A model generated the notes under the pieces. It saw nothing but the letters and a program-made list of their open reading frames with translations. It made no database searches and was not told the origin of the DNA. A stretch of DNA of 49,332 nt from Bacteroidia bacterium (GTDB taxonomy: Bacteria > Bacteroidota > Bacteroidia > Chitinophagales > UBA2359): positions 1 through 49,332 of the forward strand of contig JAUHXA010000056.1 in the NCBI GenBank assembly GCA_030427245.1. Reading direction: 5' to 3'. Position numbers and translations under genes: made by a program. Positions 1 through 49,332 of this stretch are shown here, one piece after another. Every line of letters starts with the position of its first letter. Within the stretch, counting starts at the first letter, position 1.

Positions 1-117
1 GTCAAATATACTTGGATGCCATTTGATGCCTATGAGACATATAAAAAATTAGAACAATCAGTGCTTGATATTTTAAGAAAATTTGGTAAAGAAAAATATA
101 CCATTAAATTTGAGTAG
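1..117 (+). CDS. C-terminal end of a gene cut by the left window edge
   Basis: Frame 1 is open from the first base to a TAG at 115-117, giving 38 residues that begin VKYTWMPFDAYETYKK and end KEKYTIKFE. The composition (aromatic and charged, with a helix-like stretch ending in ILRKFGKEK) looks like real coding sequence. I do not recognise the family. The end overlaps the next reading frame by up to 35 bases if that gene starts at its first available codon, so the two are either translationally coupled or the halves of one gene split by a frameshift. The start lies outside the window. Confidence 0.55.
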   Translation, partial: VKYTWMPFDAYETYKKLEQSVLDILRKFGKEKYTIKFE

Positions 118-715
118 GTACTTAATAACAAATAAAGCATTACATTTTATTGATGAATATCTTGACCCAAATTCCTCAATTTCTCTTCATCAAGAGAAAT
201 TGTTTAAAAGTAAGTTCAATTCAGACTTAAATGCTTATTTGAAATATAGTAAGTTAGGCGATGGAAAAATGTATAGTATATTGTTTCAAAAAATATTAAA
301 TGAGCTAACACCATCAGAAAAACAACTAATTGTAAGGGTTATTAAAACAGTAGAGATTCAAGAACACAACAGTAATAATATGGATTCAAAATCTAAAGTG
401 GAACAAAAAAGGATGAAAAGACCTCAACCTAAACATTTATTAAATGTAGGGATATTACCACCTAACTTTATTATGAAAAAATATACAGAAAAACATGGAA
501 CTATTAAAGCTATGCTATTGGGAGATGGTCGTATAAAATTGATTGAAAACCATCAAGGAACTTTTGAAACTCTCCCAAAAGCTACAAGGTCTGTGACAAA
601 CCGCAACCCTGACAACATTTGGGACAACTGGTATGGCGAAGATGATAACGGATTAGAACAACCATTGAGTTACTTCAGAGATAAGTATTTTGAGTATTAT
701 AATTTACGAAAATAA
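83..715 (+). CDS. hypothetical protein with a RAMA-like C-terminal domain
   Basis: A frame of up to 210 residues. The first start is a TTG at 83; another TTG lies at 110 and the first ATG only at 269, so the true start is uncertain and the frame may continue the preceding one through a frameshift. The N-terminal ~115 residues are polar and helical. From about residue 118 the pattern LLNVGILPP, then AMLLGDGRIKL, then a TF-TLPKATRSV segment and WDNWY resembles the RAMA domain (restriction enzyme adenine methylase associated), with its A-x-V-x-x-DG-x-I strand, S-x-x-A-A helix and GW-x-W end. RAMA domains are known in modification and conflict proteins and are thought to recognise modified DNA. 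No nuclease or methylase motif is visible. The domain call is by eye. Confidence 0.5.
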   Translation: MVKKNIPLNLSRYLITNKALHFIDEYLDPNSSISLHQEKLFKSKFNSDLNAYLKYSKLGDGKMYSILFQKILNELTPSEKQLIVRVIKTVEIQEHNSNNMDSKSKVEQKRMKRPQPKHLLNVGILPPNFIMKKYTEKHGTIKAMLLGDGRIKLIENHQGTFETLPKATRSVTNRNPDNIWDNWYGEDDNGLEQPLSYFRDKYFEYYNLRK

Positions 716-718
716 ATT

Positions 719-885
719 TTAAACCTCCCGAAAAGCATTTTTGAGTTTTTGCTTAAACTCCATTAATGTCCTCATTCGCTGAAACTCAGACATAAAGTTT
801 TCCCAATCTTCATTAGAAAGCTGAGCTGAACCGATATTTTGTTGCCTTCTTTGTCAACAATGTAATTTGTGGAAGGAATGGTCAT
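719..885 (-). pseudogene. frameshifted small antitoxin-like gene remnant
   Basis: On the minus strand an ATG at 885-883 opens MTIPSTNYIVDKEGNK, but this frame hits TGA soon after. A shift of one base near the AAAATAT run (about 838-834) restores a frame reading QLSNEDWENFMSEF, then RMRTLMEFKQKLKNAFREV and TAA at 721-719. The joined product would be about 55 residues. It resembles the short one-domain proteins with a leading ligand-like strand and two charged helices that Bacteroidota carry in toxin-antitoxin-like pairs. The span of 167 bases is not a multiple of three, which supports a single indel. Its ATG overlaps the TGA of an upstream remnant (ATGA), a sign of past translational coupling. 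Confidence 0.5.
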
Positions 886-1005
886 ACGAACAATTTATTG
901 TATCCTTTTGATTTCCAAGAATAATGACCTGTTTGCAGAATAACAAGAATTGCAACTGCCTAAATGAAACCAAACCAAAGCCCAAAAGGTTTATATCGCT
1001 GCACA
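882..1005 (-). pseudogene. remnant of a membrane-protein C-terminus upstream of the frameshifted gene
   Basis: Reading the minus strand from about 1005 to the TGA at 884-882 gives RYKPFGLWFGFI, an in-frame TAG, then AVAILVILQTGHYSWKSKG and a short tail. The hydrophobic stretch on either side of the stop reads as one continuous membrane segment, and TAG is one base from CAG (Gln), so this looks like the decayed end of a longer gene. Nothing coding is visible further upstream, where the 53-bp tandem repeat begins. The terminal TGA overlaps the next ATG in the ATGA arrangement. Confidence 0.35.
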
Positions 1006-1010
1006 CTTCG

Positions 1011-1116
1011 ACCAATAACTTGCATCACTGGTAAAATCTCCCTGCATAAACCCACATTCTACCACCAATAACTTGTATCACTGGTAAAATCTCTTTATTT
1101 TCACCCACATTTTACC
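1011..1116. repeat. 53-bp tandem repeat, two copies
   Basis: Two adjacent 53-bp units (1011-1063 and 1064-1116). Their first 30 bases, beginning ACCAATAACTTG and ending GGTAAAATCTC, differ at one position; the remaining 23 bases diverge more but keep CCCACATT-TACC. A further degenerate start (AGCAATCAATGATGC) follows directly and runs to the ATPase start. The repeat lies between decayed genes and the ATPase start codon, so it forms the leader or promoter region of that gene. Confidence 0.75.
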
Positions 1117-1118
1117 AG
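1081..1118. promoter_or_regulatory. 10-bp inverted repeat just upstream of the ATPase gene
   Basis: CTGGTAAAAT (1081-1090) and ATTTTACCAG (1109-1118) are perfect inverted repeats separated by 18 bases, 17 bases before the ATG at 1136. The first tandem unit holds the same pair with one mismatch (1028-1037 against about 1056-1063). It could be an operator or a leader hairpin. There is no U tract, so it is not a standard terminator. Confidence 0.45.
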
Positions 1119-1135
1119 CAATCAATGATGCAAAC

Positions 1136-2581
1136 ATGAACAAATCCTTTTTTGGGCGAAAAAAAGAAGTAGAAATCTTGGAGAATGCCTTACAGTCAGA
1201 AGAAGCAGAAATGGTGTCAGTGATTGGCAGAAGGCGAGTAGGCAAAACCTTTTTGGTGGAGTCTACCTATCAAGACAAAATTGTTTTCAAAGTAACAGGC
1301 ATTCAAGATGCACCTCGAACAGAACAATTGCAGAACTTTATGCTGCAAATCGCCAAATACTCCAAAGGGAATTTCCCCAGCAAACAAGCCAAAAATTGGT
1401 TGGAAGCCTTTTTTCTATTGACAGAATATTTGGATACAATTGTTGGCGACAAAGAAAAAAAAGTGGTTTTCTTGGACGAATTGCCGTGGTTATCTACGCA
1501 CAAATCGGGCTTTTTGAGGGGCTTGAGTTATTTCTGGAACAGTTGGGCGGTTGGTCAAAACATTGTGGTGGTCATTTGTGGTTCGGCAGCTTCTTGGATG
1601 ATAAAAAAAGTGGTGAATCACCGAGGAGGTTTGCACAATCGAATTACAAGACGCATTGATTTGTATCCCTTTACCTTGTTGGAAACAGCGCAATATTTGA
1701 AGAACAGAGGGATTCATTTTGACCATTACCAAATCATTCAATTGTATATGGCGGTGGGCGGTATTCCCCATTATTTGAAGGAAATCAAAAAAGGAGAGAG
1801 TGCTACTCAAAACATCAACCAAATTTGTTTTTCCCAAACAGGATTGTTGCGAGACGAGTTTTCAAAATTGTATGTTTCGCTGTTTGAAAATGCAGAAAAC
1901 CATGTGGCGGTTATACGGTGTTTGGCAAAAAAACGGCAAGGATTGACCCGAAAACAAATTGAAGCGAACGCCAAAATTCCTGCGGGGGGATTGCTTTCAA
2001 GGGTTTTGGAGGAATTGGTACAATCGGGCTTTATATCCGCTTTTCGTCCTTTCAAAAAGAAAAAGAAGGAAAAAATCTATCGTTTGACAGATGAATATTC
2101 TCTGTTTTACCTCTACTTTATTGAGAACAAAGAACACGAGGGAGATGATATATGGAACCACCTGAGTCAAACCCAAACCTACCAAACATGGAGTGGCTAT
2201 ACTTTTGAAAGTATTTGTCTGAAACACATTCCTCAAATCAAAAAAGCATTGGGGATTTCGGGAATTTACTCTCTTTCTGGCTCTTTTTACAAAAAAGGAA
2301 TTGCAACTGAAAAGGGCGCTCAAATAGACCTTTTGATAGACCGAAACGACCATGTTATCAACCTGTTTGAAATCAAGTTTTACCGAGACGCTTTTGCCCT
2401 TAGCAAATCGTACAACGATAAATTACGTGAAAAAGCCCAAATCTTCCAAAAAAGTACCCAAACTCGAAAGCAAATTTTTTGGGTATTTATCAGCACCTTT
2501 GGTTTGAAAAACAATGCTCATAAAGGAAGTGTAGTAGCAAAAGAATTGACTATGGAGGATTTGTTCATTGAAGTGAATTAA
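1136..2581 (+). CDS. AAA+ ATPase with C-terminal DUF234-type nuclease-like domain
   Basis: A 481-residue protein of the archaeal-type ATPase/DUF234 family. The Walker A motif is GRRRVGKT (31-38) and Walker B is VVFLDE (110-115). A winged-helix-like region follows around 265-300. The C-terminal part contains a PD-(D/E)XK-like core: IDLLID with D398, then E412-I-K414. In this family the ATPase is fused to a putative nuclease; the biological role is poorly known, and many members lie in mobile or defence-rich regions. It stands alone behind a 53-bp repeat and decayed genes, which fits an accessory location. The methyltransferase 63 bp downstream on the same strand may be co-transcribed. Family assignment is strong; function is not established. 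Confidence 0.85.
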   Translation: MNKSFFGRKKEVEILENALQSEEAEMVSVIGRRRVGKTFLVESTYQDKIVFKVTGIQDAPRTEQLQNFMLQIAKYSKGNFPSKQAKNWLEAFFLLTEYLDTIVGDKEKKVVFLDELPWLSTHKSGFLRGLSYFWNSWAVGQNIVVVICGSAASWMIKKVVNHRGGLHNRITRRIDLYPFTLLETAQYLKNRGIHFDHYQIIQLYMAVGGIPHYLKEIKKGESATQNINQICFSQTGLLRDEFSKLYVSLFENAENHVAVIRCLAKKRQGLTRKQIEANAKIPAGGLLSRVLEELVQSGFISAFRPFKKKKKEKIYRLTDEYSLFYLYFIENKEHEGDDIWNHLSQTQTYQTWSGYTFESICLKHIPQIKKALGISGIYSLSGSFYKKGIATEKGAQIDLLIDRNDHVINLFEIKFYRDAFALSKSYNDKLREKAQIFQKSTQTRKQIFWVFISTFGLKNNAHKGSVVAKELTMEDLFIEVN

Positions 2582-2644
2582 ACCCCAACGGAACTTTCCC
2601 CTCAACCAAAAGGTTAAACTCCCAAAACCAAAACCTCCAACATC

Positions 2645-3391
2645 ATGCAAAAAATATCAACCTCTTACATCATCGAACAATACCAAACGGGTGTAGAAAA
2701 CTACAAACAATACACCCTTGAAGTGGGTTTGTGGGATTCTGAAAAGTATGTTTTCAACAAATACCTCAAACCATCAGATACCATTTTGGACATGGGTTGT
2801 GGAACAGGGAGAACGACTTTTCCGCTGTATGCAATGGGCTATCAGGACATCAAAGGCTTGGATTTGACTCCCAAAATGATTGAGATAGCAAAAGGTTTGA
2901 ATGTTCATTTTGGCGTGGAGATTCCTTTTGAAGTAGCCGATGTGAGGGAGTTGGATTTTGAAGGAGGCGTTTTTGATGTGGTGATTTTTTCTTTCAATGG
3001 GCTGATGTCGATTCCCAGTATTGAAGAGCGAGAGAAAGCATTGAAGGAGATTGGACGGGTATTGAAGGTAGGTGGAATATTTATTTTCACAACGCATGAC
3101 CGAGCGCAAGAACCTCAGTTTTTTGACTTTTGGAAATCAGAAGAACAAAAATGGGCAAATGGCAATCAACGTACTGATTTATACGAATTTGGCGACCTTA
3201 TTACATTCTCCAAAAATGAAACCCGTGAAATTTTTATTCATATTCCCATTCAGTCCGAAATTGAAGCTTTTGTCCGAAAAGGAGGTTTTGAAGTAATGGA
3301 AACTTTTTATCGAGCAGACAAGTTTGATGAGCCTCAGAAGATAAAGGATAAATCTGGGGAATGTCGGTTTTGGGTGGTGCGGAAAAGATAA
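2645..3391 (+). CDS. class I SAM-dependent methyltransferase
   Basis: A 248-residue protein with the Rossmann-type SAM-binding motif I LDMGCGTGRT (48-57), an acidic strand-2 motif (GLDLTPKMI), an ADVREL segment at motif II/III and a post-core VLKVGGIFIF strand. This matches the Methyltransf_11/25 group. The substrate cannot be read from the sequence. The ATG at 2645 lies 63 bp after the ATPase gene on the same strand, so co-transcription is possible. It converges on the DUF58 gene with 32 bp between the stop codons. Confidence 0.85.
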   Translation: MQKISTSYIIEQYQTGVENYKQYTLEVGLWDSEKYVFNKYLKPSDTILDMGCGTGRTTFPLYAMGYQDIKGLDLTPKMIEIAKGLNVHFGVEIPFEVADVRELDFEGGVFDVVIFSFNGLMSIPSIEEREKALKEIGRVLKVGGIFIFTTHDRAQEPQFFDFWKSEEQKWANGNQRTDLYEFGDLITFSKNETREIFIHIPIQSEIEAFVRKGGFEVMETFYRADKFDEPQKIKDKSGECRFWVVRKR

Positions 3392-3423
3392 AACATAGGC
3401 GGAGTCCTTTCTTTTGAAACAAT

Positions 3424-4362
3424 TCAAATTCGCATCTTACTCCGTTTCACCAAATAAGGCAGCAAAATCTGTCGAAAATCTTGATTGATGTCCGCTTCTA
3501 CAAAGTCAATACTGAACTGACTACACTTGAGTTTCAACTCGGTCAAGAATTTTTTCATTTGGTTTTGGTAGTAATCCTTCACCTGATTCGGTTGGAGTTT
3601 GACCTCCTCCCCTGTTTCGATGTCAATAAAAACGTAAGGACGATTTTCAAACTCAAAATCCAACTCCTTCTTTTTGTCCACTACATGAAACAAAATCACC
3701 TCGTGTTTGCTATACTTCAAGTGCTGCAAAGCCGAGAAAATCTCCTCCGAATTTTCGGCATTTTCAAACATATCACTGAAAATAATCACCAAAGAACGCT
3801 TGTGAATGTTGTCTGCAATTTGATGCAAACATTTGGCGGCGGCTGTCGACTTGTTGCGTTGAGGATTGTCGAGTAGGTTTTGCAGTTGGGCGGTCAAAAG
3901 ACGTTGGTGAACAGTGGTAGATTTTGCTTTGGTGTGAAAGTCAATCTCATTGGAGAAAATGGTCAGCCCGACCGCATCCCTTTGTTTTTTCAACATATAC
4001 ATCAATGCCGAAGCTCCCAAGGCAGAGAATCGCAATTTGTTGATTTTCGGATTGTTGCCCTCTCCTGCATCTTCTGGGAAATACATGGAAGAAGAGGCAT
4101 CCAATACGATTCGACACCTCAGATTGGTTTCTTCTTCAAAACGTTTTACAAACATTTTGTCGGTTCGGCCATAGACTTTCCAATCTATATTTTTAATCGA
4201 ATCACCAGGATTGTAAAGTCTGTGTTCGGCAAATTCGACCGAAAAACCATGAAAGGGGCTTTTATGTAAGCCTATGATGAATCCTTCTACTACCTGTTTG
4301 GCGAGAAGTTCAAGATTGTCAAATTGATGCAATTCTTGGGGGGTGATTATTTCTTGTGCCAT
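3424..4362 (-). CDS. DUF58 domain protein (vWA-like, MoxR-partner family)
   Basis: A 312-residue DUF58 protein. The conserved block GDSIKNIDWKVYGRTDK (53-69) is diagnostic. It is followed by a von Willebrand A-like fold with a metal-site motif D88-A-S-S-S92 (IVLDASSSMYF). Family members usually sit beside a MoxR AAA+ ATPase and act with it in chaperone-like maturation or envelope stress functions. No moxR gene is seen in this window, so here it is solitary or its partner is elsewhere. There is no signal peptide or membrane segment, consistent with a cytoplasmic protein. Confidence 0.88.
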   Translation of the reverse strand: MAQEIITPQELHQFDNLELLAKQVVEGFIIGLHKSPFHGFSVEFAEHRLYNPGDSIKNIDWKVYGRTDKMFVKRFEEETNLRCRIVLDASSSMYFPEDAGEGNNPKINKLRFSALGASALMYMLKKQRDAVGLTIFSNEIDFHTKAKSTTVHQRLLTAQLQNLLDNPQRNKSTAAAKCLHQIADNIHKRSLVIIFSDMFENAENSEEIFSALQHLKYSKHEVILFHVVDKKKELDFEFENRPYVFIDIETGEEVKLQPNQVKDYYQNQMKKFLTELKLKCSQFSIDFVEADINQDFRQILLPYLVKRSKMRI

Positions 4363-4387
4363 GTTGTTCTTTTATTTTCTTACCAAC

Positions 4388-4419
4388 AAAAAAGCAGGAA
4401 TCAATGTTCCTGCTTTTTT
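4388..4419. terminator. bidirectional-type intrinsic terminator
   Basis: A 13-bp perfect inverted repeat: AAAAAAGCAGGAA (4388-4400), a 6-base loop, then TTCCTGCTTTTTT (4407-4419). The T run at one end and A run at the other would give a U tract on either strand. On the minus strand it lies downstream of the large secreted-protein gene and just upstream of the DUF58 start, separating the two transcripts. Confidence 0.75.
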
Positions 4420-4665
4420 CTATTGTCAAAGTTAATGGTTTATAAAACAAAAAGAACCGTTTGGTGAAAATTGCTTGTAAACGCATTGAAGTTTTTTCAC
4501 AGGAAAGCTATTTTGTCAAACTCCTAAAAATAAAAAACCTCCAAAGCAGGAGCGACCCACCTTGAAGGCTATCAAAAACCATTAAAACCTCAAATTATTT
4601 TCTTTTTCTAGAAGTAAGAATTAGGATGTAAGAAGCAAGACTGTTTCATACTTCTTGCATCTTTC
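4420..4665. other. non-coding gap with an imperfect long hairpin
   Basis: No gene is seen. At its right end a long imperfect hairpin (about 4612-4671) pairs AAGTAAGAA with TTCTTACTT outside and GATGTAAGAAG with CTTCTTGCATC inside (one mismatch). It overlaps the stop codon of the minus-strand gene at 4666. It has no U tract, so it may protect the mRNA end rather than terminate transcription; termination more likely occurs at 4388-4419. Confidence 0.4.
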
Positions 4666-7600
4666 TTACTTTATAATCCACTGCGCACTCCAAGCGCCAT
4701 CATGGATTTCACCACTTTCTAGTTTACCACGTTCAATATGTAAACGTTCTTCCCCTTTCCAACGGTTGCGTATGTAAACATATTGTGTGCCAGCCACAGG
4801 TTCTATGATCCATTGAGCACTCCACCAGCCTGGTTGAATCTTGCTGCTTTCCAATTTGCCGCTTTGGTTGTGCAAAAATTGGTCAGTTTTCCAACGATTT
4901 CGGATGCGAACATATTGTGTGCCTGCAATGGGTTCAATCGTCCATTGTGCGCTCCACCAGCCTGACTGAATCGATCCGCTTTCCACTTGTGGTCGTTCTA
5001 CATGAATGTATTGGTCGCCTTTCCAACGGTTTTGGATACGAATAAATTGTCCCACTTTGGTGATGGGTTTGGAGTTACCCAGTTCCACTTTGATAAAACG
5101 AAATTGTTGTGCAGGATGTCCATTGTCTTGTATGATATTGATATTAGAACCTACTTTGGGCTGACCGCCATAGACATCTACATTTTTTCCTACTCCTAAT
5201 TTAGATTCCATTTTGAAGTAGCCATCGCTTGTAGGAATCAACCGAAACTGTTGGTTGGGAGAATTGTGTTTGGCATAGAGTTGAATATTCGTTCTATCAG
5301 TTGTTCTACCACCATATACGTCCATTGCCATGCCTTCCTTCAATGCTGTTTCAAAAATATAGTACCCCTCTTTTGTAGGTATCGCCTTCCAGATTTGATT
5401 TTTAGTGGCATTTGCTCCGTTTTTGTTCCAAACCACCAGGTTGGTTTCGTTGGCTGTTCCCGAATTGGTCACATCAATCACCAAATCTTTTTTCAAACGA
5501 GATTCGATGATGTAGTAGGCATTTGCTTCCAATTTGCCCAAAATTGGCGTGGGTGTTGGAGTGGGTTGGGGGGCTATTTTTTCGATAATAATGGAAGAAG
5601 TTTGGTCATTGAAGTTCCTCAAATCCATGCTTTTAGTCGCCACTATCTTGCGTCCTCCAAAACGAGCATGTTGGAATAGAGCCACTTGATAACCTGGCTT
5701 CACCTTCAAAGAAGAAATTTGGTCATTGCCCACTCCTCTTTGTAAAACATTCATATCATGTTGCCCTTCCTTCAATCCCATTACCTTTCCACCATAGCCA
5801 TAGTCTTGGTAGAATATGGCTACTGCGTCTGCGGGAATCGTTGTTATTGGAGGCGTTGGCGTTGGAGGATTTGTATTTGTATTTCCTCCTGTATTGTTTC
5901 CGCCTGTATGAGTATTTGTATTTCCACCAGGTCGAGTTATCTCTTTGTCTATTGTTGGGATAGGTGGATTGGGATTGATACTGACCGTTGTTTGTGTATT
6001 CGGTTTGGTGGGTTTTCCACGAGGCACATTGTTATTGGGTTTTGGGATAGAGCTTGCTGGTTTGGTATAGTTCAAAGGCTTTTGCATCGAATTGGCAAAA
6101 GTGCTTTTGAAAGAATTGGTGGTTTTGGTGGACTTTTTACCCAAAATAATGTTTGCCAATTCTTCGGCTGCTTTAGAGATGTTGCCTTGATTGAAAGGAA
6201 AACTGAAACTCGCATTGATTTTTTTGTTTGCCAATTCCATGTTGAGATTTGCAGATACAGTACCGCCCGAAAAACCATTCAGACTACCCGAAAACTCTGC
6301 ATTTTTGATTTTTACCAGCCCCAAAGGATTGCCATTTTGAACAATGTATTTGGTAACGATTGCGCCGTTTGTGGTAATTTGTTCTACACCTTTGATGATT
6401 TCTTTGGATGCCAAAACCGTATTTGCTGCAATGTTTCGCTTACTCCAATCTACAGCTTGCTTCAATCCCTCCAAGGTTTCTTTATAACCCTTCAATGCCA
6501 GTACTGCGGTTTCTTTTGAACCTTTAATTGCAGCATATTGAGCCGCCAAATCAGGCACTCGCAAGTGAAGAGTGCTGGGGAATTTGGCATTTTTGGCACG
6601 ATTCAACTCCGCCAATTTAGCATTCGCCTGCTTCTCCAATCCTTGCACTTTTACAATGTCTGCATCTACTTTAGCTTTTTGAGCATTGAAGGCATCTACA
6701 TCTGACTGAGTCGTTCTCAAATAGTTTTCTGCCCAAGACAAATCCTTTTGGGCTGTTTTGTAAGCCTTTTGAGATTCTTCTGTAAACTTATCCAATGCCT
6801 CACCTGTCGCTTTGTTCATTGCAGCCGCAAAACCACTTGCATCCCAATCCGTCATTGCTACTCGGATGCTCATATTGGCAGTGTTGTCCAATGCTGCTCC
6901 TTTCACTTCCAACAAGGCTTTGAACTTTCCAAACAATGAACCTTCTACTGCTGCCGAAAAACCATTCCTATCCACAATGATGTTGGCATCTCGGTTGAGG
7001 CCTAAAATGGTAAGTGAACCACTGATAACCAAGATGGGATCTTTGCCCGAAATCAAGTTGGCATACTCCAAATTTAGGTCTGCATTTGGACTGCCCTGCC
7101 CTTGCGAACCTGTAAATTTGAACCATTGTCCGTGGTCAATACGGCTCATAGAAGCACTTGCCCTAAGTCCTTGTGCATACGCCAAATTAACAAACAATGT
7201 CCCTGTCATTCCTGCAATGTTTATTGTGCCTTTCACTCCAAAACCCGCATCATAAGTCCTTCCGTCAGGAGTTTGAATATCATCGGGCGCAATTTTGAAG
7301 CCCACATCTTGAAGGTTGAGGCTTTTGATGAAAGCAGGCACTTGATTACGTACTTTGGGTTCGACCATTGCACTGAGAATTTCGTCCATTTTCAGTTTGG
7401 TCATGTTGAAGGCTGCCATCGTGCGGGTCGGTCTACCTGCATCGAAATGAACCGCACCATCTACTTGTGTCAAATTGCCGAGTTTGACATCTCCACTAAT
7501 TCCCAAAATCGGTGTAGGAATCACCGAAGCCAAATTTGCCCCGACACTCAATCCTGCGCCAAAAACGGTGATACCTTTTGCTCCCAAAGGGTCTTTCCAC

Positions 7601-9087
7601 GCTCCACTCATGCCCAATTCCCCACTCAAACTTCCCGAAGCTGAAACGGACAATGCGCCTGTAAACACCAAAGGTTCAGGGTTTCCACTCAATAAAGCTT
7701 CTAACTCACCACCCAAAGAAACGGACATGGTTTTGGGTTCGAGTGAAAAGAAGGCTTTGGTAAAACTCACATTGTCAGCCCCAGGTATTTTGATGTTGTT
7801 TAGGTTCAACATTCCCATCAATTGCGGATTGCTGCTCAAAGTAGCTCGTACTGCAATGGAATTAATCCCAATCATTTTGTCCATTTTTAGCGGACGCAAA
7901 TCCAAACCTGCAATGATGTTTAAACCCTTTTCGATGCCCGTATCACCACTTCCTTGCATTTTGAAAATCTGCAAATTGCTGGTAGCGGCTCCCTCCAAAG
8001 TCGAAACAACAACTGCCACATTGTTCAGCCCCACATCCTGCAATACGCCCAAACCGACTTTGTTGAAGTCAAAAGTATTTCTATCGGGAGCAAAGCCCAT
8101 CAGCACCTTCAAACTACCCGACATACTTGCCTTCAATTTCACCTCTTCTTCTTTCTCTTTTTGCTCATCCGTTTTGGTGCTGTTGGCGCTTTGCTCCAAT
8201 TCTTCTTTTTTCGGTTTTTTCCGTACTGCTTTGACATTAAATTTGGCATCGGGCTGCAAAATGATTTCAGTTGCGCCAAAAGTCGTCACCCCATAAATAC
8301 CAATCTTTCTTTGGCTGGGCGCAAAACTGATGATGGTTTTGTTGAGTGAAATGTTGCTCACTCCCGCAGGTAATGACACACCTGCCAAAAGTTGGTCGCC
8401 TCCAATTTGGCGTATAAAATTGCCCACATTGGCATCGGGTGTAATAAATTCTCCTTTCATAATAAAATCGTCCAAAGCTGTTGCTGCGGTGCTGAACAAA
8501 CGAATTTCAGACGAACCAAACTTGAAAAAACCGCCAAAGGTTGCCTTCAATGAACGGCTACTACTTGCGCCAGGACTGCCCATGCTTACAGCTAAAGTAA
8601 CTTTGTCCAAGCCAAAATTTCCGACAGGTTTGTACATCTGACCAACGGGCAAACGATAGCGAATACCCATGTCCTCAATAGAATTGGAGCTGTTGAAGTC
8701 AATGTAAAAATTGTCCAACTCCAATTTGTTCTGAATTTCGCTGGGTGCAAATGCCAAAAGATTGGTGCCTGCGAATTGGTGAATGTTTTGTGATTTAGAA
8801 TTTTGAGGGAAGTCGGCTTCAAAACCAACAATGGTGCTTTCATCTCTAAAAATCGCTTTAGTTTGTACATTGGAAACGCCAAAAAGCTGTGCCACACCTT
8901 TTACTTCAATGGTGTTGCCTTTTGGTTGGACATTGGTACTTTGGAAATTGTAATATTGTTGCCCTACGACTCTTTGAAGGGCTTGATTCATATTGTCAAT
9001 GACGGTTTGATTGTCAATCGTATTGGCAAATGTTGTTAAAGAACTGAACAAAAATAGGGAGGTTAAAATTTTGAATGTCATCTTCAT
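4666..9087 (-). CDS. very large exported multidomain protein (beta/gamma-crystallin, ricin-B lectin, C-terminal WWSAQW repeats)
   Basis: A 1473-residue protein with a signal peptide (KILTSLFLFSSLTTFA). Residues ~25-780 form a long beta-rich region of loosely repeated segments I do not recognise. About 790-920 is Ala/Lys/Gln-rich helical or coiled coil. About 1025-1090 is a Pro/Thr/Asn/Gly-rich linker. About 1095-1175 holds two Greek-key motifs of beta/gamma-crystallin type (FYQDYGYGGK, LFQHARFGGRK). About 1182-1340 is a ricin-B-like lectin domain with repeated Q-x-F/W motifs (KNQIW, NQQFR, AQQFR). The last ~126 residues are three 42-residue repeats, each with IRNRWK and an SAQW motif. I see no T9SS sorting domain. 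It is likely secreted or periplasmic and may bind carbohydrate or calcium. Single gene, with a terminator downstream. Confidence 0.8.
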   Translation of the reverse strand: MKMTFKILTSLFLFSSLTTFANTIDNQTVIDNMNQALQRVVGQQYYNFQSTNVQPKGNTIEVKGVAQLFGVSNVQTKAIFRDESTIVGFEADFPQNSKSQNIHQFAGTNLLAFAPSEIQNKLELDNFYIDFNSSNSIEDMGIRYRLPVGQMYKPVGNFGLDKVTLAVSMGSPGASSSRSLKATFGGFFKFGSSEIRLFSTAATALDDFIMKGEFITPDANVGNFIRQIGGDQLLAGVSLPAGVSNISLNKTIISFAPSQRKIGIYGVTTFGATEIILQPDAKFNVKAVRKKPKKEELEQSANSTKTDEQKEKEEEVKLKASMSGSLKVLMGFAPDRNTFDFNKVGLGVLQDVGLNNVAVVVSTLEGAATSNLQIFKMQGSGDTGIEKGLNIIAGLDLRPLKMDKMIGINSIAVRATLSSNPQLMGMLNLNNIKIPGADNVSFTKAFFSLEPKTMSVSLGGELEALLSGNPEPLVFTGALSVSASGSLSGELGMSGAWKDPLGAKGITVFGAGLSVGANLASVIPTPILGISGDVKLGNLTQVDGAVHFDAGRPTRTMAAFNMTKLKMDEILSAMVEPKVRNQVPAFIKSLNLQDVGFKIAPDDIQTPDGRTYDAGFGVKGTINIAGMTGTLFVNLAYAQGLRASASMSRIDHGQWFKFTGSQGQGSPNADLNLEYANLISGKDPILVISGSLTILGLNRDANIIVDRNGFSAAVEGSLFGKFKALLEVKGAALDNTANMSIRVAMTDWDASGFAAAMNKATGEALDKFTEESQKAYKTAQKDLSWAENYLRTTQSDVDAFNAQKAKVDADIVKVQGLEKQANAKLAELNRAKNAKFPSTLHLRVPDLAAQYAAIKGSKETAVLALKGYKETLEGLKQAVDWSKRNIAANTVLASKEIIKGVEQITTNGAIVTKYIVQNGNPLGLVKIKNAEFSGSLNGFSGGTVSANLNMELANKKINASFSFPFNQGNISKAAEELANIILGKKSTKTTNSFKSTFANSMQKPLNYTKPASSIPKPNNNVPRGKPTKPNTQTTVSINPNPPIPTIDKEITRPGGNTNTHTGGNNTGGNTNTNPPTPTPPITTIPADAVAIFYQDYGYGGKVMGLKEGQHDMNVLQRGVGNDQISSLKVKPGYQVALFQHARFGGRKIVATKSMDLRNFNDQTSSIIIEKIAPQPTPTPTPILGKLEANAYYIIESRLKKDLVIDVTNSGTANETNLVVWNKNGANATKNQIWKAIPTKEGYYIFETALKEGMAMDVYGGRTTDRTNIQLYAKHNSPNQQFRLIPTSDGYFKMESKLGVGKNVDVYGGQPKVGSNINIIQDNGHPAQQFRFIKVELGNSKPITKVGQFIRIQNRWKGDQYIHVERPQVESGSIQSGWWSAQWTIEPIAGTQYVRIRNRWKTDQFLHNQSGKLESSKIQPGWWSAQWIIEPVAGTQYVYIRNRWKGEERLHIERGKLESGEIHDGAWSAQWIIK

Positions 9088-9531
9088 CGTAATAACTATT
9101 GAGGTTCGAAAATCTAAGGTTTTACTTTATGTGGCTCTTTGACTTTTTTTGTAGAAGCAATAAAAAAAATTGAAGTTTTTGTTTCACAAAAATTTAATTA
9201 TCAACAAAATATTCAAGTGTTTCTAAACTGCATAAATCGAATCACAGATTTGGTCAAGAAACCTTTTATGTTTAGTTAGACGACTTTGGGACAGAGTTTC
9301 CGACAAATTTTCTATTTTTTGAGAAATAATTCTGATAACAGTGAAGATTGAAGGAATTATTGGTTGAGGAGGGTTAATATTGAAGGAATCCGATTTATCT
9401 TTAAGCCTATCTTTGAAAAAATAAGATACACTTCATTTTAGCTAACATTTGGAAATAGCCGCTACAATCTATATTTTTAGCGCACGATTGAAAAATTTCT
9501 TTTCAATTGTCTTCATCAAACATACCAAAGA
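9088..9531. other. intergenic region between two divergent genes
   Basis: 444 bp, AT-rich, without a credible coding frame. It must hold the promoters of the secreted-protein gene (minus) and the nucleoside transporter (plus). One candidate site is listed separately; no clear minus-strand promoter was recognised. Confidence 0.5.
9408..9415 (+). promoter_or_regulatory. candidate Bacteroidota -7 element for the nucleoside transporter
   Basis: TATCTTTG matches the TAnnTTTG -7 consensus of Bacteroidota. The nearest upstream TTG is 25 bases away, longer than the usual 19-21, so the -33 element is weak or absent. Transcription would start about 110 bases before the gene. Confidence 0.3.
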
Positions 9532-10962
9532 ATGTCCACAAGCGAACAACCTGTTTTTGACAATGACACCTCTATCCGTCCCAAATCGCTGATTGTATTA
9601 GGGATTGCTTTTTTAGCCTTGTTATCTTTCTCCTTCTACGAAACCAATTTTGCAGTCGCACTAAACAATGTGGCAAGGGGTTGTTTGGGAATGGCTTTTC
9701 TCATCGGGACTGCCTTCTTGTTGAGTACCAATCGAAGAGCCGTTGACTGGAATTTGGTGGTCAATGGCGTTTCATTGCAGTTGATTTTTGCAGTCTCGGT
9801 TTTGAAAGTTGAAATAATTTACAAAATCTTCCAATTTTTCTCCAAGTTTTTTGTGAAAGTATTGGAGTTCACCAATGCAGGATCCAGTTTTTTATTCGCC
9901 AGTTTCATCACAGGCAATATTGAAGGTCCTTTGGTCAATTTTGCTTTCAATGTTTTGCCTACAATTGTATTTTTTGCAGCTTTGGCTTCCATACTTTTCT
10001 ATCTCGGTATTTTACAGCGAATTGTAGCGGGTTTTGCATGGGTCATGAGTCGTACTATGCGTTTGTCGGGAGCAGAAAGTTTGGCCGCCGCCGCCAACAT
10101 TTTCATTGGTCAAACGGAGGCCCCTTTTGTGGTCAAGCCCTACTTGGAGCGCATGACCCGCTCCGAAATCATGTGCTTGATGACTGGTGGCATGGCAACA
10201 ATTGCAGGGAGTGTATTTGCAGCGTATGTAGGCTATTTGGGCGGTGACAATCCCGAACAACAATTGCTTTTCGCAACACACCTTTTGTCGGCTTCCATTA
10301 TGTCGGCTCCTGCAGCTATCGTGGCAGCCAAAATCATGGTGCCTGAAACCAACTACATTAATGTCAAAGAGCCTTTGGTCGTACCGAATACGATTGTGGG
10401 CAGCAATATTTTGGATGCCATCACTAAAGGCACAACAGATGGACTTCGATTGGCAGTCAATGTAGGCGCAATGTTACTGGTTTTCACCGCTTTGATGGCG
10501 ATGATGAACGGCATTTTATTTGACTTCATTGGTTACTACACAGGCATCAACGATTGGATCAGCTCAGCAAGCGACGGTAAATACGAGGGCTTAAAATTAG
10601 AGTTGATTTTTGGATTTCTATTTGCTCCTATTGCTTGGCTACTCGGAACACCTTCGGCGGACATCGTATCAGTCGGTCAATTGTTGGGTGAAAAGACCAT
10701 CATTAACGAATTTGTAGCCTATGCTTCTATGGGCGCAATGAAAGATGCAGAGGTTTTTGTCTCCAATAAAGCCCTGATTATCTCTACTTACGCACTCTGC
10801 GGCTTTGCCAATTTTGCTTCTATTGGCATCCAAATTGGAGGTATTAGCGCTATTGCACCGGGACAACGAAAAACCCTTTCGGAATTGGGAGTCTATGCCT
10901 TGATTGGCGGTACACTTGCTGCTTTTATGACCGCAGTGATTGCAGGAGTTTTGGTGGGATAA
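9532..10962 (+). CDS. nupC: NupC/CNT-family nucleoside transporter
   Basis: A 476-residue inner-membrane protein of the concentrative nucleoside transporter family. It has multiple hydrophobic segments and the family signature region GQTEAPFVVKPYL followed by MTGGMATIAGSVFAAYVG, which line the nucleoside and cation site. A second conserved block is GLRLAVNVGAMLLVF. The family imports nucleosides by H+ or Na+ symport; which ion is used here cannot be read by eye. The ATG at 9532 is preceded by an A-rich stretch and no Shine-Dalgarno sequence, as is usual in this phylum. It ends 5 bp before the convergent metal-efflux adaptor gene. Confidence 0.9.
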   Translation: MSTSEQPVFDNDTSIRPKSLIVLGIAFLALLSFSFYETNFAVALNNVARGCLGMAFLIGTAFLLSTNRRAVDWNLVVNGVSLQLIFAVSVLKVEIIYKIFQFFSKFFVKVLEFTNAGSSFLFASFITGNIEGPLVNFAFNVLPTIVFFAALASILFYLGILQRIVAGFAWVMSRTMRLSGAESLAAAANIFIGQTEAPFVVKPYLERMTRSEIMCLMTGGMATIAGSVFAAYVGYLGGDNPEQQLLFATHLLSASIMSAPAAIVAAKIMVPETNYINVKEPLVVPNTIVGSNILDAITKGTTDGLRLAVNVGAMLLVFTALMAMMNGILFDFIGYYTGINDWISSASDGKYEGLKLELIFGFLFAPIAWLLGTPSADIVSVGQLLGEKTIINEFVAYASMGAMKDAEVFVSNKALIISTYALCGFANFASIGIQIGGISAIAPGQRKTLSELGVYALIGGTLAAFMTAVIAGVLVG

Positions 10963-10967
10963 TCAAT

Positions 10968-12236
10968 TCAATGACTATGCTCCAAACTCCCGACCTTCGA
11001 CTGAGCATACACATAATACGCTCCCTGCGTCACAATCTGCATCCCATCGGGAATCGGATTCACCAATTTGACGGAGGTAAAACCCTTATCCGACAAACCA
11101 GGAATGACCATGACTTGCTCAAATTCAATTTCATCTGCTTCCGTCTGAGGATTGCCCACATACACAAAAGACGAAGCACCATCTTTCACAATCGCCTTTT
11201 CGGGTAAAGCCTCAACCGTTTGGTCGTTCAACCAGATTTTGGCTTCAATGAACAAATCTTTGAGGAATCGAGGACGTTCTTTCTCCAAATGTCCATGCAC
11301 CCGAACCGTTTTGTTTTCATGGTTGAACTCCTTGCCCAATACATGTACCTCCCCCTCATACACTTCACCGCCCAATGCAGGAACGGTATAGCTGATTTTT
11401 TGCCCCTCTTTGACCTTCGCCACATCCTGCTCAAAAACATCCAATTCGAGGTGCAAATGGTTTTCATTCACAATTTCCATCAATTCCGTATTCGGTTCGA
11501 CATACATGCCATTGTGCATATTGATGGAAGTAATATAACCCGACATCGGCGAAATAATCGCTATCCGTTCTGCAATGTTCTCTGTCGACAAATGGGTTAC
11601 ATTCAAGCCCAAATAATTCAATTGCTTCGCCAAACCCTTCAAGGTTGCATTGTTTCGGTTCACCTCTGACTGAACCTTTTGCAGCTCTTTCGGTACGCCA
11701 GCATTGGCATCGACCAAAGCCTGTTTTCGCTGCAATTCTTGGCGCAAAAAAATCATTTCAGAAGCCACTTCGAGGTATTTTTGCTGCAAAGTGATAAATT
11801 CAGAATTTTCTAAATATGCCACAATTGCACCTTTTTTGACATAACTGCCCTCCACATATTTTTTGCTATTTTGAATAAAACCACTTGATTTTGCGCTTAC
11901 ATCAGAATAAGCATTGGGCGGCAAACCGAGCGTACCTGTTGCACTCACAAAATCGTTGATTTTTATTTCGGTGAAGTCGCCAAATTGAATGTCCATCGTT
12001 TTGATTTGTGCTTTGGAGAGGTGAATTTCACCTTCTTCGTGGTGTTCTTCGCCTTCGTGGTCAGAATGTTCGTTTTCGCTTCCATGGTCGTGTCCATCTT
12101 CTTCTGAATGGGCTGCATGGTCTCCTCCGTGGTCATGAGCTTCTTCATTGTGACTATGGTCGTGACTACAAGAAAAAAGGAATAGCAATAGAGCTATTGA
12201 AAAAATGGAAAGAATTGATTTATAATTGGTTTGCAT
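10968..12236 (-). CDS. RND efflux periplasmic adaptor lipoprotein, His-rich N-terminus (CusB/CzcB type)
   Basis: A 422-residue membrane-fusion protein. A lipobox (LFSC, Cys23) implies lipidation and membrane anchoring. Residues 25-72 contain 14 histidines interspersed with Asp/Glu (HDHSH, HEGEEHHEEGEIH), a likely metal-binding segment. The core has the barrel-sandwich halves (GFIQNSKKYVEGSYVKKG and SPMSGYITSINMHNGMYV) around a helical hairpin, then beta-barrel and membrane-proximal domains. It should link the inner-membrane pump encoded upstream to the outer-membrane factor in a tripartite metal exporter. The 165-bp gap to the pump gene is filled with palindromic repeats. A divalent metal such as Zn, Co or Cd, or Cu, is the probable substrate; the exact ion is inferred only. 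Confidence 0.88.
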   Translation of the reverse strand: MQTNYKSILSIFSIALLLFLFSCSHDHSHNEEAHDHGGDHAAHSEEDGHDHGSENEHSDHEGEEHHEEGEIHLSKAQIKTMDIQFGDFTEIKINDFVSATGTLGLPPNAYSDVSAKSSGFIQNSKKYVEGSYVKKGAIVAYLENSEFITLQQKYLEVASEMIFLRQELQRKQALVDANAGVPKELQKVQSEVNRNNATLKGLAKQLNYLGLNVTHLSTENIAERIAIISPMSGYITSINMHNGMYVEPNTELMEIVNENHLHLELDVFEQDVAKVKEGQKISYTVPALGGEVYEGEVHVLGKEFNHENKTVRVHGHLEKERPRFLKDLFIEAKIWLNDQTVEALPEKAIVKDGASSFVYVGNPQTEADEIEFEQVMVIPGLSDKGFTSVKLVNPIPDGMQIVTQGAYYVYAQSKVGSLEHSH

Positions 12237-12277
12237 TTCGTTATTTTTTTGAATTTTTGTTTGTTACTTATCTCGCC

Positions 12278-12395
12278 CGTTCAAGTGTCCACACTTGAGC
12301 GAAATCCTTGTGGCAAGCCTCCAGACTTGCCGATATATAAAACAGAGTGTGGACACTCTGAGCAAGAGTTTTGTTCGAGTATGGAGACTTGAACA
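12278..12395. repeat. REP/BIME-like cluster of four palindromes
   Basis: Four small palindromes share a TCCA or TGGA centre. P1 (12278-12301) has TCAAGTGT-CC-ACACTTGA with one G-T pair further out. P2 (12312-12331) has GGCAAG/CTTGCC arms with one inner mismatch. P3 (12343-12360) is CAGAGTGT-GG-ACACTCTG, perfect over 8 bp. P4 (12372-12395) has an 11-bp stem with one mismatch and one G-T pair. P1 and P2 are in one orientation and P3 and P4 in the other, so the whole cluster is itself roughly inverted. Stems differ in sequence but keep pairing. It lies between the pump and adaptor genes of one operon. Confidence 0.75.
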
Positions 12396-12401
12396 GGCAT
12401 T

Positions 12402-15400
12402 TTATTCCCCTCCCGTCAAAAACCGATACCACACCACCGCCTGATTGTACCCCAAAACCTGCTCCCAATAACTCTTACTATTCTGAGCCATCAAGTTCAA
12501 GACGTTCAACAGTTCGAGGTAAGAAATCTCTCCCGCTTGATAGTTCAATTGAGCAATTCGCTGCATTTCGGGATTGATGATGTCGAGTTGGTTTCGGTAG
12601 TAATCCACTGCCACTTTGTACTGCTGAATCAAATTTTCGGCTTCCAAAAGTTGCTGTTGATAAGCTGCTTCTGTCGCTTTGTATCTCGCCTGAGCGACTT
12701 CAATTTGAACTTGTTGGGCAGCCACCTTTTGTTCCGTTTGCTTCTTATTGAACAAAGGAATCTGAACACCTCCTTGCAATCCACTCAACCATCCGCTTTC
12801 AAAATAATTTTGTGCCGAATATCCAAAATTAAAGTCGGGTTTTCGGTTTACTTCAATCGCTGCAATGTTTGCCTGTTCTATTGCAATCTCCTGTTCCACC
12901 AACTGCAGTTGAATAGAGCGGAGGCTATCTATTGGTAAAAAAGGCATGAGCTTCAATGTGTCGCTTGAGGTCACTGCGTCTTCTATTTGCAGCAAATTCT
13001 GCAATTGACGTTCTAAATTATTGATTTCCAAAACTACTTGACTTTGCCAAAGCCGAAACTCATTCATACTTGACTGAATCGTAAGCGTTTCCATTCGATT
13101 GGTTTCGCCCAAATCTGCTCGGATTTTGGCAATATCGTAATAGGGCAGATAAGTGTCAATCAATTCACTGTATAAACTTTGAAGTGTCTTTCGCTGCTGC
13201 AAATCTAGATATACTTGCTCGACCTTCCATTGAAGTTCTTGTTGGGTGAGCTGTTTTTGAAGTACATTCTGGACAACTCGTTCGTTTTGCAGAGCATTTT
13301 GCGCCTTTATTTTTGCAGGATGCGGAATGTTTTGCAGCACTCCAATTTGATTCACCCTTTGCGGATTTTCCCGAAATAGACCATCACCCTGATAAGTAAT
13401 GTCGGTCGTTCCGAGACTGTAAGGTAGGTTTTGAAGGGCTTCGCTTTGCGTACTTTGCAGATTTGCAGCCTGTATAGATGGATGATTTTGGAGGGCGATT
13501 TGAAGGGCTTCTTCTAAGGTCAAAGCCTTTTCTTGCGCCATTGCAGTTCCTCCAAAAAACAAGGCAAACGCCAGCAAACCTATATTTTTCACAATAGGCT
13601 TAAAAGGCGGATTTCCGTTTCCGTTTTCATTTCGCTCTTGCCATTTCGCCAACCAACTGTATAAAATCGGCAAAATAATGAGCGTCAAAAAGGTTGCGGT
13701 TATCAAGCCTCCAATGACCACCGTCGCCAAAGGTCGCTGTACTTCTGCGCCTCCCGAATTGGACAATGCCATCGGCAAAAAACCTAAAGAAGCCACCGAA
13801 GCGGTCATCAGTACAGGTCGCAATCGTACTTTTGTACCTTTCAAAATGCGCTCTCGAATGTTGGTCATGCCTTCTTTTTTCAGTTGATTGAAGTAGCCAA
13901 TCAAGACAATCCCATTCAAAACCGCTACGCCAAAAAGCGCAATGAAGCCGATTCCTGCCGAAATACTAAAGGGCATTCCCCTCAACTCCAATGCCCAAAC
14001 GCCTCCAATGGCAGACAAGGGAATGGCAGTGAAAATCAAGAGAGCCTGCGACATCGAGCCGAAAGTAAAATACAAGAGTATGAAAATCAATGCCAATGCC
14101 AATGGTACGGCAATCGCCAAACGTGCATTTGCGGCTTGAAGATTCTCAAACTGTCCGCCATAAGTGAAGTAATAACCTGCGGGTAGGGTCATTTTTTTGT
14201 CCAAAGCCGTCTGTATATTTTCCACCAAAGTCGCTACGTCCGTATCTCCCACATTCACGCCAATAACAATTCTGCGATTGGTATTGTCCCTCGAAATCTG
14301 CATAGGTGCATCTATCATCTCGATACTCGCAATGGATTGCAGCGGAACTTGTGCGCCATTTGGAAGGGGAATGTAGAGATTTTCGATTTTTTGGAGGTCA
14401 TTGCGGTCGCTTTCGGCTAAACGTACCACCAAATCAAACCGCTTTTCGCCTTCGTAAATCACGCCCGCTTTTTCGCCTGCAAAAGCGCTGCGAATGACCC
14501 GATTCACCTCTTTGACCTGCAAACCGTACTGCGCCATTTTGTCGTATTTGAAGTCAATGATAATTTGTGGCATTCCCTCGGTTTGTTCCACTTTAATCGT
14601 TCCTACACCTTCAATCGTTCGGATGATTTTTTCGGCTTCTTTGGCTTTGTCAAACAAAACATCCAAATCCTCTCCATACAATTTGATGGCAACATCTGCT
14701 CTCGAACCCGTCATCAACTCATTGAAGCGCATCTGAATGGGTTGTGAAAACTCGTAGGCAACGCCTGGAATTTCTTGCAGCGAATGTTCCATTTTCTCAA
14801 ACATTTCTTGGCGAGTCTTGGCAGTTGTCCATTCCGATTTGGGTTTCATAATCACCATAATGTCACCCGTTTCGACAGGCATGGGGTCGGTTGGGATTTC
14901 GGCAGAGCCAATTTTGGTGACCACATCCTCTACTTCTGGAAATTCTGCCAACAGCTTTTTTTGTAGAATTTTGGAGGTTTCTACGCTTTGGGTGAGCGAA
15001 CTTCCTGGCGGCAGTATCTGGTGCAGTGCCAAATCTCCTTCCTCCAATGTCGGAATAAACTCCCCGCCCATTTGGGTGAAGACATACAAACTGAACCCAA
15101 ACAAAACAATGGTAGCCAGTACAAAAAGGGCTTTTAGTTTAAGTGCCAATTGAAGTACAGGAGCATATAATTTTTGGAAAAAAGCTATCATTCGGTCGGC
15201 AAAGGTTTGCTCATCGCTAATGTTTTTATTGAGAAACAAAGCTGCCATCATGGGTACGTAGGTCAGCGACAAAACCAATGCACCGCCAATTGCCAACATG
15301 ACCGTTTGTGCCATCGGCTTGAACATTTTTCCTTCAATGCCGACCAAAGCAAGGATGGGAATATAGACCATCAAAATGATGATTTCGCCAAAGGCTGCCG

Positions 15401-16736
15401 AGCTGCGAATCTTGACCGAAGCCGTTTGGACTTCTCTATCTATTTGGTGCTGGGTGAGTTGTTGCCCTGCAAAACCGACTTTGAGGCGATGGACAATGGC
15501 TTCGACAATAATCACCGCCCCATCTACAATCAAGCCAAAATCTATCGCTCCCAAGCTCATCAAATTGGCAGAAATTCCCAATACGTTCATCATCGAAATG
15601 GCAAACAACATCGCCAATGGAATAACCGAAGCGACTATTAAACCTGCCCGCCAATTGCCGAGCAGCAGCACCAAGATGAAAATGACGATTAAGCCTCCTT
15701 CAATGAGGTTGGTTTTGACGGTTCCGATGGCAGTTGATACCAATTTGTCTCGCACCAAATAGGGTTCTATGACCACGCCTTCGGGCAGTGATTTTTGGAT
15801 TTGGACAACCCGCTTTTTGATTCGCTCGGTAACGGCTGCGGAGTTTTCGCCCTTGAGCATCATCACCGTAGCCCCCACGACTTCTTCTCCATCACGAGTC
15901 ATGGCACCGTATCGGGGAGCTTTGCCGAACTGAACGGTGGCGACATCTTTGACCAAAATGGAGCGACCTCCTCTGACATCTACCACGATGTTTTCGAGGT
16001 CGGTGAGGGATTTGGTGAGTCCGTTGGTACGGATGTAGTAGGTGTTGGGATTTTTTTCGATGTATGCTCCGCCTGTGTTTTCATTGCTGTTTTGAAGGGC
16101 ATGATACACATCTGCAATGGTGATGTTCATTGATTTGAGCAAACTGGGTTTGACTGCTACTTCGTATTGCTTCAAATATCCTCCCAAAGTATTGACCTCC
16201 ACCACTCCATCTATACCCGACAATTGCCGCTTGATAATCCAATCTTGGATGCTCCGCAAATCGGTGGGTGAATATTGGTCTTCGTAGCCTTTTTCGGGAC
16301 GAACTACATATTGGTAGATTTCGCCCAACCCCGTAGAAATGGGTGCCAATTCGGGTGTTCCCAAACCTTCGGGAATGTTTTCTTGGGCTTGTTTGAGGTG
16401 TTCGCTGACCAATTGCCGAGCGAGGTAAATGTCCATTTGTTCTTCAAACACCACTGTTACGACCGACAATCCAAATCGAGAAATGGAGCGTATTTCCTCC
16501 AATTGCTGAATGTTTTGAAGGGATAGTTCTATGGGTGTGGTGATGAATTGTTCTATTTCTTGGGTCGCTAATGAGGGCGAGGTTGTTATGACTTGCACTT
16601 GATTGTTGGTGATATCGGGCACTGCATCTATGGGTAGCTGCTGCATGGAGTAGAGTCCCCACACAATGAGGGCGGCTACTAAGAGTCCGATTACCAGTTT
16701 ATTCTGAATCGAATAAACAATAATCCTATCGAACAT
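12402..16736 (-). CDS. heavy-metal RND pump (CzcA/CusA family) fused to a TolC-like outer-membrane factor
   Basis: The frame is open from 16925, but the start is placed at the ATG at 16736 (MFDRIIVYSI), where RND pumps normally begin and which follows an A-rich leader; the upstream extension is low-complexity and overlaps palindromic repeats. The product is 1444 residues. Residues 1 to ~1045 are an HME-RND pump: N-terminal helix, porter domains and the transmembrane motif DFGLIVDGAVIIVEA carrying the proton-relay aspartates. The porter motif FNELMTGSRADVAIKLYGED is closer to CzcA (divalent ions) than to the Met-rich CusA site. A hydrophobic signal-like segment (~1051-1068, ending in AMAQ) leads into ~376 residues of OEP/TolC type with two helical repeats. 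Second gene of a minus-strand metal-efflux operon. Confidence 0.92.
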   Translation of the reverse strand: MFDRIIVYSIQNKLVIGLLVAALIVWGLYSMQQLPIDAVPDITNNQVQVITTSPSLATQEIEQFITTPIELSLQNIQQLEEIRSISRFGLSVVTVVFEEQMDIYLARQLVSEHLKQAQENIPEGLGTPELAPISTGLGEIYQYVVRPEKGYEDQYSPTDLRSIQDWIIKRQLSGIDGVVEVNTLGGYLKQYEVAVKPSLLKSMNITIADVYHALQNSNENTGGAYIEKNPNTYYIRTNGLTKSLTDLENIVVDVRGGRSILVKDVATVQFGKAPRYGAMTRDGEEVVGATVMMLKGENSAAVTERIKKRVVQIQKSLPEGVVIEPYLVRDKLVSTAIGTVKTNLIEGGLIVIFILVLLLGNWRAGLIVASVIPLAMLFAISMMNVLGISANLMSLGAIDFGLIVDGAVIIVEAIVHRLKVGFAGQQLTQHQIDREVQTASVKIRSSAAFGEIIILMVYIPILALVGIEGKMFKPMAQTVMLAIGGALVLSLTYVPMMAALFLNKNISDEQTFADRMIAFFQKLYAPVLQLALKLKALFVLATIVLFGFSLYVFTQMGGEFIPTLEEGDLALHQILPPGSSLTQSVETSKILQKKLLAEFPEVEDVVTKIGSAEIPTDPMPVETGDIMVIMKPKSEWTTAKTRQEMFEKMEHSLQEIPGVAYEFSQPIQMRFNELMTGSRADVAIKLYGEDLDVLFDKAKEAEKIIRTIEGVGTIKVEQTEGMPQIIIDFKYDKMAQYGLQVKEVNRVIRSAFAGEKAGVIYEGEKRFDLVVRLAESDRNDLQKIENLYIPLPNGAQVPLQSIASIEMIDAPMQISRDNTNRRIVIGVNVGDTDVATLVENIQTALDKKMTLPAGYYFTYGGQFENLQAANARLAIAVPLALALIFILLYFTFGSMSQALLIFTAIPLSAIGGVWALELRGMPFSISAGIGFIALFGVAVLNGIVLIGYFNQLKKEGMTNIRERILKGTKVRLRPVLMTASVASLGFLPMALSNSGGAEVQRPLATVVIGGLITATFLTLIILPILYSWLAKWQERNENGNGNPPFKPIVKNIGLLAFALFFGGTAMAQEKALTLEEALQIALQNHPSIQAANLQSTQSEALQNLPYSLGTTDITYQGDGLFRENPQRVNQIGVLQNIPHPAKIKAQNALQNERVVQNVLQKQLTQQELQWKVEQVYLDLQQRKTLQSLYSELIDTYLPYYDIAKIRADLGETNRMETLTIQSSMNEFRLWQSQVVLEINNLERQLQNLLQIEDAVTSSDTLKLMPFLPIDSLRSIQLQLVEQEIAIEQANIAAIEVNRKPDFNFGYSAQNYFESGWLSGLQGGVQIPLFNKKQTEQKVAAQQVQIEVAQARYKATEAAYQQQLLEAENLIQQYKVAVDYYRNQLDIINPEMQRIAQLNYQAGEISYLELLNVLNLMAQNSKSYWEQVLGYNQAVVWYRFLTGGE

Positions 16737-16765
16737 ATTTTTATTTTTATTTACTTTTTTTGATT

Positions 16766-16801
16766 GAGATGCTCTTTTTTGCTTCGCTGCAAAGGCATCT
16801 C
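16766..16801. repeat. nested palindrome upstream of the pump gene
   Basis: GAGATGC (16766-16772) pairs with GCATCTC (16795-16801), and inside it TTTGC pairs with GCAAA around a TTCGCT loop. The 36-bp nested hairpin lies 30 bp upstream of the chosen pump start, inside the frame extension, and argues that this extension is not coding. Confidence 0.55.
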
Positions 16802-16892
16802 CCTCAAAAAAATTATTGGGGTTTGGATGGTTGAAAGGTTTGGTATTTATATTCGTTGCTTCATTCTTGAACATAGCCTGTTCCGAGACCTT

Positions 16893-16995
16893 GGAAAATC
16901 CACTATTGAAAGGAATTTGCCACATTGTATGTACTAAGATTACTACGTTGTATGAGATTCTTTTTTTATAGCAGATTCATGTTCAAGGCTACAAC
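16893..16995. repeat. imperfect inverted-repeat element, related to a sequence at 39000-39045
   Basis: The left arm contains CTATTGAAAGGAATTT (16903-16918). The right arm, ATAGCAGATTC then ATGTTCAAGGCTACAAC (16968-16995), runs in the other orientation. Both arms match parts of one sequence near 39000-39045: 16/16 for the left arm and 25/28 for the right arm. This is probably a decayed palindromic element. Together with 16766-16801 and 17054-17078 it fills the 360-bp gap between the small exported-protein gene and the pump gene; no coding sequence is seen there. Confidence 0.45.
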
Positions 16996-17053
16996 CAAGA
17001 GTTAAGAACTCATCCCAATAATTTTTATGATTATTTTGATTTTCATTCTAATT

Positions 17054-17078
17054 AGAAGTCTGTACTAAACAGACTTCT
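17054..17078. repeat. 10-bp perfect hairpin in the operon gap
   Basis: AGAAGTCTGT (17054-17063) and ACAGACTTCT (17069-17078) surround a 5-base loop, 18 bp downstream of the stop of the small exported-protein gene. No U tract follows on either strand, so this is more likely a repeat or mRNA-stabilising hairpin than a terminator. Confidence 0.55.
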
Positions 17079-17096
17079 CCCACGAAAAATGTTTGA

Positions 17097-17408
17097 TTAA
17101 AGGCTTGGCGGATGCCAAATACTGGAAGCGAAAGAGAAGGCGTAATTGAAGGAATAACGAGATTTATACGCCTGGTTTTGCACGGAAGGTGCAGTTTCAC
17201 AACTTACTTCAAGATTTTCGGTTGTGAAGGTGATTCCACAACATATACACAAACAGAAGGGCGGGCAATCGTCTTGCTCGTCTTCTGAATGGTCGTGGTG
17301 CGAATGTGATTCTACATCATTGTCTTCTTCACACGTTTGAATATCGGTGCAGGGTAGCACGGATAGTGTGAGGAAAAGAAGGGTTAGTATGATGGATAGA
17401 ATTTTCAC
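17097..17408 (-). CDS. small exported Cys/His-rich protein leading the metal-efflux operon (DUF6660-like)
   Basis: A 103-residue protein with a signal peptide (KILSIILTLLFLTLSVLPC). The mature part has an acidic His cluster (H35, H37, H38, H40) and a dense cysteine block CPPFCLCICC (48-57). Short proteins of this kind, DUF6660-like, precede metal RND genes in Bacteroidota. The Cys and His groups suggest metal binding in the periplasm, as a sensor, scavenger or chaperone for the pump; this is inference. It has its own good promoter 64-100 bp upstream. The 360-bp gap to the pump gene contains hairpins, so read-through may be partial. Confidence 0.75.
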   Translation of the reverse strand: MKILSIILTLLFLTLSVLPCTDIQTCEEDNDVESHSHHDHSEDEQDDCPPFCLCICCGITFTTENLEVSCETAPSVQNQAYKSRYSFNYAFSFASSIWHPPSL

Positions 17409-17478
17409 TTATAAAATGGAATCAAATTGTTGGATGAATGAAACGCTAGGAATGAAAAATAGTTTTCAGTTGTGAGAG

Positions 17479-17508
17479 CAAATATATAAAGTTTTTTATG
17501 CAATCCAA
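17479..17508 (-). promoter_or_regulatory. promoter of the metal-efflux operon
   Basis: On the minus strand TTG (17508-17506), 19 bases, then TATATTTG (17486-17479) fit the Bacteroidota -33/-7 pattern TTG-N19-TAnnTTTG. Transcription would start near 17472 and give a leader of about 64 nt. Confidence 0.55.
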
Positions 17509-17550
17509 TTGCACAAAAGGTGAGAACTAAAGCAGAGTCCTAAATGTGAA

Positions 17551-17588
17551 AAAAAAACCTCCGTTAGATTTTCAAAATCCAACAGAGG
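17551..17588 (-). terminator. intrinsic terminator of the RNA helicase gene
   Basis: On the minus strand a 15-bp stem (17588-17574 with 17572-17558, two mismatched or wobble positions) is followed by a run of T (A run at 17551-17557 on the plus strand). It lies about 60 bp past the helicase stop codon. Confidence 0.7.
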
Positions 17589-17646
17589 CATCCTTAATGG
17601 AATAAGGTATTTTAGATATTATCTAACTTCTTACACTTTGACTCAC

Positions 17647-19530
17647 TTATACTTTTCGAGTTCGTTTACTCTTCTTGCTATTTTTGCGTTTCCAGTCGCT
17701 TTTGAATTTGCCACCACTGCCTCCTTTCTTCTTTTTCTTATTCTTCCAGCCACCTTCACCAGGGCCTTCATCCATTCCAAAATTGCTCGGCTTGTTGGTG
17801 ACAGTTGGTTCTACCACCAAATCCTCCTTACCATGCCTTTTTCCTTGCATACCCAGAATTAATTCCTGCTCATAGGTAGCGTCCAATTCAAAAAAGGAGA
17901 AATTGCGAAGGATTTCGATTTTACCGATTTCGGCATCTGTTCTGCCAATTGAATCGTTGATAATGCCAATCAACTGTAAAGGAGTCAATTCTTTTTTCTT
18001 ACCGACATTGAGGTAAAATCGTTTCATCAGGAGACCACCATTTGATGAAGAATGTTCTGAACTGGATTCAAAAGAAGGAGTTCGTGGTTTTCGCTCTCTT
18101 CTGCCTCTCTCTCTCCCTCTACTATCCCTATCACCTCTTTCCCTTCTTTCCCTACTTCTGCCTCGATCCTCTCTATCTCGATCTCTACCTCCTCTTTCTC
18201 GACCATATACATTGATGTCTTCCGCACCTTTATAATAGTCAGAAATGCGATTGAGCTCCATGGACAAAAACTTTTGAAGTAATTCTTCCTTGCTCAAAGC
18301 TTCAAAGCGTTCAAAAACCATTTCCAAATGTGGTTTGATAGAATCTTCCTTCACTTCAATGGCTTCGATTTTGTCCAAATAATTCGCCAATTGCTGTTTG
18401 TAAATGTCTTCGCCAGTTGGAATCATTTGGCGTTCCATCTTTTTACCAAGCTTTCTTTCGAGGTGTGAAATTCTGCCTTTTTCTTTGGAATTCACGATTG
18501 CCACTGCAATACCGCTTTTTCCAGCACGACCTGTTCGACCGCTTCGGTGAATGTAGGTTTCGAGGTTGTCGGGAAGGTGGTAATTGATGACATGGGTTAG
18601 ATCATCTACATCCAATCCCCTTGCAGCTACATCCGTAGCAACCAACAATTGAAGCGTTCCCTGTCGGAAACGGCGCATCACCAGGTCTCGCTGGGTTTGT
18701 GACAAATCGCCATGAATTGCTTCCGCATTGTAGCCATCTTGGCTCAATTTGTCTGCAATTTCCTGAGTGTCTCGTCGAGTTCTGCAAAAAATAATTCCAT
18801 AAATATCGGTACTCAAATCCACGATTCTCTTCAGAGCCTTGAATTTGTTTTTGGAGTGCACCATATAGTATTGATGCTCCAAATTTTTCGCTCCTTCATT
18901 GCGAGTACCCATTTGAATTTCATGTGGATTGTTCATGAAATTTTTGACCATCGAATTGATGCCTGATTGTTTGGTCGCCGAAAAAAGCAAGATTTGTTTT
19001 TCTTCGGGCGTTTCTGCCAAAATCGCATCCAATTCATCCTTGAATCCCATGCTCAACATTTCGTCTGCTTCGTCCAAAATCAACCAACCAATGTTTTGAA
19101 TCTGCAATTTTTTGCGACGAATCAAATCCAAAGTCCGACCAGGTGTTCCGACCACAATTTGGATGCCCGACTTCAATGATTTGATTTGTCGGTCAATCCT
19201 TTCACCACCGTAAACAGCCGTGATTCTCACTTTTGGAAGATGTTTGGTGTAAGTTTCGAGGTCTTTGGATATTTGATTGCAGAGTTCACGAGTCGGACAC
19301 AGCACTAAAGCCTGTGTCTGAAAAGAAGTTTCATCAATTTGATTGATTACAGGCAATCCAAATGCTGCCGTTTTTCCCGTTCCGGTTTGGGCAAATGCCA
19401 ATAGGTCTCTATCGGAGTTCAAAATGTGTGGAATCGCTTTTTCTTGGATGGGTGTGGGCGTTTCAAATCCCAAATCTTTAACAGATTTCACTACTTCTGG
19501 TTTCAATCCCAGTTCTTCAAAAGTCATCAT
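17647..19530 (-). CDS. deaD: DEAD-box ATP-dependent RNA helicase (DeaD/CsdA type) with DbpA-like RNA-binding domain
   Basis: A 627-residue protein with all core motifs: Q motif region (PTPIQ), motif I AQTGTGKT (47-54), Ia PTREL (79-83), Ib TPGR (128-131), II DEAD (152-155), III SAT and VI HRSGRTGRAG. After the core come an Arg/Glu/Asp/Gly-rich low-complexity stretch (~435-480, repeated RDRE and RER) and a DbpA-type RNA-recognition fold (KRFYLNVGKKKELTPLQLIG), then a basic Lys/Gly-rich tail. The protein unwinds RNA and probably acts in ribosome assembly or mRNA turnover, notably at low temperature. A promoter-like site suggests a leader of ~155 nt, as is common for cold-induced helicases. A terminator follows. 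Confidence 0.93.
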   Translation of the reverse strand: MMTFEELGLKPEVVKSVKDLGFETPTPIQEKAIPHILNSDRDLLAFAQTGTGKTAAFGLPVINQIDETSFQTQALVLCPTRELCNQISKDLETYTKHLPKVRITAVYGGERIDRQIKSLKSGIQIVVGTPGRTLDLIRRKKLQIQNIGWLILDEADEMLSMGFKDELDAILAETPEEKQILLFSATKQSGINSMVKNFMNNPHEIQMGTRNEGAKNLEHQYYMVHSKNKFKALKRIVDLSTDIYGIIFCRTRRDTQEIADKLSQDGYNAEAIHGDLSQTQRDLVMRRFRQGTLQLLVATDVAARGLDVDDLTHVINYHLPDNLETYIHRSGRTGRAGKSGIAVAIVNSKEKGRISHLERKLGKKMERQMIPTGEDIYKQQLANYLDKIEAIEVKEDSIKPHLEMVFERFEALSKEELLQKFLSMELNRISDYYKGAEDINVYGRERGGRDRDREDRGRSRERRERGDRDSRGRERGRRERKPRTPSFESSSEHSSSNGGLLMKRFYLNVGKKKELTPLQLIGIINDSIGRTDAEIGKIEILRNFSFFELDATYEQELILGMQGKRHGKEDLVVEPTVTNKPSNFGMDEGPGEGGWKNKKKKKGGSGGKFKSDWKRKNSKKSKRTRKV

Positions 19531-19889
19531 GCAAATAAAAAGTTAATATGCGTTATTGTAAATTCTGAATTATGATGACCGCAAAGCCTGCTTGATTGAA
19601 TGTGTTGAAGACGAATCTCTTAACTTCCTAATACTAAATCATTATAACCCAAATGGACATTTTTTCTAATTTGTCCTGTTGTTTTCAAGGGGCAAAGGTA
19701 GTGAAAAAATGGGGATTATTATTTATTTTTATAAAATGTGGTGGTTTAGGAGGTTGTTATGTAAAAGACTATTTCTAAAATATTCGCTTTTCCATTTTAA
19801 TAAAGCAAAACGAAAAATATCTACGAGGTTTGGCGGGATTGTAGAAAAAGCGTATTATTGAGCATCAATCACCAAACATACTTTATTCT
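19531..19889. other. intergenic region between helicase and CHAT genes
   Basis: 359 bp, AT-rich, without a credible gene. It holds the helicase leader and promoter on the minus strand. I see no clear promoter for the CHAT gene; AT-rich sequence just upstream of its ATG gives no consensus match. Confidence 0.5.
19693..19700 (-). promoter_or_regulatory. promoter -7 element of the helicase gene
   Basis: CAAAGGTA on the plus strand reads TACCTTTG on the minus strand, an exact TAnnTTTG match, followed by CCCC near the expected start point (~19686). No clear -33 TTG was found at 19-21 bases. The leader would be about 155 nt. Confidence 0.45.
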
Positions 19890-20837
19890 ATGTCTATCAC
19901 TTACAAAGATGTACGAAATTTACTGGCAAAAGGAAAACTAAAAAAAGCCATTGACTGCTCTATGGCACTTGCCCAACAAACTAACGACAAGGACCATATT
20001 CAAAACACCATTTCTATTTCTGCTCGATACAGTAGGAACGAGAGTAGCTATAATCAAGGGGTATTAACTCCAAGTAACTATAATACAGAAACGGCTCGTA
20101 TTACTTTTTCGCTACAATCCGAGCTGGACGAAATGGAAGAGTCTTATCCCGATATCCGTCTTTCTGCTCCACAAGACACTTCAAGCAATCAGAAGGAAGC
20201 AACAGGAAATGGAAATATCATTATTGAAGATGTCAAAAATAGTCAAATCAACATTGGAAAACCAGACGAAAAAATCAAACAAAAAATCCTTTTCCTTGCC
20301 GCCAATCCCAGCAATCAAGCGAGTTTGCAGACTGATAAGGAGTACCGCATCATCAGTGAACGTATGAGACGAAACGAATACTACGAACTCTTACATCCTC
20401 AATTTGCCCTGACCATCGAAAATTTGGTTATTGCGATGAATCAAAAGCCTCACATTGTGCATTTTGCAGGACATGGAGAACAACAGGGGATTGTGATTAC
20501 CAACGACCAAAACCGTCATCAATTGATGCCAACAGGTGCGCTCAAAAGACTGTTTCGTCAACACAAAGCAGGCATCCAAATGATTTTGTTGAATGCTTGT
20601 TATTCCGAATCTCAAGCAAAAGTTTTGTCGGAATTGGGTATGTATGTGATTGGTATGAACAATGAGGCAGAAGACGATGCCGCATTGGATTTTGCTTCAG
20701 GAATGTATATTGGTTTGAGCGAGGGTAAAGATGTCGAAAGGGCCTACGATGATGCGATGATCATTATCATGGTGAAACATCCCAAATTTGCGGATTTACC
20801 AAAAGTATGGAAGGGTGGAGTTTTGTTGGATATTTGA
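19890..20837 (+). CDS. CHAT-domain caspase-like protease with N-terminal effector-associated domain (EAD11-like)
   Basis: A 315-residue protein. Residues 1-83 are helical (LLAKGKLKKAIDCS, then ISISARYSRNESSYNQG) and resemble effector-associated domains of the EAD11 type, which act as death-domain-like adaptors in bacterial conflict systems. A short linker with EDVKNSQINIG (113-123) leads to a CHAT domain from ~130: strand ILFLAANPSNQA, catalytic His in HFAGHGE (H195), catalytic Cys in LLNACYSE (C237). Both catalytic residues are present, so it should be an active peptidase. EAD-CHAT proteins are thought to be recruited by sensor proteins with the same EAD; no such partner is seen within this window. 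Its stop lies 4 bp from the stop of the facing nucleotidyltransferase gene. Confidence 0.85.
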   Translation: MSITYKDVRNLLAKGKLKKAIDCSMALAQQTNDKDHIQNTISISARYSRNESSYNQGVLTPSNYNTETARITFSLQSELDEMEESYPDIRLSAPQDTSSNQKEATGNGNIIIEDVKNSQINIGKPDEKIKQKILFLAANPSNQASLQTDKEYRIISERMRRNEYYELLHPQFALTIENLVIAMNQKPHIVHFAGHGEQQGIVITNDQNRHQLMPTGALKRLFRQHKAGIQMILLNACYSESQAKVLSELGMYVIGMNNEAEDDAALDFASGMYIGLSEGKDVERAYDDAMIIIMVKHPKFADLPKVWKGGVLLDI

Positions 20838-20841
20838 GGCT

Positions 20842-21690
20842 CTATTTTCTCAGCTTCACTTCAAATCGTTTTCTAAAAGCACTCAAATCAAAATCGGGCA
20901 TTTCTTTTGCCACCAAGTCATAGACCTCCACAATCAATTGCAGCATTTCTGCGACTCCTTCTGATTCTTTGTCGTTCAGCAAAGTGGTCATTCTTTGCAG
21001 AAAATCAGTCGGTTGAATGGGTAGTTGCTGTTCAACGATCCAATTCAAGCCTTTCGCTTTGCCGGGGTGATACACCCGATTGAGGCAAAAAAGCGTTTGC
21101 AGCATTTTCTTCAAATCTTCCACCAAACATTCATAAACGAACAGGCTATCATTCCGATACGCTCCCATGCCTTCATAAACCAATTTGGGCGTGAAAGTAA
21201 GTGAAGTTTGCAGCGTTTTGGGAATCAAGGCTTCAGGATAGACTTCAATTTGTTTGCGCCAAGCAGCTATTGTTCCTTTGTCGTAAGCAACCTCAGAATT
21301 GTTGATTCCAAACAAAACGGCTTGATGATTCAAATCAATGTCGTGTTTCTTCACCACCGCATCTATTGACTCTTGAAATTTGCTCACTTTGATGCGTCCA
21401 AAGTCAATTTTGATGCCTTCCACAAATCGTCCAACGGTCAAAAAATCGTTTTCTTTGCCGCCAATGATATAGACGGGATTCAAAGGTTCGGCTGCTTTCC
21501 GCCATGTTTCGTATTGGGCATCCGAAATGTCTTTGTAGAGGATAAGGAGGTCAATGTCGGAATAGGAGTCGGTTAATCCATAGGCTACAGAACCGACAAT
21601 GGAAATGGATTCAATATTGGAGTCTTCTGCCAAGAGACGTTTGATTTCTCTTTGCGCCAAAGATTGAAGGAGTAGGTTGTTGTTTTGCAT
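20842..21690 (-). CDS. nucleotidyltransferase-fold protein, ANT/DUF4037-like
   Basis: A 282-residue protein with the polymerase-beta-like motif GSVAYGLTDSYSDIDLLI: G33-S34 and metal-binding D45 and D47. A third carboxylate is probably in the IKIDFGRI strand. The C-terminal ~130 residues are helical with a conserved N-x-x-Y-K-type patch (LNRVYHPGKAKGLNWI), as in aminoglycoside nucleotidyltransferase and DUF4037 proteins. Such enzymes transfer a nucleotide to small molecules, tRNA or proteins; the substrate here is unknown. It is divergent from the dienoyl-CoA isomerase gene and convergent with the CHAT gene. No HEPN-type partner is adjacent, which argues against a minimal MNT/HEPN toxin pair. 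Confidence 0.75.
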   Translation of the reverse strand: MQNNNLLLQSLAQREIKRLLAEDSNIESISIVGSVAYGLTDSYSDIDLLILYKDISDAQYETWRKAAEPLNPVYIIGGKENDFLTVGRFVEGIKIDFGRIKVSKFQESIDAVVKKHDIDLNHQAVLFGINNSEVAYDKGTIAAWRKQIEVYPEALIPKTLQTSLTFTPKLVYEGMGAYRNDSLFVYECLVEDLKKMLQTLFCLNRVYHPGKAKGLNWIVEQQLPIQPTDFLQRMTTLLNDKESEGVAEMLQLIVEVYDLVAKEMPDFDLSAFRKRFEVKLRK

Positions 21691-21747
21691 AGTATTTTCA
21701 TTTTTAATAGGGCACGCTTTGTTTTGTCATCTATAAGCATGTTTACC

Positions 21748-21755
21748 CAAATATA
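21748..21755 (-). promoter_or_regulatory. candidate promoter -7 element of the nucleotidyltransferase gene
   Basis: CAAATATA on the plus strand reads TATATTTG on the minus strand, matching TAnnTTTG, about 58 bp upstream of the start. The nearest -33-like TTG is 27 bases away, longer than optimal. Confidence 0.35.
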
Positions 21756-21826
21756 CGCTCCTCCTCTCCCACTCCATTTCACCAAAACTGCTAAAAAACA
21801 GCTCTTCTATTTTAGAATTAAAAAAT

Positions 21827-21834
21827 TATCTTTG
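21827..21834 (+). promoter_or_regulatory. candidate promoter -7 element of the fatty-acid genes
   Basis: TATCTTTG matches TAnnTTTG and lies 39 bp before the ATG at 21874, giving a short leader. This supports the downstream ATG rather than the longer upstream frame. No clear TTG at -33. Confidence 0.4.
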
Positions 21835-21873
21835 TCCACAAGAATATTCAATGAAAAAATTACTTCAATAAAT

Positions 21874-22686
21874 ATGACTTACAAAACATTTAAAGTCGAG
21901 ATAGAAAACCACATTGCAGTTGTTTCCTTCAATCGGCCCGAAAAAGCAAACTGTTTGAATCAGACCGCTTGGGAAGAACTGCAAAAGGTATTTGAAGATA
22001 TAGACGAAAATCCAGAGGTACGAGTAGCGATTTTGACTGGTGAAGGCAAGCATTTTTGTGCAGGAATAGATATCAGCATGTTGACTGATACGGTTCAACA
22101 TACAAGTATCAAATGTGAGGGGCGACGACGAGAAGCATTTTTGAAAGGAACAGGGCGATTGCAGCAAAATGTGACTGCCATTGAGAAGTGCCGAAAGCCT
22201 GTCATTGCAGCCATTCACAAAGCTTGTGTCGGGGGTGCGATTGACATTGTGACGGCTTGTGATATGCGCTATGCCACAGCAGATTCCTATTTTTCTATCA
22301 AAGAAATTGACTGGGCTTTGGTGGCAGACTTGGGAACTTTGCAGCGATTGCCCAAAATCATCAATCCGAGCATTGCAGCAGAATTGGCCTATACTGGACG
22401 TAAATTTGACGCAGCCGAAGCCAAAGAAATCGGTTTGATTGGTCAAGTGTTTGAAGACAAAGAGCAGATGATGCAACACGTTTTGGGAATTGCAGCTACG
22501 ATAGCTTCAAAGTCTCCGCTTTGTATTCGAGGCACTAAACAAATGCTGCTTTATACAAGAGATCATTCAGTAGAAGAAGCTTTGAATTACCAAGTTCTCT
22601 GGAATGCTGCAATGATTTATTCTGATGATTTGAAGGAGGCAGCGATGTCGAATATGCAAAGAAAGAAGCCTGTTTTTAACAACTAA
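21874..22686 (+). CDS. enoyl-CoA hydratase/isomerase family protein, delta3,5-delta2,4-dienoyl-CoA isomerase-like
   Basis: A 270-residue crotonase from the ATG at 21874 (MTYKTFKVEI). The frame is open 63 codons further upstream, but a promoter-like site lies in that part. The oxyanion-hole loops are FCAGIDISML and CVGGAIDIVTACDMRY. The pattern that distinguishes eukaryotic dienoyl-CoA isomerase (ECH1) is present with the same spacing: D124, E144 (SIKEIDW) and D152 (ADLGTLQRLP). This suggests it shifts conjugated 3,5-diene bonds to 2,4 in breakdown of unsaturated fatty acids with odd-position double bonds, rather than simple hydration. It is followed at 12 bp by an MDR reductase gene, so the two likely form an operon. 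Confidence 0.85.
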   Translation: MTYKTFKVEIENHIAVVSFNRPEKANCLNQTAWEELQKVFEDIDENPEVRVAILTGEGKHFCAGIDISMLTDTVQHTSIKCEGRRREAFLKGTGRLQQNVTAIEKCRKPVIAAIHKACVGGAIDIVTACDMRYATADSYFSIKEIDWALVADLGTLQRLPKIINPSIAAELAYTGRKFDAAEAKEIGLIGQVFEDKEQMMQHVLGIAATIASKSPLCIRGTKQMLLYTRDHSVEEALNYQVLWNAAMIYSDDLKEAAMSNMQRKKPVFNN

Positions 22687-22698
22687 AAAATACAAAAT

Positions 22699-23670
22699 AT
22701 GAAAGCGATCCTCTGTAAAGAACTCGGTCCTCCTTCCAGTTTGGTTTTGGAAGATATTCCTTCACCTGTTCCTGGCAAAAAAGAAGTACTGGTGCAAATC
22801 AAAGCTTGTAGCATCAACTTCCCTGATACCTTGATTATTCAAGGCCTGTATCAATTCAAACCTGAATTACCTTTTTCTCCAGGTAGCGACATTGCAGGAG
22901 TGGTGAAAGCGGTGGGCGAAGGTGTGAAACATGTTAAGGTCGGTGACGAAGTGTTTGGTTTGGTGTCACATGGTGGTTTTGCAGAAGAAGTGATTGTGCC
23001 TGCAAACAGTTGTTTTCCAAAGCCTCCAATGATGGATTACAAGATTGCAGCGTCGTTTATGATGGCTTATGGTACTTCACATCATGCCTTGAAAGACCGA
23101 GCCAAATTAAAGGAAGGAGAAACGCTGTTGGTTTTGGGGGCTTCGGGTGGAGTCGGTTTGGCTGCCGTAGAATTGGGCAAAATCATGGGCGCAAAAGTAA
23201 TTGCAGCCGCTTCAACAGCCGAAAAATTGGCGGTTTGTAAAGAGAAAGGGGCGGATGAATTGATTAATTATACCACAGAGGATTTGAAGAAACGAGTCAA
23301 GGAATTGACCAATGGTAAAGGAGCTGATGTGGTCTACGACCCTGTTGGAGGGGCTTATACGGAGGCAGCTTTGCGGGCTACAGCTTGGGAGGGTCGTTTT
23401 TTGATAGTAGGTTTTCCTGCAGGCATCGCCAAGATTCCGATGAATTTACCTTTATTGAAGGGCTGTCAAATTGTAGGCGTTTTTTGGGGTAGTTTTGCAA
23501 TGCGTGACCCACAACGCAATATGGCTAATACCATGGAATTGATTCAAATGTACGCCAAAGGGCAACTGAAGCCGCATATTCATGCAACGTATTCGCTGGA
23601 GGATGCGCCAAAGGCATTGGAGGAGATGATGAATCGCAAAGTGAAGGGCAAGGTTATCATTGAGCCTTAG
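22699..23670 (+). CDS. zinc-independent MDR oxidoreductase (NADPH:quinone reductase-like)
   Basis: A 323-residue medium-chain dehydrogenase/reductase. The N-terminal GroES-like domain has SINFPDTLIIQGLYQ and PFSPGSDIAGVV; the zinc-ligand cysteines of alcohol dehydrogenases are absent, as in the quinone oxidoreductase and enoyl-reductase branch. The nucleotide-binding site is LGASGGVGLAAVELG, followed by AAASTAEKL. The C-terminal MNRKVKGKVIIEP is typical. With a dienoyl-CoA isomerase-like gene 12 bp upstream and an acyl-CoA synthetase downstream, a role as an enoyl- or dienoyl-CoA reductase is plausible, but this is inferred from context. Confidence 0.85.
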   Translation: MKAILCKELGPPSSLVLEDIPSPVPGKKEVLVQIKACSINFPDTLIIQGLYQFKPELPFSPGSDIAGVVKAVGEGVKHVKVGDEVFGLVSHGGFAEEVIVPANSCFPKPPMMDYKIAASFMMAYGTSHHALKDRAKLKEGETLLVLGASGGVGLAAVELGKIMGAKVIAAASTAEKLAVCKEKGADELINYTTEDLKKRVKELTNGKGADVVYDPVGGAYTEAALRATAWEGRFLIVGFPAGIAKIPMNLPLLKGCQIVGVFWGSFAMRDPQRNMANTMELIQMYAKGQLKPHIHATYSLEDAPKALEEMMNRKVKGKVIIEP

Positions 23671-23718
23671 TGTTTATGACGAATGACAGTATAAAGTCAC
23701 AAATCAAATATCGTTTAC

Positions 23719-23847
23719 TACTACCGCACAAAATAATTTTTGAACCACAAAAGTATCAAAAGGGCACAAAAGAGATGGTTGAATTTCAGTTCTTTACTTT
23801 TGTTTTCTTTGTGCCTTTTGTGGTTAAATTAAAAATGTACAGTAGTA
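23719..23847. mobile_element. MITE-like palindromic element with a flanking direct repeat
   Basis: An AT-rich element of ~129 bp whose ends are inverted: TACTACCGCACAAAAT on the left and the complement of TACTACTGTACATTTT on the right, continuing inward through ACCACAAAAG and GGCACAAA on both sides. The sequence ATCGTTTA occurs just outside each end (23710-23717 and 23849-23856), a plausible 8-bp target duplication. It has no coding capacity. It sits between the reductase and acyl-CoA synthetase genes. A copy of its left ~84 bp lies inverted on the far side of the synthetase gene. Confidence 0.75.
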
Positions 23848-23958
23848 AATCGTTTATACATCATCTATACTTGAGTAGTGTGTGATTTTTGAAGTGTGAT
23901 TTTCAGTTCACAAAAGAATAATTTTAAATCAATCAATTATAAACAATTACAAACAAAA

Positions 23959-25635
23959 ATGATGGCAGCAGCAATGAAAACATTGATAGAATCCTTTTAC
24001 GATAAGGAAAAAAACGTACCTAATAAGCCTTTTTTGCGTCAGCCTTTTGGCGACCGTTGGGAAGTTTACACCTATGGTGAAGTCGGGCAAATGGCTCGAA
24101 AACTGGCAACAGGCTTGAAGTCTTTGGGCTTACCTCCCAAAAGTCACATCGGCTTGGTGTCTAAAAATTGCAGAGAATGGATCATTGCAGATTTGGCAAT
24201 TATGATGGCGGATTATGTTTCTGTTCCTTTTTTCCCAACTTTGAGCGGCGACCAAATTGCGGAAGTATTGAAGTTGGGGGATGTAAGTGCTTTGTTTGTT
24301 GGAAAATTAGATGTTTGGGAAGACATGAAAAATGGCGTTCCTTCTGATATGCCAACCATTCGTTTTCCACACTATGAAGGGGGATCTAAAGTGGAAGTGG
24401 GTGAAGAATGGAACGAGTTTATCAATCGTTTTGAGCCAATTCAAGGTGAACCCTCTGCAAAACTGGACGACCTTTGGACCATTATTTTTACTTCTGGAAC
24501 AACAGGTACTCCTAAAGGGGTGATGTTGAATCATCGTGCGCCTGCCGAATTGATGGAAGCAACCAAACCTCGAAACGTATTGAAGTTGGACTTCAATGGC
24601 AACAATGATTTCTTCTCTTATCTGCCTTTGAATCACATTGCAGAGCGAGCAATTGTGGAGGGCGGTTGTTTGGCATTTGGAGGTCAAATCTCTTTTTCGG
24701 AGTCTTTGTCTACTTTCGCCAAAAACTTGCAAGAATCGTATCCTACTACTTTCTTTGCAGTACCTCGAATTTGGACAAAATTCCATTTGGGGATTCTATC
24801 TAAAATGCCGCAAAAGAAATTGGATTTGTTTTTGAAAATACCCATTCTTTCGGGAATTGTTAAGAAAAAATTGCGGGCAGGCTTGGGTTTATCCAAAACG
24901 AGGGTTTGTGTTTCGGGGGCTGCTCCTATTCCTCAATCACTCAAAGATTGGTATGCCAAAATTGGTATTCCGATTGCAGAAGGCTACGGAATGACCGAAA
25001 ACTGTGCGGCTTGTACCTTTTTGACTACTGACGAAGACAAGCCTGGTTCGGTCGGAAAGCCACAAGACGGTGTAATTATCAAAATTGACCCTGAAACAGA
25101 GGAAGTCTTGATGAAAGCTCCTTATGTCATGACGGGTTACTACAATTCTCCCGAAAAAACAGCTGAAACGCTTGAAGATGGTTGGCTGCATACAGGTGAT
25201 CAAGGGCGACTCGATAAGAACGGATATTTGTATTTGACAGGTCGAGTGAAAGATACGTTCAAGACTGCAAAGGGGGAATTCATCGTTCCTGCGCCTATCG
25301 AATGGGGCTTTGAGAACAACAGCGATATTGAGCAACTCTGTTTGTTGGGATTGGGATTGCCGCAGCCTATATTGTTGGTCGTTCCTTCTGAAATCGGAGT
25401 ATTGAAGTCTAAAGAGGATTTGAGAGCGAGCCTTGCGGATACTTTGACAAAGGTGAATTCAACTTTGGAAAACTACCAAAGGGTTTCTACTATTGTGGTG
25501 GTGCAAGATGCTTTCAGTGTTGAAAATGGTATGTTGACCCCTACTTTGAAGGTGAAACGTAGCAAACTGAACCAACGTTATAAAAATTTATTGAACGCTT
25601 GGCACGAACACGAAGAAAAAGTAGTTTGGGAGTAA
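23959..25635 (+). CDS. AMP-dependent acyl-CoA synthetase (long-chain fatty acid CoA ligase type)
   Basis: The ATG at 23959 (MMAAAMKTLIESF) is chosen as start because the upstream extension of the frame is AT-rich and lies next to the MITE-like element; ATGs at 23962 and 23974 are alternatives. The ~558-residue product has the ATP-binding P-loop IIFTSGTTGTPKGVM, the A5-type motif YGMTENCA, the A7 Asp in GWLHTGDQG, and the hinge GRVKDTFKTAKGEF. It activates a carboxylic acid, probably a fatty acid, to an acyl-AMP and then acyl-CoA. Together with the upstream isomerase and reductase it fits fatty-acid uptake and degradation. Repeat copies flank the gene on both sides. Confidence 0.9.
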   Translation: MMAAAMKTLIESFYDKEKNVPNKPFLRQPFGDRWEVYTYGEVGQMARKLATGLKSLGLPPKSHIGLVSKNCREWIIADLAIMMADYVSVPFFPTLSGDQIAEVLKLGDVSALFVGKLDVWEDMKNGVPSDMPTIRFPHYEGGSKVEVGEEWNEFINRFEPIQGEPSAKLDDLWTIIFTSGTTGTPKGVMLNHRAPAELMEATKPRNVLKLDFNGNNDFFSYLPLNHIAERAIVEGGCLAFGGQISFSESLSTFAKNLQESYPTTFFAVPRIWTKFHLGILSKMPQKKLDLFLKIPILSGIVKKKLRAGLGLSKTRVCVSGAAPIPQSLKDWYAKIGIPIAEGYGMTENCAACTFLTTDEDKPGSVGKPQDGVIIKIDPETEEVLMKAPYVMTGYYNSPEKTAETLEDGWLHTGDQGRLDKNGYLYLTGRVKDTFKTAKGEFIVPAPIEWGFENNSDIEQLCLLGLGLPQPILLVVPSEIGVLKSKEDLRASLADTLTKVNSTLENYQRVSTIVVVQDAFSVENGMLTPTLKVKRSKLNQRYKNLLNAWHEHEEKVVWE

Positions 25636-25649
25636 ATCTTGGGATAAAA

Positions 25650-25733
25650 CAAAAGTAAAGAACTCAACTTCAACCATCTCTTTTGTGCCCTTTTGATACT
25701 TTTGTGGTTCAAAAATCATTTTGTACAGTAGTA
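25650..25733. mobile_element. partial inverted copy of the MITE-like element
   Basis: The reverse complement of these 84 bases matches 23719-23802 with about 5 differences (roughly 94%). The other end of the element (the second ACCACAAAAGGCACAAAG arm) is missing, so this is a truncated copy or one derived by partial duplication. It starts 15 bp after the synthetase stop codon. Confidence 0.75.
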
Positions 25734-25736
25734 TGA

Positions 25737-25775
25737 AAGCGAGTAGTAAAATAACCTACTACTCGCTTCTATTTT
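25737..25775. terminator. intrinsic terminator between convergent genes
   Basis: An 11-bp perfect stem, AAGCGAGTAGT (25737-25747) with ACTACTCGCTT (25758-25768), a 10-base loop, then CTATTTTT. It is well placed to end the synthetase transcript and overlaps the stop codon of the facing NADAR gene. Confidence 0.7.
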
Positions 25776-26215
25776 TCCTGTAATTCCTTCCTTACCAGCG
25801 TCAATATTTGCCCTAATTTATTTTTTCCTTTGTCGTCTCCTCCATCTCCCCAATAACTATCATTGGAAGTGTGTTCCACAATTTTTGCATCCCCCGTAGA
25901 AAGCAATAATTCCTTCAATTTATCGTGTTGGCTAAACTTCGCTCTCACTGCATCCAACATCACCGAATCCTTTACCTTCTCCCAATCCAATCGCAATTTC
26001 ACCTTTCGACTTCTACCCATTTGAGCCGCTAACATAGGTTTTGCAGCCTTTTGGATTTGGGCTTCATACGGTGTTCCTTTGAATTTTTGGGCTTGAAAAT
26101 AATGCTCGGATGTCGCCCATATTTTGCCTTTTAATTTGATAGGATAAAGGGCAAAGTTGGAGAATTCGCCATACGCATCTGCAGTGCTGTAAAACTTGAT
26201 AGTGTTGGTGTCCAT
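25769..26215 (-). CDS. NADAR-family N-glycosidase-like protein (YbiA type)
   Basis: A 148-residue protein of the NADAR/DUF1768 family. Typical blocks are FSNFALYPI near the N-terminus, WATSEHYFQAQKF (conserved Glu and His), a central LRLDWEKVKDSVM and the C-terminal SYWGDGGDDKGKNKLGQIL. The family is predicted to cleave N-glycosidic bonds; members act on riboflavin-pathway intermediates or ADP-ribose-type modifications. It is 22 bp downstream of the small zinc-finger gene on the same strand, so co-transcription is likely. The exact substrate is unknown. Confidence 0.88.
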   Translation of the reverse strand: MDTNTIKFYSTADAYGEFSNFALYPIKLKGKIWATSEHYFQAQKFKGTPYEAQIQKAAKPMLAAQMGRSRKVKLRLDWEKVKDSVMLDAVRAKFSQHDKLKELLLSTGDAKIVEHTSNDSYWGDGGDDKGKNKLGQILTLVRKELQEK

Positions 26216-26237
26216 TACGAGAGTTTTCTTTTTACCC

Positions 26238-26426
26238 CTAAAGCAAGCCTGTTCCCTTACACCTATCGCATTTCTCCCTTTCGCGTGTACCTAACCAATA
26301 TCCTTTCCCGTCACATCTCGGACAAGCGTTCGGATTGTGATTGGGCAGCAACAATCGGAAGAGTACATACAGTACAGCAAAAATAACAACAGCAATGATG
26401 ACATAACGCAATATAAACACAAGCAT
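26238..26426 (-). CDS. 62-residue membrane-anchored protein with a DnaJ-type zinc finger
   Basis: One N-terminal membrane segment (ILRYVIIAVVIFAVLYVLF, 5-23) is followed by a short soluble part with two CxxCxGxG motifs: C35-PR-C38-DGKG and C53-DR-C56-KGTG. This is one half of the four-motif DnaJ cysteine-rich domain and would hold one zinc ion. There is no J domain. The soluble part probably faces the cytoplasm given the basic residues beyond the helix, but this is inferred. A promoter-like site lies 43 bp upstream, and the NADAR gene follows at 22 bp. Confidence 0.65.
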   Translation of the reverse strand: MLVFILRYVIIAVVIFAVLYVLFRLLLPNHNPNACPRCDGKGYWLGTREREKCDRCKGTGLL

Positions 26427-26468
26427 TTTTTAAAAGGATAAAGGAGTTTTGCAATATTATTTTCTACA

Positions 26469-26476
26469 CAAAAATA
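26469..26476 (-). promoter_or_regulatory. candidate promoter -7 element of the zinc-finger/NADAR pair
   Basis: CAAAAATA on the plus strand reads TATTTTTG on the minus strand, matching TAnnTTTG, 43 bp before the start codon. No properly spaced TTG was found. Confidence 0.35.
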
Positions 26477-26500
26477 CGTGATTCTTCAAAGAAAAGTTCC

Positions 26501-29728
<3,228 letters not shown>

Positions 29729-29908
29729 CTATGAATTGTGTGAAAGAAGCGGCCTTGTTTCAGCCAAACTACAACAGTAAAAATTGGGTGCTTGTTTTTG
29801 AAAGAGAAAGGTTTCTGTTCTGCGTCAATAAGGCATCTTTTTCTATTACAGAAATAATATACTGAAAATCATCTTTTTAGAAAAACAGGCAATGAGTTTG
29901 AATTTACT

Positions 29909-31510
29909 TCAATCTCGCCTTCGATTCCTCGATTTTCTTGCGCTCCATTTTTTGCCAAACTCCAAGTCGTTGTCCCAAGTTTCAAACATACTCGGTCGTT
30001 CTACAATGAGTGGTTTTTGAATGACATTGACCTTACTTTGAGGCATAAGTTCTTCAGGAATATGTAGCAGATTTTTAGTGCGGGTTACAGCAACATACAA
30101 GACATTGATTTCCTCCAAGAGTTTTTGTTTGGCTAAATCTTGCTCTTTGGTCTCTTTGAGAATTTTCAGCAAAGTGGCTTCATTCAGAAAATCGTTTTCG
30201 AGTGTGACTACATCGTATTCCATGCCTTTGCAGCGGTGAACGGTCGAAAAAATCATGTCGGCATTGTGTTTTTCCTCGTCCACAATGTGCATATCCTTAA
30301 TGGTTTGAATGTGAGTGGGCAACGAATTGCGGTATTTTTTGACCACGTCTACGACCATTTTCATGCTTCGGTCTTCGGTTTTTTCGATGTAATCCTCCAA
30401 TTCGGACATGCTGTTCATATTGCGAATCAATTTGTCTCGAATTCCCTTGCGGCGACCATTGTATAGGCTCAATACATCGTAAATAGATGCACCTTCATCA
30501 GCATAGGTATAGCTGTTGATATTGCCTTCAAAATAAAGGCTTTTGATTTCCTTTTCTTCCACTGCCAATTCGATGGCTTTGACCAACAAGGCCAAATTGC
30601 TGCGTGCCAAAGTTGCTTGGGTTTTCATGCTTTCGTTGTTGCCAACGCCTTTGATGGGAATATCTTGATAGTTGGTGAGGTATTTTTTCCATTGCAGGAT
30701 TTTGCCCGCCAAAGTTGCCACATCTGCTTCAAAGCGGAAACTATTACTCAATTGAAAATCGGGGTAATCTACTTTTTCCAAAGAATTGACCGCATATCGC
30801 CAACCGTATATTTGTTGATGTGTGTCGCCCACAATGACTTTTGTGCCTTGCTGCTTCAAAAACACCTCCAACATGGCGGGAGAAGCGTCTTGCCCTTCGT
30901 CGAATAGGATGTAATTGTAGGGTAGAACGGGCTGAGCTAATTGGAATTTTTTGAGGTAAAAATCGTGGGTGATGTCTATTTCTCCTCGTTCCATTTTGGC
31001 AAGGAACAAACGGGTATATTGAAGGATATCGCCATAGAAGTTTTTGACAAAAACCCGTGCTTTGGGTTCTGCAATGACATCTAAATAATTGAGGTTTTTG
31101 ACTTTTTTGGCGGTACTGTTGCAGAAATAGCTGACAAATTGTTGGACGTGATTGGCAATGACGTATTCAGTGTGTTTTTCTTTGTAGCCTTTTATTTCGA
31201 GAAGGTCTTTGATTTCGTGGGTTTTGTAGCCTGTGGGGTTGATATTATAGCCACTGTTTTTGACGATGTGGTGGTAGGCAAGCGAATGGGCGGTTTCGAC
31301 TTGTACGTTGTTGAGACCTTTATCGGTGAATTTTTGGATGGCTTCCAATTTAACCGATTTATTGAAAGCTAAATACAAAATACGGCTTTCCTTCGGGCGA
31401 CTTTTGGCGTATTCTATCACCGTTGTCGTTTTGCCCGAACCCGCCACAGCATTGATTTTGATATTGCCCGTGCTGTGGATGATGGCTTGTTGTTGGTTGG
31501 TTAGGTTCAT
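29909..31510 (-). CDS. UvrD/Rep-like superfamily 1 DNA helicase (FBH1-like architecture)
   Basis: A 533-residue SF1A helicase, short compared with UvrD (~720). Motif I is AVAGSGKTTT (21-30). Motif II is LFDEGQDASP, motif III GDTHQQIYGWR, and the C-terminal part carries VHRCKGMEYDVV (motif V region) and LYVAVTRTKNLL (motif VI). The ATP-dependent 3'-5' helicase fold is complete, but the 1B and 2B insertions are reduced, as in the compact bacterial relatives of eukaryotic FBH1. It probably acts in repair or removal of recombination intermediates. It stands alone on the minus strand. Confidence 0.88.
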   Translation of the reverse strand: MNLTNQQQAIIHSTGNIKINAVAGSGKTTTVIEYAKSRPKESRILYLAFNKSVKLEAIQKFTDKGLNNVQVETAHSLAYHHIVKNSGYNINPTGYKTHEIKDLLEIKGYKEKHTEYVIANHVQQFVSYFCNSTAKKVKNLNYLDVIAEPKARVFVKNFYGDILQYTRLFLAKMERGEIDITHDFYLKKFQLAQPVLPYNYILFDEGQDASPAMLEVFLKQQGTKVIVGDTHQQIYGWRYAVNSLEKVDYPDFQLSNSFRFEADVATLAGKILQWKKYLTNYQDIPIKGVGNNESMKTQATLARSNLALLVKAIELAVEEKEIKSLYFEGNINSYTYADEGASIYDVLSLYNGRRKGIRDKLIRNMNSMSELEDYIEKTEDRSMKMVVDVVKKYRNSLPTHIQTIKDMHIVDEEKHNADMIFSTVHRCKGMEYDVVTLENDFLNEATLLKILKETKEQDLAKQKLLEEINVLYVAVTRTKNLLHIPEELMPQSKVNVIQKPLIVERPSMFETWDNDLEFGKKWSARKSRNRRRD

Positions 31511-32008
31511 ATTGAAGGAGTGAAGTTAGGGATTTATTTTCATTCACTTCGTTGAAACATCCAAACGTTGATAGAATATTTTTTAAGCTTATGAGAAAAA
31601 TGATTTTAGGGATAGTCAGAACACGGCGAAATCATCCATACACTTACTATGCTCAGTTCTATTGCGTATGCTTTGAACAAAACGCATCTAAAGCACAACA
31701 ACAGGAGGTTGATGGTTTTTGATTGGGATAATTGTATTTAGTAAAAAAGAAAAAATAACTCATCGACCAATATTCCCCTTTTGAAAAGCCTGCCCCGATT
31801 TCTCGGTGGGGGATGGGGTATGTTAGCAAAAGAAAACGAGGAGTTATTTTTTTACCCTTACTTAGCAGAACATTAGGACTTTGGACGAGAGAAGTTGTAG
31901 ATAGCACCTAAAGAATAAAAATCAATAATTTATTTTGAATTATCAATCAATTATTTTTCTCTCAATTCTCCCATCCAAAGTTTAACAGATGTATATTCTT
32001 AGAAGAAT
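31511..32008. other. intergenic region of ~500 bp
   Basis: No convincing gene. A short plus-strand frame (ATG at 31591, ~43 codons) has no recognisable features. The right half holds the inverted-repeat element described separately. The remainder (31870-32008) is AT-rich and may hold the ferredoxin 3' end signal. Confidence 0.5.
31737..31865. repeat. inverted-repeat element, MITE-like or a long stem-loop
   Basis: AAAAAATAACTC (31750-31761) and GAGTTATTTTTT (31841-31852) are perfect 12-bp inverted repeats; pairing extends outward imperfectly (TTTAGTAA against TTACTTAG) and inward (ATCG/CGAG). The ~80-bp interior contains a CCCC...GGGG imperfect hairpin. No coding capacity. It could be a miniature element or a transcribed structure. 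Confidence 0.5.
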
Positions 32009-32383
<375 letters not shown>

Positions 32384-32575
32384 TCAATATTTCCTTCCAT
32401 ATAGGTGGATTCAATCTATGTGATTCAAAATAAAATCCTCCATACAAGGAATTACAAAATACAACATTACAACACGAAAAAACAAAAAAGTGTTTGAGAA
32501 AATTCTTAAACATCTCAATTCTCAAATTTTCCATAACTTTACGCCACAATAATTTCCAAGTTTTAAAACTACAAC

Positions 32576-34537
32576 ATGATTAGCCTCGCTAATATATCTA
32601 TACAATACGGTGGACGTTTCCTTTTTGACGACATCAGCTTTACCATCACCGAAAAAGACCGAATTGGTTTGGTCGGAAAAAATGGTGCTGGTAAATCCAC
32701 GATGCTTAAGGTCTTGATAGGTGAAATCCTTGCCGAAAATGGCTCGATCTCGATGGACAACGGAACGACTTTGGGTTATTTGCCGCAAGACAAGAAGGTG
32801 CGAAACACCCTAACTGTCTTTGAAGAATCGGCAACTGCTTTTGAAGAAGTTCAAAAAGTAGAGCGTAAATTGAAGGCTTTACATAAGGAAATTGGAGAAA
32901 GAACCGATTACGAATCAGACGATTACTACAAATTGTTGGAGCGAATGACGGAAGCCCAAGACCGATTACAGCGTTTGGGCGGCTTGACGATTCGTGAAGA
33001 CATCGAAAAAATTCTCAAAGGCCTTGGTTTTCAAGATGGTGATTTTGACCGACCAATGAGTGAATTTAGTGGAGGTTGGCAAATGCGGGTCGAATTGGCA
33101 AAAATTCTATTGATGCGTCCTGATTATGTGCTTTTGGATGAACCTACCAATCACTTGGATATTGAATCTATCATGTGGCTGGAAGATTTTTTGGCGGGTT
33201 ATCCAGGTGGCGTATTGTTGATTTCGCATGACCGTGCATTTTTGGATAAGGTGACGAATCGAACAATTGAATTGGTGAATGGAAAGGCGTATGATTACCG
33301 TACTTCCTACTCCCAGTTTATGGAACTTCGAGAACAACGCATCGAAAAGCAAAAAACAGAAGCCGCTCGCCAAGAAAAATACATCGAACATACCGAAACC
33401 CTAATCAACAAATTTCGGGCGAAAAAGAACAAGGCAAAGTTTGCTCAATCTTTGATTAAGAAATTGGACAGAATCGAAAAAATTGATGTGGACGAAAAAG
33501 AATCAGCTTCCATCAAATTTCGCTTTCCTCCTGCTCCACGTTCTGGTAAAATCGTAGTCGAAGCCAAAAGCATGACCAAACGCTACGACCAACATTTGGT
33601 GCTGAAAGACATTGACTTTGTGCTGGAAAGAGGTGAGAAAATCGCTTTTGTGGGTAAAAATGGGGAAGGAAAAACAACTTTGGCAAAGATTATTCACCGA
33701 CAATTGGATTATGAGGGACATTGTGAATTGGGCTACAATGTGAGCATTGGCTACTACGAACAACATCAGGCCGAAACCATGGATGGCGACCAAACCGTAT
33801 TGCAGGTGATTGACGATGCTGCTACGGGCGAAATGCGTCACAAAGTGAGGAGTTTGTTGGGTGCATTTTTATTCAGTGGCGAAGATGTCGACAAAAAAGT
33901 ACAGGTGCTTTCGGGGGGTGAAAAATCTCGTTTGGCTTTGGCTCGATTGCTTTTAGACCCTGTGAATCTGTTGATTTTGGATGAGCCGACCAATCACCTC
34001 GATATGCAAGCCAAGGAAGTATTGAAGAAAGCACTCCAAAATTTTGACGGCTCTTTGATTCTCGTTTCGCATGACAGGGATTTCCTGCAAGGCTTGACCG
34101 ATAAGGTGTATGAATTTAGAAACCAAAAAGTCAAACCTTACATTGGCGATATTTATGCTTTCTTGGAAGAGCGAAAATTGCAGGATTTGGCGGAGCTGAA
34201 TTTGAAGCAGGAACAGGCGAAAAAACAGGAGGCTTCAATGGATAAGAAAGACCGAATTGCTATGCGAGATGCGATTCGTGATTTGGATAAAAGTATCAAG
34301 CGCCAATCAAATAAAGTCTCCAAATCAGAAAGACGCATTTCTGAATTGGAATCGAAAATTGCAGAAGCAGAGAAGGTGATGTCCGACCCCGATTTTTACA
34401 ACAGCCACAAAGACCCCGATGGTTTTATGCAAGACTACAACCAAACCAAGGTGTACTTAAAAACAGAAATGGGGCGCTGGGAGGAATTGGCTTTTGAGTT
34501 GGAAGTCATGCGGGAAGAGCGATTGGAGTACGATTGA
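32576..34537 (+). CDS. ABC-F family ATPase (translation factor or resistance type)
   Basis: A 653-residue protein with two ABC domains and no membrane segment. The first has Walker A GKNGAGKST (34-42), signature FSGGWQMR and Walker B YVLLDEPTNHLD. The second has GKNGEGKTT, LSGGEKSRLALARLL and LLILDEPTNHLD. A linker of ~80 residues rich in Lys, Glu and Arg joins the domains (the ribosome-contacting P-site motif region), and a charged C-terminal coiled coil (~540-650) follows. ABC-F proteins bind the ribosomal E site and affect translation or antibiotic resistance. The tail resembles Uup/YheS-like members rather than EttA. A near-consensus TAACTTTA lies ~40 bp upstream. Confidence 0.92.
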   Translation: MISLANISIQYGGRFLFDDISFTITEKDRIGLVGKNGAGKSTMLKVLIGEILAENGSISMDNGTTLGYLPQDKKVRNTLTVFEESATAFEEVQKVERKLKALHKEIGERTDYESDDYYKLLERMTEAQDRLQRLGGLTIREDIEKILKGLGFQDGDFDRPMSEFSGGWQMRVELAKILLMRPDYVLLDEPTNHLDIESIMWLEDFLAGYPGGVLLISHDRAFLDKVTNRTIELVNGKAYDYRTSYSQFMELREQRIEKQKTEAARQEKYIEHTETLINKFRAKKNKAKFAQSLIKKLDRIEKIDVDEKESASIKFRFPPAPRSGKIVVEAKSMTKRYDQHLVLKDIDFVLERGEKIAFVGKNGEGKTTLAKIIHRQLDYEGHCELGYNVSIGYYEQHQAETMDGDQTVLQVIDDAATGEMRHKVRSLLGAFLFSGEDVDKKVQVLSGGEKSRLALARLLLDPVNLLILDEPTNHLDMQAKEVLKKALQNFDGSLILVSHDRDFLQGLTDKVYEFRNQKVKPYIGDIYAFLEERKLQDLAELNLKQEQAKKQEASMDKKDRIAMRDAIRDLDKSIKRQSNKVSKSERRISELESKIAEAEKVMSDPDFYNSHKDPDGFMQDYNQTKVYLKTEMGRWEELAFELEVMREERLEYD

Positions 34538-34694
34538 ACACAGTGATTTTTGGCTCACTTGATTTAGAAATTGAACGCCGAGAGAGTCGCAGAGATTGGA
34601 TTCTCAATTTCATACAAAAATTTTACTCCAATCAAAGTTCGCAAATCAAATATCATACATCTTAAATCAAAGCCAAATATAGCACGTCCCTCTC

Positions 34695-35759
34695 CTACCT
34701 CAATATAAACCCATCTTTCATCGGGTCATTGGGGTCAATCACAAAAGTTTGCATACCTGTAATGTGCGCTGTTCCTTCAACTTGTGGAATCACTGCCTTG
34801 AAGCCGCCAAAATTCACTTCCGACACCAGCGAACCTTTGAAAACCGAATCGGTAATGCTTTCGATGGTCATGGATTCGCCATAAGTGATTTCATTTCGAG
34901 CGTGGTGAATCGCCATTCTTCCAGAAACGCCCGAACCCGTTGGACATCTATCCACTTCTCCTTCCGCAAAGATGCACACATTTCGACTGTCCATTCCTTG
35001 GGTATCAGAATCTCCAATAAAAATCGTTCCATACAAAAAACTCAAATCAGCTTCAAAAGGATGCACCACTCCCCTATCCTGTTCCACCACCGCCCGCTTG
35101 ATGTCCATACCTGCCCGAATCAAACTGCGGTAACTTTGGGTGCTTAAATCAAAATCAAATTCGTTTTTTTTCATATCCACATAGGCATAAAACGCCCCTC
35201 CATACGCCAAATCGTAGACCACTTTCCCTAAGCCTTTCACTTCAACGGTTCTATCCAATCCCACTACAAAACTCGGCACACAATGAAAACGCACACCCGT
35301 CACTTTCCCGTTTTGAACTGCAGCAAAAGCGGTAATTCGCCCACAAGGTGCGTCAATTTTCAATACATTGTCGCCTTCTTTCACTTCTATCCACTGCATT
35401 TCGACAGCCAAAGTCGCAATCGCAATGATGGCATGACCACACATAGTAGAGTACCCTTCGTTGTGCAAAAATAGAATCCCAAAATCGCCTTCTGCATCAT
35501 TGGGCGGCACCAAAATACAACCATACATATCGGCATGACCTCTTGGCTCAAACATCAAAGCCGTCCGCAAATTATCGTAGTTTTCTTTGCAGAAATGCCT
35601 ATATTCCAACACCGAATTTCCCTTCAATGTGGGAAAACCTTCTACAATCACTCGCAAAGGTTCGCCTCCTGTGTGCATGTCAATCGTCTTGATTTGCAGC
35701 CAATCAGAAGGTGGGGTGAATTGTGTTTTTTGAAGAATGTTTTGGTAGGTATTTTTCAT
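34695..35759 (-). CDS. proline racemase-family protein, probable trans-3-hydroxy-L-proline dehydratase
   Basis: The ATG at 35759 (MKNTYQNILQKT) is preferred over an open extension 24 codons upstream, which does not look like the family; the product is 354 residues. The first catalytic Cys is in STMCGHA (C107). The second catalytic position, Cys in racemases and 4-hydroxyproline epimerases (SPCGTG), is Thr here (DRCPTGSG, T274). This Cys/Thr pair is characteristic of trans-3-hydroxy-L-proline dehydratase, which makes delta1-pyrroline-2-carboxylate. DMHTGGEP and GGAFYAYV are family blocks. The gene follows an unknown helical-protein gene on the same strand at 79 bp. No proline dehydrogenase or reductase gene is adjacent. 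Confidence 0.82.
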   Translation of the reverse strand: MKNTYQNILQKTQFTPPSDWLQIKTIDMHTGGEPLRVIVEGFPTLKGNSVLEYRHFCKENYDNLRTALMFEPRGHADMYGCILVPPNDAEGDFGILFLHNEGYSTMCGHAIIAIATLAVEMQWIEVKEGDNVLKIDAPCGRITAFAAVQNGKVTGVRFHCVPSFVVGLDRTVEVKGLGKVVYDLAYGGAFYAYVDMKKNEFDFDLSTQSYRSLIRAGMDIKRAVVEQDRGVVHPFEADLSFLYGTIFIGDSDTQGMDSRNVCIFAEGEVDRCPTGSGVSGRMAIHHARNEITYGESMTIESITDSVFKGSLVSEVNFGGFKAVIPQVEGTAHITGMQTFVIDPNDPMKDGFILR

Positions 35760-35838
35760 ATCATTTTCAATATCATTAAAATATAAACAAACAAATATCT
35801 GAAGTCTGACTTCTATCGCCAAAGTTCCCACTACTTAC

Positions 35839-36579
35839 TCAATTATCCGCAAAAACACCTCCTAAAAAATCTCTTTCAATTTGAATAATCATCTTCAAAA
35901 TCAGCTCTTGCTCCTCTTTCGATAATTGGTCAAACAAAGCATCACCGCCCTTGATGATGTCTCTCCCAATACTCAAAGCCTTGATTTCGGTAGGGGAATA
36001 AACATTGGGGCGTTTTTGCATCTTGGCAATCAGATGTTCAACAATTTCTACGATTTTACGCACCAATTTTCGGTCATGCAAAGTATCGAACAGGGATTCA
36101 TTTTGAACAATAAAATCATCAATTTCTTCCGTCGAAAGTGTTGCCAAAAGAGTTTTAACATCCGCATCCGTATAAGGAGGCTGCAACGATAACTTCATAG
36201 CATTTTGCACCAATTTATCTTCAAAAGCAGTTGCCGCCCGAAAAGACTTCAGTGCCTTCAAACCCGCCATCAAAATTTTGGGTAGATGCCTCCCATACTT
36301 CAAAATCAAACTGCCCGAATCAATCAAAATTCGCAACAATTTTTCAGGATTTTTGATGTAACTATCCAAATTGTGAAATGCCTCTTCCAATTCTCTGCGC
36401 TTGTCGGGATGCGGATACAAATCATTCAAGAAAAAATCTCGGAATACCTTGGTTCTTGTCTCGTCAAAACTCTTAGGCAATTCGTATTCCTCCTGTATAC
36501 GTTTGTACTCATACCGTTTTTCTACCAATTTGCGATAAGCCAATATCACTTCTTCCAACGTTTCTTTTTCTGTCATCAT
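35839..36579 (-). CDS. uncharacterised all-helical protein
   Basis: A 246-residue protein without signal peptide or membrane segments, rich in Leu, Lys, Glu and Asp and predicted almost wholly helical. Amphipathic helices recur (LEEVILAYRKLVEKRY, KLVRKIVEIVEHLIAKM, EEQELILKMIIQIERDFLGG). I do not recognise the family and see no catalytic motif. It is upstream of, and probably co-transcribed with, the hydroxyproline dehydratase-like gene (79-bp gap), but no functional link is evident. Confidence 0.65.
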   Translation of the reverse strand: MMTEKETLEEVILAYRKLVEKRYEYKRIQEEYELPKSFDETRTKVFRDFFLNDLYPHPDKRRELEEAFHNLDSYIKNPEKLLRILIDSGSLILKYGRHLPKILMAGLKALKSFRAATAFEDKLVQNAMKLSLQPPYTDADVKTLLATLSTEEIDDFIVQNESLFDTLHDRKLVRKIVEIVEHLIAKMQKRPNVYSPTEIKALSIGRDIIKGGDALFDQLSKEEQELILKMIIQIERDFLGGVFADN

Positions 36580-36891
36580 CTAAAATTTTCGGTTTTGTCC
36601 TTTCAAGTCAAAAAACCTGAATAGACACTTTGATTAAAATAATCAAACAACGCAATTCTAAGTAGGTTTTAATTTTGTTTCTAATTTTGATTTTCATTCA
36701 CGACCAATCGCCTTATTGAAAAAAATGTATTTTTGCACCCTTCAAATTCATCACACTAAGATTCCATCATCAAAAACGAATTTATACAAAATGACTGCTA
36801 AAGGAATTTGACTTTGGATGAGAGAGGCGAGAAGTGGAAAACCGATTAGTTGATAATGAAAAATTTATGATTGGAAAATTCAAAAAATAAC
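36580..36891. other. intergenic region upstream of the interrupted thioesterase
   Basis: 312 bp, AT-rich, no gene seen. A strong -7-like site at 36728-36735 (listed separately) faces the thioesterase pseudogene. Confidence 0.5.
36728..36735 (+). promoter_or_regulatory. promoter -7 element upstream of the interrupted thioesterase
   Basis: TATTTTTG followed by CACCC is a very typical Bacteroidota TAnnTTTG site. The leader to the ATG at 36892 would be about 150 nt. Its preservation suggests that the downstream locus was expressed recently or still is. Confidence 0.5.
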
Positions 36892-37305
36892 ATGAAAAAG
36901 ATATTAACCTACAAAGGGGCGGTAATGACTTGAGAATGTGACTCCAATCGCCACATGAACGTGATGTACTACATCAACAAATTTGAGCATGGCGGCAGGA
37001 ACTTCGGGATGGAATTGGGATTATGGGAATTAGAGCAAGACGAAAATACAGGAGTTGTGGTCTTAGAACAACAAATCAAGTACTTGCGTGAAGTTTTTGA
37101 AGACGACCTACTCTACATCGAAAGTACGCTTTTGGGCGTAGGCAATAAAGCCTTTACCGTTCTCCACGAAATGTACTGCAATCCTCAAAAAGAATTGGTC
37201 TGTACCATGCAAGTTGTGTTGGTACTTTTTGATAAAGTGAATAGAAAATCATTGCCGTTTCCAAAAGAGAAAAGAGAGGAATTATTGAAGGTGATGAATA
37301 AGTAA
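36892..37305 (+). pseudogene. hotdog-fold acyl-CoA thioesterase interrupted by an in-frame TGA
   Basis: The frame starts at the ATG at 36892 (MKKILTYKGAVMT), meets TGA at 36931-36933, and continues as ECDSNRHMNVMYYINKFEHG to TAA at 37305. In 4HBT thioesterases this position is usually Trp or another aromatic before the E/D-C-D-x-x-x-H-M-N motif, and TGA is one base from TGG. The Asp of ECDSNRHMN, a catalytic residue in the family, lies after the stop but before the next ATG start (36955 or later), so a restart product would lack it. Other genes in the window use TGG for Trp and TGA as stop, so a changed code is unlikely. Either a recent nonsense mutation, a sequencing error, or readthrough. 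Confidence 0.7.
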
Positions 37306-37425
37306 GTAAATTCGCAATATCAAATTGAAACAGATAATTTTCAATCATTTCTACCTTATCTAAAAACTTTTTTTTGTGTTTTCCGTTGATATTTCCACTT
37401 ACTTAACGATAAAAAAACATTGTAA

Positions 37426-37908
37426 ATGGACAACGAAAAATTAGAATTAATCAAAGAAAAAATTGGAAAGTCAAAAGTAGCTATGATGACTACGGTTGAT
37501 GAAAACAATGATTTGGTTAGTCGCCCTATGTACACACAAGACATCAACGACTTTGGTTTTTTCTTCTTCACCAATGAATTTTCTGACAAAATAAATGAAG
37601 TAGAAGCCCATAAATCCATCAATTTGGCTTACTCCGACCACGATCAAAATACCTATGTATCTATTTCGGGCGATGCAACACTTATTCACGACCAAGCCAA
37701 AATTCAAGCATTGTGGAATCCAATCTTAGAAGCATGGTTTCCAGAAGGTTTGAAAGACCCCAAATTAGCATTGCTCAAAGTCATTCCCGTTACTGCTGCG
37801 TATTGGGATGGCAGTGCCAATAAAATGGTGCAACTCTTCAAGGCTGCCAAAGCTATGATAACGGGTGAGGAATTCGACTCAGGAGAACACGATGTAGTAG
37901 AGTTTTAG
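37426..37908 (+). CDS. pyridoxamine 5'-phosphate oxidase-fold protein (general stress protein 26 type)
   Basis: A 160-residue split-barrel flavin-binding protein. Typical features are the N-terminal KVAMMTTVDENNDLVSRPM strand pair, FFFTNEFSDKINEV, the NLAYSDHDQNTYVSISGDA strands and the C-terminal W-NPILEAWFPEGLKDP block. This last block is a mark of the general stress protein 26 group, which binds FMN or FAD. The enzymatic role is not well established. It is followed on the opposite strand by the esterase gene with 8 bp between the stops. Confidence 0.85.
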   Translation: MDNEKLELIKEKIGKSKVAMMTTVDENNDLVSRPMYTQDINDFGFFFFTNEFSDKINEVEAHKSINLAYSDHDQNTYVSISGDATLIHDQAKIQALWNPILEAWFPEGLKDPKLALLKVIPVTAAYWDGSANKMVQLFKAAKAMITGEEFDSGEHDVVEF

Positions 37909-37916
37909 GGAAAGAT

Positions 37917-38870
37917 TCAATTTAAGGATTGGAAAAACGCCCAAATCACATCACATGCCACAATATCACGGCTCGTTTTGCCAATCCATCTTTCGCTCAA
38001 ATATTGTTTGCCACCCGCCCAAGTATGACCACCGCCATTGATTTTGTAAAGAACCAATGCGCCTCTGTCTTTGCAGTTGGTGTATTCGGTCATGCTAACA
38101 GTCGTACCATCCGATTTTATATCAGGCAATTGAATAGTAGGTTTTTGAACAGCACATTCATTTTGAGTTTTCCAAAATTTCACCAACTCATCCGTAGATA
38201 TAATTTCACCCCGAGTTTTTCTGAATACCTTAATTTGCCCTCCATCATAAGGCACAAGTTTGTCCTCCGTGCCATTCATCACCAATACAGCAGTTGGCTG
38301 CGACGGTTTACATTTGGGCAAATAATCCACCGAAAGCGAAGCCGTCAAAATTGCAGCGCCTCTAAAAATATCTGCTCGGTCGCACACCAATCTTGAAGAC
38401 ATAAACCCGCCATTTGACATTCCTGTGGTAAAAATGCGCTTGGTATCAATCGAATATTTCTGCTTCAATTCCTCCACAATCGCCACTATAAATCCCACAT
38501 CGTCAATGTCTTCCTTCCATGCCTTCACCTCCTCCAACTTTCGCCCATCGTTCCAGTTTTTTTCGATTCCTTGTGGATAGACCACGATAAAACCCTCTTC
38601 GTCCGCCAACTCATCGAAGCGACCAAAAGTCAAGCCCGCAGTTCCTCTGGCAGTTCCTCCTCCGCCATGTAGATGAAAAAGTAGAGGCAAAGGTTCTTGC
38701 ATTTTTGATTTTGGAGGAAGATGGACTAAATACAAACGTTCATAACCTCCCCAATCCATTGTAAATCGCAGAAGCCTTTGTTCTTCTTTTTGGTTATGTG
38801 TGTTATTGCAGGCATTCAATGTTAGGGTCAGTAACATTGAGGTGAAAAGTAGAAAAAGGTTGGTTTTCAT
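37917..38870 (-). CDS. secreted PHB depolymerase/feruloyl esterase-like lipoprotein
   Basis: A 317-residue alpha/beta hydrolase of the LpqC/PHB-depolymerase group. A lipobox-like LTLNAC (Cys ~21) predicts a lipoprotein. Conserved parts are LFHLHGGGGTARGTAG (oxyanion region), the nucleophile GMSNGGFMSSRL, the acid in NGTEDKLVPYDGG and the His in GGGHTWAGG. The family cleaves ester bonds in polyesters or in feruloyl and acetyl decorations of plant polysaccharides. No polyester-metabolism gene is adjacent, so a polysaccharide esterase role is equally possible. Confidence 0.85.
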   Translation of the reverse strand: MKTNLFLLFTSMLLTLTLNACNNTHNQKEEQRLLRFTMDWGGYERLYLVHLPPKSKMQEPLPLLFHLHGGGGTARGTAGLTFGRFDELADEEGFIVVYPQGIEKNWNDGRKLEEVKAWKEDIDDVGFIVAIVEELKQKYSIDTKRIFTTGMSNGGFMSSRLVCDRADIFRGAAILTASLSVDYLPKCKPSQPTAVLVMNGTEDKLVPYDGGQIKVFRKTRGEIISTDELVKFWKTQNECAVQKPTIQLPDIKSDGTTVSMTEYTNCKDRGALVLYKINGGGHTWAGGKQYLSERWIGKTSRDIVACDVIWAFFQSLN

Positions 38871-38999
38871 CTATTTATTTTTTCTTTTTGAAGGTCAGAT
38901 GAAACTTACCATGAATGAAATAATCATTTCCCTTTTTGTTTGAATAATTATTTAATTATGGACGTTTCATTTGTCTTGGGTTCTTAGGTTTTGCATCCA

Positions 39000-39045
39000 G
39001 TGCGTAAATTCCTTTCAATAGCCGATTCTTGTTCAAGGCTAAAAC
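39000..39045. repeat. dispersed palindromic repeat, second locus
   Basis: ATAGCCGATTC then TTGTTCAAGGCTAAAAC (39018-39045) matches 16968-16995 at 25 of 28 positions, and the adjoining AAATTCCTTTCAATAG (39006-39021) is the exact complement of 16903-16918. TAGCC and GGCTA at its ends can pair. The last bases include the stop codon of the TonB receptor gene, so the repeat forms the 3' end of that transcript. Confidence 0.5.
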
Positions 39046-41450
39046 TTAAAATTCCATGTCACCGATGGAATAATCGGAAAAATAGAAACTTGCTTCAATT
39101 TGATATCAACAGAACCGTTTGTAATCCCTGTTCCCCCTGTTTCTTCATTGATTTCGGGAACAGCATACACAAAAAATGGATTTTGGCGGCTATAGACATT
39201 GTACAATGCAATCACCAATTCGGATTCAAAATTAGGATTGTCCCTCTTTTTGTCGGGATTTCGGAGGTCACGGGTCGCTGCAATATCCATGCGGTGATAA
39301 GGCTTCAATCGATAAGAATTTCGGGGACTGTCAAAAGCCGAATAGACCCAACCTTCAATGACATAGAAGCTATTCGGAATCGTCAAAGCCTGCCCCGTTC
39401 CATACACAAACGTTCCCGACAATTGCCATCTATCGCTCAGTTTGTAAGAACCCACCACCGAAAGGTCGTGCGTTCGGTCGTATCTTGCAGGAAAAGCCAC
39501 GCCATTGTTTATATCGGGAAAGGTCCTTTCCGTTCTGGACAAAGTATAGCCTATCCAACCATTGAAGCGACCTTTTCGCTTTTTCAAAAACAACTCCAAA
39601 CCATACGAACGTCCCGAACCAAAAACGAATTGATCTTCAATATTGGTGTTCAATTCAGGCACATAGGTTTCTGAAAATTCAATTTGATTGTCCATGTTTC
39701 GATAGTAGCCTTCAATTGAAGCTTCGTATCTATCCTCTGCAAAATTGCGGAACAAACCCACCGAATACTGTTCACCACGTTGCGGTTTCACTTTGGCAGT
39801 ACTCGGCACCCAAAGGTCAGTAGGCAAGGTAGAGGTGGCATTGGAGACAAGGTGAATGTATTGATTGCTAAACACATAACTTGCCTTCAGTGAAGTCTGT
39901 TCGTCAATCGTATAGCGCAAACTCAATCTGGGAGCAATGCCAAAATAAGTTTCAATAGGTTCTCCTTTGGCGTATTGAATCGTGTCTCTATCTATGTCCG
40001 AAATACCCGTTTGAACGATGTTTTGGTAAGGCCCTACTTGCCGAAAAGCCGAAGCCCGAATACCCACATTTGCCTTCAATTTATTCCCAATGCTAAATTC
40101 ATCCTGCACATAAATTGCTGCCTCGTGTGCATATTGTTGGGTCAAAGTATCGGTATCAATGGTGGTTTCACCTACTTGTGCGTCAATTGTGTAGGGCGTG
40201 AAAGTGTGGTAGGTGTAGTTTGCACCGTATTTGATGGTGTGTTTGGGGCTGGGGAAATAGTCAAAATCCAGCTTGAAGTTCCAGTCGTTTACACCTGAAT
40301 ACAAAGAAGAGCTAAAATCATTGAAGTCGGTCTGAACTTCAAAGTTGTAGGAATTGTATATGGCAGAAACATTCAAGAACAACTTATTGCTAAACAAATG
40401 ATTCCAACGCATTGTAGCCGTTGCATTTCCCCACGGCATATCCAAGTTGAAGCCATCCGTAGAACGGTAATTCAATACATCTCGTCCAAAATATCCACTG
40501 GCAAAAATGCGGTCTTTGTCCGAAAACTGGTAGTTGATTTTGGTATTGAGGTCATAAAAGAAATAGCCATTTCCTTCAAAGTTTGTTCCCTTCAAAAAGG
40601 GCTGCGCCAAAACATCGGCATACGTTCGCCGCCCCGAAATCAGGATAGAGCTTTTATCCTTAATCAAAGGTCCTTGCAGTGTCAAACGAGAGGAAATCAA
40701 GCCAATACCCCCTGCTGCTTCCCATTTTTGATTGTTGCCCTCCTTCATCGCTATCTCCAAAACGGACGACAATCGCCCTCCAAATTCGGCGGGCATACTG
40801 CCTTTGTGTAGCGTTGTGTTTTTGATGGCATCGGGATTGAAGACCGAAAAGAAACCAAAGAGATGTCCTGTATTGTAGACCACCGCTTCGTCCAATAATA
40901 TCAAATTTTGGTCAGGGCCTCCGCCTCGCACATACAAGCCTGAATTGATTTCACCCGACGACATCACGCCTGGCAACAACTGAATCGCCCGCAACACATC
41001 GACTTCTCCCAACAAAGCAGGCAAAGATTTGATGCTTTCAATCGACAAATCTACCCGCCCCATATCGGTACTTTCCACATTTTCGTCCTTGCGTTTGGCG
41101 GTCACTTCAATGATGTCTTCGAGCAAAATACCATCTTCAATCATTTTGAAGTTGTAGGTGACGTTTTTATTGAGTTCTATTTCAATTTGTTGGGTGCTGT
41201 ATCCCAAAAAAGAGGCTTCAATTTTATAAACGCCTTCGGGCAAAGTCAATGAATAGAAACCATATAAATTAGCGGACGTGCCTTGTACTTTGTTCTCGCT
41301 GTTATAGACGTTTGCGCCAATGAGCGTTTCGCCCGATTGAATGTCTTTGATGTAACCGCTTAGGGTGTATTGGGTTTGGGCTTTGGTTTGAAGGGGATGG
41401 AAGTAGAAGGCGAATAAAAGTAAAAATTGGAGTAGGTATTTGTATTTCAT
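39039..41450 (-). CDS. TonB-dependent outer-membrane receptor with carboxypeptidase-regulatory-like N-terminus
   Basis: An 803-residue outer-membrane transporter. After the signal peptide (LLQFLLLFAFYFHPLQTKAQ) comes a CarboxypepD_reg-like beta-sandwich (~27-110: LSGYIKDIQSGETLIGANVY, TNLYGFYSLTLPEG-like). The plug domain follows (~120-250: LPALLGEVDVLRAIQLLPGV, GLYVRGGGPDQNLILLDEAVVYN, HLFGFFSVFNPDAIK), then a 22-strand-type barrel ending in an aromatic residue (TWNFKF). The plug and barrel resemble the FecA/CirA-like receptors of Bacteroidota rather than SusC. The substrate is unknown; no SusD gene is adjacent. It is divergent from the porin gene, with a 372-bp region between. Confidence 0.92.
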   Translation of the reverse strand: MKYKYLLQFLLLFAFYFHPLQTKAQTQYTLSGYIKDIQSGETLIGANVYNSENKVQGTSANLYGFYSLTLPEGVYKIEASFLGYSTQQIEIELNKNVTYNFKMIEDGILLEDIIEVTAKRKDENVESTDMGRVDLSIESIKSLPALLGEVDVLRAIQLLPGVMSSGEINSGLYVRGGGPDQNLILLDEAVVYNTGHLFGFFSVFNPDAIKNTTLHKGSMPAEFGGRLSSVLEIAMKEGNNQKWEAAGGIGLISSRLTLQGPLIKDKSSILISGRRTYADVLAQPFLKGTNFEGNGYFFYDLNTKINYQFSDKDRIFASGYFGRDVLNYRSTDGFNLDMPWGNATATMRWNHLFSNKLFLNVSAIYNSYNFEVQTDFNDFSSSLYSGVNDWNFKLDFDYFPSPKHTIKYGANYTYHTFTPYTIDAQVGETTIDTDTLTQQYAHEAAIYVQDEFSIGNKLKANVGIRASAFRQVGPYQNIVQTGISDIDRDTIQYAKGEPIETYFGIAPRLSLRYTIDEQTSLKASYVFSNQYIHLVSNATSTLPTDLWVPSTAKVKPQRGEQYSVGLFRNFAEDRYEASIEGYYRNMDNQIEFSETYVPELNTNIEDQFVFGSGRSYGLELFLKKRKGRFNGWIGYTLSRTERTFPDINNGVAFPARYDRTHDLSVVGSYKLSDRWQLSGTFVYGTGQALTIPNSFYVIEGWVYSAFDSPRNSYRLKPYHRMDIAATRDLRNPDKKRDNPNFESELVIALYNVYSRQNPFFVYAVPEINEETGGTGITNGSVDIKLKQVSIFPIIPSVTWNFKF

Positions 41451-41822
41451 TGGTTCTTTGTCAAGTCATTGAATTTAACTAAACTACAATGTTGTAGAAC
41501 GAGATAAAGTTCATAGGTGTGAGCAATTTTTCGTTAGCAATGTAACTGAAAGTCCATTTTTTCATAAATGAGGATTCCTTAACCTTCACTTAACAGTAAA
41601 AAAAGAATAAATTCATATTTTAAAAATTTAACCTTAAATTGACTTAAAATTAACATAAACATAATCTTGTCACAATTTTGAATTAATATATAGTTTGGAA
41701 TTTTAGATTAGCAATCAAAACTTAATATTGTAGAAACATTGTCTAAATAATTAAATAATAAATAGGCAAAAATAGACTTCAAATATCGATAAATTTTATT
41801 GTCTGTTAATACTCATAGAATC
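41451..41822. other. divergent regulatory region, TonB receptor / porin
   Basis: 372 bp, very AT-rich, without coding frames. It should hold promoters for both neighbours. A direct repeat resembling a Pho box is listed separately. No exact TAnnTTTG site was found near either start. Confidence 0.5.
41578..41596. promoter_or_regulatory. Pho-box-like direct repeat
   Basis: CTTAACCT (41578-41585), 3 bases, CTTAACAG (41589-41596): two near-identical octamers with an 11-bp period, the geometry of PhoB-type response-regulator sites. It lies 128 bp upstream of the TonB receptor start and 227 bp upstream of the porin start. The site is suggestive because the porin belongs to the phosphate-selective OprP family; the consensus used by this organism is not known. 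Confidence 0.35.
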
Positions 41823-43040
41823 ATGAAATTTCACATCATCTTCATAACTACTTTGTTAGTAAGTGCTTTCCAACTTAGCGGACAAAATCAACCACAAGTT
41901 GATTATAAATTTGGCAAAAGTTTGCAGGTAACTGCTGCTGATTCTTCGGCACAATTAAAACTAAATGTTCGTTTCCAAAGTCTATTCAGTTCTGAACTAT
42001 CTGGTTCTGAAAAAGACTGGAAAAGTTCTTTTCTGATTAGAAGGGCTCGTTTGAAGCTTGGGGGCTGGGCCATCAATCCAGATTTGCAGTACAAAGTCGA
42101 ATTGGCTTTGTCTAATAGGGATTTGGGTTCTAAGTACGATTTTGATGAAACGAGTGAAGCCCCAAAAATTGTATTGGATGCGGTGGTGAAATGGAAAATG
42201 AACAAAATTTGGTCACTTTGGGTAGGACAAACAAAACTGCCTGGGAATAGAGAGAGAGTCGTCTCTTCTCAAGCCCTTCAAATGGTTGACCGCAGTTTGG
42301 TTAACAGCATTTTCAATATTGATAGAGAAATGTGCTTGCAGCTTCGTGGTAAAATCAATGTGGGAAAAGGAGTGATTAAACCCATTGCTTCTTGGTCTTT
42401 TGGAGAAGGCAGAAACATTACCAAAACCAATATTGGAGGCATACATTATGTCGCTCGATTGGAATGGTTGCCTATGGGCGAATTTACGAATAAAGGAGAT
42501 TATGTAGGGGCAGATTTGAAGCGAGAACAAACACCTAAATTGGCATTGGCAGCTGCTTATAGCCAAAACAATGGTGCGTCTCGCCAAAAACAAAGTGGAC
42601 GTTTTTTGATTGATGAGGAGGAAAATTATCTCACCAATGATTTACAAACCGTTTTTGCGGATATGATGTTTAAGTACCAAGGTTTTTCTCTGATGGCTGA
42701 ATATGCCCATAAAATAGTGTCTGATAATGAGGTCAGAGACCAAGATGACTTGCGCCTACAACTGTTGGATGCTGACGGAAGAAGCTATTATACAGGAAGT
42801 GGAATCAACCTTCAAGCGGGTTATTTGTTTGACAAAAATATTGAAGTTTCTGCTCGATATACGAAGGTAAACCCTGATACAGAGGTTAGTTTTACAGGCA
42901 TTGAAGAGTACACTTTAGGGCTGTCCAAATACATTGTGGGACATTCATTGAAGCTGCAAGGAGATGTTTCTTTGTTCGATATTGCAGGACAAGATGCCAA
43001 TGATTTGCGTTACCGTTTGCAGATGGAGTTTCAGTTTTAG
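41823..43040 (+). CDS. OprO/OprP-like phosphate-type porin
   Basis: The ATG at 41823 (MKFHIIFITTLLVSAFQLSG) begins a clear signal peptide and is preferred over a TTG eight codons earlier. The 405-residue product is a beta-barrel of the Porin_O_P family: RARLKLGGWAINPDLQYKVEL near the N-terminus, WVGQTKLPGNRERV, alternating hydrophobic strands, and a terminal strand ending QMEFQF with the C-terminal Phe of outer-membrane barrels. Family members take up phosphate or polyphosphate in proteobacteria; in Bacteroidota the specificity is less certain. It is followed by an SLC12-like transporter gene on the same strand (218 bp). Confidence 0.88.
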   Translation: MKFHIIFITTLLVSAFQLSGQNQPQVDYKFGKSLQVTAADSSAQLKLNVRFQSLFSSELSGSEKDWKSSFLIRRARLKLGGWAINPDLQYKVELALSNRDLGSKYDFDETSEAPKIVLDAVVKWKMNKIWSLWVGQTKLPGNRERVVSSQALQMVDRSLVNSIFNIDREMCLQLRGKINVGKGVIKPIASWSFGEGRNITKTNIGGIHYVARLEWLPMGEFTNKGDYVGADLKREQTPKLALAAAYSQNNGASRQKQSGRFLIDEEENYLTNDLQTVFADMMFKYQGFSLMAEYAHKIVSDNEVRDQDDLRLQLLDADGRSYYTGSGINLQAGYLFDKNIEVSARYTKVNPDTEVSFTGIEEYTLGLSKYIVGHSLKLQGDVSLFDIAGQDANDLRYRLQMEFQF

Positions 43041-43258
43041 AAGGTGGAGAAAGTGAATAAATTGAAGTAGGAGACAACCATTTGTTGGCAGTTTTGAATT
43101 TTGGGAAAAATCTATTTGTATTGAAAAATCATAAAAGTTTTTCAGGAATAAAAAATCTCAAAAAGACTATAAAAATGAGTTGCCGAAATCTAAAAAACAG
43201 TCTTATAAAAACAAAATACTGCTATTCCATTACATAAATATTAATTCAATCAACCAAC

Positions 43259-45739
43259 ATGCCTCAAGAAAATTCTTTACCTCTCTCTGAAACCTCCTCC
43301 CCTTCCAAAAAAAGTTATGGTAAGCTAATAATTGCCCTTCTTCTTCCTATTTTATTGATAGGTGCAACCGCTTTGGCTTATCTTCAAATCCCAGAAATGA
43401 AAATGTGGATGGATGCTAACAGACAGTTGGTTCTGATTATACTAAGTTCTACATTTGGTCTTCTGCTTTTTGGTTATATTCTTTATTACCTACCTCGCAA
43501 GAAAAAAAATAACAGTGAAAACAGGCTTTTAAAGGAAGAACAAACAAGTGCAGTCAATATCCAAGCAAAGAAAAAATTTGGAACTTTTCAAGGGGTTTTT
43601 ACGCCCACCTTGCTGACCATATTGGGCGTTATCATGTATTTGCGTGAAGGTTGGGTAGTCGGCAATGCAGGAGTTTTAGGAGCTTTGGGAATCATTGCTT
43701 TGGCTTGTGCGATTACTTTTTTTACTGCCTTATCCATGTCGTCTATCACGACCAATATACGTATTGGAGCTGGAGGTGCTTTTTCGATTATCTCTCAATC
43801 TTTGGGATTGGAGGCTGGAGGTGCGATAGGTATTCCTCTTTACTTCGCACAAGCCTTAGCAGTTGCCATGTATGTCTTTGGTTTTAGAGAAGGATGGGTA
43901 TGGATTTTTCCCGATCACCCCGCTTTGTTGGTGGACATAGGAACATTTGCTTTGGTTTATCTTATTGTGAACATCAGCACCGATTTTGCTTTTCGCATCC
44001 AATATTTCATCATGGCTATTATCTTTGGTTCTATCATTTCCATCATTGGAGGGCTGTTTACCCAAGAGCTCAACCTTGATTTCAAATGGTTTGGAGATTA
44101 TGCTGGTTCTCCCGAAGACGGTTTCAAAGGTTCAAATTTTTGGATTGTATTTGCAGTTTATTTCCCTGCTGTGACGGGCATTATGGCAGGTGCGAATATG
44201 TCTGGTGAATTGGATAATCCACGAGAAAATATCCCCATAGGAACTTTAACAGCAGTAGTGCTAAGTACATTGGTTTATATGGGATTAGCTATTGTGCTGG
44301 CACTACTTGCTACTCCTGAAGAACTGGTCAGTAACTACACCATCTTGATTGACAAAGCAATATGGGCTCCAATCGTACTGGCAGGGCTTTTGGGCGCAAC
44401 TTTGTCTTCTGCACTATCTTCACTGGTAGGCGCACCGAGAATTTTGCAGGCTTTGGGACAAAATAAAATTTTGTTCTTCAACGAAACATTGACCAAAATT
44501 GACCAAAAAGGTGAACCTCGAAATGCCTTAATCATTACTGTTTTGATTGTAGTTGTGGCATTGCTTATGCGTGATCTTAATGCCATTGCTCCACTTATTA
44601 CCATGTTTTTCATGATTACTTATGCGATGATCAACGTGGTCGTATTGGTCGAGCAGAGTTTGGGACAAATTAGTTTCCGTCCAACGCTTCGTGTACCGAT
44701 TATCATTCCTTTATTGGGAGCTTTGGGCTGCTTTTTTGTCATGTTCATCATCAATCCCGTTTTTGGGATTCTTTCTATCGGCATTGTAATGTTTGTCTAT
44801 ATTTTTCTGGTGCGGCGAAAGCTCGAAACAGAAGCGGGCGATACTCGTAGCGGAATGTTCAACTCATTGGCAGAATGGGCAGCAAAAGTGGTGAACAAAC
44901 TACCCGAAGCTACAGAACGCTCTTGGCAACCCAACCTACTTATTCCTGCCGAAAGCCCAAATGATATAGTCCGAGCTTACAAAGTGATTTACTCTATTGT
45001 AAATCCAAAGGGGTCATTAAAAATATTAGGTTTTACGACCAACCGACAAATAGGAAAAATGGACAAGCGTTTGTCTGAATTGGCGGCCTATTTTATGGAT
45101 CAAGGCATCAGTGCAAGAGCAGCTTTGGTAGAAAGTGATACTTATCAGTCTGGTGTAGTGACGAGTATGCAGTCACTTAAAGCAGCATTTTTCCGTCCCA
45201 ATATCATATTCTTGAGTTTGATAGATAGTACAAAAAGAGACGAGGATGTAGCTAACTTGATGAAACAAGCCAAATACTATGGTATGGGGGCAATTCTTTA
45301 TGTACCCTTCAAAAAAGTGGGCTTAGGACTGGAGAAAAATATCAATTTGTGGCTTTATTTGAATGACACAAATATTTCTTCTGACATGAAGGTAGTGGAA
45401 ATCAATATAGCCTTATTGGTTGCTTACTTATTGAAACGCAACTGGAAAGCGAAGTTGAATTTGATTGCTGTAAACAATTCGGAGGCAGGAGTAAACGAGG
45501 AAAAGGCAAGTGAATATATAGATAAACTGAAAATCTTGGCACGACTTCCTAAAGACATCAAGATGTTTTATTTTTCAGATAAACAGGAGGTAGATGACCT
45601 AGCACCTACTGGAGATATTAACATCTTTTCTATCAAAGGAAATGAGATAGACATCGGCAGAATCAGAAATAGAGCAAATAGTCTTGAAACGTCCTGTTTG
45701 TTCATGTTGGATTCAGGTAAAGAAAATGCTTTGGCGTAA
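43259..45739 (+). CDS. bacterial SLC12-like cation-chloride cotransporter (APC superfamily)
   Basis: An 826-residue membrane protein. Two N-terminal hydrophobic segments (~25-85) precede the canonical APC core. The core begins GTFQGVFTPTLLTILGVIMY-LREGWVVGNAG and contains AVYFPAVTGIMAGANMSG-ELDNPRENIPIG, the signature block of NKCC/KCC cotransporters. The last ~300 residues are a cytoplasmic domain (SLKILGFTTNRQIGKMDKRL, FRPNIIFLSLI) corresponding to the SLC12 C-terminal domain. It probably couples amino acid or ion movement to cation gradients; the substrate is not known for bacterial members. The two extra N-terminal segments are unusual. It ends at a strong bidirectional terminator. Confidence 0.88.
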   Translation: MPQENSLPLSETSSPSKKSYGKLIIALLLPILLIGATALAYLQIPEMKMWMDANRQLVLIILSSTFGLLLFGYILYYLPRKKKNNSENRLLKEEQTSAVNIQAKKKFGTFQGVFTPTLLTILGVIMYLREGWVVGNAGVLGALGIIALACAITFFTALSMSSITTNIRIGAGGAFSIISQSLGLEAGGAIGIPLYFAQALAVAMYVFGFREGWVWIFPDHPALLVDIGTFALVYLIVNISTDFAFRIQYFIMAIIFGSIISIIGGLFTQELNLDFKWFGDYAGSPEDGFKGSNFWIVFAVYFPAVTGIMAGANMSGELDNPRENIPIGTLTAVVLSTLVYMGLAIVLALLATPEELVSNYTILIDKAIWAPIVLAGLLGATLSSALSSLVGAPRILQALGQNKILFFNETLTKIDQKGEPRNALIITVLIVVVALLMRDLNAIAPLITMFFMITYAMINVVVLVEQSLGQISFRPTLRVPIIIPLLGALGCFFVMFIINPVFGILSIGIVMFVYIFLVRRKLETEAGDTRSGMFNSLAEWAAKVVNKLPEATERSWQPNLLIPAESPNDIVRAYKVIYSIVNPKGSLKILGFTTNRQIGKMDKRLSELAAYFMDQGISARAALVESDTYQSGVVTSMQSLKAAFFRPNIIFLSLIDSTKRDEDVANLMKQAKYYGMGAILYVPFKKVGLGLEKNINLWLYLNDTNISSDMKVVEINIALLVAYLLKRNWKAKLNLIAVNNSEAGVNEEKASEYIDKLKILARLPKDIKMFYFSDKQEVDDLAPTGDINIFSIKGNEIDIGRIRNRANSLETSCLFMLDSGKENALA

Positions 45740-45775
45740 ACTTTTATCTGAAAACTACCACTTGTCAAAAAAAGA

Positions 45776-45812
45776 AAAACCCTCTTACCGTATCAAACAG
45801 TAAGAGGGTTTT
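45776..45812. terminator. bidirectional intrinsic terminator
   Basis: A 13-bp perfect stem, AAAACCCTCTTAC (45776-45788) with GTAAGAGGGTTTT (45800-45812), and an 11-base loop. It lies between the convergent cotransporter (stop 45739) and the DUF11 protein gene (stop 45845) and has A and T runs suited to both directions. Confidence 0.85.
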
Positions 45813-45844
45813 GTCTTATTATAATCAAATATTCCTTCTATTCA

Positions 45845-48800
45845 TCACTCTTTCACAAACTTACTTCTCACAAATCCTTCTGGAGTTTCGATAGAAAGTG
45901 AATAAACACCTGTTGGTAAGTGTCCAACTTCCAACTGTATGGTATTGTCGCCAGGAGCAGTTTTCAAAGACTGTTTGGACAATAACTTTCCAGTTACATC
46001 ATACATCAATACATTCACCTGTGAGCCTTCGGTGTTGAACAATACGGTCAAATCATCAGTCGCAGGTATGGGGAATATACTTTGTAATACCAAGGTCGAA
46101 GCTTTAGCTATCGGTGCATCGGCATATACTCCTTTTCCTCCGCTGCTTCCTGCCAAACTAACCGTTGCAGCGCCTTCATCGTCTTCAATTGGAGTCGTTG
46201 TCGCATTGTTGTTCGGTGTTGAATCAAAATCCATTTGGTTGGCAGCAGTAACCTGAGCAAAATTCACAACAGGATTGTTGAGATTCAAGGTAAACAAGAC
46301 CAAATCCATCGTAGCACTCGCTCCTCCATTCAATGTTCCAACTGTCCATTTTTGGAAATAAAGATTGAAGTTTCCTTGTGATACGGATTTATTGGAGAAG
46401 GCCATACCATTCGGAATAGGATTCATTATTTCTACGCCTGTTGCCGTCAAAGTGCTGTTGTTGGTGACAGTGATGGTGAATGTAACGTGTTGGTAGAGTG
46501 TCGTAAATGGTTTATCAACGGTTACATTGACCTCCAAATCAATCTTATCTCCTCCACCGCAAGTTTCAACGGTTTTGACAACCATATTGGATTCACCTAC
46601 ATATTCTTCACATCCATGTCTGCGAGAACATCGAATGTAATAAGTAGTCTGTGTAATCGGACCTGGGTTATAATTGGAAGAGTTGGAGTTTGGAATCTCT
46701 GACCAATCTGTGCTGTTTATGGTAAAAACTGTACCTGTTGTACTCTTGAACCATAAGTATTCCAAAGCACCTGTTCCGCCTGAAGGCAAGGCCGTATTGA
46801 CCATGTTAATCGGGTCGTAAGAAGGGCTACAACCTGTTTCGTCGTAACCAATCGTGCCGCCATTCGTCACGTTGTCACATTCCGCTGGAGGATTGACCGT
46901 TGCATCGTCTTCGTCGTCTTCATTCGGAGTATTGTTGCTGTCGTTGCCAGGCGTAGAATCCAAATCGGGTTCATTGGCGGCTTGGACTTGGGCAAAATTG
47001 GTAATCGGTGCATTGATTTGCAGTACTTCTGCGACAATGGTCAGAGTAGCAGAGGCATTCTTCGCCAAACTTCCTACTGTCCAAATACCTGTATTTTCGT
47101 CATAACTACCCTGTGATTCGTTGGCATTGTCAAAAGACAATTCACTCGGCAATACATCTTTTACGCTCACACCTGTGGCAATCGCTGGCCCTTTGTTGGT
47201 GACAACCAACGTGTAGGTCAAATTATCACCTACTTCTGCTTCAAATTGATTCACCGTTTTGGTCAATTGCAAATCAATCTTGTCGGGAACAATATCAGAA
47301 CCAATTGTTGCATCGTCTTCGTCGTCTTCATCGGGTGTATTGTCGGTATCGTTGCCAGGTGTAGAATCCACATCCGTTTCATTGGCGGTGCGTACCTGTG
47401 CAAAATTCACGATAGGTGCGCTGTCATTCAAAATGAAAATTTTGATGTCCAAAGTAGCGCTTTCGTTGGGTGCAAGGCTGCCAATCGTCCAAATAGCATT
47501 CCAAGAACTGAATGTTCCTTTTGAAGCTGTGCTGCCGCTAAATGCTTGTCCAGCAGGAATTTGGTCTTTGACGGTCACACCTGTTGCCGTCATTGGTCCT
47601 TTGTTGGTAACTGTGACGGTGAAAGTACGATGTGTATATTTGACCAATTGGGTATTGTCAACCGTTTTGGTCAATTCCAAATCAATGAAATTACCTGTTG
47701 GAGTAGGAATAATGGTCACTGCAGATTCATCGTCTTCGTCTGGTGTTTGGTTGGTATCATTGCCAGGTGTAGAATCAATGTCGGATTCATTGGCCGTTTG
47801 CACTTGGGCAAAACAAGTGATAGGATTCGGAATGCTTACCACATTTACCGTCACCTTCAATGTTTTGGTTTGGTTCTTCAAGACTGACCCAACTGTCCAA
47901 GTTTTTGTCGCATTGTTATAAGAAGTTCCCGAACTTGGAATGTCGCTAACATATTGAAGTCCTGCTGGTGAGTTGATTTTCACCGTCACGCCTGTTGCGT
48001 CTGCAGGGCCATTGTTCAGCAACGTTAAGGTATAGGTTACTTGGCTTCCAGCTACTGCTTGAGACACATTGGCTGTTTTAATTAACTGCAAATCAATCTT
48101 GTCGGGCTGTACATCGGGACTTATGGTAGCTGCGGCCTCATCGTCTTCGTTTGGTGTATTGTCGGTGTCATTGCCTGGTGTAGAATCTACATCCGTTTCG
48201 TTGGCAGTTTGCACTTGGACAAAATTGGTAATTGGAGTATTCACATTCAAGATGAAAAGCTTCAATACTAGTGTCGCAGATTGGTTTGGAGCCAATGTAC
48301 CTACATTCCACGTTTCATTGAACAATGAAAAAGTTCCTTGACTCGCCGTAGCACTGGTAAATGCCAAACCTGCTGGGATTTTATCTTTTACGGTTACACC
48401 AGTTGCAGCAATAGCACCTTTGTTGGTAATCGTAATGGTATAGTTTCGGTTGGTAAATTTGACCAGCAATGGATTGTCCACTGTTTTGGTCAATTCCAAG
48501 TCAATCTTATCTCCTGTTGGACAAGTATTTGGACAACTTCCACCACAGTCAATGCCTGTTTCATCGCCATTTTGAATGCCATCACTACAAGTTGAACATG
48601 CCGTTGGGCAACTTCCTCCACAGTCAATGCCTGTTTCATCGCCATTTTGAATGCCATCTGTACAAGTTGGGCAAGCCGTTGGGCAACTACCACCGCAATC
48701 TATGCCTGTTTCGTCGCCATTCTGAATGCCATCGCTACAAGTTGAACATGCCGTTGGACAACTGCCACCGCAATCTATACCTGTTTCATCCCCATTTTGA

Positions 48801-49332
48801 ATGCCATCAGAACAAGTAGGGCAAGCTGTTGGACAACTTCCACCGCAATCAATACCTGTTTCGTCGCCATTTTGAATACCATCTGTACAAGTTGGGCAAG
48901 CCGTTGGGCAACTGCCACCGCAATCTATACCTGTTTCATCCCCATTTTGAATGCCATCAGAACAAGTAGGGCAAGCTGTTGGACAACTTCCACCGCAGTC
49001 AATGCCTGTTTCGTCGCCATTTTGAATGCCATCACTACAAGTTGGACATGCTGTTGGGCAACTCCCACCGCAATCAATGCCTGTTTCATCGCCATTTTGA
49101 ATGCCATCACTACAAGTTGCACAAGCTGTTGGGCAACTTCCACCGCAATCAATGCCTGTTTCATCGCCATTTTGAATGCCATCACTACAAGTAGCACATG
49201 CTGTTGGGCAACTTCCACCACAGTCAATGCCTGTTTCGTCGCCATTTTGAATGCCATCACTACAAGTCGCACATGCTGTTGGGCAACTGCCACCACAGTC
49301 TATACCTGTTTCATCGCCATTTTGAATGCCAT
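45845..49332 (-). CDS. T9SS-exported adhesin-like protein with Cys repeats and five DUF11 domains (5' end outside window)
   Basis: The frame is open from the right window edge to TAA at 45845 (at least 1162 residues); no start codon is needed inside the window, and the TTG at 48499 is merely internal. Order from the N-terminal side: at least ten 25-residue Cys repeats (DGIQNGDETGIDCGGSCP), five DUF11-type beta-sandwich domains (each TKTV-x-TVTNKG-x-ATGVTVKD-like) separated by acidic linkers (DSTPGNDTDNTPDEDDE), a non-DUF11 insert with its own Cys (GGTIGYDETGCSPSY) before the last DUF11 domain, and a type A T9SS C-terminal sorting domain (IFPIPATDDLTVLF, PTGVYSLSIETPEGFVRSKF). It is probably attached to or released at the cell surface for adhesion. 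Confidence 0.9.
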   Translation of the reverse strand, partial: GIQNGDETGIDCGGSCPTACATCSDGIQNGDETGIDCGGSCPTACATCSDGIQNGDETGIDCGGSCPTACATCSDGIQNGDETGIDCGGSCPTACPTCSDGIQNGDETGIDCGGSCPTACPTCSDGIQNGDETGIDCGGSCPTACPTCTDGIQNGDETGIDCGGSCPTACPTCSDGIQNGDETGIDCGGSCPTACSTCSDGIQNGDETGIDCGGSCPTACPTCTDGIQNGDETGIDCGGSCPTACSTCSDGIQNGDETGIDCGGSCPNTCPTGDKIDLELTKTVDNPLLVKFTNRNYTITITNKGAIAATGVTVKDKIPAGLAFTSATASQGTFSLFNETWNVGTLAPNQSATLVLKLFILNVNTPITNFVQVQTANETDVDSTPGNDTDNTPNEDDEAAATISPDVQPDKIDLQLIKTANVSQAVAGSQVTYTLTLLNNGPADATGVTVKINSPAGLQYVSDIPSSGTSYNNATKTWTVGSVLKNQTKTLKVTVNVVSIPNPITCFAQVQTANESDIDSTPGNDTNQTPDEDDESAVTIIPTPTGNFIDLELTKTVDNTQLVKYTHRTFTVTVTNKGPMTATGVTVKDQIPAGQAFSGSTASKGTFSSWNAIWTIGSLAPNESATLDIKIFILNDSAPIVNFAQVRTANETDVDSTPGNDTDNTPDEDDEDDATIGSDIVPDKIDLQLTKTVNQFEAEVGDNLTYTLVVTNKGPAIATGVSVKDVLPSELSFDNANESQGSYDENTGIWTVGSLAKNASATLTIVAEVLQINAPITNFAQVQAANEPDLDSTPGNDSNNTPNEDDEDDATVNPPAECDNVTNGGTIGYDETGCSPSYDPINMVNTALPSGGTGALEYLWFKSTTGTVFTINSTDWSEIPNSNSSNYNPGPITQTTYYIRCSRRHGCEEYVGESNMVVKTVETCGGGDKIDLEVNVTVDKPFTTLYQHVTFTITVTNNSTLTATGVEIMNPIPNGMAFSNKSVSQGNFNLYFQKWTVGTLNGGASATMDLVLFTLNLNNPVVNFAQVTAANQMDFDSTPNNNATTTPIEDDEGAATVSLAGSSGGKGVYADAPIAKASTLVLQSIFPIPATDDLTVLFNTEGSQVNVLMYDVTGKLLSKQSLKTAPGDNTIQLEVGHLPTGVYSLSIETPEGFVRSKFVKE
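48566..49332 (-). repeat. 75-bp tandem repeats coding for 25-residue Cys units
   Basis: The same sequence block recurs with a constant 75-bp period at 48566, 48641, 48716, 48791, 48866, 48941, 49016, 49091, 49166, 49241 and 49316, continuing past the edge. Each unit encodes four cysteines and an acidic DGIQNGDETGID stretch that resembles a calcium-binding loop. Units differ at only a few, mostly synonymous, positions, and no indel breaks the frame. Confidence 0.9.

Follow-up and report, generated by a model that had tools for sequence, protein, structure and literature searches.

The window analysed here lies in contig C147 and is a stretch of 49,332 nucleotides from a Bacteroidia bacterium whose assembly comprises 7.58 Mb in 187 contigs. 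An acyl-CoA synthetase-like gene, so named by an earlier sequence-only reading from its letters alone, lies between two intergenic copies of a short palindromic element: copy A, upstream, and copy B, a partial copy in the opposite orientation. Both copies are found at the positions which that reading had given. The features are as follows, in window coordinates.

23709-23717, + strand: left target duplication of copy A, tatcgttta, identical at 8/9 bases to 23848-23856
23718-23847, + strand: MITE copy A, near-complete, 130 bp, with slightly decayed ends CTACTACCGCAC ... GTACAGTAGTA
23738-23829 (boundaries approximate), + strand: palindromic core of copy A, AACCACAAAAG ... CTTTTGTGGTTAAA, with homology to repeat arrays at a GxxExxY gene
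23848-23856, + strand: right target duplication of copy A, aatcgttta
23959-25635, + strand: acyl-CoA synthetase-like gene between copies A and B, with relatives at 64-68% protein identity
25646-25735, - strand: MITE copy B, far half missing, reference positions 1-90 only
25723-25735, - strand: intact (perfect) end of copy B, CATACTACTGTAC on the - strand

Copy A is 96% identical to the reference copy of the family over positions 3-131 of 133, and atcgttta stands on either side of it. The sequence-only reading had described a palindromic element of ~129 bp with ATCGTTTA on both sides, which is exact, and an inverted partial copy past the gene (84 bp, ~94% identical), which comes close to the 92% match over 93 nt that we measured between the two arms. 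Copy B begins 10 bases past the synthetase stop codon, its other end is missing, and the nine bases outside it (aaagcgagt) differ from those outside copy A. The open frame of the synthetase-like gene runs from a GTG at 23896; the ATG at 23959 is the likelier start, as the related locus L084 is matched from residue 1 there. The closest relatives of this gene belong to Saprospiraceae, Chitinophagales and unclassified Bacteroidetes metagenome genomes. Elsewhere in the window, its end is repetitive (48469-49332), with overlapping frames of repeated HSQCLFHRHFECH / QQHVLLVVMAFKMA motifs.

A MITE family with nine-base target duplications

The repeat pair in the window is not a product of chance, because the core pattern TTTGTGCCNTTTGTGGTTNAA, allowing three mismatches, occurs three times in the window against a mean of 0.03 in 100 shuffles, and because 99 or more distinct copies that keep one end or both were counted in the genome (one partial copy, which sits in a duplication in L303, is counted twice among them). 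The reference copy (L007) is 133 bp long, contains no gene, and carries terminal inverted repeats CATACTACTGTACA at both ends; the family makes 9-bp target duplications. Searched at E<=1e-8, the genome contains at least 109 distinct matches, 84 with both ends, 15 with one and 10 with none; nine of the ten endless matches belong to arrays, either next to a GxxExxY gene or in L244. Simpler patterns agree with this abundance. The end 13-mer with up to one mismatch is found at 152 sites or more, against 18 for the reversed control, and the core 18-mer with up to two mismatches at 128 or more, against 2 for its control. With copy A as the query, the best 40 of 167 candidates were scored and all 40 match. 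Core copies without ends also occur, singly in L236 and L238 and as a 98-bp tandem array in L244. The window pair is not the sole close pair in this genome, since at least six pairs lie within ~2.5 kb of each other (contigs C18, C52, C129, C147, C164 and C181), a count made by hand with no chance expectation computed.

The target duplications are clear at the level of the family. Of 83 near-full copies taken, 81 had nine bases on both sides, and at the exact reference boundary the flanks agree at 9/9 bases in 44 and at 8/9 in a further 12 (56/81 together). When left flanks were paired with the right flanks of other copies, 8/9 was reached in 0.05% of pairs and 9/9 never. Among copies matched over all 133 positions, 46/59 reach at least 8/9 and 35/59 reach 9/9. 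The remaining 25/81 near-full copies fall below 8/9, some of them without an end, which fits decay. In 61 duplications, collected with a shift of up to three bases allowed, the first position is held by A 43 times and by G 12 times, and T stands second in 33 and last in 30. This insertion signature is of the DDE type, and we therefore infer a transposase. Four other full copies are identical to the reference, so that five identical copies stand at five different places. Together with the perfect duplications, these bear out the earlier suggestion of a non-autonomous mobile family with recent activity, and the genome search proposed with it, for further copies, ends and duplications, returned all three; the element is far from being found only at this locus.

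A rival reading takes the palindrome for a conserved regulatory hairpin (a terminator, a REP-like sequence or a structured RNA) and not for an inserted element. In its favour, the element strand folds better than all 200 of its shuffles (z = -3.1), and both copies are intergenic. We consider this highly improbable, and largely refuted by the 9-bp duplications, given also the identical copies at unrelated places, the absence of the element from the relatives examined, and the lack of any Rfam family at gathering score in 23600-25850. A secondary effect on neighbouring transcripts is possible. REP palindromes, described as 20-40 bp long (PMC3733652), are likewise dispersed outside genes; the MITE differs from them in its much greater length, its inverted ends and its 9-bp duplications. 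In its ends, duplications, copies and absence from examined relatives, the window element works as a classical MITE.

Beyond this genome the family is barely visible. The reference copy was compared with 60 genomes, this one among them, with 14 candidates scored per genome, and 5 of the 59 others match at E<=0.001, over stretches of at most 53 bases that are mostly core. No match to the MITE was found in 72,556 plasmid and 50,697 phage records, and a search of the open-licence PMC literature found no paper on a MITE in Saprospiraceae. In one relative (genome G008, L175), core-like palindromes form a tandem array of ~137-bp units.

The synthetase segment and its flanks

Two inverted copies 1.8 kb apart and this much alike led the sequence-only reading to propose that the intervening segment could invert or move as a unit. 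We find no support for this, because the duplication of copy A is intact on both sides and nothing matching it lies outside copy B. Copy A keeps its own duplication (8/9), the two halves of which would have been parted by an inversion through both copies, and was therefore inserted singly, its flanks not exchanged with those of copy B; no duplication surrounds the pair, as one would a composite transposon, and copy B is without one end. In the relative L081 the upstream gene (75%) precedes the synthetase gene (68%) as it does here, with order and orientation unchanged, no element, and ~1.7 kb of other DNA between the two. It follows from L081, too, that the element is not a conserved feature of the locus, as had been allowed for. 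Among the 40 loci L081-L120, none of which matches the element at E<=0.01, a close copy of the upstream gene occurs in L081 alone, L102 and L103 matching at 27%. On this evidence the synthetase segment is no moving or flipping unit, and there is very little chance that the inverted copies flip or carry the gene. Copy A would instead represent one insertion upstream of the synthetase gene, and copy B the remnant of a separate insertion behind it, both belonging to a family that was presumably moved in trans by a DDE transposase.

The search for a parent transposase

A transposase with matching ends, which the sequence-only reading had suggested looking for, was sought and not found, in a search that is incomplete in an assembly of 187 contigs. 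A whole-genome pattern of the exact MITE end leading into a non-MITE interior returned only one more MITE copy, and this pattern misses partners that have A at the tested position and all changed ends. Looser paired ends, sought in 1.51 Mb of pooled and partly overlapping sequence, gave 15 pairs outside MITEs, none of them convincing: two have 8/9 matching flank bases with ends at only 9/14, the others are without a good duplication, and between the ends of the L371 pair there is no 120-aa open frame. In L076 (contig C106) a single exact end leads into other sequence, and this candidate was rejected because the end belongs to a MITE into which another IS has inserted, beginning directly after the MITE end. 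This IS, which starts CTTATGTTTCGG, is seen at four contig ends (L161-L164; contigs C106, C26, C126 and C110), in one case inserted into a MITE end.

A DDE_Tnp_1 profile search of the genome found three loci, with no matching ends around any of them and no DDE transposase of the IS50 kind between MITE-type ends. One, L303, is an IS1634-family gene (NF033559, E=1.6e-118) and was rejected as a parent: MITE ends adjoin it because a partial MITE sits in the long duplication around this IS. The other two, L304 and L305, are decayed, one a remnant with 13 stops and one a broken gene, and were set aside as well; the open frames in them match models of IS4/IS701 type and of IS4, with scores under the curated cut-offs, the broken gene being nearest NF033592 (E=2.1e-25). 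The IS in L303 (contig C146) has the inverted repeat CTTGACTTTGACAGTTG and lies between perfect 397-bp direct repeats (716-1112 and 3112-3508). For IS1634 and IS1549, long duplications of variable length (8-514 bp) have been reported, with no mechanistic model offered (PMC2266710), and L303 is a case of such an IS1634-type duplication in a Bacteroidota genome.

The ends themselves offer a lead. Scored against a published table of IS4 groups (PMC2266710), with ten groups tried, the MITE ends agree with IS50 at 6/7 conserved positions at each end and with IS4Sa at 3/3 at each end (p ~0.02-0.03 per end); fits of one end alone are about as good for IS231 (left, p=0.025) and ISH8 (right, p=0.016). 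The duplication lengths given in that table are 8-9 bp for IS50, 8-10 for IS4Sa, 10-12 for IS231 and 10 for ISH8. Ends and duplication length taken together thus weakly favour the IS50 or IS4Sa groups of the IS4 family, as a lead only: the MITE ends fit the listed positions weakly and the duplication length agrees, whereas the DDE_Tnp_1 search recovered no intact transposase of this kind. Because no transposase with MITE ends was found, the parent element and the order of events are reconstructed here by inference.

The palindromic core and GxxExxY genes

GxxExxY (TIGR04256) genes lie near such repeats. A TIGR04256 profile search of this genome found three domains in two genes, L191 and L192, the latter with two. 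The L191 gene, whose protein is PDDEXK_3 by Pfam (PF13366, E=5.8e-37), stands between tandem arrays of AACCACAAAAGTATCAAAAGG...CTTTGTGCCTTTTGTGGTT, and the MITE core matches these arrays at 75-78% over 88-94 bp, with a local alignment score of 93 against a maximum of 34 in 300 dinucleotide shuffles. The homology stops at the core: the outer MITE ends score only 13-17 against the L191 arrays, and neither these nor the L244 arrays hold a good match to the CATACTAC ends. The second gene (L192, contig C131) is a 290-aa frame with two GxxExxY domains and no CACAAAAG arrays. It is enclosed by a different inverted repeat, with arms of ~120 bases that are themselves palindromic in style (1307-1429 and 2273-2392; score 110 against a maximum of 29 in 200 shuffles). 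Both GxxExxY genes of this genome therefore have the same architecture with unrelated repeat sequence, and the CRCRRAG sequence that is common elsewhere is not universal. Downstream of the L192 gene (L192/L193), the DNA seems to hold a gene for a reverse transcriptase together with a small one, an arrangement like that of a diversity-generating element. In one published case a GxxExxY domain was called close to a reverse transcriptase, at a place that a second program assigned to cas4 (PMC8934634).

The pattern extends well beyond this genome. GxxExxY matches were found in 101/198 Bacteroidota genomes, about half of those sampled, and in a few other phyla. From many more matches we took 30 Bacteroidota loci, plus L191, and compared the 350 bases on either side of each gene for inverted matches, in an orientation-independent test with the 99th percentile of shuffles as threshold. 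The threshold is exceeded at 22/31 GxxExxY loci, against 1/31 outer flanks and 3/67 synthetase loci; among 930 cross pairs 10.9% do so too, since the loci have a motif in common and some are orthologous. CRCRRAG, in successive copies mostly 9, 10 or 11 bases apart, occurs within 200 bases of the gene pointing inward on both sides at 23/30 loci, outward on both sides at 3/30 and in far flanks at 0/30. The motif was written after viewing its own loci, so it is the orientation and far-flank controls that carry weight. Seven plasmid loci behave similarly, with CRCRRAG inward on both sides in 4/7, outward in 1/7 and far in 0/7. Three of the seven exceed the inverted-match threshold (Bacteroides finegoldii, Gemmatirosa and Sphingomonas parapaucimobilis, the last with its GxxExxY gene between fabD and fabG); the Bernardetia locus, where the repeats read CACAGAG, falls just below it at a score of 26, and the Treponema, Prevotella and Persicobacter loci are also below. 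A control family, TIGR02436, which we take to be a four-helix bundle family, has CRCRRAG on both sides at 2/30 Bacteroidota loci (L258-L287). At 16/30 of these same loci the threshold is nonetheless exceeded, by repeats that differ in both sequence and period. GxxExxY genes are therefore not alone in having short-period inverted repeats around them. No account of the GxxExxY flanking repeats was found in the open-licence PMC literature.

In an alignment of 31 GxxExxY proteins, residues E, D, E, K and Q are invariant in 31/31, at positions that are presumably those expected of the catalytic type in a PD-(D/E)XK fold. With the PDDEXK_3 match of the L191 protein, this conservation makes it likely that nuclease activity is under selection.

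At one locus the gene and its repeats are present or absent as a block. All eight genomes of the G155 genus have a match to this locus, and four of them carry the whole GxxExxY unit (G155, G110, G218 and G083). Its left arm is AACCACAGAGGGCACAAAGG in G155, G110 and G218; two right-arm endings occur, CTTTGTGGTT (G155 and G110) and CTCTGTGGTT (G083 and G218, the latter with extra bases before it). A fifth genome, G094, retains a shortened remnant, and in G230, G120 and G124 the unit is absent and the two neighbouring genes adjoin. Those three are the more distant genomes (77-81% for the downstream gene; the other genomes have 88-94% over their matched pieces), and a single ancestral insertion is therefore the simplest account, loss being possible. 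Read by eye, the junctions show no duplication like that of the MITE. This one presence/absence locus, the recurring gene-plus-inverted-repeat architecture and the patchy spread partly show, and otherwise suggest, that GxxExxY units are mobile. The DNA of one such unit was not found in phage records, nor was a GxxExxY relative found in viral contigs by a pattern search that is weak for distant relatives, and 0/23 genomes reached via L121-L160 (Pseudomonadota by title, mostly Alteromonas) have GxxExxY.

The GxxExxY units resemble the MITE in having repeats homologous to its core, and differ in that the MITE has no gene and has extra, IS-like ends. Its 133 bp leave no room for a gene, and the gene between copies A and B is the synthetase, not a GxxExxY gene. 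Descent of the MITE core from a gene-less palindrome of the GxxExxY-flanking kind would be the best reading of this homology. We regard it as probable that the window element is an IS-type MITE that captured a GxxExxY-type palindrome, that copies A and B are separate insertions, and that the GxxExxY palindromes belong to a wider unit. The core would then be such a palindrome and not leftover transposase sequence, the homology being observed and the capture conjectural. Most likely the palindrome came to lie between two IS ends, and the short product may then have been copied around the genome by the IS transposase, now lost or not assembled. It could also be that the route was the reverse, and that a palindrome already in place acquired IS ends through recombination. 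The wider unit would consist of a GxxExxY gene between inverted repeats, mostly CRCRRAG arrays of ~9-11 nt, present or absent as a block.

It is also conceivable, though we think it unlikely, that the MITE is an ordinary deletion derivative whose core is subterminal DNA of the parental IS, and that MITE copies seeded the GxxExxY arrays. Bacterial MITEs can derive from IS elements by deletion, as in the IS982-derived MITE of Cardinium (PMC9769881), and the core-only copies could be decayed MITEs. The same style of repeat, however, flanks GxxExxY genes in genomes where the MITE was not found or not sought, and the L191 and L244 arrays contain no good match to the CATACTAC ends. The family resembles IS-derived bacterial MITEs of the Cardinium type in being a gene-less derivative spread through the genome of one lineage; it differs in that its core matches another repeat family and not the interior of a known IS, and in having no parent that we could find.

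That the GxxExxY nuclease itself moves the MITEs seems to us very unlikely. The core does resemble the repeats beside the nuclease gene, and catalytic-type residues are kept; but the mobile boundary of the MITE is a CATACTAC end with a 9-bp duplication, a boundary lacking in the L191 and L244 arrays, and no comparable duplication was seen, by eye, at the one GxxExxY unit with empty sites. For the GxxExxY units themselves, the obvious mechanism to consider is that the nuclease cuts the inverted arrays. More tentatively, GxxExxY genes may form the centre of a kind of insertable element that has not been described. It would comprise a PD-(D/E)XK nuclease gene with inverted palindromic repeats on either side, for the most part 9-11-nt CRCRRAG arrays; it would insert between neighbouring genes as a block and give off palindromes that carry no gene. 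One of these would have been taken up by an IS and multiplied into the MITE of this window.

The MITE is of a familiar kind, though its burst of ~100 cleanly duplicated insertions in one Saprospiraceae-like genome is a good marker of IS activity. Its core leads to a nuclease family for which we found no account of a role and whose genes stand between inverted short-period repeats. Should the block pattern prove general, a common intergenic repeat and the patchy distribution of GxxExxY genes would both be accounted for.
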